Below, piece by piece: positions 1 to 64,000 of a DNA stretch of 64,000 nt. Numbering within the stretch: position 1 is the first letter of the stretch; each line of letters begins with the position of its first letter. Position numbers and translations under genes: made by a program. The notes beneath the pieces were generated by a model. The model was given only the letters and a program-made list of their open reading frames with translations, was not told the origin of the DNA and made no database searches. Source of the stretch: Haloferula luteola (GTDB lineage: Bacteria > Verrucomicrobiota > Verrucomicrobiia > Verrucomicrobiales > Akkermansiaceae); NCBI RefSeq assembly GCF_014201715.1, contig NZ_JACHFD010000004.1:186001-250000 (forward strand), in the 5' to 3' direction.

Positions 1-837
1 GTTCCTCAAGGGGACCCTGCCAACCCGGTGTATCTCCCCGCACCGCATGAGGTGCTCAAGGCGGGGTACCGGGACTTCACTGCCGAGGTTCCCGAGGGGG
101 AGCCGACCATGGGCCAGCGCTATGCCCATTCCCTACGTGTGATCCTTGCGGGATTTCTCTGGTCCTGCCTGATTGGCATTCCGCTCGGCATCCTGTGCGG
201 AGTCTTTGATTTTTTCTCGAAGCTGTTTGAGCCTTTCGTGGATTTTTTCCGGTACATGCCGGCTCCGACTTTCAGCACTTTGTTGGTGGCGGTGTTGCTT
301 GCGGGCGATGCGCCGAAGGTCGCACTGGTGTTCATCGGGACCGTTTTCCAAATGATCCTGGTGGTTTCGAAGACGACCAAATTGCTGGATCCTTCCCTCC
401 TCGAAGCGGCCCAGACGCTGGGTGCCAAGCCGCGCCAAATGATCACCCGAGTGGTCATCCCCGGCATTCTTCCGAACCTCTACAACGATTTGCGCATCCT
501 TTTGGGCTGGGCGTGGACCTGGTTGGTCATCGCTGAATTGATCGGGGTGAAGAGTGGCCTCACTGAGTTCATCGAAACTCAAGGGCGCTTCCGGAATTTT
601 GACCGTGTGTTTCCTATCATCATCCTCATCGGGGTGACGGGCTTTGTGACGGACCAAGTGCTGTCATGGCTTCATGGGGTGTTCTTCCCGTGGGCGGGCA
701 AATCCGGAAAGCTCTCCCGTGCCGTCGCGGATGCTGTGATGTGGCCGGTGCGCACCGTGGCCGCTGGGGCGCGCGAAAGAATTGCTGCCGACGAAGCTGA
801 CCGCGAACTCCGTCGCAATCGTCCAGCCAACTCCTGA
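1..837 (+). CDS. ABC transporter permease (SsuC/TauC type), 5' end outside window
   Basis: Inner-membrane permease of a nitrate/sulfonate/taurine-type importer. The frame is open from base 1, so the true start lies upstream; a GTG at 28 is only an internal candidate. Several hydrophobic segments surround the cytoplasmic EAA loop, seen as [13 protein letters not shown] followed by VIPGILPNL, which docks to the ATPase. The C-terminus is long and charged. The ATPase gene starts 7 bp after the stop, so the two are co-transcribed. Transporters of this type often accompany urea/guanidine carboxylase operons, and one lies 22 kb downstream, so a small nitrogen compound is the likely substrate. That substrate is inference; the binding protein is not in the window. 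Confidence 0.9.
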
Positions 838-844
838 AATTGCC

Positions 845-1741
845 ATGACTGCCAGTTCCACGCTCCCTGACTATCGCGAGATGACTCCCGAGGTGTCCGC
901 ACGCTTCGAGCGTCTCGTCCAACGCCCGGTTGCCTTGGAGGTGCGGGAGTTGACGAAGCGATTCGAGACTCCGAAAGGAGCCGTTACCGCGCTCGATCGG
1001 GTTTCCTTCAGTGTGCACAAGCGGGAGTTCACCTGCGTCATTGGTCCCTCGGGATGTGGCAAGTCCACGCTCGTGCGAATCCTGGCAGGGTTGGAAACTC
1101 CCACCTCGGGAGAAGTGCGGGTCTATGATCATCCGGTTGTCGGTCCGGGACCTGATCGGGGAATGGTCTTCCAGAGTTACACGCTCTTTCCGTGGCTGAC
1201 GGTGAAGGAGAATGTGATGTTCGGCCCGAAGATGAGTGGCACCCCTGACTTCGCGGCTGAGCGCGAAGCGCGGCAGTGGATCGAAATGGTGGGGCTTTCG
1301 AAGTTCGAGAATGCCTATCCCCACCAGCTTTCCGGCGGCATGAAACAACGGGTGGCGATCGCTCGCGCCCTCGCCAACCAGCCTCGAGTTCTGTTCATGG
1401 ATGAGCCGTTCGGGGCACTTGATGCCCAGACCCGTTGCCAGATGCAGGAGTACTTGCTCGAGATCTGGAAGAACGTCGACATCACCATTGTCTTCATCAC
1501 CCACGACCTCGATGAAGCGGTTTTTCTATCGGACCGCATTCTCGTGCTCGATGCGAATCCCGGCCGCGTCCGCGAAATGATCCCCGTACCGGTGCCCCGT
1601 CCCCGGGCGTCGAGCCAGCTCTTTGATCCGGCATTCATGGCCACCCGCAAGCACGTCGACGAGCTGATTCATCCGCCGGGCACGGAGAAGAAGGAAGCTC
1701 CGGTGCTGCGCATGGCGGCTCCCGATCCCGATATTCTCTGA
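845..1741 (+). CDS. ABC transporter ATPase (SsuB/TauB/NrtD type)
   Basis: Cytoplasmic ATPase of 298 residues that powers the adjacent permease. Walker [10 protein letters not shown] is at residues 67-75, the signature is LSGGMKQR, and Walker B is [13 protein letters not shown], followed by an H-loop in FITHDLDEA. The ATG at 845 was chosen because it is 7 bp after the permease stop and the ABC domain begins about 30 residues later. An extra N-terminal segment of about 30 residues precedes the nucleotide-binding domain. The gene is followed by glnT-like and creatininase-family genes in the same direction. The exact substrate cannot be read from the ATPase. Confidence 0.95.
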
Positions 1742-1806
1742 GCCGGATTTCCCCTCCTTCAGGGGGAATTGTGGCTTCATGGCTTCACACGAATTCACCA
1801 AAAAAT

Positions 1807-3180
1807 ATGAACAATCCTGATTTTGATCCCGACAAAGCGCGCGCCCTGCAGGCTGAACTGAAGCAGAAGGGTGTGAAGTACTGTGTGGGTGCTTACGTCG
1901 ACATCCATGGCGTGCCGAAGGGCAAGTTCGTGCCGATCGACCACTTCCTCGACTTCGCCGCTGGCAGTGAACTCTACACGGGATACGCTCTCGATGGCTT
2001 GGGCCAGCGGCCGAATGACGACGAAATCGCCTCGGTCCCGGACCTCGATGGGCTCATCATCCTGCCCTGGAATCAGGAAGTGGCCTGGTTCCCCGCCGAC
2101 AATACTTTCAAAGGCCAACCCTATGAAATCAACACCCGGGTGGCTTTGAAGAAGCAACTCGCGAAAGCCGCGGACATGGGCTTCGGGATGAATCTCGGCA
2201 TCGAGTGCGAACTCTACGTGGTCAAATACACCGACGACGGCCAGTTGGAGATTCCCAATTCCGACGACAATCTGGTGAAGGCGTGCTACGACGTGAAGCG
2301 CTTTCTCGATCGTTACACTTGGCTCGACAAGGTTTCGACGACGATCAATGACCTCGGTTGGGATCTCTACTCGCTCGACCACGAAGATGCGAATTCTCAG
2401 TTCGAGTTCGATTTCCAGTATGCGGATGCATTGACGATGTGCGACCGCTACATCTTCTTCCGCCTGATGGCCAAGCAGTATGCGGCCGAAGAAGGGCTGC
2501 TGGCGACGTTCATGCCGAAGCCGTTTGCCGATCGAACTGGCAGTGGTGCGCACTTCAACATGTCGCTCTTCGATCTCCAAAGTGGCCAGAATCTCTTCAA
2601 ACGGGCCCCTGAGGACGATCCACGGGGTCTTGGGTTGAGCGAGTTGGGTTACCAATTTGTTGCGGGCATCTTGAAGCACGGTCCGGCGCTTTGTGCGGCG
2701 TTTGCTCCAACGGTGAACAGCTACAAGCGCCTGGTGCGTCGTGGTCTCATGTCCTACTATTCATGGGCACCGGTTTTCAATAGCTACGGGAAGAACAACC
2801 GTACCAACTCGGTCCGCGTTCCCATGGCCGGAGGACGCTGCGAAAGCCGCAATGCGGACGCGGCCTGCAATCCCTATCTTGCAGCGACCTTGGTGTTGGC
2901 GGCAGGTCTGGAGGGGATCCGCGAAAACCTGGATCCCGGCCTGGCCCAAGAGGCGAATCTCTACGAATGGACGCCGACACAGTTGGCGGAGAAGGGCATC
3001 TGTGAGCTTCCGCGCACGCTGGATGAAGCCGTCGAAGCTTTCGCGGCCGATCCGTTTGTCACCGAGACTCTCGGCCAAGGATTGCGGGATGAATTCATCA
3101 CCTACAAATCGGAAGAATGGAGGCAATACCACCAGCGGGTCAGTCAGTGGGAGATCGACCAATACGCCCGCTTGTTCTAA
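1807..3180 (+). CDS. glnT: type III glutamine synthetase-like (GlnT family)
   Basis: ATP-dependent ligase of the glutamine synthetase superfamily, 457 residues, the usual length for the GlnT/type III group. An N-terminal beta-grasp part ([13 protein letters not shown]) precedes the catalytic part, with [14 protein letters not shown] (ATP/metal site), NSYKRL, and NRTNSVRVP near the glutamate/ammonia pocket. The ATG at 1807 fits family length. Relatives make glutamine or gamma-glutamyl amides from amines, so the real amine substrate is open. Position directly behind an importer and ahead of a creatininase-like amidohydrolase suggests capture of ammonia or a small amine released from an imported nitrogen compound. 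Confidence 0.9.
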
Positions 3181-3220
3181 TGCCTGAAACCAAGGTTGCT
3201 GTTTATCGGAACTGCCGGTC

Positions 3221-4009
3221 ATGACTCCCGTTATCCTAGAACATCTGGCCTGGCCGGATCTGGAATGGCTCCGTGAGCAGCACGGCGGCCTGCTGCTTCT
3301 GCCGCTCGGAGCTACCGAGCAGCACGGTCCGCATCTCCCGGTGGCGATGGATACTCTACTCGCAGAAGCGGTGTGTTGGGAGGCATCCGCACAAACGGGC
3401 GTGCCTGTCATGCCGGCGCTCCGCTACACGGTGTCGCAGGGCCACACGACGAAGTGGCCCGGCACCTTTTCCCTGCGGCATGAAACGTTCATGGCCACCC
3501 TGCGGGAACTTGCCGGATGGGCCGTGGCGACCGGTTGGAAGCGCCTTTTGTTGGTGAACGCGCATTTCGGCAACGATGCTCCTGCGCGGGTGGCAGTGGA
3601 TCAACTAAGACTCGCGTACTTGGGGCGATTGCAGGTGGGCTTGGTGCATGTCTTCCAACTGGAGGACGCGATTTGGCGGGCCTATACGGAGGATGCCGCT
3701 GATCTCCATGCGAATCGTGCCGAGACTTCCTTGATGCTCCACCTTCATCCTGACAAGGTGCATCTGGATCGACTGGATGGAGCGGACGATCCCGACCGGA
3801 CAGGCGACACGGTGTTTTCCTATCCGGTGGCCCAAACCAGCCTGAATGGGGTGACCGGTCGGCCCTCCGAAGCGACGGAGAGGGAAGGGCGAGAACTCTT
3901 CGAGGCCATGGTGGGTGCCCTTTCGAAGCGCATCACTCAGGCCACGATGGAAGAGCCTCCGCTTCCCGTCGAAGCGTGGGAGGGTTTGCCGTCCGTGAAC
4001 TTCGAGTGA
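3221..4009 (+). CDS. creatininase-family amidohydrolase
   Basis: 262-residue cytoplasmic hydrolase of the creatininase family (metal-dependent cyclic amide or amide hydrolysis). The family motifs are visible: LPLGATEQHGPHLPVAMDT with the metal-binding Glu, His and Asp, and VNAHFGNDAPAR in place of the usual NGHGGN. Family members include creatinine amidohydrolase, mycofactocin MftE and formamide-forming deformylases, so the substrate is not settled. The gene lies 40 bp after glnT in the same direction and probably closes the transporter operon. An amide or guanidino compound substrate would fit its neighbours. Confidence 0.85.
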   Translation: MTPVILEHLAWPDLEWLREQHGGLLLLPLGATEQHGPHLPVAMDTLLAEAVCWEASAQTGVPVMPALRYTVSQGHTTKWPGTFSLRHETFMATLRELAGWAVATGWKRLLLVNAHFGNDAPARVAVDQLRLAYLGRLQVGLVHVFQLEDAIWRAYTEDAADLHANRAETSLMLHLHPDKVHLDRLDGADDPDRTGDTVFSYPVAQTSLNGVTGRPSEATEREGRELFEAMVGALSKRITQATMEEPPLPVEAWEGLPSVNFE

Positions 4010-4037
4010 GAGCTGGAATGGATGGGAGGAGTCCGTG

Positions 4038-4544
4038 TCAGGCAGGGGACTGAGGGGCGTCGGTCACCTGGCGTTCCAGCAAACCCCGATGGGCGGGACC
4101 TCCCAAGTGGTCCAGCAATCGTTGCATCCATTCGCCGAATTGGCGGGCTTCTGCGTCGCTCAGATGAGTGGCAAAATGGCTTTCGATCAGCGGGCGATAG
4201 GCCACCCAACTGGCTTCGAGTGCGCGGCGCCCCCTGCGGGTGAGCCCGACCCGAAAAACCCGGGCGTCATCGAGCGACTGGGTCTTCTTGAGGTAGCCCT
4301 TTTCGAGGAGTCGGGCGACGCGACGGGTCATGCCGCCATTGCTGAGCAATACGGCCTCGGCCAGTTCGCTCATGCGCAGTGAGCCGTCGGGCGCTTCCTG
4401 AAGGGTGAGCAGGACATCGTAGTCATCCAGTGATAAGGGGGCATGATCGCGAAGCCCTTGGTCGATTCCGCGGACCGCCAGTGCATGGACGGTGAGAAAC
4501 AGCCGCCAGGCGACATGCTGCGGCAAGTGGTCGGACGGATCCAT
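4038..4544 (-). CDS. MarR-family transcriptional regulator
   Basis: 168-residue winged-helix repressor. The core follows the MarR plan: helix, then DYDVLLTLQEAPDGSLRMSELAEAVLLSNGGMTRRVARLLEKGYLKK (read in two parts) and a wing DDARVFRVGLTRRG. The start at 4544 was chosen because the preceding in-frame codons do not resemble the family. It is divergent from the SUMF1-like gene at 4678, so the 130 bp between them probably holds both promoters and its operator. No palindrome stood out clearly there. Its likely target is the divergent 4678-7466 gene group. Confidence 0.85.
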   Translation of the reverse strand: MDPSDHLPQHVAWRLFLTVHALAVRGIDQGLRDHAPLSLDDYDVLLTLQEAPDGSLRMSELAEAVLLSNGGMTRRVARLLEKGYLKKTQSLDDARVFRVGLTRRGRRALEASWVAYRPLIESHFATHLSDAEARQFGEWMQRLLDHLGGPAHRGLLERQVTDAPQSPA

Positions 4545-4677
4545 GGATGGATGCTCCGCTGGTTGCTGGGTTCGTGACAAGCGGGAAGAAATAGTTGCGA
4601 GCGCAAATAAAAGTCCGCCATGGCATATGGGATGCTGATTTGATGGGAATGAACTTCTTCCGTCCAACTCGCTTTGC

Positions 4678-5391
4678 ATGATGGCGATCTGGCCCGACTG
4701 GCAAGGAGACCTTGACTGGGTGGAGCTGCCTCCTGGCGAGTTTCAGATGGGCGGACGGGACGAGGATAAGTTCTCTTCGGCCGTGGAGTTGCCGCGTCAT
4801 TGCGTGCGCCTCTCGGCGGGCTTTGCGCTTTCCCGGTTTCCGGTGACCTGCGGGCAATGGCGGGCATGGGCAGGTGAACTTCCCGCCGCGAATGCTGCGA
4901 GGGTTGCCGACGATCTTCCTGTGGTGGGGGTGACTTGGCCGGAAGCGCAGGCGTTTTGCCGGGCCTCGGGCGGGAGGCTCCCGAGCGAAGCTGAATGGGA
5001 ATATGCCTGCCGTGCGGGCAGTGATGGGGTGTTTCCTCAGGGGGCCTGGCTGGATCCGGCACAGGCGAACTATGGTTATGATGAGGCGGGTCGGAAGGTG
5101 GGGAGGGGGGCGCTGTGCCCGGTGGGCAGTTACCCTTCTAACGCGTTCGGGTTGGCCGACATGTTAGGAAATGTGTGCGAGTGGACGGCGGATGGATGGC
5201 ATGCTCACTACGAGGGGGCACCGAGGGACGGGCGGGCATGGACCGAGGGCGCCTTGCCTGGGCGTCGAGTGATCCGTGGCGGCGCATGGGATCATTTGCC
5301 ACGAGTGCTTCGCGCCTCATGGCGGGATTGGGCGGAGGAAGATGCGCGTTGGGACAATCTAGGATTTCGAGTCGCCCGAGACGGATCATGA
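4678..5391 (+). CDS. SUMF1/FGE-fold protein lacking the catalytic cysteines
   Basis: 237-residue protein of the formylglycine-generating enzyme fold. It opens with the family pattern WVELPPGEFQMGG, has PVVGVTWPEAQAFC, RLPSEAEWEYACRAG, and ends with LGNVCEWTADGW, RVIRGGAWDH and LGFRVAR. The C-terminal segment where true sulfatase-activating enzymes carry two active-site cysteines reads GGAWDHLPRVLRASWRDW and has none. It is therefore unlikely to be a formylglycine generator and no sulfatase is nearby. Related folds include EgtB-type and PvdO-type enzymes and carbohydrate-binding variants. Its stop overlaps the next start (ATGA), so translation is coupled with the TIM-barrel gene. Confidence 0.85.
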   Translation: MMAIWPDWQGDLDWVELPPGEFQMGGRDEDKFSSAVELPRHCVRLSAGFALSRFPVTCGQWRAWAGELPAANAARVADDLPVVGVTWPEAQAFCRASGGRLPSEAEWEYACRAGSDGVFPQGAWLDPAQANYGYDEAGRKVGRGALCPVGSYPSNAFGLADMLGNVCEWTADGWHAHYEGAPRDGRAWTEGALPGRRVIRGGAWDHLPRVLRASWRDWAEEDARWDNLGFRVARDGS

Positions 5392-6260
5392 AAAGCATCT
5401 TGTTCAAAACCTTGTGGGGACACGAAGGGTCGTTTGCGAATGCGATCTCGGAAGCAAAGCAGGCAGGATTCGCAGGGCTGGAAGGTCCGGTCCCTCCTGA
5501 AGAGGAAGAGGGCATTTGCGATGAGTTCTTTTCGGCGCTGAAAGCCGAGGGATGCCCCTGGATTGCGGAAGTGACTACCTGCACGAAACCGGGAGTGTAT
5601 GTGCCGGAACCAGGACGCACGGTGAAGGAGCATCTGGAATCTCTGGATCGCGGAGTGGCCGCTTCCCTGAAGGGAGCGCCCCGATTCATCAATAGCATGG
5701 CGGGGTACGATGCCTGGCCACTCGAGGAAGCGATCCGCTTCTTTCGGGGCGTCGTCGATTTGGAGCAGAAGCATGGAATCGGCATATCGGTCGAAACCCA
5801 CCGAGGACGTTCGACGTTCTCGCCTTGGGCGACTCGGGAGATTCTGTTGGCAGTGCCTGACTTGAAGCTCACCTGCGACTTCAGCCACTGGTGTGTGGTC
5901 GCGGAGCGGTGGATCCTGGATGAGCACCCGGAGATTCTCGATTTGGCGGCGCAGCATGCCTATCATATCCAAGCCCGGATTGGTTATGCGCAGGGTCCCC
6001 AAGTGCCCGATCCACGGGCTCCGGAGTATGCCGAGGCCTACGAGGTTCACCTGAGATGGTGGGATCGGGTGGTCGAGTGCATGGCGACGCGGGGTTTTGA
6101 CGAGATCACGCTGACCCCTGAGTTCGGCCCCGATGGCTATCTGCAGTGTGAACCCTTTTCGAGAAAGCCCGTTGCCGATCTCTGGGAGCTCAACCGATGG
6201 ATCGGCCACGCACTGGCTGAGCGATTTTCCCAGCGAATTTCTGGAACCTCCGATTTTTGA
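5388..6260 (+). CDS. sugar phosphate isomerase/epimerase-like TIM barrel (AP endonuclease 2 superfamily)
   Basis: 290-residue xylose-isomerase-like TIM barrel. The start at 5388 overlaps the previous stop by 4 bp (ATGA) and gives the expected N-terminus MKSILFKTLWGHEGSF. Metal-site candidates are VETHRGRSTF, LTCDFSHWCVV (Asp/His), HIQARIGYAQGPQVPDP and a late Glu in ITLTPEFGPDGYLQ. The family covers sugar and polyol isomerases/epimerases, and the substrate is unknown. The tight coupling upstream and the Rieske oxygenase 3 bp downstream suggest one small catabolic operon under the divergent MarR. Confidence 0.85.
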   Translation: MKSILFKTLWGHEGSFANAISEAKQAGFAGLEGPVPPEEEEGICDEFFSALKAEGCPWIAEVTTCTKPGVYVPEPGRTVKEHLESLDRGVAASLKGAPRFINSMAGYDAWPLEEAIRFFRGVVDLEQKHGIGISVETHRGRSTFSPWATREILLAVPDLKLTCDFSHWCVVAERWILDEHPEILDLAAQHAYHIQARIGYAQGPQVPDPRAPEYAEAYEVHLRWWDRVVECMATRGFDEITLTPEFGPDGYLQCEPFSRKPVADLWELNRWIGHALAERFSQRISGTSDF

Positions 6261-6263
6261 ATC

Positions 6264-7466
6264 ATGATGATCACCTCCTGTCCGACAGCTCTCACCGAGG
6301 GCATCCTTCAAGCCGCAGCGTTGCCGCGGGAACGCTCGTGCACCCTGCCGGCGGCGGCGTATTTCGATGCCGACTTTGCCCGCTTCGAGGAGGCGGAGGT
6401 TTTTCGCAAGGAATGGATTTCGCTTTGTCATGTCTCACAGATTCCGAATGCCGGCGATTTTGTCCGGATCGACTTGTGTGGTGAGCCCTTGCTGGTTGTT
6501 CGGGGGAAAGACGGAGAGGTGCGGGTGCTATCGCGCACGTGCCGCCATCGAGGCATGGACCTCATGCCCAGCGGATTTGGGCATCCTGACGAGGGCCACC
6601 AGCGGGTGATTCTGTGCCCGTATCATTTATGGAGCTATGATCTGGGAGGGAAGTTGATCGGTGCTCCTGAGATGCAGATGGCGGAGGGCTTTGACCGCTC
6701 GGAGGTTTGCCTGCATGCCTTTCGTTCCGCGATCTGGGAGGGCTTCGTGATGGTGAATCTTTCTGGGGAGGCGGATCCGATCGAGGAGAGGTGGAGCCGG
6801 CTGAAAGATCAGTTTGTGGGCAAGTGGCAGATGGGTGAGGGGAGGGTGGCGTGGTCGGCCCATTGGGAGTGCCCGTTCAATTGGAAGATCCTGGTGGAGA
6901 ATTTCATGGAAGCTTATCACCACATGGGAGCGCACATGAAGACTCTGGAGCCCTTTCTCCCGGCCCGGGGATGTTGGACGGAACCCTACGATCCCGAGTT
7001 TTCGGTGATGCACTTGCCGTTGAAAGGCCGATTGAAGGAAGAGATTTTGGAACGAGGTGCTCCAGAAACGGCATTTCCCGTATTTCCCGGGCTCAAGCTG
7101 GAAGACTGTCTTGAGTGGTGGATCTTTCTGGGGTTTCCCAATTTCCTGCTCTTTTCCGCACCAGACCGGGTTTATTGGTATCGCCTGTTGCCCACGGGGC
7201 CCGAGACCTGTTCGCTGTTAACGACCATGATTCTGGCACCGGGTGTCGAGTCGCCGGCAGAGGAAGTGCTGCAGCGAGAGATCCAAGCGGGAATTGATTT
7301 CCATCTCGAAGACATGGAGGTCTGCACCGCCACCCAGCGAGGACTGCATTCGAGCGGATACGCGCAGGGACGCCTCAGCCATCTTGAAGAACCGATTTGG
7401 CATTTTCAGAAATACCTCGCCAAGGTCATTCAGAGGGCGGGTGGGCGGAGCGCAGATGATGCCTGA
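6264..7466 (+). CDS. Rieske non-heme iron oxygenase, alpha subunit
   Basis: 400-residue aromatic-ring-hydroxylating-type oxygenase. The Rieske 2Fe-2S ligands are C93/H95 in RTCRHRGMDL and C118/H121 in LCPYHLWSYDLGG. The mononuclear iron site of the catalytic domain is ENFMEAYHHMGAH (N213, H219, H224). It begins 3 bp after the TIM-barrel stop, with ATG at 6264 or 6267. No reductase or ferredoxin gene is adjacent. Members of this family also demethylate or hydroxylate quaternary amines such as carnitine or choline, so with nitrogen-compound genes around it an amine substrate is plausible, though not shown. Confidence 0.9.
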   Translation: MMITSCPTALTEGILQAAALPRERSCTLPAAAYFDADFARFEEAEVFRKEWISLCHVSQIPNAGDFVRIDLCGEPLLVVRGKDGEVRVLSRTCRHRGMDLMPSGFGHPDEGHQRVILCPYHLWSYDLGGKLIGAPEMQMAEGFDRSEVCLHAFRSAIWEGFVMVNLSGEADPIEERWSRLKDQFVGKWQMGEGRVAWSAHWECPFNWKILVENFMEAYHHMGAHMKTLEPFLPARGCWTEPYDPEFSVMHLPLKGRLKEEILERGAPETAFPVFPGLKLEDCLEWWIFLGFPNFLLFSAPDRVYWYRLLPTGPETCSLLTTMILAPGVESPAEEVLQREIQAGIDFHLEDMEVCTATQRGLHSSGYAQGRLSHLEEPIWHFQKYLAKVIQRAGGRSADDA

Positions 7467-7508
7467 GCCGAGGCGTTTGAGCGAAGAAGCGATGGGGTTT
7501 CGGGACGC

Positions 7509-8603
7509 TTAGGGTTGGAGCCATTTTTGGATCATCGAGCTCGTGGCTTCGTCACAAGCGGCTTCGGCCTCCGGGCCAGCCACATTGGTGGCGGTGACGA
7601 CGGCAAAGTGCTTTTCAGGTGCCAGCCACATCACGGCATACCACATGGTGTTCGATCCATTGTGGGTCAGCGCGTGGCCGCCGGCCCACGGGCGATCGAC
7701 CACGACCCAGCCACAGGCATAGGAGGTGCCTTCGGGTGGAGTATGGAGCTTCTCAAGGGTGGTTTTTTTGAGCAGCGCGTGCGGGGAGTCGGAACCGAGA
7801 TGGAGCATCGCATAGCGGGCGAGATCCGAGAGCGAGAGGTGGACACGGCCAGCCGGTGAAATGGCGGGAGGATTGTCTTCTTGGATGGGAACGAGTTTCC
7901 CCTGTTCGCGGCGGTGACCCCACGGAGCATCGAGTTTGCCGAGGTGGCCGGGAGTGCCAAAACCGGCGGAATTCATTCCGAGGGGGCGAAAGAGTCGTTG
8001 GGTGATGAGGGCCTCCCACGGCTGGTGGGCGGTTTCTTCCAACATCGCACCAGCAAGCGTGAAGCCCTGATTCGAATATCGTGTGAGGGTGCCGGGAGGG
8101 ACTTCCGGAGGATCCGCCAGGACGGCTTTGATGAAGTCACGGCGCTGTTTGAGGATGCTGCCCTTTGCCTCCCAGGCGCGTGTCCATGCTGCCTCGGGTG
8201 GGGCTCCGGGGACGCCGCCCCGATTTTGGAGAAGCTGCTCCAAGGTGACTGCGCGGTAGTCAGGATGCATCGGCAGTTTGGGGAAGACCTCCTGAAGCGT
8301 CGTGTCCCATCGCAATTCCCCCTTTTCGACCATCAGCGCAGCCAAAGTCGCGGTCATCGACTTGGTGCATGAGCCGATGTGAAAAAGGTCGTCGTCAGTG
8401 ACTGGGGTGGAATCCCCAATTTTTCGGACGCCGACAGCAGCAAGGTCGACGATGCGGTTTCCTTTCACGACGGCCACAGCGAGGGCGGGCAAGTCATGCT
8501 GCGCGCGCAGACTTTCGAGCGTGGCTCGAGTCTCAGGGGGGGCGGCCATGGTTGGCGTGATGGCGAGCAACAGCAGGAGGGGAAAGCGAAGCGAGGCAAC
8601 CAT
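7509..8603 (-). CDS. secreted serine hydrolase, class C beta-lactamase fold
   Basis: 364 residues, with a cleavable signal peptide (basic start, then FPLLLLLAITPTMA). The penicillin-binding fold is marked by SCTK (S78, K81), YSN in RYSNQGF and HNGS near the end. Such proteins are mostly esterases or D-amino-peptidases rather than true beta-lactamases. The start at 8603 was chosen because it places the signal peptide at the N-terminus; longer in-frame extensions do not look like protein. It is convergent with the Rieske gene and divergent from the FAD monooxygenase fragment at 8720. Confidence 0.85.
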   Translation of the reverse strand: MVASLRFPLLLLLAITPTMAAPPETRATLESLRAQHDLPALAVAVVKGNRIVDLAAVGVRKIGDSTPVTDDDLFHIGSCTKSMTATLAALMVEKGELRWDTTLQEVFPKLPMHPDYRAVTLEQLLQNRGGVPGAPPEAAWTRAWEAKGSILKQRRDFIKAVLADPPEVPPGTLTRYSNQGFTLAGAMLEETAHQPWEALITQRLFRPLGMNSAGFGTPGHLGKLDAPWGHRREQGKLVPIQEDNPPAISPAGRVHLSLSDLARYAMLHLGSDSPHALLKKTTLEKLHTPPEGTSYACGWVVVDRPWAGGHALTHNGSNTMWYAVMWLAPEKHFAVVTATNVAGPEAEAACDEATSSMIQKWLQP

Positions 8604-8719
8604 GGTGGATGCGGAGTCTATGGGTTCCCGGCTTCTCTGGGCAGCCTGGAATGCATGGCATGCAGGAAATCTCACTTGGTGGCGGCGGCGGCATGGCTCA
8701 GCCTTTTGCAGTGAGGCGG

Positions 8720-9412
8720 ATGCGAATCGCCCTGGTGGGCAGTGGTACGGCGGGGCCGGCAGCGGCCATTCTGCTGGCGCGGCAGGGTCATGAGGTCGTG
8801 GTATATGAGCGGGCACCGGATTGCCGCCCGGTCGGTGCCGGTTTTCTCCTGCAGCCCTCGGGCATGGGTGTCCTCGACGAATTGGGCATCCTTGCCCCCA
8901 TCTTGCGCCATGGCGCCCGGGTGGATCGGCTGCACATCATGGAGTCGGATGGGCGTGATCTCCTCGACCTGCGCTATCAGAAAATGGGTGAAGGTCGATT
9001 CGGGCTGGGTCTCCACCGGCCGGTGTTGCTCCATTATCTGCTTGAGGCTGCCGCAGAGGAAGGGGTGCCGGTGCATTGGGGGCATGAGGTTCTGTCGGCC
9101 AAACGAGAGACCGAGGGGTGGCGGTTACGGTTTGTCGAGCAGGAGGACGCCTGTCGGTTTGATCTGCTGCTGATCGGTGATGGTGCCCGCTCGACCTTGC
9201 GGGATCAGCTCAAACCGGCAGCCGTCAATCGGGGATATCCATGGGGTGCGCACTGGTTCATTGGACGCAGCGATGGGAGCTTCCCGGCCCACGAATTGCA
9301 TCAGATTGTGCGGGGAACTCGCCAGCTGGCGGGCTTTTTGCCGACGGGCTTCGAACTCGGGAAGACCGACCATCCATTCAGATTCAAACTGAATGTGATT
9401 TGTAGTCGGTGA
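8720..9412 (+). pseudogene. FAD-dependent monooxygenase, N-terminal part (interrupted)
   Basis: N-terminal half of a PHBH-type flavin monooxygenase. The Rossmann FAD motif RIALVGSGTAGPAAAILL is at the very start and VIYER-like VVYERAPDCRP follows; the DG motif region is LLLIGDGARSTLR. True coding runs to 9372 (217 residues) and then enters foreign sequence ending at a TGA at 9410-9412. The missing C-terminal half lies at 22150-22677. The ATG at 8720 is preceded by GAGGCGG; an upstream ATG at 8693 is possible. The product is expected to be inactive because it lacks the second FAD motif and the substrate domain. Confidence 0.9.
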
Positions 9413-9489
9413 GTTGTGAGAAACTGCGGAACAGCCGCGACAGGTTTTCACACGAATCCTCACACATGTTGACACGGAGACGGAGGCGT

Positions 9490-9849
9490 ATGAAGCCCCC
9501 AAAGAAGAAGCTCGATCGGCTGACGTCCAAAATGCACTTGGAATCGACGATCCGCTCACTCGAAAGGCTCGCCGCCAAGGAGGACGATGCGCGCCTTGCC
9601 GGTGCGCTATCCCACCTCCGAACGAACAAGAAGCTCACGCCGAAGTATGCCGCGATGTTCCTTGGGCGATTGAAGGAGCGAGCAATCGACCTCTCTCCTT
9701 CGTTTTTCAAAGTGTCTCTTCGGCGCGACGACAAGGAGGCGCTGCGCACGATGAAACCGCGAATGCTCGCCTACTTGTGGCCGGCACTCACGGCGTCGCA
9801 ACGAAAGGTGGCCGCATCGCTTGGACGCGAGGAGACGAAGGGTCATTGA
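9490..9849 (+). CDS. hypothetical basic protein
   Basis: 119 residues, rich in Lys and Arg, predicted cytoplasmic, with no recognised domain. Alpha-helical segments are suggested by SKMHLESTIRSLERLAAKEDD and ARLAGALSHLRTNKKL (heptad-like leucines). ATG 9490 is preceded by GGAGG at 9482-9486; upstream in-frame ATGs at 9466 and 9409 would add an Arg-rich tract. It is the first gene inside the island and stands alone on the plus strand. A DNA- or RNA-binding role is possible from its charge but is not shown. Confidence 0.5.
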   Translation: MKPPKKKLDRLTSKMHLESTIRSLERLAAKEDDARLAGALSHLRTNKKLTPKYAAMFLGRLKERAIDLSPSFFKVSLRRDDKEALRTMKPRMLAYLWPALTASQRKVAASLGREETKGH

Positions 9850-9973
9850 GTCGAACGTTCATACGCACTAAATATCGTGAAGCAGCCTGACTTACATCAA
9901 TTGCGGGTGATCCAGACCGAGCCAAAGCGGGAAAGATTCTGGACACTACCGACCGGCGCTCCTACCTCAATCG

Positions 9974-10714
9974 ATGAAGCAAATGAAGACTCAGACAAAC
10001 AAGTTCGGTCAGCCGATCGGCGATCCATTGCTGAATTGGGCTTCGCCGATGTTTCCTCAAAACACTTCATTCGAAGGCCGAACGTGTTGGTTGGAACCAT
10101 TGGACCCTGATGCACATGCGGAGGGTTTGTATGCAGCTTGCAGCAAAGACCAGCGTGGAAGCAACTGGACGTATCTTCCCTACGGCCCTTTCGATTCTTT
10201 CGAAGATTATCGTGCTTGGCTGACCTCAATGAGTTCCCTCGACGACCCCCAGTTCTACGCGATTCGATCGAGGAGCACCGGGAATCCGGTGGGGCTGGCC
10301 AGCTATTTGAGTATTGATCCCGACAACGGATCCATTGAGGTTGGGCACATCCACTTTTCCGAATCCTTGAAGCAGAGCATCGCAGCCACCGAGGCCATGT
10401 ATCTGATGATGAAATCGGCCTTTTCCCTTGGGTATCGACGATATCAGTGGCGATGTGATGCACTGAATGCTCCATCTCGTTCTGCAGCGCAACGACTCGG
10501 ACTTTCCTTTGAAGGAATCTTCCGAAATGCAACGGTCTACAAGGGGCGAAATCGTGACACTGCTTGGTTTGCTGCCATTGATTCCGAATGGCCAAGCCTC
10601 GATGCCGCATTCTCAAGATGGCTTCATCCTGACAATTTTGATCGGGAAGGAAGGCAGGTTCTTTCCCTCCGTGAGCTAACACGGCCCATCTTGAAGAATG
10701 CCATCGAAGCTTAG
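9974..10714 (+). CDS. GNAT family N-acetyltransferase (RimJ/RimL-like)
   Basis: 246-residue acyltransferase. It follows the RimL-type plan: substrate part RTCWLEPLDPDAHAEGLYAAC, motif region NPVGLASYLSIDPDNGSIEVGHIHFSE, acetyl-CoA region TEAMYLMMKSAFSLGYRRYQWRCDALN, and SRSAAQRLGLSFEGIFRNATVYKGRNRDTAW at the end. Relatives acetylate protein N-termini, aminoglycoside-like compounds or small amines. The nucleotide composition is visibly less GC-rich than flanking chromosomal genes, in keeping with transfer. No partner gene is obvious; it lies 25 bp before an IS5-type transposase remnant on the other strand. ATG 9974 and ATG 9983 are both possible. Confidence 0.85.
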   Translation: MKQMKTQTNKFGQPIGDPLLNWASPMFPQNTSFEGRTCWLEPLDPDAHAEGLYAACSKDQRGSNWTYLPYGPFDSFEDYRAWLTSMSSLDDPQFYAIRSRSTGNPVGLASYLSIDPDNGSIEVGHIHFSESLKQSIAATEAMYLMMKSAFSLGYRRYQWRCDALNAPSRSAAQRLGLSFEGIFRNATVYKGRNRDTAWFAAIDSEWPSLDAAFSRWLHPDNFDREGRQVLSLRELTRPILKNAIEA

Positions 10715-10734
10715 TTAGGCGGTGTTTGAAAACC

Positions 10735-10881
10735 TCACAATGAGCGAATCCAATCGAGCACTGGCGCCAGGAAGATGGAATTGAAGCAAACCGTTGCAAG
10801 CTTGTCGTAGCGGGTCGAGATCCGACGCAGGCGCTTGATGCGTTGGATGAAGTTTACCACGTGGTGGCGCTTCCGGTAGTA
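10735..10881 (-). pseudogene. IS5-family (IS427-like) transposase C-terminal remnant
   Basis: Only the last 48 or so codons survive. They read YYRKRHHVVNFIQRIKRL, then RRISTRYDKLA and a hydrophobic tail, which is the conserved C-terminal block of IS5/IS427 transposases (the Y-R-R-x-x-V-E-N-x-F-x-R-I-K-x-F-R-x-I-A-T-R-Y-D pattern, here with N replacing E-N). The upstream sequence does not continue the family, so this is an inactive fragment. The flank just outside the stop, GGCGGTGTTTGAAAACC at 10718-10734, could be part of an old terminal inverted repeat. Confidence 0.75.
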
Positions 10882-10975
10882 GCTTTTTGGGCAAGGCGAT
10901 ACATCATCGCCTTGGGCTCGTCGCCCAGACCGTTGCTCCGACTGGAGCTTCCTTGCTCCAAAGAGATCGGACTCG

Positions 10976-11554
10976 TCAGAGTTGGCGGCCAGACTGGAGG
11001 CCGATGCCAATCAAATCAACGAGTCGTTTGGCGCTCGGCTCCCAACCTTCAGGCGTTCCAAAAGTCGCTACTCCGGCAACGGCGCACAGGAGGTCCATGG
11101 CTTCGACATTTGCCGCGAGATCTCCACTTTTCTTGGCGCAGGCAAGTAGGTCGGCCAAGGTCTCGACGAGAATCTCTGAATGGCTGGTGTCACGCTCTGT
11201 TCGTCCAGCGAGATTGCTCAGAATCTCCGCCATGATCTGCTTGTTCGCGAGGTAGTTGACGAACAGCAGCAGCCATTGATGGATGGCATCGAGAGGGGTT
11301 CGCTCGCGGGACAGCTTGGCTGCGGCTTCAACCAACTGGTCACGCTCTCGGCTGAATAAGGCGTCGATGAGCACACCTCGTGTCGGGAAATGCCGATAAA
11401 GGGTTCCAATGCCGACTCCCGCCGCACGGGCGATTTCTTCGAGGCTCGCCGCCGTGCCTTTCTTGTCGAAGACCTTCCGCGCAATCTTCAGCAGGTGCAG
11501 CCGGTTGCGCTCGGCGTCGGCCCTTGGTTTACGAGAGTGTTTGTTTTCTGGCAT
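10976..11554 (-). CDS. TetR-family transcriptional repressor
   Basis: 192 residues. The N-terminal helix-turn-helix is seen in LLKIARKVFDKKGTAASLEEIARAAGVGIGTLYRHFPTR (positions about 23-60), followed by an all-helical ligand domain typical of TetR regulators of reductases and efflux. It is divergent from the NmrA-type reductase at 11676; the 120 bp between them holds two adjacent palindromes at 11571-11588 and 11596-11609 that are likely its operators. It would then control both itself and the 11676-14563 gene series, probably in response to a reactive or aromatic compound. The ligand is unknown. Confidence 0.88.
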   Translation of the reverse strand: MPENKHSRKPRADAERNRLHLLKIARKVFDKKGTAASLEEIARAAGVGIGTLYRHFPTRGVLIDALFSRERDQLVEAAAKLSRERTPLDAIHQWLLLFVNYLANKQIMAEILSNLAGRTERDTSHSEILVETLADLLACAKKSGDLAANVEAMDLLCAVAGVATFGTPEGWEPSAKRLVDLIGIGLQSGRQL

Positions 11555-11570
11555 AAAATTCTTCTTGCAA

Positions 11571-11609
11571 AACGGAGGTTCCTCCGTTTCCTAAGCGGAG
11601 GAGCCTCCG
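11571..11609. promoter_or_regulatory. tandem palindromic operators for the divergent TetR
   Basis: AACGGAGG-TT-CCTCCGTT (11571-11588) is a perfect 8+8 palindrome. CGGAGG-AG-CCTCCG (11596-11609) repeats its core 25 bp away (start to start). They lie 17 and 42 bp upstream of the TetR start codon and 67-105 bp upstream of the divergent reductase. The shared CGGAGG/CCTCCG half-site suggests two repressor dimers side by side. Assignment to this TetR protein is inference from position. Confidence 0.65.
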
Positions 11610-11675
11610 GTTGTTCGGCGATCAACGAGGGCCGCAATCACAACTACGACATTAGGACAAATAAAGGCGAAAAAC

Positions 11676-12311
11676 ATGAAGGTGACCATCTTTGGCGGAA
11701 CAGGACGGACAGGCAAACCATTGATTGAGCGCGCGCTCCAGCAAGGAATGGATGTTACCGTGTTCGCGCGCCCGAGCACTCCGTTCGCCAATCCACGCGT
11801 TCGGGTCGTTCGGGGAGATCTGCTTGATCGCGACAGTTTGACGGAAGCGATCCGCGGGGCCGACGCGGTGCTATCGGCGCTCGGACCGACGAAGTTCAGA
11901 CATCCGAAGGATCAGCCGATTACTCGGGCCACCGATGCGATGATCTCTGTCATGAAACAAGAAGGCATACGCCGATTCATCTGTATTTCGACCGGCACGG
12001 CGCGTGATCCCCACGATGGCTTTGACTGGAAAATCCACCTGCCGGCACGGCTCATCAAGGTCATGATGCCGGCGGTTTATCGCGACATTGTTGGGCTGGC
12101 AGCCGCGGTCCGAGCCTCCCAGTTGGAGTGGACCATGGTGCGGGTAGCCTTTTTAAACGACCGGCCAGCAACCACGGCGCTGAACGTTGGCGTCTATGGC
12201 AGGACGCGCCATACCATCGCGATTTCCCGGGAAGATGTCGCACAGTTCATGTTGGATCAGATTTCCAGCCGCGAATTCATCCGAAAAACCCCGGGTATCA
12301 GTGCGAAGTAG
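11676..12311 (+). CDS. NAD(P)-binding NmrA/SDR-a-type oxidoreductase
   Basis: 211 residues, an atypical short-chain dehydrogenase with the Rossmann motif TIFGGTGRTGKPLIERAL at the start and FICISTGTARDP in the middle. There is no classical YxxxK pair, as expected for NmrA-like or flavin-reductase-like members. It is the first gene rightward from the TetR divergent promoter region and is followed 57 bp later by a classical SDR, DoxX and an epimerase-like gene, a probable operon for detoxification or redox stress. The substrate is unknown. Confidence 0.85.
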   Translation: MKVTIFGGTGRTGKPLIERALQQGMDVTVFARPSTPFANPRVRVVRGDLLDRDSLTEAIRGADAVLSALGPTKFRHPKDQPITRATDAMISVMKQEGIRRFICISTGTARDPHDGFDWKIHLPARLIKVMMPAVYRDIVGLAAAVRASQLEWTMVRVAFLNDRPATTALNVGVYGRTRHTIAISREDVAQFMLDQISSREFIRKTPGISAK

Positions 12312-12368
12312 AGCCGCGGATGAAATGAATCAAACAACATGATTTTGAACCTCAACCAAAGAAATACC

Positions 12369-13112
12369 ATGAACAGACTCGAAGGAAAAGTTGCCATTGT
12401 CACAGGAGCAGGGCGCGGCATCGGTCGCGCGACTGCCAAATTGTTCGCCGCGGAAGGCGCGAAGGTCGCGGTCGTTTCCCGGACGCCCGGGAATGTGGAC
12501 CAAGTTGTCGCGGATATTCGAGCGGCGGGCGGTACGGCTGTTGGTGTCGTTTGCGACATCAGCCAGCCCGATCAGCTCAAGGCGTCGGTGGAAAATGTGA
12601 TCTCGGCGTTCGGGGGAATCGATATCCTCGTAAACAATGCCTTCGATCCAAGCGCTCCGTTTTCCTCAATTATCGATCTCTCGGTCGAACAACTGCAGCG
12701 CAATTTCGAGATGGGACCGATCGCCTACCTCCGAATGATGCAAGCTTGCCATCCCCATCTGAAGTCGAGCGGTGCGGGACGCATCATCAACTTCGGCTCG
12801 ATGGCGGGGGTCATCGGTCTTGCCGGTTATGGCCCCTACAGCATGGCAAAAGAAGCCGTGCGCGCACTGACACGGACGGCCGCACGGGAATGGGCTGCCG
12901 ACAACATCACGGTGAACAATCTGCTGCCGGTGGCGGAAACGTGGGGCAAAGATGTCAAGGTGCCTCCGCCGTCCAACGCGCTCGCCCGTTATGGATCACC
13001 GGAGGAGGATATTGCTCCGGTCGTCCTGTTCTTGGCCTCCAAGGATGCTCAATTCCTTACGGGATACACACTCACCCCGGACGGTGGCGCGATCATCGAT
13101 AGCGCGCGCTGA
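12369..13112 (+). CDS. classical short-chain dehydrogenase/reductase
   Basis: 247 residues. The cofactor motif TGAGRGIG is at about residues 12-19, NNAF marks the central motif in DILVNNAFDPSAP, catalytic Ser lies in IINFGSMAG, and the YxxxK pair is in GPYSMAKEA. The basic residue after the first beta strand region (VVSRTPGN) favours NADP(H). ATG 12369 was chosen over an in-frame ATG at 12339 because it gives the standard N-terminus MNRLEGKVAIVTG. It sits in the TetR-linked series, and substrate cannot be predicted. Confidence 0.9.
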   Translation: MNRLEGKVAIVTGAGRGIGRATAKLFAAEGAKVAVVSRTPGNVDQVVADIRAAGGTAVGVVCDISQPDQLKASVENVISAFGGIDILVNNAFDPSAPFSSIIDLSVEQLQRNFEMGPIAYLRMMQACHPHLKSSGAGRIINFGSMAGVIGLAGYGPYSMAKEAVRALTRTAAREWAADNITVNNLLPVAETWGKDVKVPPPSNALARYGSPEEDIAPVVLFLASKDAQFLTGYTLTPDGGAIIDSAR

Positions 13113-13154
13113 GCCGGGCGAGGTAAGAACATGTCTAAAACGAAAGAACTCACC

Positions 13155-13580
13155 ATGAACATCACTTCGCCTCGCGTGGGCGCCGCTTCCACCAACAGGT
13201 TCAACGTTGGCCTTTGGATCATCCAGATCCTATTGGCACTCGCATTTGGCCTTGCGGGCGTAATGAAGCTGACTCAGCCGATCGCCGAACTTGCCAGAAA
13301 TCTGGGGTGGCCGGGAGTTGTTCCGCTCGCACTCGTGCGATTCATAGGAGCGGCCGAGTTCGCGGCGGCCATCGGCCTGGTGGCGGCCGCGGCCACTCGC
13401 ATTCGTCCGTCACTTACGCCGTTGGCGGCTGTGGGACTCGTTCTCGTCATGATTTCCGCGTTCCTCTTCCACAGCGTGCGAGGGGAAATGAAGGCGCTTC
13501 CGCTGAATCTCATCCTTGGGACCATGGCAGCGTTCGTCGCGTGGGGGCGCTCGAAAAAGGTCCCTATTTCCGGCCGCTAA
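13155..13580 (+). CDS. DoxX-family membrane protein
   Basis: 141 residues with four predicted membrane segments: WIIQILLALAFGLAGVMKL, ALVRFIGAAEFAAAIGLVAA, LTPLAAVGLVLVMISAFLF and LILGTMAAFVAWG. The motif LAFGLAGVMKL and the RFIGAAEF segment are typical of DoxX/YphA proteins, inner-membrane proteins linked to redox homeostasis and thiol stress. An in-frame ATG at 13131 would add eight residues. It is embedded between two oxidoreductase genes in the island, in the same direction, which fits a role in the same oxidative or electrophile response. Confidence 0.85.
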   Translation: MNITSPRVGAASTNRFNVGLWIIQILLALAFGLAGVMKLTQPIAELARNLGWPGVVPLALVRFIGAAEFAAAIGLVAAAATRIRPSLTPLAAVGLVLVMISAFLFHSVRGEMKALPLNLILGTMAAFVAWGRSKKVPISGR

Positions 13581-13621
13581 AAAACGATCGCACGAGAGTT
13601 CAGCCAAACGATTCTCTATTT

Positions 13622-14563
13622 ATGGCACTTCATGTCATCGTGGGAGCGAGTTCTGTAGGCGTCGCCGTGGCCAAGCAACTGGCGCATCGAGGCGAGGAAG
13701 TTCGTCTGGTGACCCGCAGCGGCAAGGGGCCTGAGATTCCCCAGGTTCGACGAATCCCCGCCGACGTTACCGACAGCGAACGACTGTGTGACATTTCGAC
13801 GGGCGCTACGGCGCTCTATAATTGCGCAAGCCCGGCCTACGATCGCTGGCCGACGGACTGGCCGCCGTTGGCTTCCGCGTTTTTGATCGCGGCGGAGCGC
13901 ACTGGCGCGGTGCTCGCCAGTTACAGCAATGTTTATGGTTATGGCCCGGTTAGCGGGTTGATGACCGAGGAAACACCGCTTGCCGCCACCCATCCGAAGC
14001 TCCGCGTTCGAGCCGACATGTGGAGGGAAGCGCTTGAGCGTCACAGCTCCGGTCGCCTGCGCACGGTCGAAGTTCGTTCAACGGATCATATCCAGCCGAA
14101 TTCCATGTTCGCATTGGCTCTGTGCAAACCGCTGCTCGCAGGAAAGCGAGCCGTGTCGCCCGTACCGCTCGACGTTCCGCGCAGTTGGACCTCGGTTAAC
14201 GACGCTGCCAAATTGCTGGTGGCCGTCGCAAGCAAACCGGAGACGTGGGGCCAGGCATGGCATACCCCGACACAAGAACCCATGACGGCGCGCGAATTGC
14301 TCAACCAATTCGTGAACGCAAATGGACTAGAGGCTCCGAGGGTGACCGTAATTCCGTATCCGGTGCTGCGGACAGCAGGCATATTCGTCCCGATGCTGCG
14401 CGAGCTACGATCAACACACTATCAGTTCGACCGGCCGTTTCTGATGGACTCCAGCAAGGCAACAGCAGCCATCGGCATGCACGCCGAGCCGATTGTCGAG
14501 ACCCTGCGAGAAACTGCGCGGATACTGTCGGATGCCAACCGCGTCGACAATGGACGAGGTTAG
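13622..14563 (+). CDS. NAD-dependent epimerase/dehydratase-like protein
   Basis: 313 residues of the extended SDR type. The Rossmann start is MALHVIVGASSVGVAVAKQL, and LASYSNVYGYGPVSG places a catalytic-like tyrosine (NVYGYG, the usual xxYG motif) without a clear following lysine three residues on. The latter half (PLDVPRSWTSVNDAAKLLV) resembles NAD-dependent epimerases acting on nucleotide sugars or aldehydes. The start at 13622 gives the Rossmann motif at the N-terminus; longer upstream reading is shadow of the DoxX gene. It ends the plus-strand series and is followed by transposase debris. Confidence 0.85.
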   Translation: MALHVIVGASSVGVAVAKQLAHRGEEVRLVTRSGKGPEIPQVRRIPADVTDSERLCDISTGATALYNCASPAYDRWPTDWPPLASAFLIAAERTGAVLASYSNVYGYGPVSGLMTEETPLAATHPKLRVRADMWREALERHSSGRLRTVEVRSTDHIQPNSMFALALCKPLLAGKRAVSPVPLDVPRSWTSVNDAAKLLVAVASKPETWGQAWHTPTQEPMTARELLNQFVNANGLEAPRVTVIPYPVLRTAGIFVPMLRELRSTHYQFDRPFLMDSSKATAAIGMHAEPIVETLRETARILSDANRVDNGRG

Positions 14564-14654
14564 TGAGAGGGCCGTTACCCTCGCTCCTTCCGCAACAGGC
14601 ACCCTAACATCCTGTTGGAAAACGTCGAGCCATTGGGCAGTCTTCATTCCGAGC

Positions 14655-15080
14655 ATGTTTGAATCCCGCGACACCCCCGCCGAGGGCCAGCTGGAGTTCT
14701 GGATCGAGATCCGCCGCCTGCCTACGGCTATCGCCAGCACCTTCTACCGCAACCTCGGCATCGACTTGAGCGTGATCGAGGCCAACGCGTCGTTGCGCGA
14801 TCTGGTCCACCGCAACACCGAGGAGCAGTATTGGGAGTATATGAAACGGCTCGCCGCCGAGGAGGGCATCGACCCCGGCGACACGAAGGCTGTGCGCCGT
14901 TTCGACAAGATGCGCAAGAGTCGCAGGACGAACATCGCGGAGTGAGTCAACCCGCGTGATCCGGATGCCAAGGTGGGCATGACCAAACACGGGGCCTGTG
15001 AAATGATCTACACGCCCGAGCACGTCATCGATCCGGATACGGGAGTCATCGTAGCCGCGGAGGTGCGCCTCGGCGACCAG
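14655..15080 (+). pseudogene. degenerate transposase (IS1182/IS4-like DDE group)
   Basis: One frame shows transposase-like text broken by a TGA at 14943-14945. The N-terminal part has GQLEFWIEIRRLPTAIASTFYRNL; after the stop come NPRDPDAKVGMTKHG and TPEHVIDPDTGVIVAAEV, which match the conserved block around the first DDE aspartate in IS1182-type transposases (pattern DPDAxIxKMKDGxxxLAYKAEHxVDLDTGxVVAAE). The middle and C-terminal thirds are missing. It ends where the Rieske gene begins on the other strand and marks a recombination scar inside the island. Confidence 0.7.
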
Positions 15081-15166
15081 GATCTCGCCGTGAGGGTACT
15101 GGCGACCGGCGAGGTTCCTGCCTTGGATCATCAATCGGCAATCCATTCGATGCTGATGCATGGGAA

Positions 15167-16972
15167 TCACTCCTCGTCTCGAGCCATTTCTCCCCGATGA
15201 AGTGCGAGCGCGCTTCGTGGGGACTGCTGCCGCGTGCGGGCTGTCGGGCAGTGTGCCGCGAGGTGGCGAGCTGCTCCAGCGAGAAGCAGTGCCCTGTCTT
15301 TGACATCGGCAACGTCGCGTGAAAGCTGATACGCGGCCTCGATCGCCTGAAGCTTGTGAAAATCCAGATCCTCCCGAATCGTCGCCCACGCGAGACAGTC
15401 GGTCAGCTTTTCGATCGAGCCGCCTCCTCTCACCCAGGCAACCACCGACGCAACCACCTTGCGCGGGTGGGGAGCCCGGTCCATCATTTCGAGGATGTGA
15501 TCGAGAATATCAGGGGCCGCCGCGTGCGGGTCGGCATCCGTCTTGGGATAAACCCCCGGCGGTACGTTGAGGAAGCGGTCCTGAAAGACGGCCATCGCTC
15601 CGTGCAGGATCGCCGGCAGCAACTCCGCTGTGGGTGCCCGCTTGAGCGACTGCACGACAGCGTTGGCATAGGTGAACGTGTGCACGGGACCGAACCAGTC
15701 GCCCAACTCGTTCGACGGGGAAAAATGGGCAAGCCGCCAGGCGGCTGCGAGCGCGACCTCGCGGGCGAGTGACTCGGGGTCGGCCTGCGCCTGGAGCGCC
15801 GAAACGATTGCGTCGAGAATCGCCTGATAGTCGCCACCGAGCAGAACGTCCCGCAATCCGTCCGGGACGGCACCGCGACCGGGCTCCACCTTTTTCACGG
15901 AGGATTCCGCGGCGCGGATGGCGCTGATCAGGTCAAACGGATTTCGCCACGAACCGCTGTCCTCCTCCCCCCGACCCGCGACGGCTTCTGGCACCAGCAA
16001 CGGAAGTAGCTGTGGCCAGACGTCCGGCGCTCCCTCCGTCGTGAGAATCTCGCCGAGTTCGAGCGCTTTGTTTGCAAAGTCATACAGATGCCCCGTGTCG
16101 AGGTAGACGCGCTGCAGGATCGCGCTTGAAAGTGTCCTCTGGCGATCGGACTGGTCGCGACAAAGCCGGTTGGCGGTCAACAAGGCCCGCTCCGCGCCGT
16201 CGAGATGACGCATGAGGACGAACTCACGAAACCAATCCTGCAGTCGCCCGAGCGATTCGTCCGCGCCGGTCAATGCCCCGCGTTCACGACGGTGGGGACG
16301 GCCGGCACAATTGGCCGCGAGCTGCCGCGATGCCCAGCACAGTCCGTAGATCCGTGTTCTCTCGGAGAGAATCGGGTCGAGTCGTCCCATTAGGGCAATC
16401 AGTGTCATCCCATCGGCCCACGCCTCATGGTTTTCGCATCCGAAGTTCACCAGCTCACGGAGAATCTCCACGACGGGCACGCCCAACTTGAGTAGGCCGA
16501 CAATGCCCTTGGCCTGGAGAAGACTGAGGTTCTGCTCCAGGCCCCGGCGGAGCCGCGCCCGGTAGTAGGCTTCCGTCGGCATGGCATCGGGCTCGTCGCT
16601 CACCTCGATCACGCCGTTTTCCTCCCGGACGGCAAAGGTGGGAATGTCGTCCGCGTAGAGGTCGAACGCGCAGCCACCCTTCAGCGCAAAGCGCGCATGA
16701 TGCCAGTGGCAGGTCAGGATACCTTCGTGGACGCTGCCCTGGTCCAGCGGAAAGCCCATGTGGGGACAACGGTTGTCGACCGCCTGCGGATCTCCGTGAT
16801 TCCAGAAGACGGCGATCCTGCGATCCCGCCCCTGCACGGTCACGACGTTCCGTTGCCTCAAATCTTCGCGTGTTCCAACCCTTATCCAGTGCATGATTCG
16901 AAAGTGATTCTCGTTCTCCGTCAGCGTCCCCATATCGATCACGAAACGATCCTTTACGTAGCTCTTGAGCAT
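15167..16972 (-). CDS. 601-residue Rieske 2Fe-2S protein with large helical C-terminal domain
   Basis: The N-terminal Rieske domain (about residues 27-125) has C69/H71 in RCPHMGFPLDQG and C88/H91 in LTCHWHHARFALKGG. Past residue 140 there is a long helical, non-membrane region of about 450 residues with several Ala/Leu-rich segments, for example DYQAILDAIVSALQAQADPESLAREVALAAAW, and no mononuclear iron site typical of ring-hydroxylating oxygenases. The function is unknown; an electron-transfer module fused to a helical-repeat sensor or catalytic domain is possible. Starts at 16972, 16933 and 16894 are all plausible; the last begins directly at the Rieske domain. The neighbours are an SDR upstream and transposase debris downstream. 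Confidence 0.8.
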   Translation of the reverse strand: MLKSYVKDRFVIDMGTLTENENHFRIMHWIRVGTREDLRQRNVVTVQGRDRRIAVFWNHGDPQAVDNRCPHMGFPLDQGSVHEGILTCHWHHARFALKGGCAFDLYADDIPTFAVREENGVIEVSDEPDAMPTEAYYRARLRRGLEQNLSLLQAKGIVGLLKLGVPVVEILRELVNFGCENHEAWADGMTLIALMGRLDPILSERTRIYGLCWASRQLAANCAGRPHRRERGALTGADESLGRLQDWFREFVLMRHLDGAERALLTANRLCRDQSDRQRTLSSAILQRVYLDTGHLYDFANKALELGEILTTEGAPDVWPQLLPLLVPEAVAGRGEEDSGSWRNPFDLISAIRAAESSVKKVEPGRGAVPDGLRDVLLGGDYQAILDAIVSALQAQADPESLAREVALAAAWRLAHFSPSNELGDWFGPVHTFTYANAVVQSLKRAPTAELLPAILHGAMAVFQDRFLNVPPGVYPKTDADPHAAAPDILDHILEMMDRAPHPRKVVASVVAWVRGGGSIEKLTDCLAWATIREDLDFHKLQAIEAAYQLSRDVADVKDRALLLAGAARHLAAHCPTARTRQQSPRSALALHRGEMARDEE

Positions 16973-17058
16973 GCGCTCGTGGGCTGCCAGGTCGCCACCC
17001 CTGCGGCTTTGAGGAATATGCGGTGTGAGATGTTCATGTGTGATTTGCTGATGGCGGC

Positions 17059-17805
17059 TTACAAGGGTTGTCGCGTTGGCCGGAACAGGATTTCATTCAC
17101 GTCCACATCCTCCGGCTGACTGATGGCGAAAGCGACCATTCGGGCAAATGAGTCCGCCGGGATGGCGATCTCATCGACGATTTCCTGCGTGCCCTGCGCA
17201 ATGTCCTTCTCGCTGATGTGTTCCAGCAGTTCCGTGGCGACAGCACCGGGTGAAATGACCGTCGTGCGGATGTTGTAGGGCTTCACTTCCTGTCGCAATC
17301 CTTCGGAGAGCGCGCGCACGGCAAACTTCGTCGCACAGTAAACAGCGGCCGCCGGGCCTACCGTGTGTCCGTAAACCGATGAAACGTTGATGATGTGCCC
17401 GCCTTTCTGTTCCCTCATGTGCGGCAACGCTGCGGCGATGCCGTAAAGCACACCCTTGAAGTTCACGTCGATCATTTGATCCCACTCGTCGACCTTGAGG
17501 CGCTCGAGTGGCGCGAGCGGCATCACTCCGGCATTGTTGAGGATCACGTCAACGCGCCCGAACTTCTGCACGGCGGCATCCACCAGAGCTTTCACCTGCT
17601 CGCGATCGCTGACATCGCAGGCGACGGGCATCGCCTTGCCACCCTTGGCTGTCAATTCATCTGCCAATCCTTTGAGCCGGTCCACGCGCCGCGCGCCCAG
17701 CACGACGGTGGCACCTCCCGCGGACAAATGCCGCGCGGTCGCTTCGCCCAATCCGCTGCTCGCGCCGGTGATGACCACTACTTTTCCTTCAATATTGGTA
17801 TTCAT
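17059..17805 (-). CDS. classical short-chain dehydrogenase/reductase
   Basis: 248 residues, closely following the NADP-dependent SDR plan: [19 protein letters not shown] at the start, [10 protein letters not shown] in the centre, Ser in INVSSVYG, and [18 protein letters not shown] carrying YxxxK. The C-terminal [21 protein letters not shown] and [16 protein letters not shown] match a widespread subgroup of unknown substrate often found with aldo-keto reductases. Upstream (to 17986) is about 180 bp without a gene, probably its promoter region; GGAAA-type ribosome site precedes the ATG. Confidence 0.9.
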
Positions 17806-17986
17806 AAGGTTTCCTTTCTAGTTTCACTAGTCCTTCGTGTTGCTCGCCCGGCTCGATCTTGACGGTTGCGGAACGGGCGGGGGCAGCGATCATCTCGCTG
17901 GAATAGGGACTGCCATGGTGCTTCGCCCGTCCACGCCGGGTCGCTGGAGGAAGGCTGAGAATACTCCCGCGAAGAACATGATCGTC

Positions 17987-18553
17987 TCATGACAGGGTTC
18001 TGATGGTCTTTGCGGGGATTCCGCCCACGATGGTGTTGTCGAGAACGTCTTTGGTGACAACTGCGCCAGCCGCCACAATGGCGTTCTCGCCAATGGTCAC
18101 GCCCTGGAGGATCGTGGCGTTGGCGCCAATCCATGCGTTTCTCTTGATGTGAATGGGAGCCACGGTCAGCGAGTGCCTGTCGCAAGAAGAAACCGGGTGA
18201 CCTTCGGTAAGCAGGCTGACTTTCGGTGCGATGAAGACCCCGTCGTCGAGGGTGATGCCCCCAAAATCCAGAAACACGCAGTCGAAATTGATGAAGACGT
18301 TCTTTCCAATTGTCGTATGCTTCCCGAAGTTGATGTGGAATGGGGGGAAGATGGCGCTGCATCTGTCGAACTCTTTGCCGGTGATCCGACTCAACAGTTC
18401 GCGGATCTCATCCGGATCGGCGGAACGATTCAATTGCAGGAGCAAGGCCCTCGTAGCGAATGAGGCCTCACGGAGGCTTGGGTATTCGGGATCATCGAAA
18501 CGAATGGTCTCACCGTTCCGAAGCCGACTGAAAATATCGTCTTCTTGTTTCAA
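17987..18553 (-). CDS. maltose/galactoside O-acetyltransferase-like (left-handed beta-helix)
   Basis: 188 residues. A helical N-terminal MacT-like segment (about 1-60) is followed by hexapeptide repeats: [37 protein letters not shown], and [29 protein letters not shown]. The catalytic-type His is in TEGHPV and the C-terminal VGGIPAKTI loop is typical of sugar O-acetyltransferases using acetyl-CoA. The protein acts in the cytoplasm as a trimer in known relatives. It lies between two oxidoreductases in the island, without obvious operon partners; the acceptor is unknown. Confidence 0.9.
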
Positions 18554-18675
18554 GATGATGGAAATCTGAGAAGCCCTTGGATTGACCTATTCTCGATATT
18601 ATTCATCGCCAATCTGGTCCGTCCATACGACTGAATCACCATCAAGCGACTCCTGAATGGCAGGATGGCTCGTGG

Positions 18676-19866
18676 TCAAAAGGTCTTCGCATCGATCACG
18701 TAGCGGTAGCGGGCTTGCTTGTTGAGCACTTTGGTCCAGGCGTCATTGATCTGATCCGCCTTGATGATTTCGATCTTCGGCAGCACTCGGTTGTCAGCGC
18801 AGTAGTGCACCACTTCCTGGGTCTCAGGCATGCCTCCGATGAGCGATGCATTGAAGTTCACGCGTGTTGTGGACAAGGCCAGGTTGCTCAAGGTCAGTTC
18901 AAAGCCAACCGGCATTCCGACCTGGGTGTAGAAGCCGAAAGGCTTTACCACCGATGCATAGGCGGCGACATCGTACTGCGCGGGAATGGTGGAGATCATG
19001 TAGTCGAGGCGGCCTTTGTAAGGCTTCAGTTTGGCCACGTCATCGACCACGACCACCTCCTTGGCTCCGAAGGATAAGATGTCGTCCTTTTTGTCTGGGG
19101 ACGTCGTAAAGGCATAGACCTCGGCCCCCTTGGAAACGGCCAGTTTGATGGCCATATGGCCCAGGCCGCCGATGCCGGCCACGCCAATCTTGTCGCCGAT
19201 CTTGAAATTGGCGTTCACCAGCGGGGAATACGTGGTGATCCCCGCACAAAGCAAGGGAGCGGCTTCCTCCAGAGAGATGTGGTCCGGAATGTGAACGGCA
19301 AAATGGTCCCTAACCACGATGTGGTTGGAGTAACCTCCCTGTGTGATTCCGGTCGGGGAGCTCTTGTCCGGCGTGCCATAGGTAAAGACCGTAGCTCCCT
19401 TGTCACAGAGGTGCTCTTCCCCGTGCATGCAGCTTCCACATTCCATGCAGCTATCCACCATGCAGCCTACTCCCGCGCGATCCCCCACCTTGAACTTAGT
19501 GACATTCTTTCCAACGGCCGTCACGATGCCGACGATCTCGTGCCCGGGCACCTGAGGATAGATCTGTGGGCCCCAGTCTCCCTTCATCGTGTGAATGTCG
19601 GAGTGGCAGATGCTGGCGTATTTGATCTCGATGAGAATGTCCTGCTCGCCGACAGGTCTGCGCTCGAACTCCCATGGACTGAGCTTGCCGGAGGTGTCGG
19701 TGGCTGCGTAGCCCCGGCATTTGATGGTGCCTGTGTTGAGTTTGCCTGAATCCACTTCCTGGCCAAAGAGCCGGCTTGCAGGGGCCGACGCCGCCAGCCC
19801 TGCTCCGGCAAGTGAGGTGAATTGCAGGAATCGGCGTCTGTCGAATGATTGATTGGAGGTGCTCAT
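18676..19866 (-). CDS. Tat-exported zinc-dependent alcohol dehydrogenase (cinnamyl-ADH/YahK type)
   Basis: 396 residues. A twin-arginine leader is present: FDRRRFLQFTSLAGAGLAAS, with an Ala-rich h-region and cleavage near residue 30. The body is a medium-chain dehydrogenase: catalytic zinc ligands Cys in ASICHSD and His in GHEIVG, the structural zinc cluster CMECGSCMHGEEHLC, and the cofactor motif GVAGIGGLGHMAIKLA. Export of an NAD(P)-dependent dehydrogenase is unusual because the periplasm lacks free cofactor; relatives with Tat leaders are known in databases and may carry cofactor through the Tat system. The likely reaction is aldehyde reduction. The next gene upstream is an SDR, 54 bp away. 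Confidence 0.88.
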   Translation of the reverse strand: MSTSNQSFDRRRFLQFTSLAGAGLAASAPASRLFGQEVDSGKLNTGTIKCRGYAATDTSGKLSPWEFERRPVGEQDILIEIKYASICHSDIHTMKGDWGPQIYPQVPGHEIVGIVTAVGKNVTKFKVGDRAGVGCMVDSCMECGSCMHGEEHLCDKGATVFTYGTPDKSSPTGITQGGYSNHIVVRDHFAVHIPDHISLEEAAPLLCAGITTYSPLVNANFKIGDKIGVAGIGGLGHMAIKLAVSKGAEVYAFTTSPDKKDDILSFGAKEVVVVDDVAKLKPYKGRLDYMISTIPAQYDVAAYASVVKPFGFYTQVGMPVGFELTLSNLALSTTRVNFNASLIGGMPETQEVVHYCADNRVLPKIEIIKADQINDAWTKVLNKQARYRYVIDAKTF

Positions 19867-19920
19867 GGTAGTTCGATTCGATGTTGTGGATTCTGAAGAG
19901 AGTGATCGCGGGCGGCAGCG

Positions 19921-20652
19921 TCAGGTCCATTTCACGCCCGTTACCGTGGCCAGCGCATCGAGCAGCCGTTCCTGGAAATCCTCGTCGTAGACGTGGGCGC
20001 TGGGTTCGGAGCGCCTTTGGTGATGCCAATACCCGCCGCTGGTGAGTGCCTCCGGGTCGTTGCTGATGGCCAGCCATTCCTGGGTCAGGTGGCCCAGCCG
20101 GAGATCATCCGGAGCTTCCGCGCCTCCCATCTTGGTGGGAACCCATCCGGGATCGACGGAGTTGCTGAGCAAGTCCGGCCAGAGCCGGGCAGCGGTCATC
20201 GCAAGGGTGGTAACGAAAAGCTTGCTGTCCGAGTATGAGCCTGAGGTGATGCATCCGCTCCAGTCGATCCCATCAAGCTTCGGAGTCCCGCCAGCATGCA
20301 TGCTGCTGCTTAGATAGATGAGTCGTTTGGGGCGCTCGATCAGTGCTGTGAGCACGTAGGGAGCGACACTGTTGATCGGCAGGACAGGAGGGCCTGAGGA
20401 AACGCCCGCATTGTGGATCACCACGTCCATGCGACCGATCTCATTCACTTGTCTTGCGAGGTCCTTCGTTTGATCCAGATTCGAAAGGTCTCCAATGGTT
20501 GCAACGGCGCCTTTGTCCATCAGGTCGTTCAAGGTTTCGAGTCGGGCCTTCGAGCGGACATGCATCACCACCTTGTGCCCGCCAGCGACCAGCGTTTTAG
20601 CCGCGGCGAGGCCTAGACCGTCGGAGGATCCGGTGATGAATATTCTCTTCAT
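19921..20652 (-). CDS. short-chain dehydrogenase/reductase
   Basis: 243 residues. MKRIFITGSSDGLGLAAAKTL carries the cofactor motif, VIHNAGVSSG the central NAG, YLSSSMHAG the catalytic serine, and SGSYSDSKLFVTTLA the YxxxK pair. This short, loosely conserved SDR type is usually annotated as retinol-dehydrogenase-like. The start at 20652 was chosen because it puts the Rossmann motif at the N-terminus; the frame stays open upstream to 20838 but that part looks like AraC-side spacer. It is in line with the alcohol dehydrogenase and probably shares its transcript. Confidence 0.85.
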   Translation of the reverse strand: MKRIFITGSSDGLGLAAAKTLVAGGHKVVMHVRSKARLETLNDLMDKGAVATIGDLSNLDQTKDLARQVNEIGRMDVVIHNAGVSSGPPVLPINSVAPYVLTALIERPKRLIYLSSSMHAGGTPKLDGIDWSGCITSGSYSDSKLFVTTLAMTAARLWPDLLSNSVDPGWVPTKMGGAEAPDDLRLGHLTQEWLAISNDPEALTSGGYWHHQRRSEPSAHVYDEDFQERLLDALATVTGVKWT

Positions 20653-20878
20653 CGTTTGAGTGCTCGTGGCTTGAGCCGCTTGAACAGATGCCGCACCGAA
20701 AGGCGAGTCACCTCCGGCGATCGATGCGCTGGCGGGCTCCATCATGATTCGACGATGAGGAGTTGACGTGCTGAGCAAGGAGTCAGCGGGATCGGATTTG
20801 GGCTTCGAAGCAGCAGTATGATTTTCACCACGCGCCATCCATAGACCCGTCGAGATCGGCTTTCTCCCGTGAATCTGC

Positions 20879-21832
20879 TCAGGCTATCGAAATTCTGCTG
20901 AAATCTTCCGTGGGCAGGTCTTCAATGGTCCTTTCCCGGTATTCGCTTGGAGTAATCCCTGTTTCCTTCCGGAACACATGAGCGAAGTGGCTCGGGTTAC
21001 CGTATCCGACATCCGATCCGATCTCGATGATCGGTTTATGGGTCTCGCGCAATAATTCCTGCGCCTTCGCCACCCGCTGGCGAATGAAGTAATGTGAAGG
21101 AGAGAACCCAGTGTTCCTTTTGAACAAGCGGGAGAAGTGTGCTTCGCTCATTTGGACCGCCTCGGCCAGTTTGCCAACGTGAATACCTTCTTCAATCGAT
21201 GCGTCCATCAATTTCAACACCCGGAGAAGATGAAAGGCGGGAAGAGCCGGGGAACGATGAGGAGTCCGGGTTTCATCATCGCGATAGGTCCTGACAAGGT
21301 AGGTTGCCAGGCTTTGGGCGATCCCTTGGACGAAGGAGATGCTTGCGGTCTTTTGTTCGGAAACCTCCCGACGCAGCATCTCCAGAAATGAAATGATGGT
21401 GGGATCGCGGAAGGCATTGATTTCCTTGAGTCGGGGAATTTTTGCAGAGGGTCCATCAAGCTCCTGTGCCGCGCGGGCGAAGAATGGCAAGCCAAGGGTC
21501 ACGTGCATCACCACCAGCGGGTCTTTGCCGAGGGCTTTCCATTTCAGTTCATAGGGCTCAGGAGAGGTGGACAGAAATAATACCCCTGGCTCGGACTCAT
21601 GCGTGTTCCAGTTTCCGTCCAAATCCCTGTCCGAGCACAGAACGTGACCGGACATTTGCCAGATCAGTTGCGGCTCGGCCACTGCTGGAATGAGAGTCGG
21701 TCTTTCATCCAGATTCCTATCATGAATTTCCACGAGAATATCCTTCCATGCCGCTCCTTCGCCCAAATAGAGCAGCCTCCCAGGGAGGAACTTGCGTTGC
21801 TTCTTGGCGGAGGTGCGCAATGGGATTTCCAT
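20879..21832 (-). CDS. AraC-family transcriptional regulator
   Basis: 317 residues. An N-terminal cupin-like effector domain (about 1-190; LVEIHDRNL, LFLSTSPEPYELKW) is followed by two helix-turn-helix motifs: VGKLAEAVQMSEAHFSRLFKRNTGFSPSHYF and IGSDVGYGNPSHFAHVFRKETGITPSEYR. The ATG at 21832 gives a better N-terminus than one at 21898. It precedes the SDR and alcohol dehydrogenase genes in the same direction and is their likely activator. The inducer is unknown. Confidence 0.88.
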   Translation of the reverse strand: MEIPLRTSAKKQRKFLPGRLLYLGEGAAWKDILVEIHDRNLDERPTLIPAVAEPQLIWQMSGHVLCSDRDLDGNWNTHESEPGVLFLSTSPEPYELKWKALGKDPLVVMHVTLGLPFFARAAQELDGPSAKIPRLKEINAFRDPTIISFLEMLRREVSEQKTASISFVQGIAQSLATYLVRTYRDDETRTPHRSPALPAFHLLRVLKLMDASIEEGIHVGKLAEAVQMSEAHFSRLFKRNTGFSPSHYFIRQRVAKAQELLRETHKPIIEIGSDVGYGNPSHFAHVFRKETGITPSEYRERTIEDLPTEDFSRISIA

Positions 21833-22149
21833 CACGATTACGGTAGCGAATTTGTTTGTCTCGGCAAGGCTCCTCAAAGGCGAGAAGGTGAGCGGCAATC
21901 AAGCGGGATTCCGGCAAGAACTCCGTGAGAGTGCGACCCGGACCATGCGATGCGGGAGGATGGTGAGCTCGAACTGCATGGGCAATCTGATCTTGATAGG
22001 TGGTGCCGCTGCGACAGACCTTGGAAGATTCCACACGAAATTCACACGAATGGACTGCGTAATCTGCAAGACTTTGCGGGACTGGATGGAAGACACCCAC
22101 GCAAAGATGCCCATGACAGCACAAAAGGATGATGGAAAGCCGGGGTCTG
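21833..22149. other. gene-free right end of the island
   Basis: About 320 bp between the AraC start and the right GACCA copy. No convincing protein or RNA gene is visible. TTCACACGAAT at 22041-22051 also occurs in the same orientation near the left end (9447-9457 in TTTTCACACGAATCC), which could be a vestige of element ends or chance. The AraC promoter should lie near 21840-21950. Confidence 0.5.
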
Positions 22150-22677
22150 GACCAGACCGAGGCCCTGACCAGTTTGTTCTGGAGCATCCGGCTGGATCAG
22201 GACGCGCGATGGCGTGCCGAGCCTCTGGATGTCTGGAAAGCCCGCATCGTATCGTTGGTTCCCCAAGCTGAGGGATGGCTGCAGCAGATCGAGACGGGCG
22301 ATCAGATCCTCACCGCGCGCTACGGCGATGTCCGGCAGTGGTCCTGGCACAAGGAAGGACTGGTCTTGCTGGGGGATGCCGCCCATGCCATGAGCCCGCA
22401 GCTCGGGCAAGGTGTGAACCTTGCGCTGCGCGACGCATCGACCCTCGCCCAGTGTCTGGAACGCTATCCAATGTCCGAGGCACTGGCTCGTTACTCGGCC
22501 GCTCGACGCCTCCAGCTCACCTACTATTCGTGGGCAACGCGGGGGCTGACGCCGCTTTTCCAATCGGATTTCGATGGATTGGCCCTCCCGCGGCGATGGG
22601 TTTTTCGCACCCTCCAGCACCTGCCCCCCGCCCGCTGGGCGATGACTCGAACCATGGCAGGATGGGTGGGCCGCTAG
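22129..22677 (+). pseudogene. FAD-dependent monooxygenase, C-terminal part (interrupted)
   Basis: True homologous sequence begins at 22150 (DQTEALTSLFWSIRLDQ); the ATG at 22129 is fortuitous. The second FAD motif LVLLGDAAHAMSPQLGQG is intact, followed by NLALRDASTLAQCLERYP, exactly as in the PHBH family. With the fragment ending at 9372 it makes a complete enzyme of about 386 residues. Separated by the island it cannot bind FAD properly on its own. No second decay (frameshift or stop) is seen in either half, so the insertion is probably recent. Confidence 0.9.
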
Positions 22678-22741
22678 GGAAAGCGAGGTCCGGCGATCAA
22701 GTCCCAAATCCCCGGCGACCCTGTTTCGGATGGGTGCAAAA

Positions 22742-22769
22742 GTGTGAAGAAAAAAAAAGTTCTTCATAC
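22742..22769. promoter_or_regulatory. NikR-type operator (GTGTGA-N16-TCATAC)
   Basis: The bases GTGTGA (22742-22747) and TCATAC (22764-22769) are separated by exactly 16 bp. The E. coli NikR box is GTATGA-N16-TCATAC, so only one base differs. The symmetry extends to 11-bp arms, 22741-22751 and 22760-22770, with 10 of 11 positions paired, around an A-rich centre. It lies 32 bp upstream of the NikR-like start codon and just downstream of the broken monooxygenase, so it should control the regulator and the carboxylase operon. Confidence 0.8.
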
Positions 22770-22800
22770 TGGCCCTGGCCCTGCTTATGGATCGGCGGCG

Positions 22801-23262
22801 ATGGCGAACGACGATTCCAATGAAGGAGTGAAGCGGGTGACGGTTTCGATGCCGGAGGAAACTTACCAGTTTCTCGACCGCTTGGTGGCGGCCCGTGGAT
22901 TCGACAGCCGTTCTCAGGCAGTGGCGGAAATGATCCACCAACATGCCGCCCAACACCTCAGTCGCATTGGAACGGAGGTGATGGCTGGGACGTTGACTCT
23001 GGTTTACGACGAATCGAAAAGCACCTTGCTGCGCGATCTATCCCGCATTTTCCGCGAACACATCGCAGAAGTCATTTCCTCACAACATGTCCTGTTGGAG
23101 GACGACCACGTGCTTGAGGTGATCCTGATGCAGGGGCCTGCGAAAACCTTGCGCGATATCGCCAACAAGCTGGTCACCTGCAAAGGCGTCAAGACCGCCC
23201 AACTCACTCTCACCCCGCACTTGATTCCGCCGCTTCACGCGAAGCGCATGGCGGAAGGATGA
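22801..23262 (+). CDS. NikR-like ribbon-helix-helix regulator with altered metal site
   Basis: 153 residues. The N-terminal RHH domain is KRVTVSMPEETYQFLDRLVAARGFDSRSQAVAEMI (about 11-45) and the C-terminal ACT-like domain starts at GTLTLVYDE, as in NikR. Aligned by hand with E. coli NikR, H87 is kept (H96), but H89 is L98, C95 is V104 and H76 is R85; H87 and H103 lie nearby. The high-affinity nickel site is therefore probably lost or rebuilt, although the operator (22742-22769) is almost canonical. ATG 22801 is preferred because an upstream in-frame start at 22744 falls inside the operator. It heads the carboxylase operon and is separated from the next gene by 9 bp. Confidence 0.85.
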   Translation: MANDDSNEGVKRVTVSMPEETYQFLDRLVAARGFDSRSQAVAEMIHQHAAQHLSRIGTEVMAGTLTLVYDESKSTLLRDLSRIFREHIAEVISSQHVLLEDDHVLEVILMQGPAKTLRDIANKLVTCKGVKTAQLTLTPHLIPPLHAKRMAEG

Positions 23263-23271
23263 TTGGAGCCC

Positions 23272-23988
23272 ATGAAAACACTTCTCGAACGAACGCTCGA
23301 AGGCGCCGGAATGTGGTCGGCCGTCCTGTCCCGTGGAAAACGGCTTCGCCTCACCGATTTGGAAGGCGGGGCCAATGTCGGGATGCTTCTCTACAATGCC
23401 CTTGAGCGCCAGGAGCGCTACAACATGCCTGATACCTTGAAGGGGCAGCACATCTTCTACCTGCGCGCTCCCTACTGTCTGCACTCGGACATGGGACGTT
23501 TGATCGCATCGATCGTCGACGACCGCGTGGGTTGGCATGATACGGTGTGCGGCCATTCGGATGCGGCCCTCGTCGAATCGAAGTACGGCGAATGTCGTTA
23601 TCAGGAGGCGAGAAATGATTGGTACCGCAATGCGCGGGAAGCTTTTCTCATCGAATTGTCGAAATGGGGTCTCGGGAAAAAGGACCTGGTGCCGAATCTC
23701 AATTGGTTCAGTAAGGTGGTCAGTGATGATGCCGGCCGCCTCACTTTTGTTCCCGGTCACACTCAGGCCGGAGACTCGGTGGAGCTGCGATTCGAACTGG
23801 ATACGTTGGTCGTGTTGAATACCTGCCAGCATCCGCTGGATCCGGATCCCGAGTATCATCCCCGCAAGGTGAAGTTGGAGGTGCTGGAAGGGGAGACCCC
23901 GGCTCTCGATGACGCCAGTTTGCAGATCCGGCCGGAGAACCTGCGGGCCTGGGAGAACAATGAAACCTATCACACTCTCCGTTTCTGA
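23272..23988 (+). CDS. urea-carboxylase-associated protein 1, DUF1989 (carboxyguanidine deiminase subunit)
   Basis: 238 residues of the DUF1989/UAAP family. Features are [25 protein letters not shown] at the start, [14 protein letters not shown], and [12 protein letters not shown] near the end. In guanidine-degrading bacteria the two DUF1989 proteins form the CgdAB enzyme that hydrolyses carboxyguanidine to allophanate, between guanidine carboxylase and allophanate hydrolase (established for the family). The ATG at 23272 is preceded by TTGGAG. It overlaps the next start by one base, indicating coupled translation of the heterodimer. Which subunit it is was not decided here. Confidence 0.88.
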
Positions 23989-24620
23989 TGAAGACGAGCC
24001 CTCTTGATCCTGCCACGGCGGTTTATCGAAAAGTCATTCCTGCTGGAGATTGGTGGACGCATGAAATCAAAGCAGGCCAAACGTTGCGCATCCTTGATCT
24101 CGAAGGGAATCAGGCAGCGGATACGCTCTTTTACAATGCGGCTGATCCGACGGATCGCTACAGCGCCGACCGGACCATCCAGGCCCAGCAGGCCCTTTAC
24201 CTTACGACCGGAACGCAGTTGATGAGCACCGAGGGCAGGGTCCTGTTGGAGATCACCGCCGACACCTGCGGGCGTCACGACACTCTCGGAGGGGCTTGTT
24301 CGCGGGAGTCAAATACCATGCGCTATGCTCACGACAAGGAGTGCATGCACGCCTGTCGGGATAGCTTCATCCGTGGGGCCCAGGAATGGCGGGATGGGCT
24401 GACTCAGCGCGACATCACCTGCAACATCAACTTTTTCATGAACGTGCCGGTCACCCCGGACGGTCAGTTGAGCTTTGCGGACGGCATTTCCGCTCCCGGA
24501 CGGTACGTCGAAATGAATGCCGCTATGGATGTCGTGTGCCTCCTTTCAAACTGCCCGCAGTTGAACAATCCTTGCAACGGTTGGAATCCGACACCGGTGG
24601 AAGTTCTCATTTTCGATTGA
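23988..24620 (+). CDS. urea-carboxylase-associated protein 2, DUF1989 (carboxyguanidine deiminase subunit)
   Basis: 210 residues. The DUF1989 pattern is clear: [41 protein letters not shown] (Cys, His and Asn of the likely metal/active region), [11 protein letters not shown] and [20 protein letters not shown]. Its ATG lies within the previous stop (TGATG). Presence of both DUF1989 genes next to the carboxylase argues that the carboxylase here acts on guanidine rather than only on urea, since urea itself needs no deiminase. That substrate assignment is inference. Confidence 0.88.
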
Positions 24621-24711
24621 GAGCTTCTTCCTGCCGTCCGACCCCATCGGAATCGGCCTCCTGATATCCGAATCCGCTTCCTGAAATCACCCGCTTCCCG
24701 CGCGCAGCGCC

Positions 24712-27700
24712 ATGTCATCACCATTGTTTCCAGCTTCCCGACCCTCGAAGATCCTCATCGCCAATCGCGGGGAGATTGCCGCGAGGGCGATCCGCACGAT
24801 CCATGCGTTGGGGATGAAAGCCATCGCCGTGTATTCGGATCCGGACATGGCTTCACCGCATGTGGATCTTGCGGACGAATCCCATCGCCTGGGCCCGGGT
24901 CCGGTATCTGAGAGCTATTTGCGCAAAGAGCGCCTGATCGAAATCGCGGGCGAGACGGGAGCGGCGGCGGTTTTTCCCGGGTACGGATTGCTCAGTGAGA
25001 ACACCGAATTTGCCCGGATGTGTGAGGACGCCGGGGTGAAATGGTTGGGCCCGACGCCGGAGCAGATCATTGCCTTTGGGTTGAAGCACGAAGCACGGAG
25101 GCTTGCGGGGGAGGCGGGCGTGCCCTTGGTCCCGGGAACCGACCTCCTTGCCGATGCCGCTGCTGCGCTCGCCGCCGCGGAGGAAATCGGTTATCCGGTG
25201 ATGCTCAAGAGCACGGCGGGTGGCGGGGGTATTGGGATGAAAGTTTGCCGAGATGCCGCCGAATTGCGCCGTGAGTTTGAAAGCGTGGTGCGGCTGAGTG
25301 AGCGGAGCTTCGGCTCGGGTGGGGTGTTTCTCGAGCGGTTCATCGAACGGGGACGGCACATCGAAGTGCAGATCTTCGGCGATGGCAAAGGCCGGGTGCT
25401 GGGCTTCTGCGAGCGGGATTGTTCGGTGCAGCGGCGCAATCAGAAAGTCTTCGAGGAAACCCCGGCGCCGGGGTTGAGCGAGGCCACTCGTGTGGCCTTG
25501 CGCACGGCGGCCATCCAGCTCGGGGAGAGTGTTCACTATCGATCTGCCGGGACCGTCGAATTCATTTACGATGCCGACCGGGGTGACTTCTTCTTTCTTG
25601 AGGTCAACACCCGCTTGCAGGTGGAGCATGGCATCACTGAGTTGGTGCATGGACTGGATCTGGTCGAATGGATGCTGCGACTGGCCCTCGATCCGGATTG
25701 GACCATGCCCGAGGAGGTGCCGCCCGCCTCGGGAAATGCGATCCAGGCCCGACTCTATGCCGAAGACCCTCACAAGGATTTCCTGCCAAGTGCGGGGTTG
25801 CTCACTGAAGCGACGTTTCCGAGCGATGCACGTTGCGATGGATGGGTAAGTCCGGGAACCGAAATCAGCCCCTTTTATGATCCGCTGCTGAGCAAGGTGA
25901 TGGTCCACGCCGAGGATCGTCAGAGGGCAGTCCAGAAACTCGCGGATGCCCTTGATGCCACCCGTATTTCAGGGATCGAGACCAACCTCCGCTATTTGCG
26001 TGGGGTGGTCCGGTGGGAGGCCTTTGTGCAGGGCGGTGTTGCCATGCGCGACATGGCTTCGTTCGTTTACCAGCCCCGAACCATGGATGTGCAATCGCCA
26101 GGTACGATGACCACCGTTCAGGATTTCCCCGGGAGGGTGGGCTACTGGGAGGTAGGGGTTCCCCCCTGTGGGCCCTTTGATTCGCTGTCGTTCCGCCGCG
26201 CGAATCGCCTGGTCGGCAACCCCGATGGCACCCCGGGCTTGGAGATCACGATGACCGGGCCCACGCTTCGATTCAATGCTCCCTGTCGGGTGGCGGTGAG
26301 CGGTGCCGAGGCGAAGGTCACCCGCAATGGTGATCGGGTCGAAGAGGTGTTCGAAGTCGTGGCCGGAGATGTGGTACGGGTCGGGCGTATTGAGGGCGCC
26401 GGCATGCGTGCGTATTTGGCGGTGGCCGGGGGATTGGAGTCTCCGAGCTATCTTGGAAGCGCTTCCACTTTCACCCTAGGGCGCTTTGGTGGGCCCTTTG
26501 GCCGTGCGCTTCTTCCGGGCGATGTGCTCGGAATCGGCGGTGATGGAGGCCACTCCACGCCTTGGCCGGATGCCGAACGTGGCGCCGGGGGTGGGGTGCC
26601 GATCCCTCACGAATGGCAGATTGGCGTTCTGTATGGCCCTCATGGTGCCCCCGATTTTTTCACGCCGGATGACATCGAGACCTTTTTCAGCACCCGCTGG
26701 GAGGTGCACTACAATTCCGCCCGCACGGGAGTGCGATTGATCGGTCCGAAGCCGAAGTGGGCGCGCAAGGATGGCGGTGAGGCAGGCCTTCATCCCTCCA
26801 ATCTCCATGACAATGCCTACGCCATCGGCGCTGTCGATTTCACGGGAGATATGCCGGTGATTCTCGGACCTGATGGGCCCAGTCTCGGCGGATTTGTCTG
26901 TCCCTGCGTGGTGGTCGATGCCGAATTGTGGAAGCTCGGACAGCTGCGACCCGGCGACCGGATCACCTTCGTTCCTGTCGATGAAGCTTGGGCTTCGCGA
27001 CAATCTGAGGTGGTCGACGCGTTCCTCCAGGGAGCGGTCGGAGCCGACGCTTTGGTTTCCCCGATCCAGGCGGGCACGGGAGAAGATGCCCGATCCGGGA
27101 GCCTGGGTTCGCCGATCCTCGCCGAATGGGGGGAGGGGGACGAGGCCGTGGTGATGCGCCGTGCCGGCGACCGCTATTTGCTGATCGAGTTCGGTCCCCA
27201 TCACCTCGATCTCAAGCTGCGCTTCAAAGTGCACGTGGTCTATGAATGGCTGAAGGAAAAGAACCTAGCGGGGGTCGTTGACCTTACGCCGGGCATCCGC
27301 TCGTTGCAGGTGCACTATGATCCTCAGACGATCGGTCGGGAGACCTTGGGAAGCCTGCTCCGGGAGGGCATCCTCGCGTTGCCGCCCCTTGAGGAGATTG
27401 AGGTTCCCACGCGGATCGTTCACCTCCCTCTGAGCTGGGATGACCCGAGCACCCGGGAAGCCATTCAAAAGTACATGCAGAGTGTGCGGCCGGATGCGCC
27501 CTGGTGTCCGAGCAATCTTGAGTTCATTCGCCGAATCAATGGTCTGGAATCGATCGACGAGGTGTATCGTATTTTCTTCGATGCGTCGTATCTGGTGATG
27601 GGTCTGGGAGACGTCTACCTTGGGGCGCCCGTGGCCACGCCGCTGGATCCCCGGCATCGCATGGTGACGACGAAATACAACCCGGCTCGGACCTGGACGC

Positions 27701-28353
27701 CGGAGAACGCCGTGGGCATCGGCGGTGCCTACCTCTGCATCTATGGGATGGAAGGACCAGGGGGCTATCAATTCACCGGGAGGACGATCCCGGTTTGGAA
27801 CCGCTGGCGAAAGACTCCGGATTTCTCGGAGCCCTGGCTGCTGCGTTTCTTCGACCAACTTCGCTTCTATCCCGTGAGTGCGGAGGAGTTGATGAAACTC
27901 CGCGAAGAGGTCCCCCTCGGCAGGCATCAGCTCAAAATCGAAGAAGAGGTGTTCCGCTTTGCGGACTACGAGAAGTTTCTCGATGAGCACGCAGAGGAAA
28001 TCGAAGCCTTCCGTCTCCATCAGCGGGGCGCCTTCCAGGACGAGCGCGAGCGCTGGGAAGCGGCTGGGTTGAACATGGACGCACCGGTGGAGAGTGAAAT
28101 CGAGGACGAGGAGGAGTTGACGATTCCCGAGGGCTGCCTGGCGATCGAGAGCCCGGTCACCGGGAGTGTCTGGAAAGTGCTGGCCGGGGTGGGGGAATCG
28201 ATTGCCGCCGGCGGAGGAGTGATGATTTTGGAAGCCATGAAAATGGAGATGCCCGTCGAAGCGGAGGCGGAAATCGAAATCGTTGAAGTGCTGGTGGCGG
28301 AGGGCGGGAGCGTCCGCGCCGGGCAGCGACTGGCGATCGTTAGGGAGCGGTGA
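24712..28353 (+). CDS. urea/guanidine carboxylase
   Basis: 1213-residue biotin enzyme with fused domains: biotin carboxylase/ATP-grasp about 1-450 (ILIANRGEIAARAIRTIHALG; KSTAGGGGIGMK; EVNTRLQVEHGITE), carboxyltransferase parts of allophanate-hydrolase-subunit-2 type about 465-790 and subunit-1 type about 810-1010, and a C-terminal biotinyl domain with ILEAMKMEMPVE, the biotin lysine near 1177. It uses ATP, bicarbonate and urea or guanidine to give allophanate or carboxyguanidine. With DUF1989 partners and allophanate hydrolase the guanidine route is likely. The stop overlaps the next GTG start by 4 bp. The 90 bp upstream could hold its own translation signals. Confidence 0.95.
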   Translation: MSSPLFPASRPSKILIANRGEIAARAIRTIHALGMKAIAVYSDPDMASPHVDLADESHRLGPGPVSESYLRKERLIEIAGETGAAAVFPGYGLLSENTEFARMCEDAGVKWLGPTPEQIIAFGLKHEARRLAGEAGVPLVPGTDLLADAAAALAAAEEIGYPVMLKSTAGGGGIGMKVCRDAAELRREFESVVRLSERSFGSGGVFLERFIERGRHIEVQIFGDGKGRVLGFCERDCSVQRRNQKVFEETPAPGLSEATRVALRTAAIQLGESVHYRSAGTVEFIYDADRGDFFFLEVNTRLQVEHGITELVHGLDLVEWMLRLALDPDWTMPEEVPPASGNAIQARLYAEDPHKDFLPSAGLLTEATFPSDARCDGWVSPGTEISPFYDPLLSKVMVHAEDRQRAVQKLADALDATRISGIETNLRYLRGVVRWEAFVQGGVAMRDMASFVYQPRTMDVQSPGTMTTVQDFPGRVGYWEVGVPPCGPFDSLSFRRANRLVGNPDGTPGLEITMTGPTLRFNAPCRVAVSGAEAKVTRNGDRVEEVFEVVAGDVVRVGRIEGAGMRAYLAVAGGLESPSYLGSASTFTLGRFGGPFGRALLPGDVLGIGGDGGHSTPWPDAERGAGGGVPIPHEWQIGVLYGPHGAPDFFTPDDIETFFSTRWEVHYNSARTGVRLIGPKPKWARKDGGEAGLHPSNLHDNAYAIGAVDFTGDMPVILGPDGPSLGGFVCPCVVVDAELWKLGQLRPGDRITFVPVDEAWASRQSEVVDAFLQGAVGADALVSPIQAGTGEDARSGSLGSPILAEWGEGDEAVVMRRAGDRYLLIEFGPHHLDLKLRFKVHVVYEWLKEKNLAGVVDLTPGIRSLQVHYDPQTIGRETLGSLLREGILALPPLEEIEVPTRIVHLPLSWDDPSTREAIQKYMQSVRPDAPWCPSNLEFIRRINGLESIDEVYRIFFDASYLVMGLGDVYLGAPVATPLDPRHRMVTTKYNPARTWTPENAVGIGGAYLCIYGMEGPGGYQFTGRTIPVWNRWRKTPDFSEPWLLRFFDQLRFYPVSAEELMKLREEVPLGRHQLKIEEEVFRFADYEKFLDEHAEEIEAFRLHQRGAFQDERERWEAAGLNMDAPVESEIEDEEELTIPEGCLAIESPVTGSVWKVLAGVGESIAAGGGVMILEAMKMEMPVEAEAEIEIVEVLVAEGGSVRAGQRLAIVRER

Positions 28354-30095
28354 ACCAAACCATCAAAGCCATGGAAAAGATGACCTTGAACTGGGTGCGC
28401 GAACAATACGCGGCAGGCGCGACCGTGCGGGAAGTGCTGAATGAAGTTCGCGCCCGCATCGTCGAGTGGGAGGATCCTGCAACCTTTCTTTATCTGCCCT
28501 CGGAAGAGCAACTGGAGGCGCTGGCGGCCGAAGTGGAGGCCATGGATCGTTCCCTTCCCTTGTGGGGGGTGCCCTTCGTTGCCAAGGACAACATCGACGT
28601 TGCCGGGTGGCCGACGACCGCAGCCTGCCCGTCATTTGGCTACGTTCCTACGGCGGATGCCGGAGTCGTGAGCAGCCTGCGGGCAGCCGGGGCGATTCCC
28701 GTGGGGAAGGGGAACCTGGACCAGTTTGCCACGGGCCTGGTCGGCACTCGCTCACCGCATGGGACGGCGCGCAATGCGGTGGCCCCTGAATGGTTGCCGG
28801 GAGGTTCCAGTTCGGGCAGTGCATCAGCGGTGGCTGCCGGGATTTGTGTGTTCTCCCTCGGCACCGATACGGCGGGCTCCGGGCGGGTTCCCGCGGCCTT
28901 TCAGGAATTGATTGGCTGGAAACCCTCCAAGGGACTGCTTAGTACCACGGGAGTCGTACCCGCCTGTCGCTCGCTGGATTGCGTTTCCGTCTTTGCGCAT
29001 TCCGTCGCGGATGCCGCCGAGATCATGAACGTCGCTGCGGTATTTGATGAAACGGATCCTTACGCGCGGACCATCGGCGTCCATCGTCCCCTAGGTAGGC
29101 GCATCGGCGTGCCGCGGGAGCTCGATTTTGCGGGAGATCCTGACACGCCCGGCTTGTTTGCTGCGGCGGTCGAGCGGGCCGCTGCCTTGGGCTTTGAAGT
29201 CGTCGAGATCGACCTCACGCCGTTTGTGGAAGCGGCCAAGTTGCTCTATGAAGGACCGTGGGTCGCCGAACGTTGGGCTGCCGTCGGGGACTTCGTGGAA
29301 GCTCATCCCGATGAAATTTTCCCGGTCACTCGGAAGATCCTTGAGGGATCGCGTGGCTGGGATGCTGCCCAAACCTTCAAAGCCCAGGATCAACTGCGCG
29401 CCTGGGCTCGCCAGGCTGAGAAAGTTTGGCGGCAGATCGACCTGCTGCTCTTGCCAACCACCCCTTGCCTCTACCGGGTGGAAGCCGTGATCGAGGAGCC
29501 TTACCGGACCAATGCTACGCTCGGGCGCTACACGAATTTCATGAACCTCCTCGATCTGTGCGCCGTGGCGATTCCAGCTGGGCGGGCGCGGGACGGGCAG
29601 GTGCCATGGGGCGTCACTCTGGCGGCACCGGCGGGAGCGGATGCCTCGTTGCTGGCGGCCGCTGCTACTTTCACCGGGGAGAAAGAGGCCCGCCCGCTGC
29701 CGCTGGGGATCCCCGTCGTCGTGTGCGGTGCTCACCTCGAAGGCTTGGCTCTTCATCATCAGCTCGTGGATCGGGGAGCCCGATTCGTCGCGCGCACGAC
29801 CACGGCCGCCTGCTATCGCCTTTATGCGATGCCGGCGAGCGGCGATGTGCCGGTGCGGCCTGCCTTGGTTCGGGACGAGTTTCAGGGTGCGGAGATTGCC
29901 GTCGAAGTGTGGTCGCTGGATGCCCACTCATTTGGGGAATTCGTGGCGGGGATTCCTGGGCCTTTGGGCATAGGAAAAGTGAAGCTCGCCGATGGCCAGG
30001 AACTCCCCGGATTCATTGCGGAATCGAGAGCGATCCTCGGCGCGGAGGAGATCACGGCTTTCGGAGGCTGGCGGGCCTGGCTGGCTACAGGCTAA
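28350..30095 (+). CDS. atzF: allophanate hydrolase (AtzF type)
   Basis: 581 residues. The amidase-signature domain comes first: catalytic Lys in PFVAKDNIDVAGWP, and the Ser/cis-Ser region in GGSSSGSASAVAAG and DTAGSGRVPAAFQ. The C-terminal domain from about 450 (PVVVCGAHLEGLALHHQL) is the extra domain of full-length allophanate hydrolases. It splits allophanate to CO2 and two ammonia, finishing the pathway. The GTG at 28350 overlaps the carboxylase stop; an ATG at 28371 is an alternative start that gives MEKMTLNW. It is the last clear gene of the operon. Confidence 0.93.
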   Translation: MNQTIKAMEKMTLNWVREQYAAGATVREVLNEVRARIVEWEDPATFLYLPSEEQLEALAAEVEAMDRSLPLWGVPFVAKDNIDVAGWPTTAACPSFGYVPTADAGVVSSLRAAGAIPVGKGNLDQFATGLVGTRSPHGTARNAVAPEWLPGGSSSGSASAVAAGICVFSLGTDTAGSGRVPAAFQELIGWKPSKGLLSTTGVVPACRSLDCVSVFAHSVADAAEIMNVAAVFDETDPYARTIGVHRPLGRRIGVPRELDFAGDPDTPGLFAAAVERAAALGFEVVEIDLTPFVEAAKLLYEGPWVAERWAAVGDFVEAHPDEIFPVTRKILEGSRGWDAAQTFKAQDQLRAWARQAEKVWRQIDLLLLPTTPCLYRVEAVIEEPYRTNATLGRYTNFMNLLDLCAVAIPAGRARDGQVPWGVTLAAPAGADASLLAAAATFTGEKEARPLPLGIPVVVCGAHLEGLALHHQLVDRGARFVARTTTAACYRLYAMPASGDVPVRPALVRDEFQGAEIAVEVWSLDAHSFGEFVAGIPGPLGIGKVKLADGQELPGFIAESRAILGAEEITAFGGWRAWLATG

Positions 30096-30215
30096 GTCCT
30101 CCCGGCTTCCCGCCTTGGGCCCACGGGATGGCCTCCCTCGCCTCGGAGTTCGCTCGCGCCAGGTCGAAAGTGCCGAGAGGGAGTTTTCGGTGGGAGACCG
30201 CGTTTTCTGGACCTG

Positions 30216-30713
30216 TCAGGGCACCCATGGAGACATCGGTCGATCCTCCATGTCAGGGAGCCCCGGTGGAAGGGGTGGGGGGAGAGTTTCGGAGGGTTCC
30301 GGCAAAGGATTCGCCCCATCGTCTGGGAAAATGGAATCGATTTCGTCCTTTGGCAGAGAGAGGGGCTGGGCATTCATCGCCATGGTAAGAAATGGGGATG
30401 AAGGGAGGGAGGAGAGATTCCATCCGTGAAAGTTCTTCGATTGCCCGTCCTCGGCGGTGGCAATCGTGGGTGCGTCGGCGATTTGGGAAGACAGGCGGAT
30501 CGGGAATCGGTACGTGGCGAAGGTGAGGGACCATGGGCTCGCGTCGCTTTCCAAAAGCGGCCCTGACAAGCTTTCCGTAAACTTCACCGGGATGGTGCTG
30601 GAGGGGAGAATCACTTGGCCGATCGAAATCGCGCCGTGGAGGTGGAGAGCCAAGGCTCCGAACAGCGCGAGCGAGGCCCTTCGCGCGGAAGGGTGGAAAA
30701 CAGCGGGGATCAT
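30216..30713 (-). CDS. possible secreted hypothetical protein
   Basis: 165 residues without a known domain. The start looks like a signal peptide (ARRASLALFGALALHLHGAIS), and the end is Pro/Asp/Glu-rich (DEIDSIFPDDGANPLPEP). It is convergent with allophanate hydrolase. Other frames across the same bases look less protein-like, but the evidence is only the leader and length. Confidence 0.4.
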   Translation of the reverse strand: MIPAVFHPSARRASLALFGALALHLHGAISIGQVILPSSTIPVKFTESLSGPLLESDASPWSLTFATYRFPIRLSSQIADAPTIATAEDGQSKNFHGWNLSSLPSSPFLTMAMNAQPLSLPKDEIDSIFPDDGANPLPEPSETLPPPLPPGLPDMEDRPMSPWVP

Positions 30714-31103
30714 GGGGAGAGGAAGGGCAAAAAAGGGAGGACGCCTTCAGGAGCAAAGAAGGTCGGAGCAGCTCAGAAACGGGGATCCTGGCGTGACGGC
30801 GATGGCGGTTCCCATCCCTGTGGCGGAGTCGATGGGTGCGGGCTGGGCCCACCCACCGCGGGCGAAAGCCTTCCGGGCATTTCGGGGTCGTGGGCAGGGA
30901 GTTGGCGTTCCTGGAGGAGACGACACCCCAGGCACGCACGATGCCGCGGCCCGGGGTGTCGAACTCGATGCGTTCCAACCGATCGGAAAAGAGGGGGCTC
31001 AGGGAGGCTTCGGGCGAGAGGTTGGACCTCGTTGGGATGAGTCCAGGGGTCGGCCGACATGCCGAGAGGGTTCAGTAAAGCTTTCCCTATTTCGTGTTCA
31101 CCC
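30714..31103. other. stretch without a convincing gene
   Basis: About 390 bp between the possible secreted protein and a small ORF. Both strands have open frames, but all are Arg/Pro/Gly-rich and look like GC-driven shadows. No tRNA, repeat or clear terminator is seen. Confidence 0.5.
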
Positions 31104-31298
31104 ATGAGTCGACGAGAGACCGCCAATTTGCTGGGATGGGAACGACGAAGGGGCATCAGGGAGGAGAGCCCGGATTTGCAAGCTCGGCTGCAAATTGAGC
31201 AGAACTACGTAGTTCTAGGGAAGCGAAATCTTCAGCCTTTGGGAGAAAGGTTTGAGATTGATGATGAGACCTTTACGGAGATGGAATACCTCCTTTGA
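31104..31298 (+). CDS. small hypothetical protein
   Basis: 64 residues, MSRRETANLLGWERRRG at the start and an acidic end (EIDDETFTEMEYLL). The charge pattern and lower GC make it more protein-like than its neighbours, but no family is recognised. It ends about 240 bp before the leader-distal end of the CRISPR array. Confidence 0.25.
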   Translation: MSRRETANLLGWERRRGIREESPDLQARLQIEQNYVVLGKRNLQPLGERFEIDDETFTEMEYLL

Positions 31299-31540
31299 GC
31301 TGCTTCTTAAGCCGCGGCTGCCGCCAATCACGCGATGTGTGAATCCCTCGAGGATCGCTTATCGAGGGGGGTAAGGAGTCACCAGTTACCGCGGCACCGA
31401 AGGCAGCTGGAAGGTGCGAAGCGGACAGCCGGGTCCCCCAGGAACAGGCCCCATCTCCGCGACGCTCCCGACTCGGCGAGGTGTTCGGAAAAGGGGAGTG
31501 AGGAGAGCCCGACGGTGCTCCCTCGGGCACGTTGACCAAT

Positions 31541-32484
31541 CGGGTCATCCCCACGGGTGTGGGGAGAGCTGCGAGGGTGCGTTTCATGGTGGTTGGTGGT
31601 GCGGGTCATCCCCACGGGTGTGGGGAGAGCCCCCGGGAGGGTTGGGGGAATCGGTCTGGCGGCGGGTCATCCCCACGGGTGTGGGGAGAGCCATGGTGTT
31701 TCCTCTCCAGATGATTGACCCCTCGGGTCATCCCCACGGGTGTGGGGAGAGCCTCCCTGACGATGCGGTCCGTCACCTCTGCCACGGGTCATCCCCACGG
31801 GTGTGGGGAGAGCACCCGGAAGCTGATTTCTTCCTCGCGCAGCTCTGGGTCATCCCCACGGGTGTGGGGAGAGCGCTCTGTGGGCGTTTCGGAGCATCTT
31901 TGGCGGCGGGTCATCCCCACGGGTGTGGGGAGAGCCGCCGCATTCTCCATGCCCAGATCGCCGGTCGCGGGTCATCCCCACGGGTGTGGGGAGAGCGTTA
32001 CGGGTGCCATCGGTGCAGAGTCTCACCACGGGTCATCCCCACGGGTGTGGGGAGAGCTGGTGTTGTGTGTGTTGTGGGTGTGGTGGGTGTGGGTCATCCC
32101 CACGGGTGTGGGGAGAGCGTAGTCCGTGGGGTGGATCTGCGGATCCTCATCGGGTCATCCCCACGGGTGTGGGGAGAGCCAAGAAATCCCTCCATCAATC
32201 GAGTATCGGAACGGGTCATCCCCACGGGTGTGGGGAGAGCAGCTCCGGTTTGTAATCCTCCAACTCTCCCACCGGGTCATCCCCACGGGTGTGGGGAGAG
32301 CCTCCACGATCCGCGAAATCGCTCTGGCGGGTGCGGGTCATCCCCACGGGTGTGGGGAGAGCGGTTGGGCTTGGGCATCATCCGTCGAAGGTGACGGGTC
32401 ATCCCCACGGGTGTGGGGAGAGCCGGGTAGGTTTCGCATTCGATTCTGACGCATTCGGGTCATCCCCACGGGTGTGGGGAGAGC
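31541..32484 (-). CRISPR. type I-E CRISPR array, 16 repeats and 15 spacers
   Basis: Sixteen copies of a 29-bp repeat at an exact 61-bp period (spacers 32 bp) run from 31541 to 32484. Read on the minus strand each repeat begins GCTCT, has the stem CCCCAC, a 4-nt ACCC loop, GTGGGG, and ends ATGACCCG, the expected type I-E handle. The first 28 plus-strand bases are identical in all copies; only the last minus-strand base varies (G in 14 copies, A at the repeats starting 31847 and 32091), the base that comes from the PAM during uptake. Orientation is set by cas2 and the leader on the right, so the newest spacers are near 32456. Confidence 0.98.
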
Positions 32485-32555
32485 TCTTCACCTATGAGTG
32501 ACTTATGAAGATTTATGGGAAGGCATTTTGACGAAGAAAGGTGTGACAGATTGTC
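32485..32555 (-). promoter_or_regulatory. CRISPR leader
   Basis: 71 bp between the cas2 stop and the leader-proximal repeat. It is AT-rich compared with the surroundings (TTATGAAGATTTATGG at 32502-32517) and lies on the transcription-start side of the array. It probably includes the array promoter and the integration-anchoring site; no exact motif was assigned. Confidence 0.7.
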
Positions 32556-32867
32556 TCAAAAAGGACAATTCTCTGGCTCGATCCATTGTTCCGCAATCAA
32601 GGGAATGCCTGAGAAATCTACTTCTCGGCGTCCGCTTTGTCCCTCTGGGCCGATGTGTTCGATGACGTAGCCTTGGCAATTGGGGGCAGAGGAGATGACA
32701 AGAAGGCCAAAGTCAGGAGGTGAATTTCGCAAGACGAAATCCAGCACCTTACGGATGGTGCGGACATTGAGGGTGCCGATGAAAACGTTGGGTCTGGGCT
32801 CGATGAACCAGCGTTTTAAGTGCCCCCGGATGGCAGGTGGGGTGTTGTGGGCGACGAGGACCGTCAT
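32556..32867 (-). CDS. cas2: CRISPR-associated endonuclease Cas2, type I-E
   Basis: 103 residues. MTVLVAHNTPPAIRGHLKRW at the start, then WFIEPRPNVFIGTLNVRTIRK, matches the Cas2e (CT1978-like) family that forms the Cas1-Cas2 integration complex inserting new spacers. ATG 32867 was chosen over an upstream TTG at 32882. The length is close to the family norm. It lies 52 bp after cas1 and is the last cas gene before the leader. Confidence 0.93.
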   Translation of the reverse strand: MTVLVAHNTPPAIRGHLKRWFIEPRPNVFIGTLNVRTIRKVLDFVLRNSPPDFGLLVISSAPNCQGYVIEHIGPEGQSGRREVDFSGIPLIAEQWIEPENCPF

Positions 32868-32919
32868 GGCGGTGGCGAGCAAAGCTGGTGCGACAACAGG
32901 GTCAGACTAGCGAGGTTGC

Positions 32920-33816
32920 TCATGCGTCGGATCGAGGTTGCAGAGGATTCAATTCGCACTCGTCCGGAGCTTGGCCCGGTAGATTGTCGAAGAGTTTCTT
33001 CAATTCATCCGGCATTCGGCGGAGCATGCGGGTTTCCTCGATACGGCGTTTGAGAATCTTGCGCACGAGGGAGCCGTCATCCTTTGGGTCGATGGACAGG
33101 GCTTCGAAGGCGGCAGGCCAGGAGGTTTGGTGTTTGTAGAGATCCGCTGCGTCATAGATGAAGGGCAGGGTGCCGGCTTGGTGGACAAATCCCAGTTGGG
33201 GAAGAAAGCCCATGGAACAGCAAACAGCCGCGGTGAGGGCGTAAAGTGAGGCATTGGAGGCGGAAAGGGCACGGTTGATGCCATCGGCGAGGCTCCAGTT
33301 AGAAGTTTTGTAGTCGCGGCCTTTCCAAATGACGCCGAATTGGCTGCCGAGTTCTGCGTAGGTAGCCTTGACTCGTCTCCCTTCCATCCCCCGTAGTTGC
33401 TGGATGGAAAGTCCTTGGACACGCGCTTCAGGAAAGCGATTGAGAAACATGCGCCGGGCGACTTCGGCTCGTTTTCGCCTGTGGGCCCAGGCATCGGCAT
33501 GGAGGCGGGCCATTGAGTTGTCGTGATTGGGCGTGATGCCGAAGGCGTAAAAGCGCATGCCGTCTTCGCCCATCCAGAAGACGGGACAATTCGACTGGGC
33601 ACAGGTTTTGATGGCCGCGTGGGTGAGGGTGGTGCCGGGACCGAGAATGAGGGCGGAAAGGGTGGCGACGGGGAGGCGAGTGATGAAACCGTCGGCTCCA
33701 ATCCATTTGACCGAAGCATCATCCACTTCGAGGCGGCCTTTCTCAAGGTAGATGGGCGTCCAGCGGTCCCGTGCGGGCGTGAGGCTGTCGAGCGGGGGAC
33801 GTTCGAAGATGGGCAC
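32920..33816 (-). CDS. cas1: CRISPR-associated integrase Cas1, type I-E
   Basis: 298 residues. The catalytic metal ligands are visible: E145 in RGMEGRRVKATY, H212 in GFVHQAGTLPFIYD, and D222/D225 in YDAADLYK. The N-terminal beta domain and WIGADGFITRLPVATLSALILGPG pattern are typical of Cas1e. Together with Cas2 it captures protospacers. The start lies 5 bp after the cas5e stop, in one polycistron. Confidence 0.97.
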   Translation of the reverse strand: MPIFERPPLDSLTPARDRWTPIYLEKGRLEVDDASVKWIGADGFITRLPVATLSALILGPGTTLTHAAIKTCAQSNCPVFWMGEDGMRFYAFGITPNHDNSMARLHADAWAHRRKRAEVARRMFLNRFPEARVQGLSIQQLRGMEGRRVKATYAELGSQFGVIWKGRDYKTSNWSLADGINRALSASNASLYALTAAVCCSMGFLPQLGFVHQAGTLPFIYDAADLYKHQTSWPAAFEALSIDPKDDGSLVRKILKRRIEETRMLRRMPDELKKLFDNLPGQAPDECELNPLQPRSDA

Positions 33817-33821
33817 GGGAG

Positions 33822-34544
33822 TTAAGGGGTGGGGCGGTGATGGCGGACGGGTCGCGCGGGGTAGGCGGTGGGCACTGGGCCATGATGGGCGCCGAAGGCG
33901 ATGGGTTGGTCATTGGGATAAAAGGTGCCATCTCCAGGCTGGGAGGTTTCGACTTCTTGCTGGAATTCGAAGTGATCGAGTGGACCTGGGGAAATGCCGG
34001 GAATCGTATTAAGGAGGGCGTTGAAGGCCTGAGCTTCATCGTCTCCCAAGGTGGGAGTGAGGGGAGTGGCGGGGATGCAAGACTTGCGCCCAAACCAGAC
34101 GCCCCAAATTGGGTCGAGGAGAGCTTGATGGAGTTCGACGAGGACCTCAGAGTCGCCGCTAAGAATCGCGGCAAAGGCGGCGTCTGTGAGATAGCTGCGG
34201 CGGGTGATGACGGTGCCAAAAGGGGCGCCTGATGCTTTTTGAGGGATGCTCATTTTCTCACGTGTGGAGGCCTTCCTATCGTAGCCACCGCCAATGGTGT
34301 GAAAGTCGGTGAGCCGGGTGGTTGCGACTGGCTTGGGGAGTTTGACCACAGTGAGGTGGAGGGAGGCGATGGGAGCGAGCTGGGCGGGTTCTTGCGGAGA
34401 GTATTTGTCGATGCCCATGGCGGCGGCGAGCAGGCCGACGATGGCGGATTTGGTGGGAAAGTTTTGGGTTTCCCGGAGCTGGAATTTGGAGGACGCACCC
34501 CAGGATTGGAGGGGAGCGTCGATGTAGAAGGCGAGGGAGGACAT
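33822..34544 (-). CDS. casD: Cascade subunit Cas5e
   Basis: 240 residues. The start MSSLAFYIDAPLQSWGASSKF and PTKSAIVGLLAAAMGI are the standard Cas5e N-terminus that caps the crRNA 5' handle. ATG 34544 was chosen because it begins with this motif, 4 bp after the cas7e stop; an in-frame start upstream at 34577 would overlap cas7e. The C-terminus (FGAHHGPVPTAYPARPVRHH) is slightly longer and His/Pro-rich. Confidence 0.94.
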   Translation of the reverse strand: MSSLAFYIDAPLQSWGASSKFQLRETQNFPTKSAIVGLLAAAMGIDKYSPQEPAQLAPIASLHLTVVKLPKPVATTRLTDFHTIGGGYDRKASTREKMSIPQKASGAPFGTVITRRSYLTDAAFAAILSGDSEVLVELHQALLDPIWGVWFGRKSCIPATPLTPTLGDDEAQAFNALLNTIPGISPGPLDHFEFQQEVETSQPGDGTFYPNDQPIAFGAHHGPVPTAYPARPVRHHRPTP

Positions 34545-34548
34545 GGGA

Positions 34549-35568
34549 TCAGCCGAGGAGTTGGTGAATGAAGGCATCGATGCCGCCGGGGGTCTGAGTG
34601 AGATAGAGTTTTTCGCCTTGGTCTCCCCAAATTCGTTCGATGTCGGCGAGATGTTGGTTCATGGCCACCAGCGATGCTTCGGCAAAGCCGTTGTCATGGG
34701 CTTTTACGGGATTCTCGAAGGCGTTGATGAGTTGGAGGGGCTGACCGGTGGGTTTGCGGATGCCGAGCACTTCGTGGGGCAGGGTGCCGGCGTTCATTGA
34801 ATTCTTGCGAGCGCCGGGGACCGCGACGAGGGCGGAGCGAATGAAGGTCCTGAGAATATCTTTTCTCTCGTCGTCACTGAGCCCGGCGAGGTGTTGGGGG
34901 CTGGCGAGGAGATCGAGATTGATCGCGAGGTAGCGGTAGTAGGTGGCGGAATTAAACTCTAGGGTACCGATCATGCTCGCACCGGCGTCCTCTGAGTCCA
35001 CTTTGCGGTCATCCACTGCGGAGAAGAAATCGACTTCGTTGTCGGTGCGGTGAGTGGACAGGGCGTGGGAGAACATGGCGGCACCTTCGACGTTCAGACT
35101 TGCGTCGTTGGCGACCATGCGCCCGAAGAGGGCGATGTCTGCGGCATCGTTGCGAGTGGCGTTCTTGATCGCTTTCTTGGTTTCCTCTCCCGCGGCAATG
35201 GCCGTGGAGATGTTGGCGATTTCGGAGGGCGAGAGGTAGACGGCCGTGGTGACTTGATCAGGGTTCTTGCTATCGGGCTTGCTGAAGAGTTTGCAGAGTT
35301 CGTCGGCTTTGGCCTTTGCAAGCTCCTCTTCCAGACCGGCCTGAAGCAGTGCGTCGGTGAATGGGGCGAGGAGGTAGCGTGAGCGGATGCCGTCGAAACC
35401 CCGGTGCAGATCATGGGCGAGAAGTCGGCTGGCGCGCTTGAGACATTGGCTAGAGATGCGAGCACGTCTGGTACCGCCAAAGAGAGCGGATTTTGGAGAG
35501 CCGACATCATCGCGATTGAGGCAAGAGACGGGGAAGGACTGAAGGATGTGAAGTTCGATGAGATTCAT
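34549..35568 (-). CDS. casC: Cascade backbone subunit Cas7e
   Basis: 339 residues. MNLIELHILQSFPVSCLNRDDVGSPK and FGGTRRARISSQCLKRA are the conserved Cas7/Cse4/CasC N-terminal blocks, which bind the crRNA backbone. The middle includes ALFGRMVANDASLNVEGAAMFSHAL. Six copies form the Cascade backbone in known systems. It follows cas6e by 32 bp. Confidence 0.96.
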   Translation of the reverse strand: MNLIELHILQSFPVSCLNRDDVGSPKSALFGGTRRARISSQCLKRASRLLAHDLHRGFDGIRSRYLLAPFTDALLQAGLEEELAKAKADELCKLFSKPDSKNPDQVTTAVYLSPSEIANISTAIAAGEETKKAIKNATRNDAADIALFGRMVANDASLNVEGAAMFSHALSTHRTDNEVDFFSAVDDRKVDSEDAGASMIGTLEFNSATYYRYLAINLDLLASPQHLAGLSDDERKDILRTFIRSALVAVPGARKNSMNAGTLPHEVLGIRKPTGQPLQLINAFENPVKAHDNGFAEASLVAMNQHLADIERIWGDQGEKLYLTQTPGGIDAFIHQLLG

Positions 35569-35600
35569 GGTGGAAATAGGAAAGGGATTCAGGGAAAATA

Positions 35601-36230
35601 TTAGAGGGGAGAAAGACAGAGCATGCCGAAGCCGAATGCTTTGGCTGATCCGATGCCGGAGTGCGCTGCGTGGAGAAAAAGCTCGGGATCAGTGACTTCG
35701 AGAGTGCCGGTGAACTCAGTCGCACAGTGGAGTCCTGCGGACCCTTTTTTGAGAAAGGCTTGGCGTGGCCGTGGAAGGGTTTTGAGAGTCACAAGATCTG
35801 GGGCGAATCCGTTCTGTTCTCCCTTGCGAGACATCCAATCGATAAGGTCCTGGCGGCTGACGAGAGCTTCGCGCCGACCGTTTTTTTTGCGATGACCGTC
35901 GGGGTCGCGGACCACTCGCTTGCGAGTCGGATTGGCGAGCAGCGAAAACTGATAGTGACGATGCTGGAAGAAGGTGTCGGCGATGGTTTTGGACTGCCAT
36001 TGATCACTGGGGCACCAATCTGGCCGGCTGGGCGGTTCTTGAGAAAGGATGAGCAGCCGGAAATCGTGACCGGTATCATCCAGGCGGGTGAGGAAGTCTC
36101 GCGAGGCTTCGGGGCTTCCTGGGAAGGCTTCCCACACCCGCTTGTGCCAAGCGTAGCTGTCGCGGAAACCGCCGTCCTTCCAAGGCCGAGCGACGATGTC
36201 GTATGGAATGCGAGCTTGGGTGAGAATCAT
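35601..36230 (-). CDS. casE: crRNA endonuclease Cas6e
   Basis: 209 residues. The C-terminal glycine-rich block GIGSAKAFGFGMLCLSPL is diagnostic of Cas6e, and the N-terminal ferredoxin-like part has AWHKRVWEAFPGSPEASRDFLTRLD, including a likely catalytic His/Tyr neighbourhood. It cuts the repeat 3' of the CCCCAC/GTGGGG stem, leaving an 8-nt ATGACCCG handle. Its ATG overlaps the cse2 stop (ATGA). The position between cse2 and cas7e differs from the E. coli order, where cas6e follows cas5e. Confidence 0.93.
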   Translation of the reverse strand: MILTQARIPYDIVARPWKDGGFRDSYAWHKRVWEAFPGSPEASRDFLTRLDDTGHDFRLLILSQEPPSRPDWCPSDQWQSKTIADTFFQHRHYQFSLLANPTRKRVVRDPDGHRKKNGRREALVSRQDLIDWMSRKGEQNGFAPDLVTLKTLPRPRQAFLKKGSAGLHCATEFTGTLEVTDPELFLHAAHSGIGSAKAFGFGMLCLSPL

Positions 36231-36742
36231 GGCTCGGGAGAGGTTTCAGCAAGGGGAGGCGATTGCCAAAAATCGGAGGCCCAGCCGAGTTTGACACGGT
36301 CCGCCCATGAGCTCCAATGGTTGAGGTTTTGATGCACTGCGTGGTAATCGAGTGGGACGGCTTCGCGGGAGAGACGCATCGCAAGACGGTGAAGCCGGTG
36401 GGCGAGGTCTCCTGGCGCAGCGACGCTGCCGAGTTTCTCGGCAGCTAGAAGCCGCCGGAAATGGCGGTCAAACGGGTGCTCTCCGTCGGAGCGATCACCG
36501 AGGCGTAGCGCGGCTTTGCCTACGGTGAAACCGTCCTTGTGTAGGGGGTGCTCGGCGTAGAGGGCGGCGAGAAGACATTTCCGGGAATCGTCCAAAGCAC
36601 CGAGGATTCCCAGGATTGGATAGGCTTGGTGTCGAGTGGCGGGGCTCCAGTATTTTCGCAAGGAAGCACGCATGCCGCGGTCGTCATCCACGCATCTTTG
36701 CAGACGCTGGAGGAAAGAATCGTGGTTTGGAGGTGGGCTCAT
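36227..36742 (-). CDS. casB: Cascade small subunit Cse2 (Cas11e)
   Basis: 171 residues. The helical Cse2 pattern is visible: FLQRLQRCVDDDRGMRASLRKY at the start, EHPFDRHFRRLLAAEKLGSVA and LAHRLHRLAMRLSREAVPLDYHAV later. The protein stabilises the R-loop as a dimer in Cascade. ATG 36742 gives the usual length and follows the cse1 stop by 22 bp; an ATG at 36787 would overlap cse1. It overlaps cas6e by 4 bp. Confidence 0.9.
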   Translation of the reverse strand: MSPPPNHDSFLQRLQRCVDDDRGMRASLRKYWSPATRHQAYPILGILGALDDSRKCLLAALYAEHPLHKDGFTVGKAALRLGDRSDGEHPFDRHFRRLLAAEKLGSVAAPGDLAHRLHRLAMRLSREAVPLDYHAVHQNLNHWSSWADRVKLGWASDFWQSPPLAETSPEP

Positions 36743-36764
36743 GTTAGGGAGATCAGATGGAGGG

Positions 36765-38237
36765 TCAGGTTTGGGATGGGGTGGCATTCTTTGTCGCACC
36801 GGGAGGCTTCGGGTAGAGAGCTTTCCGCAGGACACGGGCACCTGCGGAATGCGCTTGGATCTGGCGCGGAGTGGTGTGAGGGCACACGGACTTGAAGGCG
36901 CGAATGGCCGCTGCGCGCACGAGAAGGGTCCACGGGTCTTTGGCATCGTGACTGCCAATCTCGGCTTGTCCTGGCTGCGGCTTGCCCGCCATTTCAATGA
37001 GAGTCCGATGGTTCTGATCGAGCTGGTGCCAGAATTGTTTCTTTCCCTCGAGGATGGGGGGATTTTCGTGGCTCAAGGATTTCCCGTAGGTTTTGATCGC
37101 ACCATACAGGAATTTGGAGACGGCCTCGGCATGGTCGATTCCCGCTGCGTAGAGGTGCTGTCCAGCCTCGCCGAAAAGTGCTTGAGGAATGGTGAAAGTC
37201 GATTCCGTGGCGTCTTCAATTTTAGCATCCTTCGCCTTGATCAATTCTCCAACCCACAGATCCGTCGTTTCTCCAAGATTCTTACGGGCATTGAAACACT
37301 GAAGATTGAGCGCCGCATCGGAACCGACAGAGTGAGTGAGGTTGGTGAGCAGGTGGAGATCGCGCCAGATGCCCTGATCGGGTTTTGCGCGGAGGAGGCG
37401 ACGTTTTTCATTCTTCCCGTCTTTGATGATCTCGATGGAAGCAAACGGGTCGCGGTAGGCTTCGAATTCGAGGTAGGAGTGACCTTGATCGATAAAGAGG
37501 GTTTGAAGGTCATCACTGAGCCAGAGTGCACAAGAAATTGGCGCCAAGCGTGCGAGGAGGTTGTGATCGGGAGGGCCCTCCCAAACGGGCTTGCCGAGGT
37601 GACCTCCGGTGCGCTCGATCGTTTCAAGATCGAGCGCATTGCGGAGGATGCTGTCGCGAAGTGAGTCTCCTTTCAGCAGCATTTGGAGGCTTTTAAGGGC
37701 AGGCCCGTTACCCTTGACCTTGGAGGCCATGCTCCCACCGACAAAAAAGTTTTGAAGGCAGAGGACGAGCAAAGCAGCGGCGGATGGAGTCCAAGGCCGG
37801 GGTGCTTCTCCCCAGTGATCGAGAAGTTTGGAGTTATTGCCCGACGAGAGATGGAAGGCAGATTTGCTAAGTGGATAGCCATCTTTGGGGTCAAGCGACT
37901 TCGGTTTCTTTTGAAGAAACCGTGGATCAGGACCGAGGAGGTGAAATCGAGGATGAATGGTGGGGTGGTGCAGATAGGCCGGCACGGCGATCTCCAGGTC
38001 GGATCCGAAGTCTCCCCATTCATCCGCATCCAAAGGAGCGCCGAGGGCGGCATGAGTGATGCAGACCAAGAGTCGCATCAATGCGATGCGTTCGTGAGGC
38101 GCCCCATCGATGTCCGCGATTTTTTCCGAAAGCGCAAAGGCCTCGCAGAGAGAGATTTGGGGCGGCCGCCTCGTTTCAGAAGATGGAAGCCAACGAACCG
38201 GGATCCACGGTTGGTCGATGAGGTTGAAAGGAGTCAT
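36765..38237 (-). CDS. casA: Cascade large subunit Cse1 (Cas8e)
   Basis: 490 residues. MTPFNLIDQPWIPVRWLPS is the typical Cse1 N-terminus (FNLxxxPWIPV), with SLCEAFALSEKIADIDGAPHERIALMRLL next and FLQKKPK in the middle. It recognises the PAM and recruits Cas3. The ATG at 38237 is the first gene of the seven-gene cse1-cas2 transcript. The 300 bp upstream, between it and cas3, carry a hairpin terminator, the candidate protospacer and the mini-CRISPR. Confidence 0.96.
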   Translation of the reverse strand: MTPFNLIDQPWIPVRWLPSSETRRPPQISLCEAFALSEKIADIDGAPHERIALMRLLVCITHAALGAPLDADEWGDFGSDLEIAVPAYLHHPTIHPRFHLLGPDPRFLQKKPKSLDPKDGYPLSKSAFHLSSGNNSKLLDHWGEAPRPWTPSAAALLVLCLQNFFVGGSMASKVKGNGPALKSLQMLLKGDSLRDSILRNALDLETIERTGGHLGKPVWEGPPDHNLLARLAPISCALWLSDDLQTLFIDQGHSYLEFEAYRDPFASIEIIKDGKNEKRRLLRAKPDQGIWRDLHLLTNLTHSVGSDAALNLQCFNARKNLGETTDLWVGELIKAKDAKIEDATESTFTIPQALFGEAGQHLYAAGIDHAEAVSKFLYGAIKTYGKSLSHENPPILEGKKQFWHQLDQNHRTLIEMAGKPQPGQAEIGSHDAKDPWTLLVRAAAIRAFKSVCPHTTPRQIQAHSAGARVLRKALYPKPPGATKNATPSQT

Positions 38238-38326
38238 AATTATCGTGCAGAAAGTGGACAGAGAGGGAGTTGAACCCTATTCTCGACGATAGGAAGCGTG
38301 AGTGATCACCGGATCGCTCTGCCCTT

Positions 38327-38364
38327 GGGGTTGTGACTGTGCTACCAGTCACAACCCCTTTTTT
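38327..38364 (+). terminator. strong intrinsic terminator-like hairpin between cas3 and cse1
   Basis: GGGGTTGTGACTG (38327-38339) and CAGTCACAACCCC (38346-38358) form a perfect 13-bp stem with a 6-nt loop, followed by TTTTTT (38359-38364) on the plus strand. On the minus strand no T-run follows the stem, so it would terminate a plus-strand transcript, antisense to the cas operon. In the minus direction it would instead be a structured element in the cse1 5' leader. A weak promoter-like pair (TTGGTC at 38211, CATAAT at 38235) could start such a short plus-strand RNA. Confidence 0.7.
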
Positions 38365-38395
38365 CATCGTTACGGCGGATTGTCGACAAAAAACT

Positions 38396-38414
38396 AAGTC
38401 GCGAAGAGTTGCTC
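38396..38414 (+). promoter_or_regulatory. candidate protospacer (AAG PAM) for the mini-CRISPR RNA
   Basis: AAG at 38396-38398 is followed by TCGCGAAGAGTTGCTC (38399-38414). This equals the first 16 nt of the pseudo-spacer at 38491-38506 except at position 6 (A here, C in the pseudo-spacer). AAG is the classic type I-E PAM, and position 6 is flipped out of the crRNA-DNA duplex in Cascade, so a mismatch there should not weaken binding. The site lies about 160 bp upstream of the cse1 start, where bound Cascade could block its transcription. Confidence 0.75.
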
Positions 38415-38461
38415 AGCGAGAAAGAGAATATTGCAAAACTGAATGAGTTCTACACGATCCG

Positions 38462-38539
38462 TCCTCCCTCTATTTTGGGGGGATGGCCCGTCGCGCAGAG
38501 TTGCTCGGGTGACTTCCCCACAAACGTGGGGCAGAATTT
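38462..38539 (+). ncRNA. CreR/CreA-like mini-CRISPR RNA (two degenerate repeats, one pseudo-spacer)
   Basis: psiR1 is 38462-38490. Its last 12 bases match the array repeat at 11 of 12 (handle ATGGCCCG versus ATGACCCG), and CCTCCC/GGGGGG can form the stem. psiS is 38491-38510 (20 nt). psiR2 is 38511-38539, with the array stem CCCCAC, a 4-nt loop and GTGGGG intact and the flanks diverged. Hand counts against the 29-bp repeat are 16/29 and 18/29. The RNA would run on the plus strand, opposite to cas genes, and psiR2 ends against the cas3 stop codon. Known CreA/CreR RNAs have this layout and guide Cascade to a partly matched site without cleavage. No promoter was assigned. Not a normal array: one spacer, shortened, far from the leader. 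Confidence 0.72.
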
Positions 38540-41213
38540 AGAACCAATAATCTTCGAGATCAGTAGTGAAGGGTGACGATTCGATTTGCTGCTGGGTCAG
38601 ACCAAGGAAGGACGTATATCGAAGAGATCGATTGGAAGGGGAAACGGGAAGGACCTCAATCGAAGAATCGTGCAAAACCGCTATGACTCCGTCATCCATG
38701 TGTTGTTGCAGCCATTCGGGAGCTGCTCGCAAGGATGCGTGGACCCAATGTGCCGGAATCCGGATGGCATTGAGATGGATGGCGGTTGCTAGGTCGTAAG
38801 AAAAGAAACCCTTGGGAAAGGTGATCGAGCTGCCGTGGAGAGGATGAACCGTGATGACGGTGGAGGACTCCATGGGAGGCCTTTTGAGGAGCACAAGCTG
38901 GGCAGACGGTTGAATGTTGAAGCGAGTTTCATGGCCTTCCTGGTCTTTCAGTGCGGATGCTGAGAAGACATCACGGGTCGCCGCAGTGCCATTCTGTAGG
39001 TCAGAAGCCGTTTGGAGCTCGTGGTGGAATGTGTGGAGGGTGTCTGAGGCTCCGACCTCGGGCAGCTGAGCGGCACTTCTTTCAAGGGTGGTGCGGACCT
39101 GGGAAGGGAGAGAGATGGAATCCATGGGATGCAGGGTGGTAGAAGCCTGCCATAGTCGGAACGCCGGATAGATATAGTGGTGGGGGGCGAGGCTTTTGGT
39201 GAGAGCTTCCTTTCCATTTTCCCAATCGACCGGCGGATAGAGGATGTGACAGGTTGTTTTGTCCATTCCCGGTGGGCGGGGATGTGGGTGCCGATGGAGA
39301 CGGCCGATTCGCTGAAGAATGAGTTCTGTAGGGGCAAGATCGGTGATTAGGAGATCGGCATCGATATCCACAGATTGCTCGACAATCTGAGTGGAGACGA
39401 GCAGGGAACCAGGAGGTCGAAGGGATGAATCTTTGCCGAGCAGCGAAACCCAACGGCTTTCATTTCTTGAGCGCTGCCAGATGGGAAATCGTGAGTGAAG
39501 GAGGCCGCAGTGAGCTTCTGGAATGCGATCGCTCAACAGGGATTTGAGATGCCGGTAGGTTTCTTGAGCGAGAGCGACAGTGTTGCGGATCACAACAACG
39601 TTGGCACCCAGTTCCACCCAACTTGCGATTTTCTTCCAATATGCGCTTTCATTCTCTTGAGTGAGTGACTGATGAACGAGATGAACACGGTTTGAATGAG
39701 GCTCGCTGGATTCGGGAAAAATGATAGGGATGGCTTGGGTGGCATCGGCCGTGATTTTGGTAATCAGGGGGTAAGGGACTTCGTCTGGGGCCTGCAAAAG
39801 CGCCGATTGAGAAATGCCCTCATACCGGGGCTCCTGATCCAGAGCTTTCCTCGCTGCGGCGATGAGCTGGAAACGGCGCTCTGAGGTCAGAGTGGCGGAG
39901 AGGATGATGATCGTGGATCCAGCCTTCAAAAGATAGCGAATGAGTCGATCGATTAGGGCCGAAATATAGGGGTCATAGGAATGGACTTCATCGACAACGA
40001 CAACTTTTCCCGCGAGCGCGAAGTATCGGAGGGCTGCGAAGCGGGCAGGGAGGATGGCGAGGAGTGCTTGGTCGATGGTTCCTGTGCCGAAAGGGGCAAG
40101 GAGTTGGCGACGTGTGGAGTTGAACCAGCGTAGCGCTTCGTCGGTGTCATTGTGATCGAACTCGTCGACCCGGGCGGAAAGTCGGCGATTGCGAGCTCCA
40201 TGGAGCCAGGCATGGCCATGGACGAGGGAGTGAGTGGCTTCCTCTCCAAGGACGTTCTTCAGGAATGAAGTGATTCTATCGTGGATGCGTTCGGAGGAAA
40301 GTTGGGTGGGGAGAGCGAAGTAGAGTCCTCGCTCCGTTCCTTCGGTCCAACGGCGATAGGCAGCAGCGAGCGCGGCTTCGGTTTTGCCCATTCCCATGGG
40401 TGCTTCGACGATGTAGAGACCGGCCTGATCGGCGGCATCGACGAGGGTGGATTGGAGGGGGCGCGGTGCCAATGGGGGGAGGCCATCAGTGTGAAATTGG
40501 GACTCAAAGGTGATCCCAGGGCGGGGACTGGAGTGAAGCCCCAGTGCTTTGGTAAGCTCACGAATTCGCGAGGCGATGGCTCCCTCCTCCACTGGGAAAT
40601 CGAACGGGAACCAGTCCGTATTGGATCCCAGCCAGTCGGAGAAGATCGTGAAACCTGTAAGCAGATGGATGCGCTCAGGTTGGTTCTTCGCTGATTCGGT
40701 CGGGAAGGGGCCAAAGGTTTCGATAAGGATTTGAACAAGTTCCTCGCGTAGGGGAATGAAGTCGGGATTTCCTCCTTCGAAGGCGGGCGCTGTCGCACGT
40801 TTCAGACCGTCGGGATAGCCACCATGATGCCCGGCTGTCGAAATGAGCCATAGCCTAGCGAGAGGATGAAGGGAATGGATAGGCGAGAACTGAAGGTGGG
40901 ATTGGCTGACCGCGGCATGGAGGGTGATGAGGCCGTTCAAATGAGTGAGCCGGCGGCAGGATTCATGGAATTCCCAAAGAGGGCACTTGAGTTGGAAGCC
41001 AGGGGTGATTTTGCCCAAGTCATGGGCAGCGATAAGGGAGGCGAAGCCGTGTGGGAGGAGATGGCGAACCGGCTTGGGAATCTCCGAAGCGAGGGCGTTA
41101 GCGATATGTCCAACGATTAGACAATGGTCGCGCACGGAGAGCCCGGGGAGGCCCGTGACGGGATCGGATTTGGCCCAGCAATCTTGGAGGCGGAGGGTAG
41201 GAGAAGCTTCCAC
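38538..41213 (-). CDS. cas3: CRISPR-associated nuclease-helicase Cas3
   Basis: 891 residues. The HD nuclease domain comes first (RDHCLIVGHI, then AAHDLGKITPGF with H64/D65). The superfamily 2 helicase follows: VEAPMGMGKTEAALAAAYR (Walker A), VVVDEVHSYDPY (DEVH box) and IILSATLT (motif III), with late motif QRIGRLHRHPHPR. It is recruited by Cascade to nick and degrade target DNA. The start is GTG at 41213; an in-frame TGA lies just upstream. The stop borders the mini-CRISPR. It is separated from cse1 by 300 bp, so it is transcribed separately or at a different level. Confidence 0.96.
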   Translation of the reverse strand: MEASPTLRLQDCWAKSDPVTGLPGLSVRDHCLIVGHIANALASEIPKPVRHLLPHGFASLIAAHDLGKITPGFQLKCPLWEFHESCRRLTHLNGLITLHAAVSQSHLQFSPIHSLHPLARLWLISTAGHHGGYPDGLKRATAPAFEGGNPDFIPLREELVQILIETFGPFPTESAKNQPERIHLLTGFTIFSDWLGSNTDWFPFDFPVEEGAIASRIRELTKALGLHSSPRPGITFESQFHTDGLPPLAPRPLQSTLVDAADQAGLYIVEAPMGMGKTEAALAAAYRRWTEGTERGLYFALPTQLSSERIHDRITSFLKNVLGEEATHSLVHGHAWLHGARNRRLSARVDEFDHNDTDEALRWFNSTRRQLLAPFGTGTIDQALLAILPARFAALRYFALAGKVVVVDEVHSYDPYISALIDRLIRYLLKAGSTIIILSATLTSERRFQLIAAARKALDQEPRYEGISQSALLQAPDEVPYPLITKITADATQAIPIIFPESSEPHSNRVHLVHQSLTQENESAYWKKIASWVELGANVVVIRNTVALAQETYRHLKSLLSDRIPEAHCGLLHSRFPIWQRSRNESRWVSLLGKDSSLRPPGSLLVSTQIVEQSVDIDADLLITDLAPTELILQRIGRLHRHPHPRPPGMDKTTCHILYPPVDWENGKEALTKSLAPHHYIYPAFRLWQASTTLHPMDSISLPSQVRTTLERSAAQLPEVGASDTLHTFHHELQTASDLQNGTAATRDVFSASALKDQEGHETRFNIQPSAQLVLLKRPPMESSTVITVHPLHGSSITFPKGFFSYDLATAIHLNAIRIPAHWVHASLRAAPEWLQQHMDDGVIAVLHDSSIEVLPVSPSNRSLRYTSFLGLTQQQIESSPFTTDLEDYWF

Positions 41214-41413
41214 GGTTTGCAGGCGACCAAATCACGGGGGGTAGGACAAGCGTAGGGGTAGGTTGGGAGATTTCTCAAACTGGATCACAAAGGATGCCGA
41301 AACTCATTCCCATTCCATGGTTCCCCCGCGTTGGTAGAGAATGGGACCAGCGGGGGGCGCGGTGAATCCGGGTTTCGGAGCGGATCGAGAAGGGAAGTTC
41401 GGAGTGCCCGACG

Positions 41414-41677
41414 ATGGAGAAGCTTATGGGGGCCATGGGAGTGATTGAGCCGTCACTGCATTTTCGAAGCGCGCGAAAGTTCTACTTCGACGGAGATCAT
41501 CGGCCGGATTCAGCGATGGATCTCGAATTGACGGTGTAGAGCGATCCCAATGGAAAGCAGACGAGTGAATTCCAGCGGATCTCCGAACCGACAGAAGATG
41601 CATCCTATGACGGACTCCTACCGAAGTTTGCGAGGGATCTGCGTGAGAACTGGGCTCGGCTGGATCCAGAAATTTGA
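41414..41677 (+). pseudogene. degenerate small gene of unknown family
   Basis: An 88-codon frame starts MEKLMGAMGVIEPSLHF and ends with FARDLRENWARLDPEI, with one TAG at 41537-41539. The amino-acid choice (DGDHRPDSAMDLEL; LLPKFARDLRENWARL) looks protein-like on both sides of the stop. No family is recognised. It lies in the 590-bp gap between cas3 and the repeat-protein gene; the rest of that gap shows no gene. It could also be chance. Confidence 0.3.
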
Positions 41678-41804
41678 GATCCCGAACCGATCAATGTACC
41701 AAGCTTGTGCCTGAATGGGATGAGCTTTCGTGGTCGCGGGACCGCAGACTTGGGTGCTGCGGGGGGAGTGGTGGCGGTGAAGAACTTTGGGATGGGAGCG
41801 CGGC

Positions 41805-44285
41805 TCACGGATCTTGAAGTTGAGGGCCGATGGGATCGGTCTCTGGGGCTGCGTCGAGTGAACCTTGTGAGGGTTCTGGAATGGGCTGAGCCAGGAGGGC
41901 GCCGATTTCATGTTCGTGCTTTTTCCACCAGTTTCTCCAGAGATCTGTTGAGTTAGGGGGGGATCTTGGGAAGAGATATTCTGTCGGTGCATCAGGAAGG
42001 TGCATTTTACTGAGGGTAAATGCAGCGGAATCCGGATTTGTCATGCTTCCTCCACCTTCTCCTAACCAAATGCTTAGCTGCTCTTTCGTCCATTCGGGCT
42101 CTTCGAGTTCGTGGTCATCCATGAGGCACCAGCCCAGAAGTCGCACCGACCACTCTTCACGGAAATCTGCCAAACGGAGGATGGAGTTGTGGCGAAATAG
42201 AGAGTTGGAGTAGTGATAGGGCGTTGTCTTGATTTGCTTTTCTTTGAAGGCGGGGAGCTCGGGATGAGTTTCTACAAGGAAATCACGAAGTTGGTTTTTT
42301 AAGTCGGCCTTATCAGGGGAATGGGCGAAGGTCTGGGTAAGTTCGCTGTATTGCACGATGGCCTGAAAGGTGTCGTTGGTAGTATCGAGTTCTTTCAGTC
42401 GCCAAGCGTGTTCCGTTTTTCTGATATCGCTGAGGTTGCGGATGTCCGTGACGTTTTGAGCGAGGAGTACGCCGATTTCATGCTCGTGCTTTTTCCACCA
42501 GCCTTTCCAGAGTTCTGTTGAGTTAGGGGGGGATCTTGGGAAGAGATCACCTGTCGGAGCATCGGGAAGCTGCATTTTACTAAGGGTAAATGCAGCAGTA
42601 TCCGGATTCGTCATGCTGCCTCCACCTTCTTCTAACCAAAGATTGAGTTGCTCTTTCGTCCACTCGGGCTCTTCGAGTTCACGGTCATCCATGAGGCACC
42701 AGCCTAGAAGACGAATGGACCATTCTTCTCGAAAGTAGCGCAATACTTTGATGGAACTACTTCGAGAGATTGAGTTTGTATAGCGATATGGCACCGTCTT
42801 GATCTGATCTTCTTTGAAGGCGGGTATTCTTGGGTGTCTTTTAAGAAGTATTTCATAAAGTTGTTTCCTTAAGTCGATTTTGTCGGGAGAGCTTCCGATC
42901 TCCCAGATGAGATAGGAAAAGTATGCGATGGTTTGTTGTGTGTCCTCAGTTGTTTCGATGATGTCGAGCATCCATCCGTGGCGTGTTGATCGAATGTCAT
43001 TCAGGTTGCGGATGTCCGTGACGTTTTGAGCGAGGAGGGTGCCGATTTCATGCTCGTGCTTTTTCCACCAGGCTGTCCAGAGCTCGATTGATTTCGGCGA
43101 AACGGATAGGAAGAGATCATCTGTCGGAGCATCGGGAAGCCGCATTTTGCTGAGGGCAAGGGTAGCCGATGTTGGGTTCTTCATCCGGCCTCCACCTTCC
43201 TCCAGCCAGATGTCGAGTTGCTCTTCGGTCCATTCGGGCGCTTCGAGTTTACGGTCATCCATGAGGCACCAGCCCAGAAGTCGCACCGACCACTCCTCTC
43301 GGAAATCGGCCAAACGGACGATGGAGTTGTGGCGAAATAGAGAGTTGGAGTAGTGATAGGGCGTTGTCTTGATTTGCTTCTCTTTGAAGGCGGGGAGTTC
43401 GGGATGGGTTTCTACAAGGAAATCACGAAGTTGGTTTTTTAAGTCGGCCTTATCGGGGGAATGAGCGAAGGTCCGGGTAAGTTCGCTGTATTGAACGATG
43501 GCCTGAAAGGTGTCGTTGGTAGTTTCGAGTTCTTTCAGTCGCCAAGCGTGTTCCGTCTTTCTGATGTCGCTGAGGTTGCGGATCTCCGTGACGTTTTGAG
43601 CGAGGAGGGCGTCGATTTCATGCTCGTGCTTTTTCCACCAGTTTCTCCAGAGATCGACAGAGTTGGGATTCGAATTGAAGAATAGGTTTTCTGTCGGTGC
43701 ATCAGGAAGTTGCATTTGGCTAAGGGTAAAGGCTGCAGCTTTTGGATTCGTGGTGCGGCCTCCTCCTTCTTCTAACCAAATATTGAGTTGCTCTTCGGTC
43801 CATCCGGGCTCTTCAAGTTCGCGGTCATCCATGAGGCACCAGCCCAGAAGTCGCACCGACCACTCCTCTCGGAAATCGGCCAAACGGACGATGGAGTTGT
43901 GGCGAAATAGAGAGTTGGAGTAGTGATAGGGCGTTGTCTTGATTTGCTCCTCTTTGAAAGCGGGGATCTCGGGATGATTTTCTATAAGGAAGTCACGGAG
44001 TTGGTTTTTTAAGTCGGCCTTATCAGGGGAATTGGCGAAGGTCCAACAAAGTTGGGCGAATTGGCTGATGGCCTGAAGGGTGTCGTTGGTGGTTTCGATT
44101 GTTTCCAATTGCCAAGCGTGTTCCGTCTTTCGGATGTCACTGAGATCATGGACCCCCTGATCGTCTTGAGCGAAGGCGTTGAGGGTAAGCCCTGCAAGGA
44201 TGCTATGGACGAGGAGGAGGAGGGCTTTGGGGGAGTTCCTCGGTGTCAGGGGAGAACGGGGATGGGTTGGAGATGTCGCAGCCAC
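41805..44285 (-). CDS. secreted protein made of four 190-residue repeats, unknown function
   Basis: 826 residues. A signal peptide (ALLLLVHSILAGLTLNAFAQ) follows a GTG start at 44285. Four tandem units of 190 residues fill almost all the rest (about 46-805). Each contains SDIRKTEHAW, SPDKADLKNQLRDFL, FREEWSVRLLGWCLMDD, EWTEEQLxIWLEEGGG and WWKKHEHEIGALLAQ, with two invariant W-rich blocks, and is mostly helical. No known domain was recognised. A fifth unit is in the upstream gene at 44335. The gene is in line with three other secreted-protein genes. A structural, binding or envelope role is possible; no catalytic motif is seen. Confidence 0.8.
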   Translation of the reverse strand: MAATSPTHPRSPLTPRNSPKALLLLVHSILAGLTLNAFAQDDQGVHDLSDIRKTEHAWQLETIETTNDTLQAISQFAQLCWTFANSPDKADLKNQLRDFLIENHPEIPAFKEEQIKTTPYHYSNSLFRHNSIVRLADFREEWSVRLLGWCLMDDRELEEPGWTEEQLNIWLEEGGGRTTNPKAAAFTLSQMQLPDAPTENLFFNSNPNSVDLWRNWWKKHEHEIDALLAQNVTEIRNLSDIRKTEHAWRLKELETTNDTFQAIVQYSELTRTFAHSPDKADLKNQLRDFLVETHPELPAFKEKQIKTTPYHYSNSLFRHNSIVRLADFREEWSVRLLGWCLMDDRKLEAPEWTEEQLDIWLEEGGGRMKNPTSATLALSKMRLPDAPTDDLFLSVSPKSIELWTAWWKKHEHEIGTLLAQNVTDIRNLNDIRSTRHGWMLDIIETTEDTQQTIAYFSYLIWEIGSSPDKIDLRKQLYEILLKRHPRIPAFKEDQIKTVPYRYTNSISRSSSIKVLRYFREEWSIRLLGWCLMDDRELEEPEWTKEQLNLWLEEGGGSMTNPDTAAFTLSKMQLPDAPTGDLFPRSPPNSTELWKGWWKKHEHEIGVLLAQNVTDIRNLSDIRKTEHAWRLKELDTTNDTFQAIVQYSELTQTFAHSPDKADLKNQLRDFLVETHPELPAFKEKQIKTTPYHYSNSLFRHNSILRLADFREEWSVRLLGWCLMDDHELEEPEWTKEQLSIWLGEGGGSMTNPDSAAFTLSKMHLPDAPTEYLFPRSPPNSTDLWRNWWKKHEHEIGALLAQPIPEPSQGSLDAAPETDPIGPQLQDP
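41871..44150 (-). repeat. four tandem 570-bp DNA repeats in the coding region
   Basis: The landmark CGATTTCATG(C/T)TCGTGC, encoding HEHEI, recurs at 41903, 42473, 43043 and 43613, a constant 570-bp step. Long identical stretches (for example around 43261-43330 and 43841-43910) show recent duplication or gene conversion. A fifth, more diverged copy lies at about 44538-45108 in the neighbouring gene. Copy number may vary between strains or be miscounted in short-read assemblies. Confidence 0.9.
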
Positions 44286-44334
44286 GGTGGTTTCGCTGTT
44301 GGGTTGGAGGGAGCTTTGGGGTGGATTGGATGCA

Positions 44335-45249
44335 TCAGGGCGATTCGTCGCGGGATTTGCGGCGAGCGATCAGAAGGAGGGCGGTGAGGCTTATGGCGAG
44401 AAAAGCACCGAGAATCCATGCCCACCGATGTGGGGGGGACTGAGCGAGTGACGAGTTTTCAGCCGGAGTTGAAGGGGGGGCGTTGTCTTGAACAGCGTCC
44501 TGAGGGGGCTCTGCGGAGCCCTTGTCCTGAGCCGCTTGTGATGGATCTGGGATGGGTTGAGCCAGGAGGGCGCCGATTTCATGCTCGTGCTTTTTCCACC
44601 AGCCTTTCCAGAGTTCGATCGATTTCGGGGTAGTTGATAGAAAGAGATCGCCTGTTGGTGCATCAGGAAGCTGCATTTTACTGAGTGTGAAAGCCGCAGA
44701 TTCCGGATTTTTATTTTGCCCCCCGCCTTCCTGAAACCAGATGTCGAGTTGCTCTTCGGTCCATTCGGGTTCTTCGAGTTCACGATCATCCATGAGGCAC
44801 CAGCCTAAGAGTCGAACCGACCACTCCTCACGAAAATCAGCGAGGCGGGTGATGGAGTTGTCTCGGAATTGTGAGTTTGAATACCGATAGGGGACGGTCT
44901 TGATTTGCTTTTCTTTGAAGGCGGGGAGCTCGGGATGGTTTTCTAGGAGGAATTCACGAAGTTGGTTTTTTAAGTCGGCCTTATCAGGGGAATTGGCGAA
45001 GGTCCAAGTAAGTTCGCTAAATTGGACGATGGCCTGAAAAGTGTCGTTGGTGGTTTCGATTTTTTTCAGTCGCCAAGCATATTCCGTTTGTCGGATGTCA
45101 CTCAAGCTGTTGATGTCTGGAGTAGATTGAGCGAAGGATGCTGTTGTGGAAGAGGTGAAGTAGTGGATATGGATAAGTATTGAGAGACTCAGTATCCCAT
45201 TCTTCGTCCGTGAAAAATGTCGGTTTCTTCTTTGAGGAGCAGGGCCCAT
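44335..45249 (-). CDS. membrane-anchored protein with one 190-residue repeat
   Basis: 304 residues. An N-terminal leader (ILSLSILIHIHYF then SSTTASFAQ), one repeat unit of the same kind as in the 41805 gene (about 48-237), a Pro/Ala/Gln linker, and a C-terminal membrane helix WAWILGAFLAISLTALLLIA followed by RRKSRDESP. This suggests an exported domain held at the inner membrane with a short basic cytoplasmic tail. The ATG at 45249 overlaps the end of the metzincin-like gene by 61 bp; no later canonical start exists before the leader. Function unknown; probably works with the four-repeat protein. Confidence 0.78.
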   Translation of the reverse strand: MGPAPQRRNRHFSRTKNGILSLSILIHIHYFTSSTTASFAQSTPDINSLSDIRQTEYAWRLKKIETTNDTFQAIVQFSELTWTFANSPDKADLKNQLREFLLENHPELPAFKEKQIKTVPYRYSNSQFRDNSITRLADFREEWSVRLLGWCLMDDRELEEPEWTEEQLDIWFQEGGGQNKNPESAAFTLSKMQLPDAPTGDLFLSTTPKSIELWKGWWKKHEHEIGALLAQPIPDPSQAAQDKGSAEPPQDAVQDNAPPSTPAENSSLAQSPPHRWAWILGAFLAISLTALLLIARRKSRDESP

Positions 45250-47768
45250 GGTTTTCCAGTGTTGGGGTTGATGCGATAGGTGATATTTCCGTCCGGAGTG
45301 ATGTCTTCGATGGTGGGATACATCAGTCTTTTCTTATCGTCTTCAAGGGCTGCCAACGGGAAACCAAGCGTGGTGGGTGTGAAGGATCCTTGCCAGCGAG
45401 GGTGGAGAAGGCCTGAAGAATCTCCCTGAAATCCATTGTGTCCCAGTTCGTGGGCGACGGCGAAGATGAGTCCAGTCGTGTCGATGCCATTGGCACGAAG
45501 ATAAGGAGTTCTGAAATCGGATCGCGCGTAGCCCAGTGGCCTCGAAGTTTTCCATCCATTTTCATTGATAGAGTGGCTTTGGATGGGGCAGGGGAGATAA
45601 TAGACATTGAAGTAAGAAGTTGGCTGGAAGGATGTTGCTATGAGTAACTTTTCTTCTGTGTTCCTTGATTTTGTTATCAGATAATCAAACATCCCATTCA
45701 CTTTGATTTCGGATCCCTCGAATTCTCCTTCGGGATCGCCGACGTCGAAGGCGACTTCGGCGGACTGGGAGTTGACTTCGAAATAGATGTTGGCTTGGTC
45801 GCCGTAGATTTCGTTGAGGCGGGTTTCGAGCTCGCTGGCAGAGGGGACGTTCATGGGGTGGACGACGGGGGGAGGAGCGCCTGTGTTGCGGATGCCGTCG
45901 GCGCCGGTGGTGATGGCGGTGCCGATGTTGTCGTCGAAGGGATCGGGGATGGTGTTGATGGCCCCATTGGGTCCCGGCTGAAGGAAGGGGGCATCGGGTT
46001 GGCCGTAGCCGGTTTCGATGATGATTTCGTCGCGGGGATCGGTTTGGGTTTCGCAGATGCCATTGGGACCGGTGTTGATGGCGCCGGAGACGACGATGTC
46101 ATCGCCGCCAGGGGTGCTCCAGAGGGCGCCGGATTGGTTCTTTTTCCGCACGCAAACGGTGTAGGGGAGGCCTTCCCCGACTTTGATGGTCTGGGGGTCG
46201 ACGTCGTCATTGGTGATGGAGATGGCGTGCGTCGTCAATTTGACGACCTTTTTGGGGTAGGTGACGATGTCGAGGATGCGAGCTCCATCGGCGAAATCGA
46301 GGTAGGTGCTGTCGTCGCTACCGGTTCCCTGGAAGGAGAGGGTGAGGGGTTCTCCGGGGATGGCGCGTTCGGGGTCGACCTGGATCTGGGCGGGTGTGGA
46401 GGGCTGGGTGGGGTCGGGTTGGGGGGCGAGGGGATCGTTTTGGGTTTGGAGGTGGAAGGCGATGTTGCCGAGTCCGCTGAGGAGGCAGGTGTGGGCGGAG
46501 GAGTGATCACCGGGGACCATGAGCCATGGGCGGGGGTGTTGATCCTTTTCGATCTCGCGTGGGTAGTCGTCGAAGCCGAATTCGGTGCGGGCTTCGGCGA
46601 GTTGGGGGAAGAGGAGGTAGTCGTTGAGGGTGCCGGTGGGGTCGAGGGATTCGGAGAGTTGGTCGACGTCGTAGTGGATGGTGAGGGTGTTGGATTGGGT
46701 TTGTCCTTTGAGGAGGGTGAATTCGAGGGCTTGAGTGAGGACGGGGGTGAAGGCGGGATGGCCGAGCCATTGGGGGCTGCCGAGGAGGGATGCGTCTTCG
46801 CGGATTTGGACGAGGGTGAAGAAGCGGTTGCTGGCGACGGGGGTGGAGGAGACGATCTGGAGGGTGACGGTTTGCATCATGCCGCCGAGGACGGGGTCGT
46901 GATCGAGGAAGGCGATGGGGTAGATGTTGGAGGAGTAGGGGTCGCGGTTTTGGACGAAGGTGCCATCGAGGGAGAGGGTCTGGGTGTCTTCGATGGTGTA
47001 GAGGTCGCTGAAGCCTTGTTCGTGGACGAAGATCTGGAGGGAACTCTGGACGACGCAGCGGAAGGGGTTGGGATCGGCGGGGTGGGTGTCGTTTTGGTTG
47101 GGGATGGAGTCGCCGTCGGGGTCGCCATCGGGGCCGTTGTCGCCGGTGGGGTCGAGGGGATCGAGGTGGTTGGTGGCTTCCCAGAGGTCGGAGAGGCCAT
47201 CGAGGTCGGTATCGACGAGGTTGGGATCGGTGCCGAGGAGGGCTTCTTCCCAGTGGGTGAGTTGGTCGCCATCAAGGTCGGAGTCGAGGACATGGACGCG
47301 CCAGAAGATGTGGTCGGGGAGGGATCCGTCCTGGTAGGCGATTTGGATGCCGAGGGGGAGGCCGGGGGCGTCGCCTTGGATGAGGTCGCCGAAGGAGGCC
47401 CAGTTTTGGAGGTCGGTGGAGAGGGAGAGTTGGTAGTTTTTTCCGGGGAGGGCGTTCCAATCGATGAAGAAGTTCCCGGGGAGGGAGGGATGGGTGGTGA
47501 GGGTGGCGCGGACGATGCCGAGGGGGTGTTGGGGGCTCCAGGGGTCGGTGCCGGCGAGGGCTTCATCGAGGTGGGTCCAGCCGTCGTGGTCGGGATCGGC
47601 GGTGGGAGCGAAGTCGCCTGTGGCGGAGGGGAAGAGTTGGCCGGAGTTGTAGTATTTTTCCCAGAGGTCGCTGAGGCCATTGGCATTGGTATCGAGGATG
47701 GCGTGGGCGGGAGTGATGCCGAGGAGGAGGGTTCCGAGGAGGGAGGTGGGGAGGAGGGAGGGTTTCAC
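45189..47768 (-). CDS. secreted calcium-repeat protein with metzincin-like C-terminus
   Basis: 859 residues from a GTG start at 47768 that overlaps the upstream stop (GTGA). Signal peptide SLLGTLLLGITPAHA. Type III calcium-binding motifs follow: DTNANGLSDLWE, DPDHDGWTHLDE, DSDLDGDQLTHWEE, DTDLDGLSDLWE and DGDPDGDSIPNQND. Near the end (about 773) HELGHNGFQGD gives an HExxH zinc site with Asp at the third-ligand position, and RLMYPT resembles the metzincin Met-turn. It is probably an exported metalloprotease or a relative; substrate unknown. The gene sits in the four-gene operon with the repeat proteins, which could be its partners or substrates. Confidence 0.82.
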   Translation of the reverse strand: MKPSLLPTSLLGTLLLGITPAHAILDTNANGLSDLWEKYYNSGQLFPSATGDFAPTADPDHDGWTHLDEALAGTDPWSPQHPLGIVRATLTTHPSLPGNFFIDWNALPGKNYQLSLSTDLQNWASFGDLIQGDAPGLPLGIQIAYQDGSLPDHIFWRVHVLDSDLDGDQLTHWEEALLGTDPNLVDTDLDGLSDLWEATNHLDPLDPTGDNGPDGDPDGDSIPNQNDTHPADPNPFRCVVQSSLQIFVHEQGFSDLYTIEDTQTLSLDGTFVQNRDPYSSNIYPIAFLDHDPVLGGMMQTVTLQIVSSTPVASNRFFTLVQIREDASLLGSPQWLGHPAFTPVLTQALEFTLLKGQTQSNTLTIHYDVDQLSESLDPTGTLNDYLLFPQLAEARTEFGFDDYPREIEKDQHPRPWLMVPGDHSSAHTCLLSGLGNIAFHLQTQNDPLAPQPDPTQPSTPAQIQVDPERAIPGEPLTLSFQGTGSDDSTYLDFADGARILDIVTYPKKVVKLTTHAISITNDDVDPQTIKVGEGLPYTVCVRKKNQSGALWSTPGGDDIVVSGAINTGPNGICETQTDPRDEIIIETGYGQPDAPFLQPGPNGAINTIPDPFDDNIGTAITTGADGIRNTGAPPPVVHPMNVPSASELETRLNEIYGDQANIYFEVNSQSAEVAFDVGDPEGEFEGSEIKVNGMFDYLITKSRNTEEKLLIATSFQPTSYFNVYYLPCPIQSHSINENGWKTSRPLGYARSDFRTPYLRANGIDTTGLIFAVAHELGHNGFQGDSSGLLHPRWQGSFTPTTLGFPLAALEDDKKRLMYPTIEDITPDGNITYRINPNTGKPWALLLKEETDIFHGRRMGY

Positions 47769-48532
47769 CGCAGGGAGGGGCTGGGGGTTTGTGGGGAGTT
47801 TGGGGAGGTGGCGGGCAGGGTCTGCCAGTAGCGGACACGGAGGTTTTTGAGGTGGGGAGGGTCGGCGAGTTCGCGGATTTTTTGGCGTTGGGCGGCGGCG
47901 AGGCGTTGTTGGTGAGCGGTGCGGAGGGTGGGCCATTGGGCGCGATAGGTGGCCATGAGGGCCTGAAGGGGGGAGAGGTCGAGGGGTTCGGTGCTATCAT
48001 CGGCGCGCTGGATTTCGCCGGTGTTGTCGGCGGCGAAGGTGGGCCAGGAGATGCCCGGCGGGAGCGGCGGGGAGGCCGGGGTGGGATCCGGTGGGTTTCC
48101 TGCGGGGAGGGCGACTTCGGAGGTGGCGATGAGGAGGGCGTGGGTGGCCGACGGGTCGTCGATTTCGGCAAATCCGCCGAGCCAGGCGAGTTGGGCGTTG
48201 ATCCAGAGGAGGACGGGGTCGGTGCCGGGTTGGGGGGCGTAGTGGACGAGGGCTTTGGCCTTAAGGGGATTGCCCTGGGGGAGGTAGATGGTGCCGCCGA
48301 GGAAGAGGAAGCGCTGGGGCTTAAGGGGGGAGGCGGGAGGGGCGTTGAGCGCGCTGGGGAGGGAGGGGCTGGTTGGAGGAGAGGCGGGCAGGGTGAGGGG
48401 TTGGAGTTTTTCAAAGGTGATCTGCCGTTGCCCGAGGGGTTGGGTGCGGGAGGAGAGGAGGCGAGGGGGTTCTTGCGCGGGGAGGAGGGCCACGGTGAGG
48501 AGGCCTGCTTTGAGAAGGATCCAAGGCTTCAT
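47765..48532 (-). CDS. secreted hypothetical protein, first gene of the repeat-protein operon
   Basis: 255 residues with a leader MKPWILLKAGLLTVALLPAQ and a Pro-rich body (PASPPTSPSLPSALNAPPASP). No known domain; LVHYAPQPGTDPVLLWINAQLAWLGG and LQALMATYRAQWPTLRTAHQQRLAAAQRQK (helical) are the best-conserved-looking parts. The stop overlaps the next GTG start, so translation is coupled with the metzincin-like gene. The ATG at 48532 was chosen for the leader. Confidence 0.65.
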   Translation of the reverse strand: MKPWILLKAGLLTVALLPAQEPPRLLSSRTQPLGQRQITFEKLQPLTLPASPPTSPSLPSALNAPPASPLKPQRFLFLGGTIYLPQGNPLKAKALVHYAPQPGTDPVLLWINAQLAWLGGFAEIDDPSATHALLIATSEVALPAGNPPDPTPASPPLPPGISWPTFAADNTGEIQRADDSTEPLDLSPLQALMATYRAQWPTLRTAHQQRLAAAQRQKIRELADPPHLKNLRVRYWQTLPATSPNSPQTPSPSLR

Positions 48533-48697
48533 GGGAGGGGGAGGGGGTTGAGGGAGATGGCTTAAAGTAGTCAAAACGACTACTTCATGAAATGAGGAAG
48601 ATGCGGTTGCTTGGCAAGTACGATGATCGACAAAAATTCAGAGGATCAACGGGCTACGGTGATGATGGGGGTGAATGGTGCGGCGAGGGGGGAGACG

Positions 48698-48730
48698 AAA
48701 AACCCCGGCGCTCGGGGAGAGCGGCCGGGG
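48698..48730 (-). terminator. intrinsic terminator after the 48798 gene
   Basis: On the minus strand a GC hairpin (arms CCCCGGC/GCCGGGG plus GCTC/GAGC inside, 48703-48730) is followed by TTTTT at 48698-48702. It sits about 70 bp past the stop of the secreted protein gene at 48798 and separates that gene from the next operon. The 170 bp from here to 48532 should carry the repeat-operon promoter. Confidence 0.75.
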
Positions 48731-48797
48731 TGGGGTTGGGGAGAGGGGCTGGGAGGGGCAGCGGCCGGGCGGACCCGGCGAGCGGCGAGGGAAGGGA

Positions 48798-49547
48798 TCA
48801 GGGAATGACCTTGATGGTATCGGTGGCGACGATGGTGGAGCCGGAGTAGGTCTGGGCGACGAGGTCGATTTCGGTGGCTCCGGAGTGGCCTTCAAGGGCG
48901 GCGGAGAATTCGGCGCGGTCGACGCGAATGAAGAGGTTGCCGTAGCGGCTGGAGATTTGATTGGCGGTGACGGATCCGAGAATTCTGACGGTGTCGGGAT
49001 CGATGCCTTCATCGAGGAGGGATTTGTCGTCGAGGGAGAGGCGGAGGTTTACCCATTTGCCGCGAGAGGTGAGTTTGAGGGCTTGGGGGGTGACTTTCAT
49101 TTCGGCGATTTCGGGAATGAGGAGCCCGAGGGAGAGGGTGGCAATTTCGGTATCGCCGCCGTCGACGGTGGTATAGACGAGGTGGTCACCGGCGATGTGA
49201 GGATCGGTGTCGTCGACAGTATTGTCGGTGAGTTGGAGGAGCATGTCGGAGGCGGCGTTGTAGCCCCAGAGTTCCCAGTCGGTGCCGTCCCAGGATTGCC
49301 AGACGAGGGTGGAGCCGGAGAGGGCGACGGCGGTGTCATCGCCCGTGTTGTCAGTGAGTTGACGGGTTTCGCCTTGGTAGTGGACCATGATCTCGGTGTC
49401 GGCGCCATCGGGTTGGGCCTCCCACACGATGAGGGAGTCGGAGATTTGGGGATTTTGGTCGGGGTAGGCGTTGTTGGTGAGGAGTTCCGCGGTGGCGGGG
49501 GGAAGGGTGGCGGCGAGGGCGAGGAGGAGGAGGCGTGGGGTTTTCAT
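48798..49547 (-). CDS. secreted beta-propeller-like hypothetical protein
   Basis: 249 residues. Signal peptide MKTPRLLLLALAATLPPATA. Three propeller-like repeats read ISDSLIVWEAQPDGADTEI, LSGSTLVWQSWDGTDWELWG and IAGDHLVYTTVDGGDTEIATL, a TolB/WD40-like pattern. The rest, from about 150, is a separate beta-rich domain (LTSRGKWVNLRLSL). Such C-terminal domains recur in secreted proteins of this phylum. Function unknown. A clear terminator follows and no partner gene is near. Confidence 0.7.
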   Translation of the reverse strand: MKTPRLLLLALAATLPPATAELLTNNAYPDQNPQISDSLIVWEAQPDGADTEIMVHYQGETRQLTDNTGDDTAVALSGSTLVWQSWDGTDWELWGYNAASDMLLQLTDNTVDDTDPHIAGDHLVYTTVDGGDTEIATLSLGLLIPEIAEMKVTPQALKLTSRGKWVNLRLSLDDKSLLDEGIDPDTVRILGSVTANQISSRYGNLFIRVDRAEFSAALEGHSGATEIDLVAQTYSGSTIVATDTIKVIP

Positions 49548-49773
49548 GGTCGATGGAAGCACGGTGGGGTGATGGTCCGCGGGTCCCGCTCGTCGGGCGT
49601 CCGATCGAGCGTTGCGGTGCGGCGACAGCTTTGCAAGGGGTCGGCCAAGGGGGCAGAAAGCTCTGAAAGCGCCGAGTTTCCGGGGTTGGCGGAGGTTTGA
49701 GGGGTGGGTGGGGGAGGTGAGAAGGGGGCACGATGCATGATGGTTGGGGTGCAGGATGCCCCTTTTTTGGGGG

Positions 49774-50859
49774 TCAGTCTTCGGGGACGAGGACGGGCCA
49801 ATCTTGGTCGTCCCAGGCGATTTCGCGGATGCGAAGTTTGGCTTTGCCTTGGTCTTTGAGGTCGTAGGCGTGGAAGACGAGGAGGTCGCGATCGTCGAAG
49901 GAGTAGGCGGCGCAGTGTCCGGCGGCGGCCCAGTCTTGTCCGTCGCCGGCGAGGAGGAGGGTGCCGCCACCGCGGACGAGGCGCTGACCGTCGCGGTCGA
50001 GGTAGGGGCCGCGAATGTTATCGGCGCGCCCGACGAGGATTTTGTAGGTGCTGGAGACGCCTTGGCAGCAGCGATCCCAGGAGAGGAAGAGGTAGTAGTG
50101 GCCGTTTTTCTGGAAGAGGAAGGGGGCTTCGATGGCGCCGTTCTTCATGCTCCGGTTGCGGGCGAGTTGATCGGGGGAGTAGAGGGTGGCGTAGTCGAGT
50201 TCGGGGTTGGCGGAGTCGCCGGCGTCGCGATCGTCGACGGCGAAGTCGCGGGGGCGGGAGGCGAGGGTGTACCATGCTTCGCCGGGCCCGGTGACTGGCT
50301 GGAGGAGGTCGGGCTGCATTTTGACGAGTTTGATGCCGTTCCAGAAGGAGCCGAAGGTGAGCCAAGGGTTGCCATCGGCATCGTGGGCGAGGTTGGGATC
50401 GATGGCGTTGCAGAGGTCGCGGCCGGGGACGGAGCGGAGGACGATGCCGTGGTCTTTCCAGGCGAAGTTGGGGGAGGTGGGGTCGAGGGTGGTATTGGTG
50501 GCGACGCCGATGGCGGAGGTGTTGCGGCCGAAGGCGGAGACGGAGTAGTAGAGGTAGAAGGTGCCGTTGTGTTTGGCGATGTCGGGGGCCCAGATGTCGC
50601 CACCGAAGGCGGGGACGGTTTGGGCGACCCAGGCTGGGGTTGCGGAGAAGACGGGGGGTTCGGAGTGCCAGGTTTGGAGGTCTTTGGAGGATTGGACGCG
50701 GATGCCTTTGCCGGTGGAGAAGAGGTAGTAGGTGTCGCCGTCTTTACCGAGGACGGGGTCGTGGGCTTCGACGGTGCGATCTTGGCCATGGGCGGGGGTG
50801 GCGAGGGCGAGGAGGGGGGCGGTGAGGGCGATGAAAAGAGGGTGGATGAATCGTTTCAT
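49774..50859 (-). CDS. GH43 family glycosidase (endo-arabinanase/arabinosidase-like)
   Basis: 361 residues with a signal peptide (MKRFIHPLFIALTAPLLALATPAHG). GH43 landmarks: general base Asp in AHDPVLGKDGDTYYLF, GGDIWAPDIAKHNG, pKa-modulating Asp in CNAIDPNLAHDADGNPWLTFG, and acid Glu in NGAIEAPFLFQKNGHYYLF. A late SWDRCCQGVSSTYKI and AAGHCAAY place metal/His contacts as in arabinanases. It would cut arabinan or arabinoxylan outside the cell. The stand-alone gene is divergent from eutB. Confidence 0.92.
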   Translation of the reverse strand: MKRFIHPLFIALTAPLLALATPAHGQDRTVEAHDPVLGKDGDTYYLFSTGKGIRVQSSKDLQTWHSEPPVFSATPAWVAQTVPAFGGDIWAPDIAKHNGTFYLYYSVSAFGRNTSAIGVATNTTLDPTSPNFAWKDHGIVLRSVPGRDLCNAIDPNLAHDADGNPWLTFGSFWNGIKLVKMQPDLLQPVTGPGEAWYTLASRPRDFAVDDRDAGDSANPELDYATLYSPDQLARNRSMKNGAIEAPFLFQKNGHYYLFLSWDRCCQGVSSTYKILVGRADNIRGPYLDRDGQRLVRGGGTLLLAGDGQDWAAAGHCAAYSFDDRDLLVFHAYDLKDQGKAKLRIREIAWDDQDWPVLVPED

Positions 50860-50954
50860 GGATCGGAAAGGCTAGGTGGGAGGAGGCGAGCTGTCAGTTC
50901 AGGAATCTGCCATCCCGGGGAAGTCGGCGCGGGCTCTGCTTGCGATGCCCGCGG

Positions 50955-52370
50955 ATGCGTTGGAGTACGAAGATTGCTGGCCGGAGGTATGGATTCGGTG
51001 ACCTGAAAAGTTTGCTGGCGAAGGCGACGCCGCACCGGTCGGGGGATGTTTTGGCGGGATTGGCGGCGGAGTCGGCGGAGGAGCGGGTGGCGGCGCAGTG
51101 TTTGTTGGCGGATGTTCCGATGCGGCATTTTTTGGAGGAGTGTCTGGTGCCGTATGAGGAGGATGAGGTGACGCGGTTGATCATGGACCGGCACGATGTG
51201 GGGGCTTTTGCGGCGGTGGCGGATCTGAGTGTGGGGGAGTTTCGTGATTGGTTGCTGGCGTATGAGACGGATGGGGAGGTGTTGGCGGCGCTGGCGGCGG
51301 GTTTGACGCCGGAGATGGTGGCGGCGGTGAGCAAGTTGATGGCGAACCAGGATTTGATTTTGGTGGCGTCGAAGTGCCGGGTGGTGACGCGTTTTCGGAG
51401 CACGATGGGTTTGCCGGGGCGGCTTTCGGTGCGGTTGCAGCCGAATCATCCGGCGGATGATTTGCGGGGGATTGCGGCATCGATTTTGGATGGGCTGTTG
51501 TTGGGCTGCGGGGATGCGGTGATCGGGATCAATCCGGCGACGGATCAGGTTTCGACGACTTGTGCGATGTTGGAGATGATGGATGGGTTGATTGCGCGGT
51601 ATGAGATTCCGACGCAGTCGTGTGTGTTGGCACATGTGACGACGCAGTTGCGGGCCATGGAGCAGGGGGCGCCGGTGGATCTGGTGTTCCAATCGATTGC
51701 GGGATCAGAGGCGGCGCAGGCGAGTTTCGGGATTGATCTGGCGTTGTTGGGCGAGGCGCGGGAGGCCGCGTTGTCGTTGAAGCGGGGGACGCTGGGGAAT
51801 GAGGTGATGTATTTCGAGACGGGGCAGGGGAGTGCGCTTTCGGCTGGAGCCCACCACGGGGTGGATCAGCAGACGATGGAGGCTCGGGCGTATGCGGTGG
51901 CGAGGGAGTTTTCTCCGTTATTGGTGAACACGGTGGTGGGGTTCATCGGCCCGGAGTATCTCTACGATGGGAAGCAGATCGTGAGGGCGGGGTTGGAGGA
52001 TCATTTCTGCGGGAAGCTGCTGGGGCTGCCGATGGGGTGTGATGTGTGCCACACGAATCATGCGGAGGCGGATCAGGACGATATGGATACTTTGTTGACT
52101 CTGTTGGGGGTGGCAGGGTGCCACTATATCATGGGGGTGCCGGGCGCGGATGATATCATGTTGGGTTATCAATCGAGTTCGTTTCACGACGCGCATTATC
52201 TGCGGCAGGTGCTGGGGAAACGCCCGACTCCGGAGTTCGAGAGTTGGCTGGAAGCGCAGGGGATCACGATGCCGGGGGGGCGTTTGGCATCGTCGACACG
52301 GGCGCTGGCGGAGGCGCCGGCCTGGTTGGGATTGGGGTCCGGAGTGGCAACAGGTGGAGGTGAGCAGTGA
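50955..52370 (+). CDS. eutB: ethanolamine ammonia-lyase large subunit EutB
   Basis: 471 residues. The TIM-barrel subunit of adenosylcobalamin-dependent ethanolamine ammonia-lyase, splitting ethanolamine to acetaldehyde and ammonia. GRRYGFGDLKSLLAKATPHRSGD, AAESAEERVAAQ, DDLRGIAASILDGLL and ETGQGSALSAGAHHG are family landmarks. ATG 50955 gives the normal N-terminus; a TTG lies 15 bp upstream. Its stop overlaps the eutC start (TGATG). No eutA reactivase or microcompartment genes are near, so this is the short, non-compartment form. The ammonia released fits the nitrogen theme of the window. Confidence 0.95.
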   Translation: MRWSTKIAGRRYGFGDLKSLLAKATPHRSGDVLAGLAAESAEERVAAQCLLADVPMRHFLEECLVPYEEDEVTRLIMDRHDVGAFAAVADLSVGEFRDWLLAYETDGEVLAALAAGLTPEMVAAVSKLMANQDLILVASKCRVVTRFRSTMGLPGRLSVRLQPNHPADDLRGIAASILDGLLLGCGDAVIGINPATDQVSTTCAMLEMMDGLIARYEIPTQSCVLAHVTTQLRAMEQGAPVDLVFQSIAGSEAAQASFGIDLALLGEAREAALSLKRGTLGNEVMYFETGQGSALSAGAHHGVDQQTMEARAYAVAREFSPLLVNTVVGFIGPEYLYDGKQIVRAGLEDHFCGKLLGLPMGCDVCHTNHAEADQDDMDTLLTLLGVAGCHYIMGVPGADDIMLGYQSSSFHDAHYLRQVLGKRPTPEFESWLEAQGITMPGGRLASSTRALAEAPAWLGLGSGVATGGGEQ

Positions 52371-53131
52371 TGGAGAAGCGGTTATTTCAGGCATGGACGT
52401 CGGCCCGCGTGGCGATGGGGCGGACGGGAGGTTCGTTGCCTTGTCGGGAGCGATTGCGATTTTTGGTGGATCACGCGCGGGCGCGGGATGCGGTGCATGC
52501 GGTTTTCGATCCGCCGGGTTTGGCGGTGGAGTTGGAAGGGCATGGTTTGCCGGTGATGTATGCGCCTTCGCGGGCGGCGGATCGGCAGGTGTATCTGCAG
52601 CGGCCGGATTGGGGTCGGCAGTTGGGGGAAGGGGCCAGGGAGAGGTTGGAGGGAGCGCGGGGAGATTATGATTTGGTGGTGGTGGTGGCGGACGGGTTGT
52701 CGGCCGAGGCGACGCATCGCCAAGCTCCGCCGTTGCTGGAGGCGTTGTTTCCGTTGCTGCGGGGATGGGAGTTGGGGCCTTTGGTGATTTCGAGCCAGGC
52801 GCGGGTGGCGTTGGAGGATGAGATTGGGGAGGCGTTGGGGGCGCGGGCGGTGCTGATGTTGTTAGGGGAGCGGCCAGGATTGGGATCGCCGGACAGTTTG
52901 GGGGCTTATTTGGTGCAGGGTCCGCGGCGGGGAAATTCGGATGCGCAGCGGAATTGTGTTTCGAACATCCGCCCTGCGGGGTTGCCGGTGGAGGCGGCGG
53001 CCCAGCGAATCGCATGGTTGTTGGGGGAGGCGCGTCGGCTGGGCTTCAGTGGGGTGGATTTGAAGGATGAAAGTGGGGCGGGGGGAGGTTTGGATTTTGA
53101 CCCTTGTCCGGATCCCGGCCGCTTGTGCTAA
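52370..53131 (+). CDS. eutC: ethanolamine ammonia-lyase small subunit EutC
   Basis: 253 residues. Family blocks: ARVAMGRTGGSLPCRERLRFLVDHARARDAVH, DRQVYLQRPDWGRQL, LVVVVADGLSAEATH, and the cobalamin-side end NCVSNIRPAGLPVEAAAQRIAWLL. It forms the EutBC complex with the upstream subunit. The ATG at 52370 overlaps the eutB stop. The AraC gene follows 9 bp later, so the regulator is probably in the same transcript. Confidence 0.95.
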   Translation: MEKRLFQAWTSARVAMGRTGGSLPCRERLRFLVDHARARDAVHAVFDPPGLAVELEGHGLPVMYAPSRAADRQVYLQRPDWGRQLGEGARERLEGARGDYDLVVVVADGLSAEATHRQAPPLLEALFPLLRGWELGPLVISSQARVALEDEIGEALGARAVLMLLGERPGLGSPDSLGAYLVQGPRRGNSDAQRNCVSNIRPAGLPVEAAAQRIAWLLGEARRLGFSGVDLKDESGAGGGLDFDPCPDPGRLC

Positions 53132-53140
53132 GATGGGTCC

Positions 53141-54037
53141 ATGGCGGTGCTGGCTAGGGGCGAAGACTACTTTGGGAAGGAGGGTTTTCCGGTGGCGGTG
53201 CGCAGGGTGCGGACGGAGCCGGACGGAGGGCCCTCGCACCTGCACGATGTGACGGAGGTGGATCACTTCCACGATTTCTGCGAGTTGGTGTTGGTGCTTT
53301 CGGGGCGGGGTCGGCACGTGTTGGAGGGGCAATCGTTTCCGGTTTCGGCGGGAAATGTGTTGGTGGTGCAAGGCAGCCAGGTCCACGCATTCCGGGAGCG
53401 GGATGGGCTGGTGTTGGTGAACGTGATGTATGACCCGGAGCGTTTGCCCTTGCCGGAGGGATTGTTGAGGCGGCTGCCGGGGTACAGTGCGTTGTTCAAG
53501 CTGGAGCCGAGTTTCCGGACGGCCCATCGGTTTTCGAGTCGGCTGGATCTCGGGCGCGAGGATCTGGGGGTGGCGGAGGTGTTGGCGGAGCGTCTGGCCA
53601 AGGAGGAGCAGGGAAAGGATCCGGGGCATGAGGCGCTTCGATTGGGCTTGTTGGTGGAGTTGATGGGGTTTCTTTCGCGGCGCTATGGAGAGAGCGAGGC
53701 GGGGGAAAGTCGTGCGCTGCTGCGGATGGGCCGGCTGATCAGTACGCTGGAGCAGCAGTATGCGGAGCCGTGGACGGTGGCGGCATTGGCGCGGATGGCG
53801 GGGCTTTCGCGGACGAATTTTCTGCGCACGTTCCGGCAGGCGACGGGGCAGTCGCCGATTGGGTTTTTGATCGGGCTGCGGGTGGAGTCGGCGAAGCGAC
53901 TGTTGCGGCAGAGTGATCGCAGCATGACGGCGATCGCCCACGATTGTGGGTTTGGGGACTCGAATTATTTCGCGCGGAAGTTTCGTGAAGCGACGGGGCG
54001 GACGCCGACGGAGTTTCGGCGACGGCCACTTGAGTGA
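53141..54037 (+). CDS. AraC-family regulator with cupin sensor
   Basis: 298 residues. An N-terminal cupin (about 10-120; HLHDVTEVDHFHDFCELVLVLSGRGRHVLEG) is followed by two HTH motifs: VAALARMAGLSRTNFLRTFRQATGQSPIGFL and AIAHDCGFGDSNYFARKFREATGRTPTEF. It is 9 bp behind eutC, which suggests control of ethanolamine use, though it is also upstream of xylA and of a type seen with rhamnose and other sugar genes. The inducer is not predicted. Confidence 0.9.
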   Translation: MAVLARGEDYFGKEGFPVAVRRVRTEPDGGPSHLHDVTEVDHFHDFCELVLVLSGRGRHVLEGQSFPVSAGNVLVVQGSQVHAFRERDGLVLVNVMYDPERLPLPEGLLRRLPGYSALFKLEPSFRTAHRFSSRLDLGREDLGVAEVLAERLAKEEQGKDPGHEALRLGLLVELMGFLSRRYGESEAGESRALLRMGRLISTLEQQYAEPWTVAALARMAGLSRTNFLRTFRQATGQSPIGFLIGLRVESAKRLLRQSDRSMTAIAHDCGFGDSNYFARKFREATGRTPTEFRRRPLE

Positions 54038-54193
54038 TTTTCTGACCGAATGTGCTAATGCGAGAGGGATTTGGTCCGATCGTCAAGGCGCCGGGGTGCG
54101 GGGTGTGTCAGGTTGATGGACAGAAGGCGGCCTTGTCATGTCCCGGGATCGGGGCGAAAGCTGTCTGGAATTGTATTGAACCCAGAACCCATC

Positions 54194-55531
54194 ATGTCGA
54201 CGAACCTGACGCTCGGCTCCCGAGCCTATTTTCCTGAGATTGGTCCGATTGCCTTTGAAGGCCCGGAGAGTTCCAACCCGCTTGCGTTTCGGTATTACGA
54301 TGCCCAGCGCGTGGTGATGGGGCGACCTCTGGAGAGTTGGATGCGCTTTGCGATCGCCTACTGGCATAGTTTTTGTGGGGGAGGGGCGGATCCGTTTGGT
54401 GCGCCGACGCGGCCGATGCCGTGGCTGGAATCGAAGGATCCGGTGCAGCAGGCAAAGGACAAGGCGGATGCGGCGTTCGAGTTCATCACGAAGCTGGGGG
54501 CGCCGTATTATTGTTTTCATGATACGGACATCATCGACGAGCCGGGCACGACGCTGGCGGAGTTCGAAGCGCGGATGGCGGCGATCGTGCCGTATTTGAA
54601 GGAGAAGCAGGAGGCCTCGGGAGTGAAGCTGCTGTGGGGGACGGCGAATCTTTTCAGCAATCCCCGTTTCATGAATGGAGCGTCGACGAATCCAGAGTTT
54701 GCGTTGCTGGCGCGGGCGGGTGGGCAGTTGCGTGGAGCGCTGGATGCCACGTTGGCATTGGGTGGGGAGGGTTATGTGTTTTGGGGTGGCCGGGAAGGAT
54801 ACCTGAGTTTGCTGAATACGGACATGAAGCGGGAGCGGGAGCACTTTGCGCGGTTCCTGACGATGGCGCGGGATTATGCCCGGGGGCAGGGTTTCACGGG
54901 GAAGTTCTTCATTGAGCCGAAGCCTTGTGAGCCGACCAAGCACCAGTATGACTACGATGCGGCGACGGTGATCGGGTTTCTGCGGGAGTTTGATCTTTTG
55001 GAAGATTTCGCGCTGAACATTGAGGTGAACCACGCGACTTTGGCGGGTCATACCTTTGCCCATGAGCTGCAGGTGGCGGCGGATGCGGGGATGTTGGGCA
55101 GTGTGGATGCGAACCGTGGCGATGCGCAGAATGGCTGGGATACGGATCAGTTTCCGGTGGACCCGCTGGAGTTGACGGAGGCGATGATGGTGATTTTCGG
55201 TTCGGGCGGTTTTTCGCATGGAGGGATCAATTTCGATGCGAAGATCCGCCGCAATTCGACGGATCTTGAGGATCTGTTCATTGCGCACATTTCCGGGATG
55301 GATGCGTTTGCGCGGGCGGCGATGGCGGCGGAGGCGTTGCTGACGAAATCGGCGATGCCGGCGATGCGGAAGGCACGTTATGCGACGTTCGACGAAGGGG
55401 AGGGGCGTGCGTTTGAGGAGGGAAAACTTTCGCTGGAAGACCTGCATCGGATTGCCCATGAGCAGGGTGAGCCGGTGCCTGCCAGCGGGAAGCAGGAGCT
55501 GTATGAAAGCCTTCTTTTGAGGCATATCTGA
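54194..55531 (+). CDS. xylA: xylose isomerase
   Basis: 445 residues, the length of class II XylA. It interconverts D-xylose and D-xylulose (and glucose/fructose). Metal and substrate residues lie in YCFHDTDI, VFWGGREGYLSLLNTDM, FFIEPKPCEPTKHQYDYD, NIEVNHATLAGHTFAHEL and GSVDANRGDAQNGWDTDQFP. ATG 54194 gives MSTNLTLGSRAYF; earlier frame is leader. No xylulokinase follows, so it is a lone gene, possibly linked functionally with the GH43 enzyme upstream, which could release arabinose or xylose. Confidence 0.96.
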   Translation: MSTNLTLGSRAYFPEIGPIAFEGPESSNPLAFRYYDAQRVVMGRPLESWMRFAIAYWHSFCGGGADPFGAPTRPMPWLESKDPVQQAKDKADAAFEFITKLGAPYYCFHDTDIIDEPGTTLAEFEARMAAIVPYLKEKQEASGVKLLWGTANLFSNPRFMNGASTNPEFALLARAGGQLRGALDATLALGGEGYVFWGGREGYLSLLNTDMKREREHFARFLTMARDYARGQGFTGKFFIEPKPCEPTKHQYDYDAATVIGFLREFDLLEDFALNIEVNHATLAGHTFAHELQVAADAGMLGSVDANRGDAQNGWDTDQFPVDPLELTEAMMVIFGSGGFSHGGINFDAKIRRNSTDLEDLFIAHISGMDAFARAAMAAEALLTKSAMPAMRKARYATFDEGEGRAFEEGKLSLEDLHRIAHEQGEPVPASGKQELYESLLLRHI

Positions 55532-55650
55532 TTTTCTCGGACGCATCCGGCCCCGGGCGGAGAGGTGGGCATGCCGACTTTTCCGTGCCGGGGCTTTCTG
55601 CATCCGGGAGCTTGACCCTGAGGAGATCGCAGCGTTGGGTGCCCCGGCTG

Positions 55651-56271
55651 ATGGAACGGATCGATATTCCAAAGAAGGCGATTTATCGCCTGTCGATCTA
55701 TCACCGCTGCTTGCGGCGGCTCGAAGAGCACGGTGAGGAGACCGTCAGTTCTTCGGCCCTGGCGAAGGCAGCGGGAGTGAAGCCGTCTCAACTGCGCAAG
55801 GATTTGGCGTATTTTGGCCAATTTGGGACCCGCGGGTTGGGGTATCCGGTGCCGGCGCTGGCGGGGATGATTCGCGATGTGTTGGGCCGGGAGCGGTTGC
55901 AGCCGGTGGTGTTGGTGGGGGCGGGAAATCTGGGATCGGCGTTGTTGCGTTATCAGGGTTTCCAGAAGGAGGGGTTTGAGGTGGTGGCGGCCTTTGATGC
56001 GGACCCTGCGGCAGCCGCGGCACGGGGTGTGACGGTCCCAGTGTTGCCGGAGAAGGATCTGGAGGATTTCGTGAAGGAGGAGGGGGTGAAGTTGGCGATT
56101 TTGTGCGTCCCGGCGTCGATCGCGCAGCTTTTGGCGAATCGGCTGGTGGCGGCGGGAGTGGCGGGGATTTTGAATTTCTCGCCGGTGGTGCTGGAGGTGC
56201 CGGAGCCTGTGGTGGTGAACAACGTCGATCTGGCGATCGAATTGGAACATCTCAGCTTTTTTGTCCGCTGA
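55651..56271 (+). CDS. rex: redox-sensing transcriptional repressor Rex
   Basis: 206 residues. The N-terminal winged helix (about 1-75) contains VKPSQLRKDLAYFGQFGTRGLGYPV, the Rex DNA-recognition signature. The Rossmann part has VLVGAGNLGSALLRYQGF and VAAFDADP, with NN in EPVVVNNVDLAIELE. It binds DNA when NADH is low and controls fermentative and respiratory genes. The ECF sigma gene starts 2 bp after its stop, which suggests co-expression of redox and stress regulators. Confidence 0.95.
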   Translation: MERIDIPKKAIYRLSIYHRCLRRLEEHGEETVSSSALAKAAGVKPSQLRKDLAYFGQFGTRGLGYPVPALAGMIRDVLGRERLQPVVLVGAGNLGSALLRYQGFQKEGFEVVAAFDADPAAAAARGVTVPVLPEKDLEDFVKEEGVKLAILCVPASIAQLLANRLVAAGVAGILNFSPVVLEVPEPVVVNNVDLAIELEHLSFFVR

Positions 56272-56273
56272 TC

Positions 56274-56879
56274 ATGGCAGGGGAGGGCGAAAGTCCCAAG
56301 ACGCCGCAGCTCCGGGTCGTTCCCTCAGAGAACACGGTGCATGGCGCCGACGGCGAAATGGTCGAAACCCGGGAAAGCTTTATTGAACAGGCGCTCGCTG
56401 AGTATGAGTCGCCGTTGATTGGCTATGCCCAGACGATCGTGAAGGACGTCGATCGCGCACGGGATGTGGTTCAGGATACGTTCATCCGGCTTTGTCGGCA
56501 GGATGTCTCGAAGGTTCGTGAAGGGCTGAAGAGCTGGCTTTATACGGTCTGTCGAAACCGGGCGCTGGACGTCCTGCGCAAGGAGGGACGGGTGAGTTCG
56601 CTGGACGACCTGCCCCACCATCATCCCGTGGCGGAAACTGAAATCTCACCCGCGGATGAGGCGGATCGTGAGGAGCGTGTTGCCCAAGTTCTCCGCTATC
56701 TTGACCGCCTTCCGGAGAATCAAAGGATGGTCATTTTGATGAAGTTCCGCGACGGCAAAAGCTACAAGGAGATCGCTGATGAGACCGGGCTGAGCTCGGG
56801 AAACATTGGCTTTCTGATTCACACGGGCCTGAAGCGGATTCGCCAACTTTTGCCACCCGATCTGATGGACGGGTATTGA
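56274..56879 (+). CDS. ECF-type RNA polymerase sigma factor
   Basis: 201 residues. Sigma region 2 is AYESPL-like EYESPLIGYAQTIVKDVDRARDVVQDTFIRLCRQ; region 4 is LPENQRMVILMKFRDGKSYKEIADETGLSSGNIGFLIHTGLKRIRQLLP. The DVVQDTF motif is standard. A 40-residue N-terminal extension precedes region 2. The anti-sigma-like gene starts 4 bp after the stop, a classic sigma/anti-sigma pair, in a three-gene unit with rex. Confidence 0.94.
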   Translation: MAGEGESPKTPQLRVVPSENTVHGADGEMVETRESFIEQALAEYESPLIGYAQTIVKDVDRARDVVQDTFIRLCRQDVSKVREGLKSWLYTVCRNRALDVLRKEGRVSSLDDLPHHHPVAETEISPADEADREERVAQVLRYLDRLPENQRMVILMKFRDGKSYKEIADETGLSSGNIGFLIHTGLKRIRQLLPPDLMDGY

Positions 56880-56883
56880 TGCC

Positions 56884-58113
56884 ATGAAACTGCTCCCCGA
56901 TGATCCCCGCTTGACCGGCTATGTGCTCGGCGAACTTGACGAGGCAGATGCCCGTCTGGTGGAACGTGCCGCTGCCTCGGATCCGGCGATTCGCCTGACG
57001 CTCCAGGAGCTGGAGCGGACTTGTGGATTTCTGGGGGATGTGCTGGGGCCGATGGGAGAGGCGAAGCTGCGGCCTCGGCAGCGCCGGGCGGTGCTGAAAG
57101 CCAGCACTGAGGAGGATCGCCAGCTGCAGGCAGAGCAGCCGAAGGAGCGGCGCTCACGGGCGGGCTGGATGATGGCGGGGGCTGCGGCGGCTGTGATGGT
57201 GGCTGCGGCGATGCTGGGGCGTGGCGGGCGAAGTGGGGAAGGAACGGTGGATGCGGTGGCTTTGCTGCCGGCTCCGGGGCCGGGTGCGGGGACCATTCAA
57301 GTGGCGACGGCGGGTCAGGTTCAACAAGGGACGCCGCAGGCTCCGCAGGGAAGCGAGGGAATCGTGAGTGGGCCGGCATTTTTGCAGCGGACGCGAAGCT
57401 TGTCGGAAGCGCCGCTTCCATCGTTGACCCAGCTGCCGGTGACGGCCGATTTGGGTGGGTTTGCGACGGATTCATCGTTGCGGCTGCCGGTGGTGACGGG
57501 CACTGGGAGTGCGGTGTGGGTGCGGCGATGGATTCGTGAGCGGGGAGAGCTGCCGCCTCGGGATGCGGTGCGGGTGGAGGAACTGGTGAACAGCCTGACG
57601 ATTCCCACGCGTCCGCTGGGAGACGGCTTGGAATGCGGTGTCGGTTCGATGCGGTGCCCATGGAATGCGGAGCGCATGCTGGTGGCGGTGGCGTTGAGGT
57701 CTCGCGACGAGGATTCGGTGGGTTTGACGGTGCGGTCGCTCTCTGATGAGCCGCGACGGGTGGTGGGTTCGTATGGGATGCGTTCGGATGCGAAATTGCC
57801 GACGACCCTGCCGGCGGGGAGGTCGCAGTTGGTGTTGCTGGAGTTTTCCGGCGGGAGTGATTTGGGTTCGATCGAGCTTCAGGACGGTCGGGGACACCAA
57901 TTCGTGCTTCGGGTGGCGGACCAGGAAGCTCCGCAGGAGGACCTACTTCGGGTGGCGACGATGGCGGCGTTTGGATTGTGGCTGCGGCACGAAGAGGTGA
58001 GCTCGGAGGATTTGCAGAAGCTGCTAGAGGTCAGTCGCCAGGAGGATCCGATTTGGATGGATGCTTGCCGGTTGATTGAGACGGCCTTGGGCTTGAGCGC
58101 GGAGCAACGTTGA
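56884..58113 (+). CDS. anti-sigma-like protein with VWA-less YfbK-type domains
   Basis: 409 residues. A zinc-finger-like or helical anti-sigma N-terminus (MKLLPDDPRLTGYVLGELDEADARLVERAAASDP) is followed by one membrane helix (WMMAGAAAAVMVAAAMLG). The exported part carries VRRWIRERGELPPRDAVRVEELVNSL and RCPWNAERMLVAVAL, the flanks of the VWA domain in YfbK proteins, and an end like the YfbK C-terminal domain (VATMAAFGLWLRHEEVSSEDLQKLL). The VWA domain with its metal-binding site is missing between them. It probably holds the ECF factor at the membrane; the reduced outer part may sense a signal. Confidence 0.85.
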   Translation: MKLLPDDPRLTGYVLGELDEADARLVERAAASDPAIRLTLQELERTCGFLGDVLGPMGEAKLRPRQRRAVLKASTEEDRQLQAEQPKERRSRAGWMMAGAAAAVMVAAAMLGRGGRSGEGTVDAVALLPAPGPGAGTIQVATAGQVQQGTPQAPQGSEGIVSGPAFLQRTRSLSEAPLPSLTQLPVTADLGGFATDSSLRLPVVTGTGSAVWVRRWIRERGELPPRDAVRVEELVNSLTIPTRPLGDGLECGVGSMRCPWNAERMLVAVALRSRDEDSVGLTVRSLSDEPRRVVGSYGMRSDAKLPTTLPAGRSQLVLLEFSGGSDLGSIELQDGRGHQFVLRVADQEAPQEDLLRVATMAAFGLWLRHEEVSSEDLQKLLEVSRQEDPIWMDACRLIETALGLSAEQR

Positions 58114-58144
58114 CGGTGGGGGGTGGTGGAGATTGAGTCGCGGC

Positions 58145-58591
58145 ATGTCGCGACTTTCGATTCCTCGTTATGCCATGGCTCTGGCCCATGTGGCCTCCCT
58201 GCGGTCAGAGGATCCCTATCGTCAGGTGGGAGCCGCGGCGCTGGATTTTGACAATCGGGTGATTGCCACGGCCTACAATGGTTTGGCGCCGGGGTTCGAA
58301 GCGCCTCCGGGGTTCTGGGATGATCGGGAGTCACGGCAGAAGTTCATGCTGCATGCGGAGATCAATCTCTGCAGCTTGTTCCGCCGGGGTGAGGTGAAGT
58401 TGGTCGCGAGCACGACGATGCCGTGCACGGCATGCATGCAGACGCTGTGCGCCTACGGGGTGAAGGAGATTTACTACCGGGATGCCTATCATGCATCGGA
58501 TGCTCCTGAGATCGCGGCGCTGTATGGGATCCGCCTGGAGCAGGTTTCTGATCTTCCGGTGATGGAAAGTGGCGGCATGGCGGGGGAATAG
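58145..58591 (+). CDS. dCMP/cytidine deaminase-family zinc protein
   Basis: 148 residues. The zinc signature is HAE in FMLHAEINLCSLF and PCTAC in STTMPCTACMQTLC, with YNG in ATAYNGLAPGFE, as in deoxycytidylate deaminases that supply dUMP. ATG 58145 gives MSRLSIPRYAMALAHVASLRS. ComE-like dCMP deaminases are similar. The gene is monocistronic, 32 bp behind the anti-sigma stop. Role in pyrimidine salvage is inferred from family. Confidence 0.88.
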   Translation: MSRLSIPRYAMALAHVASLRSEDPYRQVGAAALDFDNRVIATAYNGLAPGFEAPPGFWDDRESRQKFMLHAEINLCSLFRRGEVKLVASTTMPCTACMQTLCAYGVKEIYYRDAYHASDAPEIAALYGIRLEQVSDLPVMESGGMAGE

Positions 58592-58620
58592 AAGGGCGGA
58601 GTGGAGCCTCTTGATGGGAC

Positions 58621-59646
58621 ATGAGTTCCAAAGCTGCTCCATCGCCCCTTGTTGGAGGGGCCTACCTTTTGGCGGGAAATCTGTTGTTGCCGCTTCGTCT
58701 GGTTCTGGGCTGGACCTATTTTTCCGCGTTCTGGCGTCGACTCGTGCTGGAGAACAAGTTGGACCCGGATGGTGCGGGATATCTCGGAGAGAAATTCAAT
58801 CACTTCCTTCCGAATGCTTTGGGGATTCGGCCGGCGATTGAGTTTTTCGTGAGTCACCCGGAGTTGCTATGGTGGAAGCTGTTGGGATTCACGGTGGTGG
58901 AGGCGGTGGTGGGTCTGGCGGTGATGCTGGGATTCATGACGCGGTGGATGGGTCTGGCGACGGCCCTGTTGGCTTTTGGAATCCTGCTGGGTGCGGGATG
59001 GCTCGGGACGACCTGCCTTGATGAGTGGCAAATTGGGGTGCTGGGGGTGAGTGCCGGGTTGGCGCTGGTGGGCACGGGTGGCGGGCGATTTTCCCTCGAT
59101 TTCTGGATGGAAAAACGCGGCATGAAGATACCAGGGAGTCGCCTTGCCGATCGTCTGGTGGCCTGGGCCTTGGAAAAGCGTGGGGTGGTGGTGGTGGCCG
59201 CTGCGGTGTTTTTGCTGACTCTGGCGACCAACCAGATTTTCCACGGTGGGGTGTGGGGAAAGTTGCACAATCTCTCGGTGAAACCCCGGGTCGAGCTCTC
59301 CGAGGCGCACCTCGATGGTGGTGCTTTGGGCGTGACGCTTTATCGGGTCGAGGGAGCCGATGTGTATGGCTCGTTCGCGATCGCGCTCCGGGTGCTGGAT
59401 GCCACGGGCGTGGAAGTGGCCGCCTGGGACCAGCAGGCATTGGCAGGGCTGGCACCGACAGCGATTGAGAATCGCTACGTGGCCAAGGTGAAGCCCGGTG
59501 CCCACAGTTTGATGCTTCCGCTCGGAGCGAAGGCGGAAGTGCGGTTTGAAAGCGACGGCCTCAAGCGACTCCGGGCGGGAAGCTATCGGGTCGAGCTCGA
59601 GGACATCAGTGGAGCGTCGTGGGCGACGACCTTGGAAGTGCCGTGA
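58621..59646 (+). CDS. DoxD-DoxA fusion-like membrane protein (TQO subunits)
   Basis: 341 residues. The first 170 residues are a DoxD-type membrane domain with segments LLLPLRLVLGWTYFSAFW, WWKLLGFTVVEAVVGLAVML and LATALLAFGILLGAGWL; after another helix (VVVVAAAVFLLTLATNQIF) an exported DoxA-like beta domain follows (LSEAHLDGGALGVTLYRVEGADVYG). In Acidianus, DoxD and DoxA form thiosulfate:quinone oxidoreductase; fused forms in bacteria may do the same or act in thiol redox. No sulfur genes are near. Convergent with the TPR gene. Confidence 0.85.
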   Translation: MSSKAAPSPLVGGAYLLAGNLLLPLRLVLGWTYFSAFWRRLVLENKLDPDGAGYLGEKFNHFLPNALGIRPAIEFFVSHPELLWWKLLGFTVVEAVVGLAVMLGFMTRWMGLATALLAFGILLGAGWLGTTCLDEWQIGVLGVSAGLALVGTGGGRFSLDFWMEKRGMKIPGSRLADRLVAWALEKRGVVVVAAAVFLLTLATNQIFHGGVWGKLHNLSVKPRVELSEAHLDGGALGVTLYRVEGADVYGSFAIALRVLDATGVEVAAWDQQALAGLAPTAIENRYVAKVKPGAHSLMLPLGAKAEVRFESDGLKRLRAGSYRVELEDISGASWATTLEVP

Positions 59647-59702
59647 GTCCGTTGACTTCCAAGGCGTGAAGAGAGTAAGGCCCGCCCGAAGGGGGCCCGG
59701 GG

Positions 59703-60467
59703 TCACTCGCCGGCACCTTCGCCGAGATCATCGACGGGGGTGGCGATGAAGCTCTTGATGTAGCCGAATTCCATGAGCGTGTCCTGCCATGGGTTGAGCA
59801 TGCCGGGAGTGCGGAAAATCCGCTGGGCGCGGCGCAATGCGAGCTCGGCTTCGAGTTCTTTGCCATGGTGGAAGTTCATGGCCGCCTCGGCATAGTAGGG
59901 GAACGGAGAGTCGTCGAATTCATCGTATTTTTCCGACAGGATTTCGGCATCTTCCGCTTTGTCCTGCTTGAGGAGGCAGAGGAGCAACTTGAACTCGACC
60001 AGGCGGGAGAGCTGGAGTTGGGCGGCGTCGGCGCCTGCGAGCTTGAGAACTCGATGAAAGGTGGCTTCGGCCTCAGCCCACTTTTTGGTGACAAATTGGA
60101 CTTCACCGATGTTGAAGAGGACGCTGGGCGAATCCGGCGTGAGTTCGTCAGCGCGCTGGAAATGGGCCATGGCCTCGTCGAAATTGCGAAACTCGACCTG
60201 GCAGGCTCCGAGGAGGTTTTCGACGTCGGGTGAGTTGCCGAAGACTTTTTTGGCTTTTTCCAGTTCGTCGATGGTCTCGAAGATGCGCTTTTGGGCGAAC
60301 ATCTCGCGGGCTTTGTTGAGGGCGATGAAGTATTCGTTGCGCTGCTCCTGAGAAAGGTTGGTGAACTCCTGCACCCAGGCGGGCTGGGGTTTGGTGGGCT
60401 CTGGTGCATCTTGAGCCTGAAGAGGCAGGAGCAGGGGCAGCAGGGCGAGCAGGAGAGTGGCTTTCAT
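59703..60467 (-). CDS. secreted/periplasmic TPR protein
   Basis: 254 residues. Signal peptide MKATLLLALLPLLLPLQAQ, then helical repeats of TPR type: YFIALNKAREMFAQKRIFETIDELEKAKK, SPDVENLLGACQVEFRNFDEAMAHFQRADELTPD, and PSVLFNIGEVQFVTKKWAEAEATFHRVLKLAG. A protein-interaction scaffold in the envelope; partners unknown. The start at 60467 was chosen over one two codons upstream because it begins the leader cleanly. Transcribed after nadD in the same direction, 61 bp apart. Confidence 0.85.
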   Translation of the reverse strand: MKATLLLALLPLLLPLQAQDAPEPTKPQPAWVQEFTNLSQEQRNEYFIALNKAREMFAQKRIFETIDELEKAKKVFGNSPDVENLLGACQVEFRNFDEAMAHFQRADELTPDSPSVLFNIGEVQFVTKKWAEAEATFHRVLKLAGADAAQLQLSRLVEFKLLLCLLKQDKAEDAEILSEKYDEFDDSPFPYYAEAAMNFHHGKELEAELALRRAQRIFRTPGMLNPWQDTLMEFGYIKSFIATPVDDLGEGAGE

Positions 60468-60528
60468 GGGCATTCGCGTGATGTTGGCGCGAAGCTAGGC
60501 AAGAGGTGGCGAAACCGCAAGCAGCGGA

Positions 60529-61131
60529 TCATGCCAGGTCCGCGACGCCGTAAAGCCCACGAGCGCGGATCGCGGCCAGAACCGCCGGGTGCAGGTGATC
60601 GGGGGGACGACCCGCGGCGAGGGCGCGCCGGATGGCGGTTGAGGAAGCTGGATGTACTCCTTGCAGGGCCTGCATCGACCATCCCGGGCGGGGCACGGGA
60701 GCACCCTCCCGGGAAAAAACCAGGAATTCCACCGAGCGCGCCAAGCGTTCGGGTTCCTTCCATCGTGGCAGGGCTTCCCATTGGTCGCGACCGAGGAGCC
60801 AAAATAGCTTCGCCTCCGGATGGCGGCGGGTCATTTCCTCCACGGTGCGGAACGAGTAGGATGGGGGAGGAGCCGTGAGGTCGAAATCGTCGATGGTGGC
60901 CCAAGGGAGGTCGGCTGTCGCCAGGCGAAGCAGCTCGAGGCGATCCTCGCCGCTGGCAGGTAGGGGACCGTCCGCTTTATGGGGAGAAATTCGGCAGGGA
61001 AGAAAGATGACGCGGTCGAGTGCCGCCTGATCCATGGCCCGCCGGGAGATCTCGATGTGGCCATCGTGAACGGGGTCGAAGCTCCCTCCGAAGAGGGCGA
61101 TGCGGGTGGAGTGGGATGCCGAAGGCGTCAT
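60529..61131 (-). CDS. nadD: nicotinate-nucleotide adenylyltransferase
   Basis: 200 residues. IALFGGSFDPVHDGHIEISRRAM carries the GGxFxPxHxGH motif and SSTAIRRALAAG the ISSTxIR motif. It joins ATP and nicotinate mononucleotide to deamido-NAD, a core step of NAD synthesis. LFWLLGRDQWEALPRW matches the family. ATG 61131 gives MTPSASHSTRIALFGG; the frame stays open upstream but that part lacks similarity. It sits upstream of the TPR gene in the same direction. Confidence 0.94.
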   Translation of the reverse strand: MTPSASHSTRIALFGGSFDPVHDGHIEISRRAMDQAALDRVIFLPCRISPHKADGPLPASGEDRLELLRLATADLPWATIDDFDLTAPPPSYSFRTVEEMTRRHPEAKLFWLLGRDQWEALPRWKEPERLARSVEFLVFSREGAPVPRPGWSMQALQGVHPASSTAIRRALAAGRPPDHLHPAVLAAIRARGLYGVADLA

Positions 61132-61542
61132 CGTGCCCGAGCGAAGCAGGCTTTTCCGAAATGGGCAATCGGCGAGGGAATGCTGCGAATTGGGGAAGAT
61201 GAGCGAGTTGAAGGATAGGGAATAGGATACTGAAAAGCGAATCATCGAACTCGTCACGAGAAGATCTTCACTTCGTACTGGCGCCTCGGAATATCCTCTG
61301 ATAGGCCGACCCTGTGATATCTCGGTTTTCCATGGGATGCGGGGTAAGTGCGATGTCGGAAAATCCGAATCGATGGGGGGAGAGAAATCGCCTTAGGCGG
61401 ATCCTCGCAGGGAGCGAGGAATTCCAGGAAAGAAGGAGGGCGAGAGATCTTCGGGATGGTCGGAGTGCGGGGAGGAGAGCCGGTAGGGGTTCGATTTGCT
61501 TCGGCGATGACTTAGCCGGGAAGGGGTCGGTGAATCGATCCG
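61132..61542. other. stretch without a convincing gene
   Basis: About 410 bp between nadD and the DUF3604 gene. It should hold both divergent promoters. Frames on either strand are short and Arg/Ser-rich. A small ATG-started frame at 61580-61624 (MKKESIIPGHGGGP, then stop) lies just inside the next gene and may be its displaced leader. Confidence 0.5.
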
Positions 61543-63582
61543 GTGAAGTTTCTTCCATCTCACTTCAATTTGCGAAACGATGAAAAAAGAATCGATAATC
61601 CCGGGCCACGGAGGTGGTCCTTGATGATAGGCACATGGGCGTTATGGGGAGCGCTATCTCAGGTCCAAGCTCAAGACCAAGAGGAACCTGCTAGTCATGG
61701 AGGAAGTTATGAAGCGGGGCTTCAAGGGGCGGAAAAGGTGCTGAAGGGGCGTCCCTATGCACCTTATGCGAACCGCGCTTTTGCCACGAACGTCTATTTC
61801 GGAGACACTCACGTACACACGGCGCTCTCTCCGGATGCCGGGGGGGCGGGCACGACCTTGGGACCGCGCGAGGCTTATCGGTTTGCGCGCGGTGAACAGG
61901 TGGTCAGCAATACCGGTCAGCCGAATAAGCTGCGTGTTCCCTACGATTTCTTTATGATCACCGATCACTCGGATGCGATGGGGGTGATTCAGGATATCGT
62001 CAAAGGCACGCCTGCGATTCTCGCCGACCCGGACGGCCGGAAATATCATGAGGATTTCAATGCAGGGGGCGATGTCGCGAGTAAGGCGATGTGGCGATTG
62101 ATTGAGCAATTTGGGCAAGGCAAACTGCCCGATGCGCTGAATTGTCAGCCCGGCAATCCCGCATTCGACGCAGTATGGCAGGACATCATCAGTGCTGCGG
62201 AGGAGTACAACGAACCGGGCAAGTTCACGGCCTTCATCGCCTTCGAATGGACATCACTTGAGAAGGGCAACAACTTGCACCGCAATGTGATTTTCCGCGA
62301 TGGTGGTGAACGGGCCCGTCAGGTTTCCGCCTACACCACGACCCCTCCTCAAGGCTCCAACAATCCCCGCGATTTGTGGAAGTGGATGCAGGCCTATGAA
62401 GACAAGACGGGCGGTGATGTGCTCGCCATCCCTCACAATGGGAATCTGTCGAATGGGATGATGTTCGCGATGCAGGACGATTTCAACGATGGGGCTCCCT
62501 TGGATCGGGATTACGCCGAGCAACGCCAGAAGTGGGAGCGTCTCTATTAGGCGACGCAGATGAAAGGAGATGGCGAAGCCCATCCGATGTTGTCGCCCGA
62601 CGATGAGTTTGCGGATTTTGAAACGTGGGATTATGGGAACCCCGATGCCACCGAAGCGAAGAAGCCTGAGATGCTGCAGGCGGAGTATGCTCGATCCGGC
62701 TTGCAGAATGGCCTGATCCTCGAGGAGAAACTGGGCGTCAATCCCTTCAAGTTTGGTCTCGTGGGCGCGGGGGATAACCACGTCGCCATGCCCAGTCCTG
62801 ACAACGAGAGTTTTTTCGGCAAGTACGCTACCTACGAGCCCTCGGCCCATCGCATCATCGAAGATGGGAAGCTCCACATCGCTCTGGAGAACAAGGATCT
62901 CGATCTCAAACTCTACAGCTATGAATACATCACCTCCGGATTGACGGCCGTGTGGGCCACCGAGAACACCCGTGGGGCATTGTTCGACGCGATGGAGCGG
63001 CGGGAAACTTATGCGACGACCGGGACTCGCATACGTGTCCGCTTGTTCGGTGGGTGGGACTTCGAGAAGGAGGACGCCCACCGCCGTGATCTTGCCCTGA
63101 TTGGTTACACCAAGGGGGTGCCGATGGGCTCCGATTTGCTCAAGCGCACGGGCGATAAGGCACCGAGTTTCCTGGTTTATGCGCTGCGGGATGCGATGGG
63201 GGCGAATCTCGATCGAGTTCAGATCATCAAGGGTTGGCTCGACAAGGACGGCGAAGCTCAAGAGCGGGTTTATGATGTGGCGGTTTCCGGGGCGCGGAAG
63301 ATTGGCCCGGATGGCCGCTGCAAAGAGAAGGTGGGCGACACCGTGGATCTCAGCATTCCTAGCTGGACGAACACCATCGGTGCACCCGAGTTGGGCGACG
63401 TGTGGACGGATCCTGATTTTGATCCGGCTTTGAAAGCTTTCTACTATGCGCGGGTGATTGAGATCCCAACGCCTCGGTGGACGGCCTACGACAAGGTGAA
63501 GTATCAACTCGAGCTTCCTGACGAGGTTCCGCTGAAGACGACCGAGCGGGCCTACACTTCACCGATTTGGTACACGCCTTGA
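61543..63582 (+). pseudogene. DUF3604 protein gene with an in-frame TAG
   Basis: One frame from 61543 to 63582 encodes a DUF3604 protein (secreted, PHP-like fold) except for TAG at 62548-62550. Before it: NVYFGDTHVHTALSPDAGG (metal-site His), FMITDHSDAMG, WTSLEKGNNLHRNVIF and AIPHNGNLSNGMMF. After it the family continues without frame loss: [22 protein letters not shown] and [27 protein letters not shown] suggests a GAG-to-TAG change. The leader region is also unclear: the best Met-Lys-Lys start (61580) is out of frame. The gene is decayed, read through, or carries sequencing errors. Confidence 0.85.
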
Positions 63583-63651
63583 GGGAGCGTGTTTTGAATT
63601 TGTATCATGAAGGCGGTCCGACAGCTTGGGGTCCCGATATTGGTCGCGTAG

Positions 63652-64000
63652 ATGGTCACGCGGTCTCATGCCTGCCAGATCTGTGTTCCTGTGCCGGAAG
63701 TTTCGGTGGCGGATCGTTTGCTGGCGGCATCGGTGGCGGTGCTGGCCCGTGAAGATTCGGCGAACTGCTTTCGATATCAGACATGGGAGGTTCTCAAGGG
63801 GGCGGACCTGGATGTTTCGCCGGACTTGTTCGTGGATTCTCAGGTCAGGAGGCAACTCGCCAGCCGTCCGGCCGCGACGGTGCTGTGTGTGCAGTCGCCG
63901 GATGGGGAGTGGCGTCGGCTGGGATGGGTGACTCCAGAGAACCGTGGAGTGATTGACGACATTTTGCGCGATGCGGGGGTCTGGCGGAAAGATCCTGTAC
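63652..64000 (+). CDS. secreted hypothetical protein, 3' end outside window
   Basis: Open to the window end (116 codons seen). After ATG 63652 the protein reads MVTRSHACQICVPVPE, then VAVLAREDSANCFRYQTWEVLKGADLDV and TVLCVQSPDGEWRRLGWVTPENRGVIDDIL, a coherent domain without a known name. The 14 codons before, from ATG 63607 (MKAVRQLGVPILVA), look like a signal peptide joined in frame except for TAG at 63649-63651. With a sense codon there, the leader and the Cys would form a normal exported start. It follows the broken DUF3604 gene by 25 bp and is probably its operon partner. Confidence 0.7.
   Translation, partial: MVTRSHACQICVPVPEVSVADRLLAASVAVLAREDSANCFRYQTWEVLKGADLDVSPDLFVDSQVRRQLASRPAATVLCVQSPDGEWRRLGWVTPENRGVIDDILRDAGVWRKDPV

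Follow-up and report, generated by a model that had tools for sequence, protein, structure and literature searches.

The window analysed here, a stretch of 64,000 nucleotides of DNA from Haloferula luteola, contains a complete type I-E CRISPR-Cas locus that is read from the minus strand in the order cas3, a 300-nt gap, cse1, cse2, cas6e, cas7, cas5, cas1, cas2 and a 16-repeat array. Behind cas3 (38538..41213) and the gap follows cse1 (Cas8e, 36765..38237; PF09481, 6.1e-47), the first gene of the operon that is predicted to be repressed, and then cse2 (36227..36997; PF09485), cas6e (35601..36230; PF08798), cas7e (34549..35568; PF09344), cas5e (33822..34577; PF09704), cas1 (32920..33816; PF01867) and cas2 (32556..32882; PF09707), all on the minus strand. 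The native array (31541..32484, minus strand) consists of 16 repeats of GCTCTCCCCACACCCGTGGGGATGACCCG, 14 of them exact and two ending in A. At 41832-44939 of the minus strand, blocks of 300 nt and of 126 nt recur in five copies each, mostly 570 nt apart, in and beside an 826-aa ORF for which Pfam gave a weak Ig-like match below the cut-off.

The gap between cas3 and cse1 harbors a mini-CRISPR on the plus strand (38462-38539), composed of a first degenerate repeat (psiR1, 38462..38490), a 20-nt pseudo-spacer that forms the guide (psiS, 38491..38510) and a second degenerate repeat (psiR2, 38511..38539), with which the cas3 stop codon shares two bases. Since the cas operon and the native array are both read from the minus strand, the mini-CRISPR is antisense to the cas operon. 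Both repeats are predicted to fold as hairpins: psiR1 has the stem CCTCCC/GGGGGG and an 8-nt handle, ATGGCCCG, that retains seven of the eight bases of the native handle ATGACCCG, while psiR2 has a CCCCAC/GTGGGG stem. Compared ungapped with the native repeat, psiR1 is identical at 16 and psiR2 at 18 of 29 positions, so that the repeats taken alone are near chance, their 13 and 11 mismatches being matched by numerous sites elsewhere in the window. Also on the plus strand, and roughly 160 nt upstream of where cse1 starts, an AAG motif (38396-38398) is followed by a partial protospacer (38399-38414) that equals psiS at 15 of 16 positions, with the mismatch at position 6 (together 38396..38414). 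The initial annotation had described the repeats, guide and target with their coordinates and sequences, the AAG-preceded 16-nt match interrupted at position 6, the seven retained handle bases and the psiR2 stem, and all of this is present in the sequence as it was given.

A PAM-free scan ranked the guide-target pair as the best of 1,643 positions, with 15/16 identities against 11 for the runner-up and with AAG in front. When positions 6 and 12 are left out of the score the pair reaches 14/14, which was attained by none of 200 dinucleotide shuffles (maximum 11), and only one site in the genome sequence (4.9 Mb, 95.5% complete) has AAG followed by a match to guide positions 1-12 when position 6 may vary. 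The shuffles, the PAM-free scan and the single genomic occurrence rule out a chance match as the source of the pair.

Related loci were collected by seeking cse1 in drawn, overlapping genome samples, where it was found, at the cut-offs used, in 13 of 195 genomes of the family, 23 of 386 of the order and 22 of 387 of the phylum; further overlapping samples yielded 4 of 74 for the family of genome G323, 20 of 384 for the class, 7 of 73 for the genus of G013, a genome of the same family as that of the window, and 2 of 18 for the window's own genus. From an alignment-based cse1 scan of named contigs the best 80 of 245 were kept, and a single-protein scan of contigs found no relatives. Among 139 locus entries, which include L173 and many duplicates, a cas3-cse1 gap of at least 100 nt is present in 20 entries, corresponding to 15 distinct loci. 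The gap was measured to the nearest upstream open frame of 150 codons, a rule that misjudged L020, whose gap was reset with cas3, and that left the gap unmeasurable in five entries (L026, L071, L080, L094 and L123) with no upstream open frame on the stretch available.

Seven of the 15 distinct gapped loci share the design of an antisense guide with a matching target, preceded by AAG each time: the window, L032 (G013), L033 (G323), L021 (G349), L058 (G830), L110 (G520) and L172 (G196). Eight gapped loci belong by kinship to the window's own phylum, and seven of these carry the design, L116 being the exception. In all seven, psiR1 and psiR2 form hairpins of at least five pairs, and the guides are unrelated in sequence, each with its own AAG-flanked target. 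That the six further loci have differing guides, each with its own matching AAG target, indicates that guide and target changed together. The initial annotation had proposed to look for conserved guide-target pairs in related cas3-cse1 gaps, and such pairs are thus found in six further distinct loci, with that of L033 no better than shuffles. In the unweighted PAM-free scan (1,643 positions) the target ranks first in six of the seven loci, with AAG before all six, whereas the target of L033 ranks first only among AAG sites and its degree of pairing was attained by 163 of 200 shuffles. With the misjudged gap of L020, 142 of 200 shuffles reached the pair, and in the longer L172, where the gap is set by cas3, the pair was found in the PAM-free scan; the shuffle test of L058 was limited to the 420 nt nearest the guide. 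A convincing AAG pair was not found in the gaps of L067, L068, L070, L077, L105 and L116. In the gaps of L074 (Methylomicrobium sp. RS1) and L083 (Mailhella), a guide-like sequence after a GTGTTTCC handle matches a nearby site that is preceded by AAC, on the cas-sense strand and with the sole mismatch at position 12; these two could possibly be CreR or CreA guides that differ in PAM and orientation. The carriers are scattered among gapless relatives in a tree of 25 cse1 sequences, such that the window's sister L029 and the nearest relatives of L021, L110, L033 and L058 all lack the gap, as would be expected if the module has been gained and lost repeatedly.

In Cascade, every sixth position is flipped out. 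Across the seven loci, mismatches occupy 11 of 14 cells at positions 6 and 12 compared with 3 of 70 at the other positions from 1 to 11 (p = 6e-9), and in L172 the mismatches within the first 18 positions are exactly 6, 12 and 18. The first target finder left positions 6, 12 and 18 free, and L021, L058, L110 and L172 were initially picked out by eye; the repeat search used no position weighting and demanded no PAM, and the mismatch counts are unchanged when the AAG-site targets of the unweighted scan are used. The pattern at positions 6 and 12 would be an independent sign, visible in sequence alone, of guides that act through Cascade, and it could be used to find more such guides despite their fast sequence change.

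A promoter directed toward cse1 is predicted at 38361..38389 of the minus strand, where TTGTCG (38389-38384) is separated by 17 nt from TGAAAA (38366-38361). The match is weak, with a poor −10-like box, and a consensus scan for sigma-70 sites reported none on this part of the minus strand. Nevertheless, all seven loci have, on the cse1 strand, a TTG that begins 8-15 nt from where the PAM begins, and each has an AT-rich stretch on the way from the PAM to cse1, an arrangement that resembles the UP element and −35 region depicted for Citrobacter rodentium in the available part of PMC12055562. The predicted leader RNA would begin with a 13-bp hairpin (38327..38358, minus strand). On the plus strand the same segment (38327-38358) reads as a perfect 13-bp hairpin followed by TTTTTT and is terminator-like for any transcript running against cse1; a hairpin without the T run occupies the corresponding place in G013. 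A scan of the window gap found no terminator-like site on the minus strand between the tRNA-like RNA described below and cse1. A toxin ORF on the minus strand was considered for the leader of the window and rejected, none being convincing: an ATG at 38367-38365 opens a frame that runs into cse1 out of phase without reaching a stop within the piece examined, and no counterpart was seen by eye in the G013 leader. The distance from the PAM to the cse1 start is 48 nt in L110, which is too short for a toxin gene behind a promoter, and 86 nt in L021, where at most a mini-ORF fits. L058 has a 779-nt gap with a 63-aa ORF (3436-3627, plus strand) between the CreR target and cse1; Pfam gave no match for two L058 ORFs, and the 63-aa ORF could possibly encode a protein toxin as in CrePA.

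A CreR- or CreA-type guide in a type I-E locus, as the initial annotation had proposed, is the best reading of this layout, and it gains support from the related loci with AAG pairs of their own. CreR, a cas-regulating RNA, was reportedly described by Liu and co-workers in Cell Host Microbe in 2023. In the accessible parts of two reports it is crRNA-like and has partial complementarity to the cas promoter (PMC13131331; PMC12737573), and type I-E is named among the types with a reported CreR (PMC13131331). The layout itself is directly visible in the repeats, the guide and its AAG-flanked target, the six other loci, the mismatches at positions 6 and 12 and the spacing in L110 and L021, and the guide of the window is probably functional. 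Transcription, processing, binding, repression and relief are inferred from it as follows. The plus-strand mini-CRISPR RNA would be cut by Cas6e to yield a guide RNA with the 5′ end AUGGCCCG, which would load Cascade and hold it on the partial match, likely without DNA cleavage. This site lies upstream of the predicted promoter of cse1-cse2-cas6-cas7-cas5-cas1-cas2, at an AT-rich, UP-like stretch, and Cascade held there would curb its own production, with relief expected when crRNAs or anti-CRISPRs draw Cascade away. The function common to all seven loci is most likely such an autorepression of the Cascade operon, because L110 has no room for a toxin gene.

Two further explanations would deny the guide any function. 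The repeats and the tRNA-like RNA could be a decayed remnant of an old array and a pseudo-tRNA, in keeping with the strong degeneration of the repeats and the patchy set of loci; a plain remnant array is ruled out by the antisense strand and the matching AAG targets in seven loci, and the broader version is improbable in view of the different guides that match their own targets, the mismatches placed at positions 6 and 12 and the compensatory changes in the tRNA-like RNA. The guide-target match could also be a simple local duplication in which Cascade has no role, as two direct copies lie 92 nt apart. This is very hard to reconcile with the seven loci, where the guides are unrelated and the match nevertheless starts exactly after the handle and AAG and ends by about position 17-20 or earlier.

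While the guide and target assigned to the cas3-cse1 gap by the initial annotation have stood, a tRNA-like RNA between the target and cse1 had been overlooked. This element (38255..38324) is encoded on the operon strand, i.e. the minus strand, and forms a 70-nt cloverleaf whose 3′ end lies 17 nt before the cse1 start. It has the acceptor stem GGGCAGA/TCTGTCC with G3:U70, A73, a D arm, an 8-nt anticodon loop (CTTCCTAT) and the T loop TTCAACT. ARAGORN, Rfam at the gathering thresholds and a whole-genome Rfam tRNA search at E 0.01 all missed it, and its weak Rfam matches, of 21.5 and 19 bits, are to tRNA-like families only. A descriptor built from the T loop, T stem, 7-bp acceptor and D stem matched this element alone in the 64-kb window, and it recovered 29 of 30 tRNA loci with no match in 2.7 Mb of base-shuffled sequence. 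Across 144 loci outside the tRNA set (1.02 Mb, duplicates included), the other distinct matches were the counterpart in G013 and a real-looking tRNA in L040. A clear tRNA-like RNA is thus present in two of the seven loci, the window and L032 (G013), while the descriptor found no regular one in L033, L021, L058, L110 and L172. The G196 leader (L172, 10060-10180) has an irregular three-armed fold with the T-loop-like CTCAACT, which could be a degenerate tRNA-like structure. An exact search for the 5′ part of the window element in viral contigs found none.

The G013 element was called by ARAGORN as tRNA-Gln(ttg) and scores 30.7 bits in the Rfam tRNA family, above the cut-off and the weakest of 45 in that genome; it also matches tmRNA ends weakly (Rfam 20.6 bits, below the cut-off of 47), and its minimum-energy fold is not a cloverleaf. 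Folded alone, the window element has a z-score of −1.7 (11 of 200 shuffles fold as well), and together with the hairpin −5.9. When the two elements are compared at 15 pairs of the acceptor, D and T arms, with the anticodon arm left out, six pairs differ at both bases and none at a single base. Pairing is complete in the acceptor, D and T arms of both copies, whereas the decoding arm of the window element is degenerate, with a bulged stem and an 8-nt loop. The anticodon loops differ, with UUG in L032 and CUUCCUAU in the window, which makes a shared decoding effect unlikely. Both elements have G3:U70, a pair that tRNA-Ala alone carries among the 29 distinct tRNAs parsed from both genomes (from 30 loci of 89 tRNA matches). 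G3:U70, A73, G2-C71, G4-C69 and G20 are listed as bacterial alanine determinants in the available part of PMC9976931; the window element has A73 and G2-C71, and C-G in place of G4-C69 at 4:69.

If the autorepression operates as proposed, the repressed RNA of the window would begin with the hairpin and the tRNA-like fold; excision of the latter by RNase P would be expected. The reading adopted for this fold is a co-repressed, CreT-like cargo that acts on translation, with a processing element about as likely; it is chosen since the creTA systems that occupy this gap in other bacteria follow such a pattern, with a toxin just downstream of the target. As a toxin, the RNA would accept alanine and either interfere with translation or sequester AlaRS, EF-Tu or RNase P; cells that lose Cascade would thereby be poisoned. 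This may be the case, at rather less than even probability: the type of gap and divergent layout are shared with the creTA of C. rodentium type I-E and Acinetobacter type I-F, as far as these are described in the available text (PMC12055562; PMC10097628), known haloarchaeal CreT RNAs act on tRNAs (PMC8501985, available part), and two loci from separate cse1 branches have the element immediately downstream of the target, each copy carrying G3:U70 and the two differing by compensatory changes. Against this, it is found in only two of seven loci, its anticodon loops differ, and no terminator-like site separates it from cse1 on the minus strand. Comparable credence, again short of even, is given to a cis-acting part of the leader that is not a toxin and is excised by RNase P and the tRNA 3′ endonuclease, thereby determining how stable the cse1 mRNA is or how it is translated. 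The 17-nt distance to cse1, the degenerate decoding arm and the full pairing of the other arms in both copies speak for this reading; G3:U70 and A73, on the other hand, are not required for RNase P. The most specific form of the adopted cargo reading, in which the Cascade-repressed leader is an alanine-accepting, tRNA-mimicking toxin and one guide silences the transcript for both Cascade and the pseudo-tRNA, is tentative and on the unlikely side. If it were true, loss or blockage of Cascade would simultaneously raise the supply of Cascade and release a translation poison, and this would be the first CreT to imitate a tRNA instead of trapping one. Should the tRNA-like leader be active in either way, CRISPR control would be joined to tRNA biology via a charging or processing mark.

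CreR autorepression has already been reported for type I-E, and what is added here is a set of loci in this phylum, to which guide-RNA autorepression of type I-E Cascade would thus be extended. New is the predicted tRNA-like RNA with alanine marks in the leader of the window and one relative; no paper joining CreT with a tRNA-like RNA was found in the literature searched, in which most subscription papers are missing. The following comparisons refer to the available parts of the reports cited. The type I-E CreTA of C. rodentium likewise occupies the cas3-casA gap, with creA on the opposite strand and its target over the UP element of the toxin promoter, and both systems use a canonical type I-E PAM, ATG in C. 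rodentium and AAG in the window; its toxin, however, is a 96-bp ORF that needs translation, whereas the window has no convincing ORF and a tRNA-like RNA in the leader (PMC12055562). In the type I-F CreTA of Acinetobacter, located in the cas3-csy1 gap, creT and creA are divergent, with creT downstream of the target, and two degenerate repeats are present, but the system is of another type and its creT RNA contains a 33-bp mini-ORF and a hairpin and does not resemble a tRNA (PMC10097628). The CreTA systems of Haloarcula hispanica and Halobacterium hubeiense share the partial guide pairing beside a PAM, which in H. hubeiense covers positions 1-5 and 7-11, and the degenerate repeats; they differ in being type I-B and in having CreT RNAs that sequester rare tRNAs and are not mimics of them (PMC8501985; PMC9458426). 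With the acceptor domains of tmRNA and tRNA-Ala the tRNA-like RNAs have G3:U70, A73 and a canonical T loop in common (PMC9976931; PMC3985003), yet they are 70-75 nt long, have no tag-coding part and lie in a cas leader. With CreR the window has in common a crRNA-like guide, partial complementarity by the cas operon and autorepression, which in the window is predicted from its sequence; what sets the present loci apart is the tRNA-like RNA in the putatively repressed leader of two of the seven.
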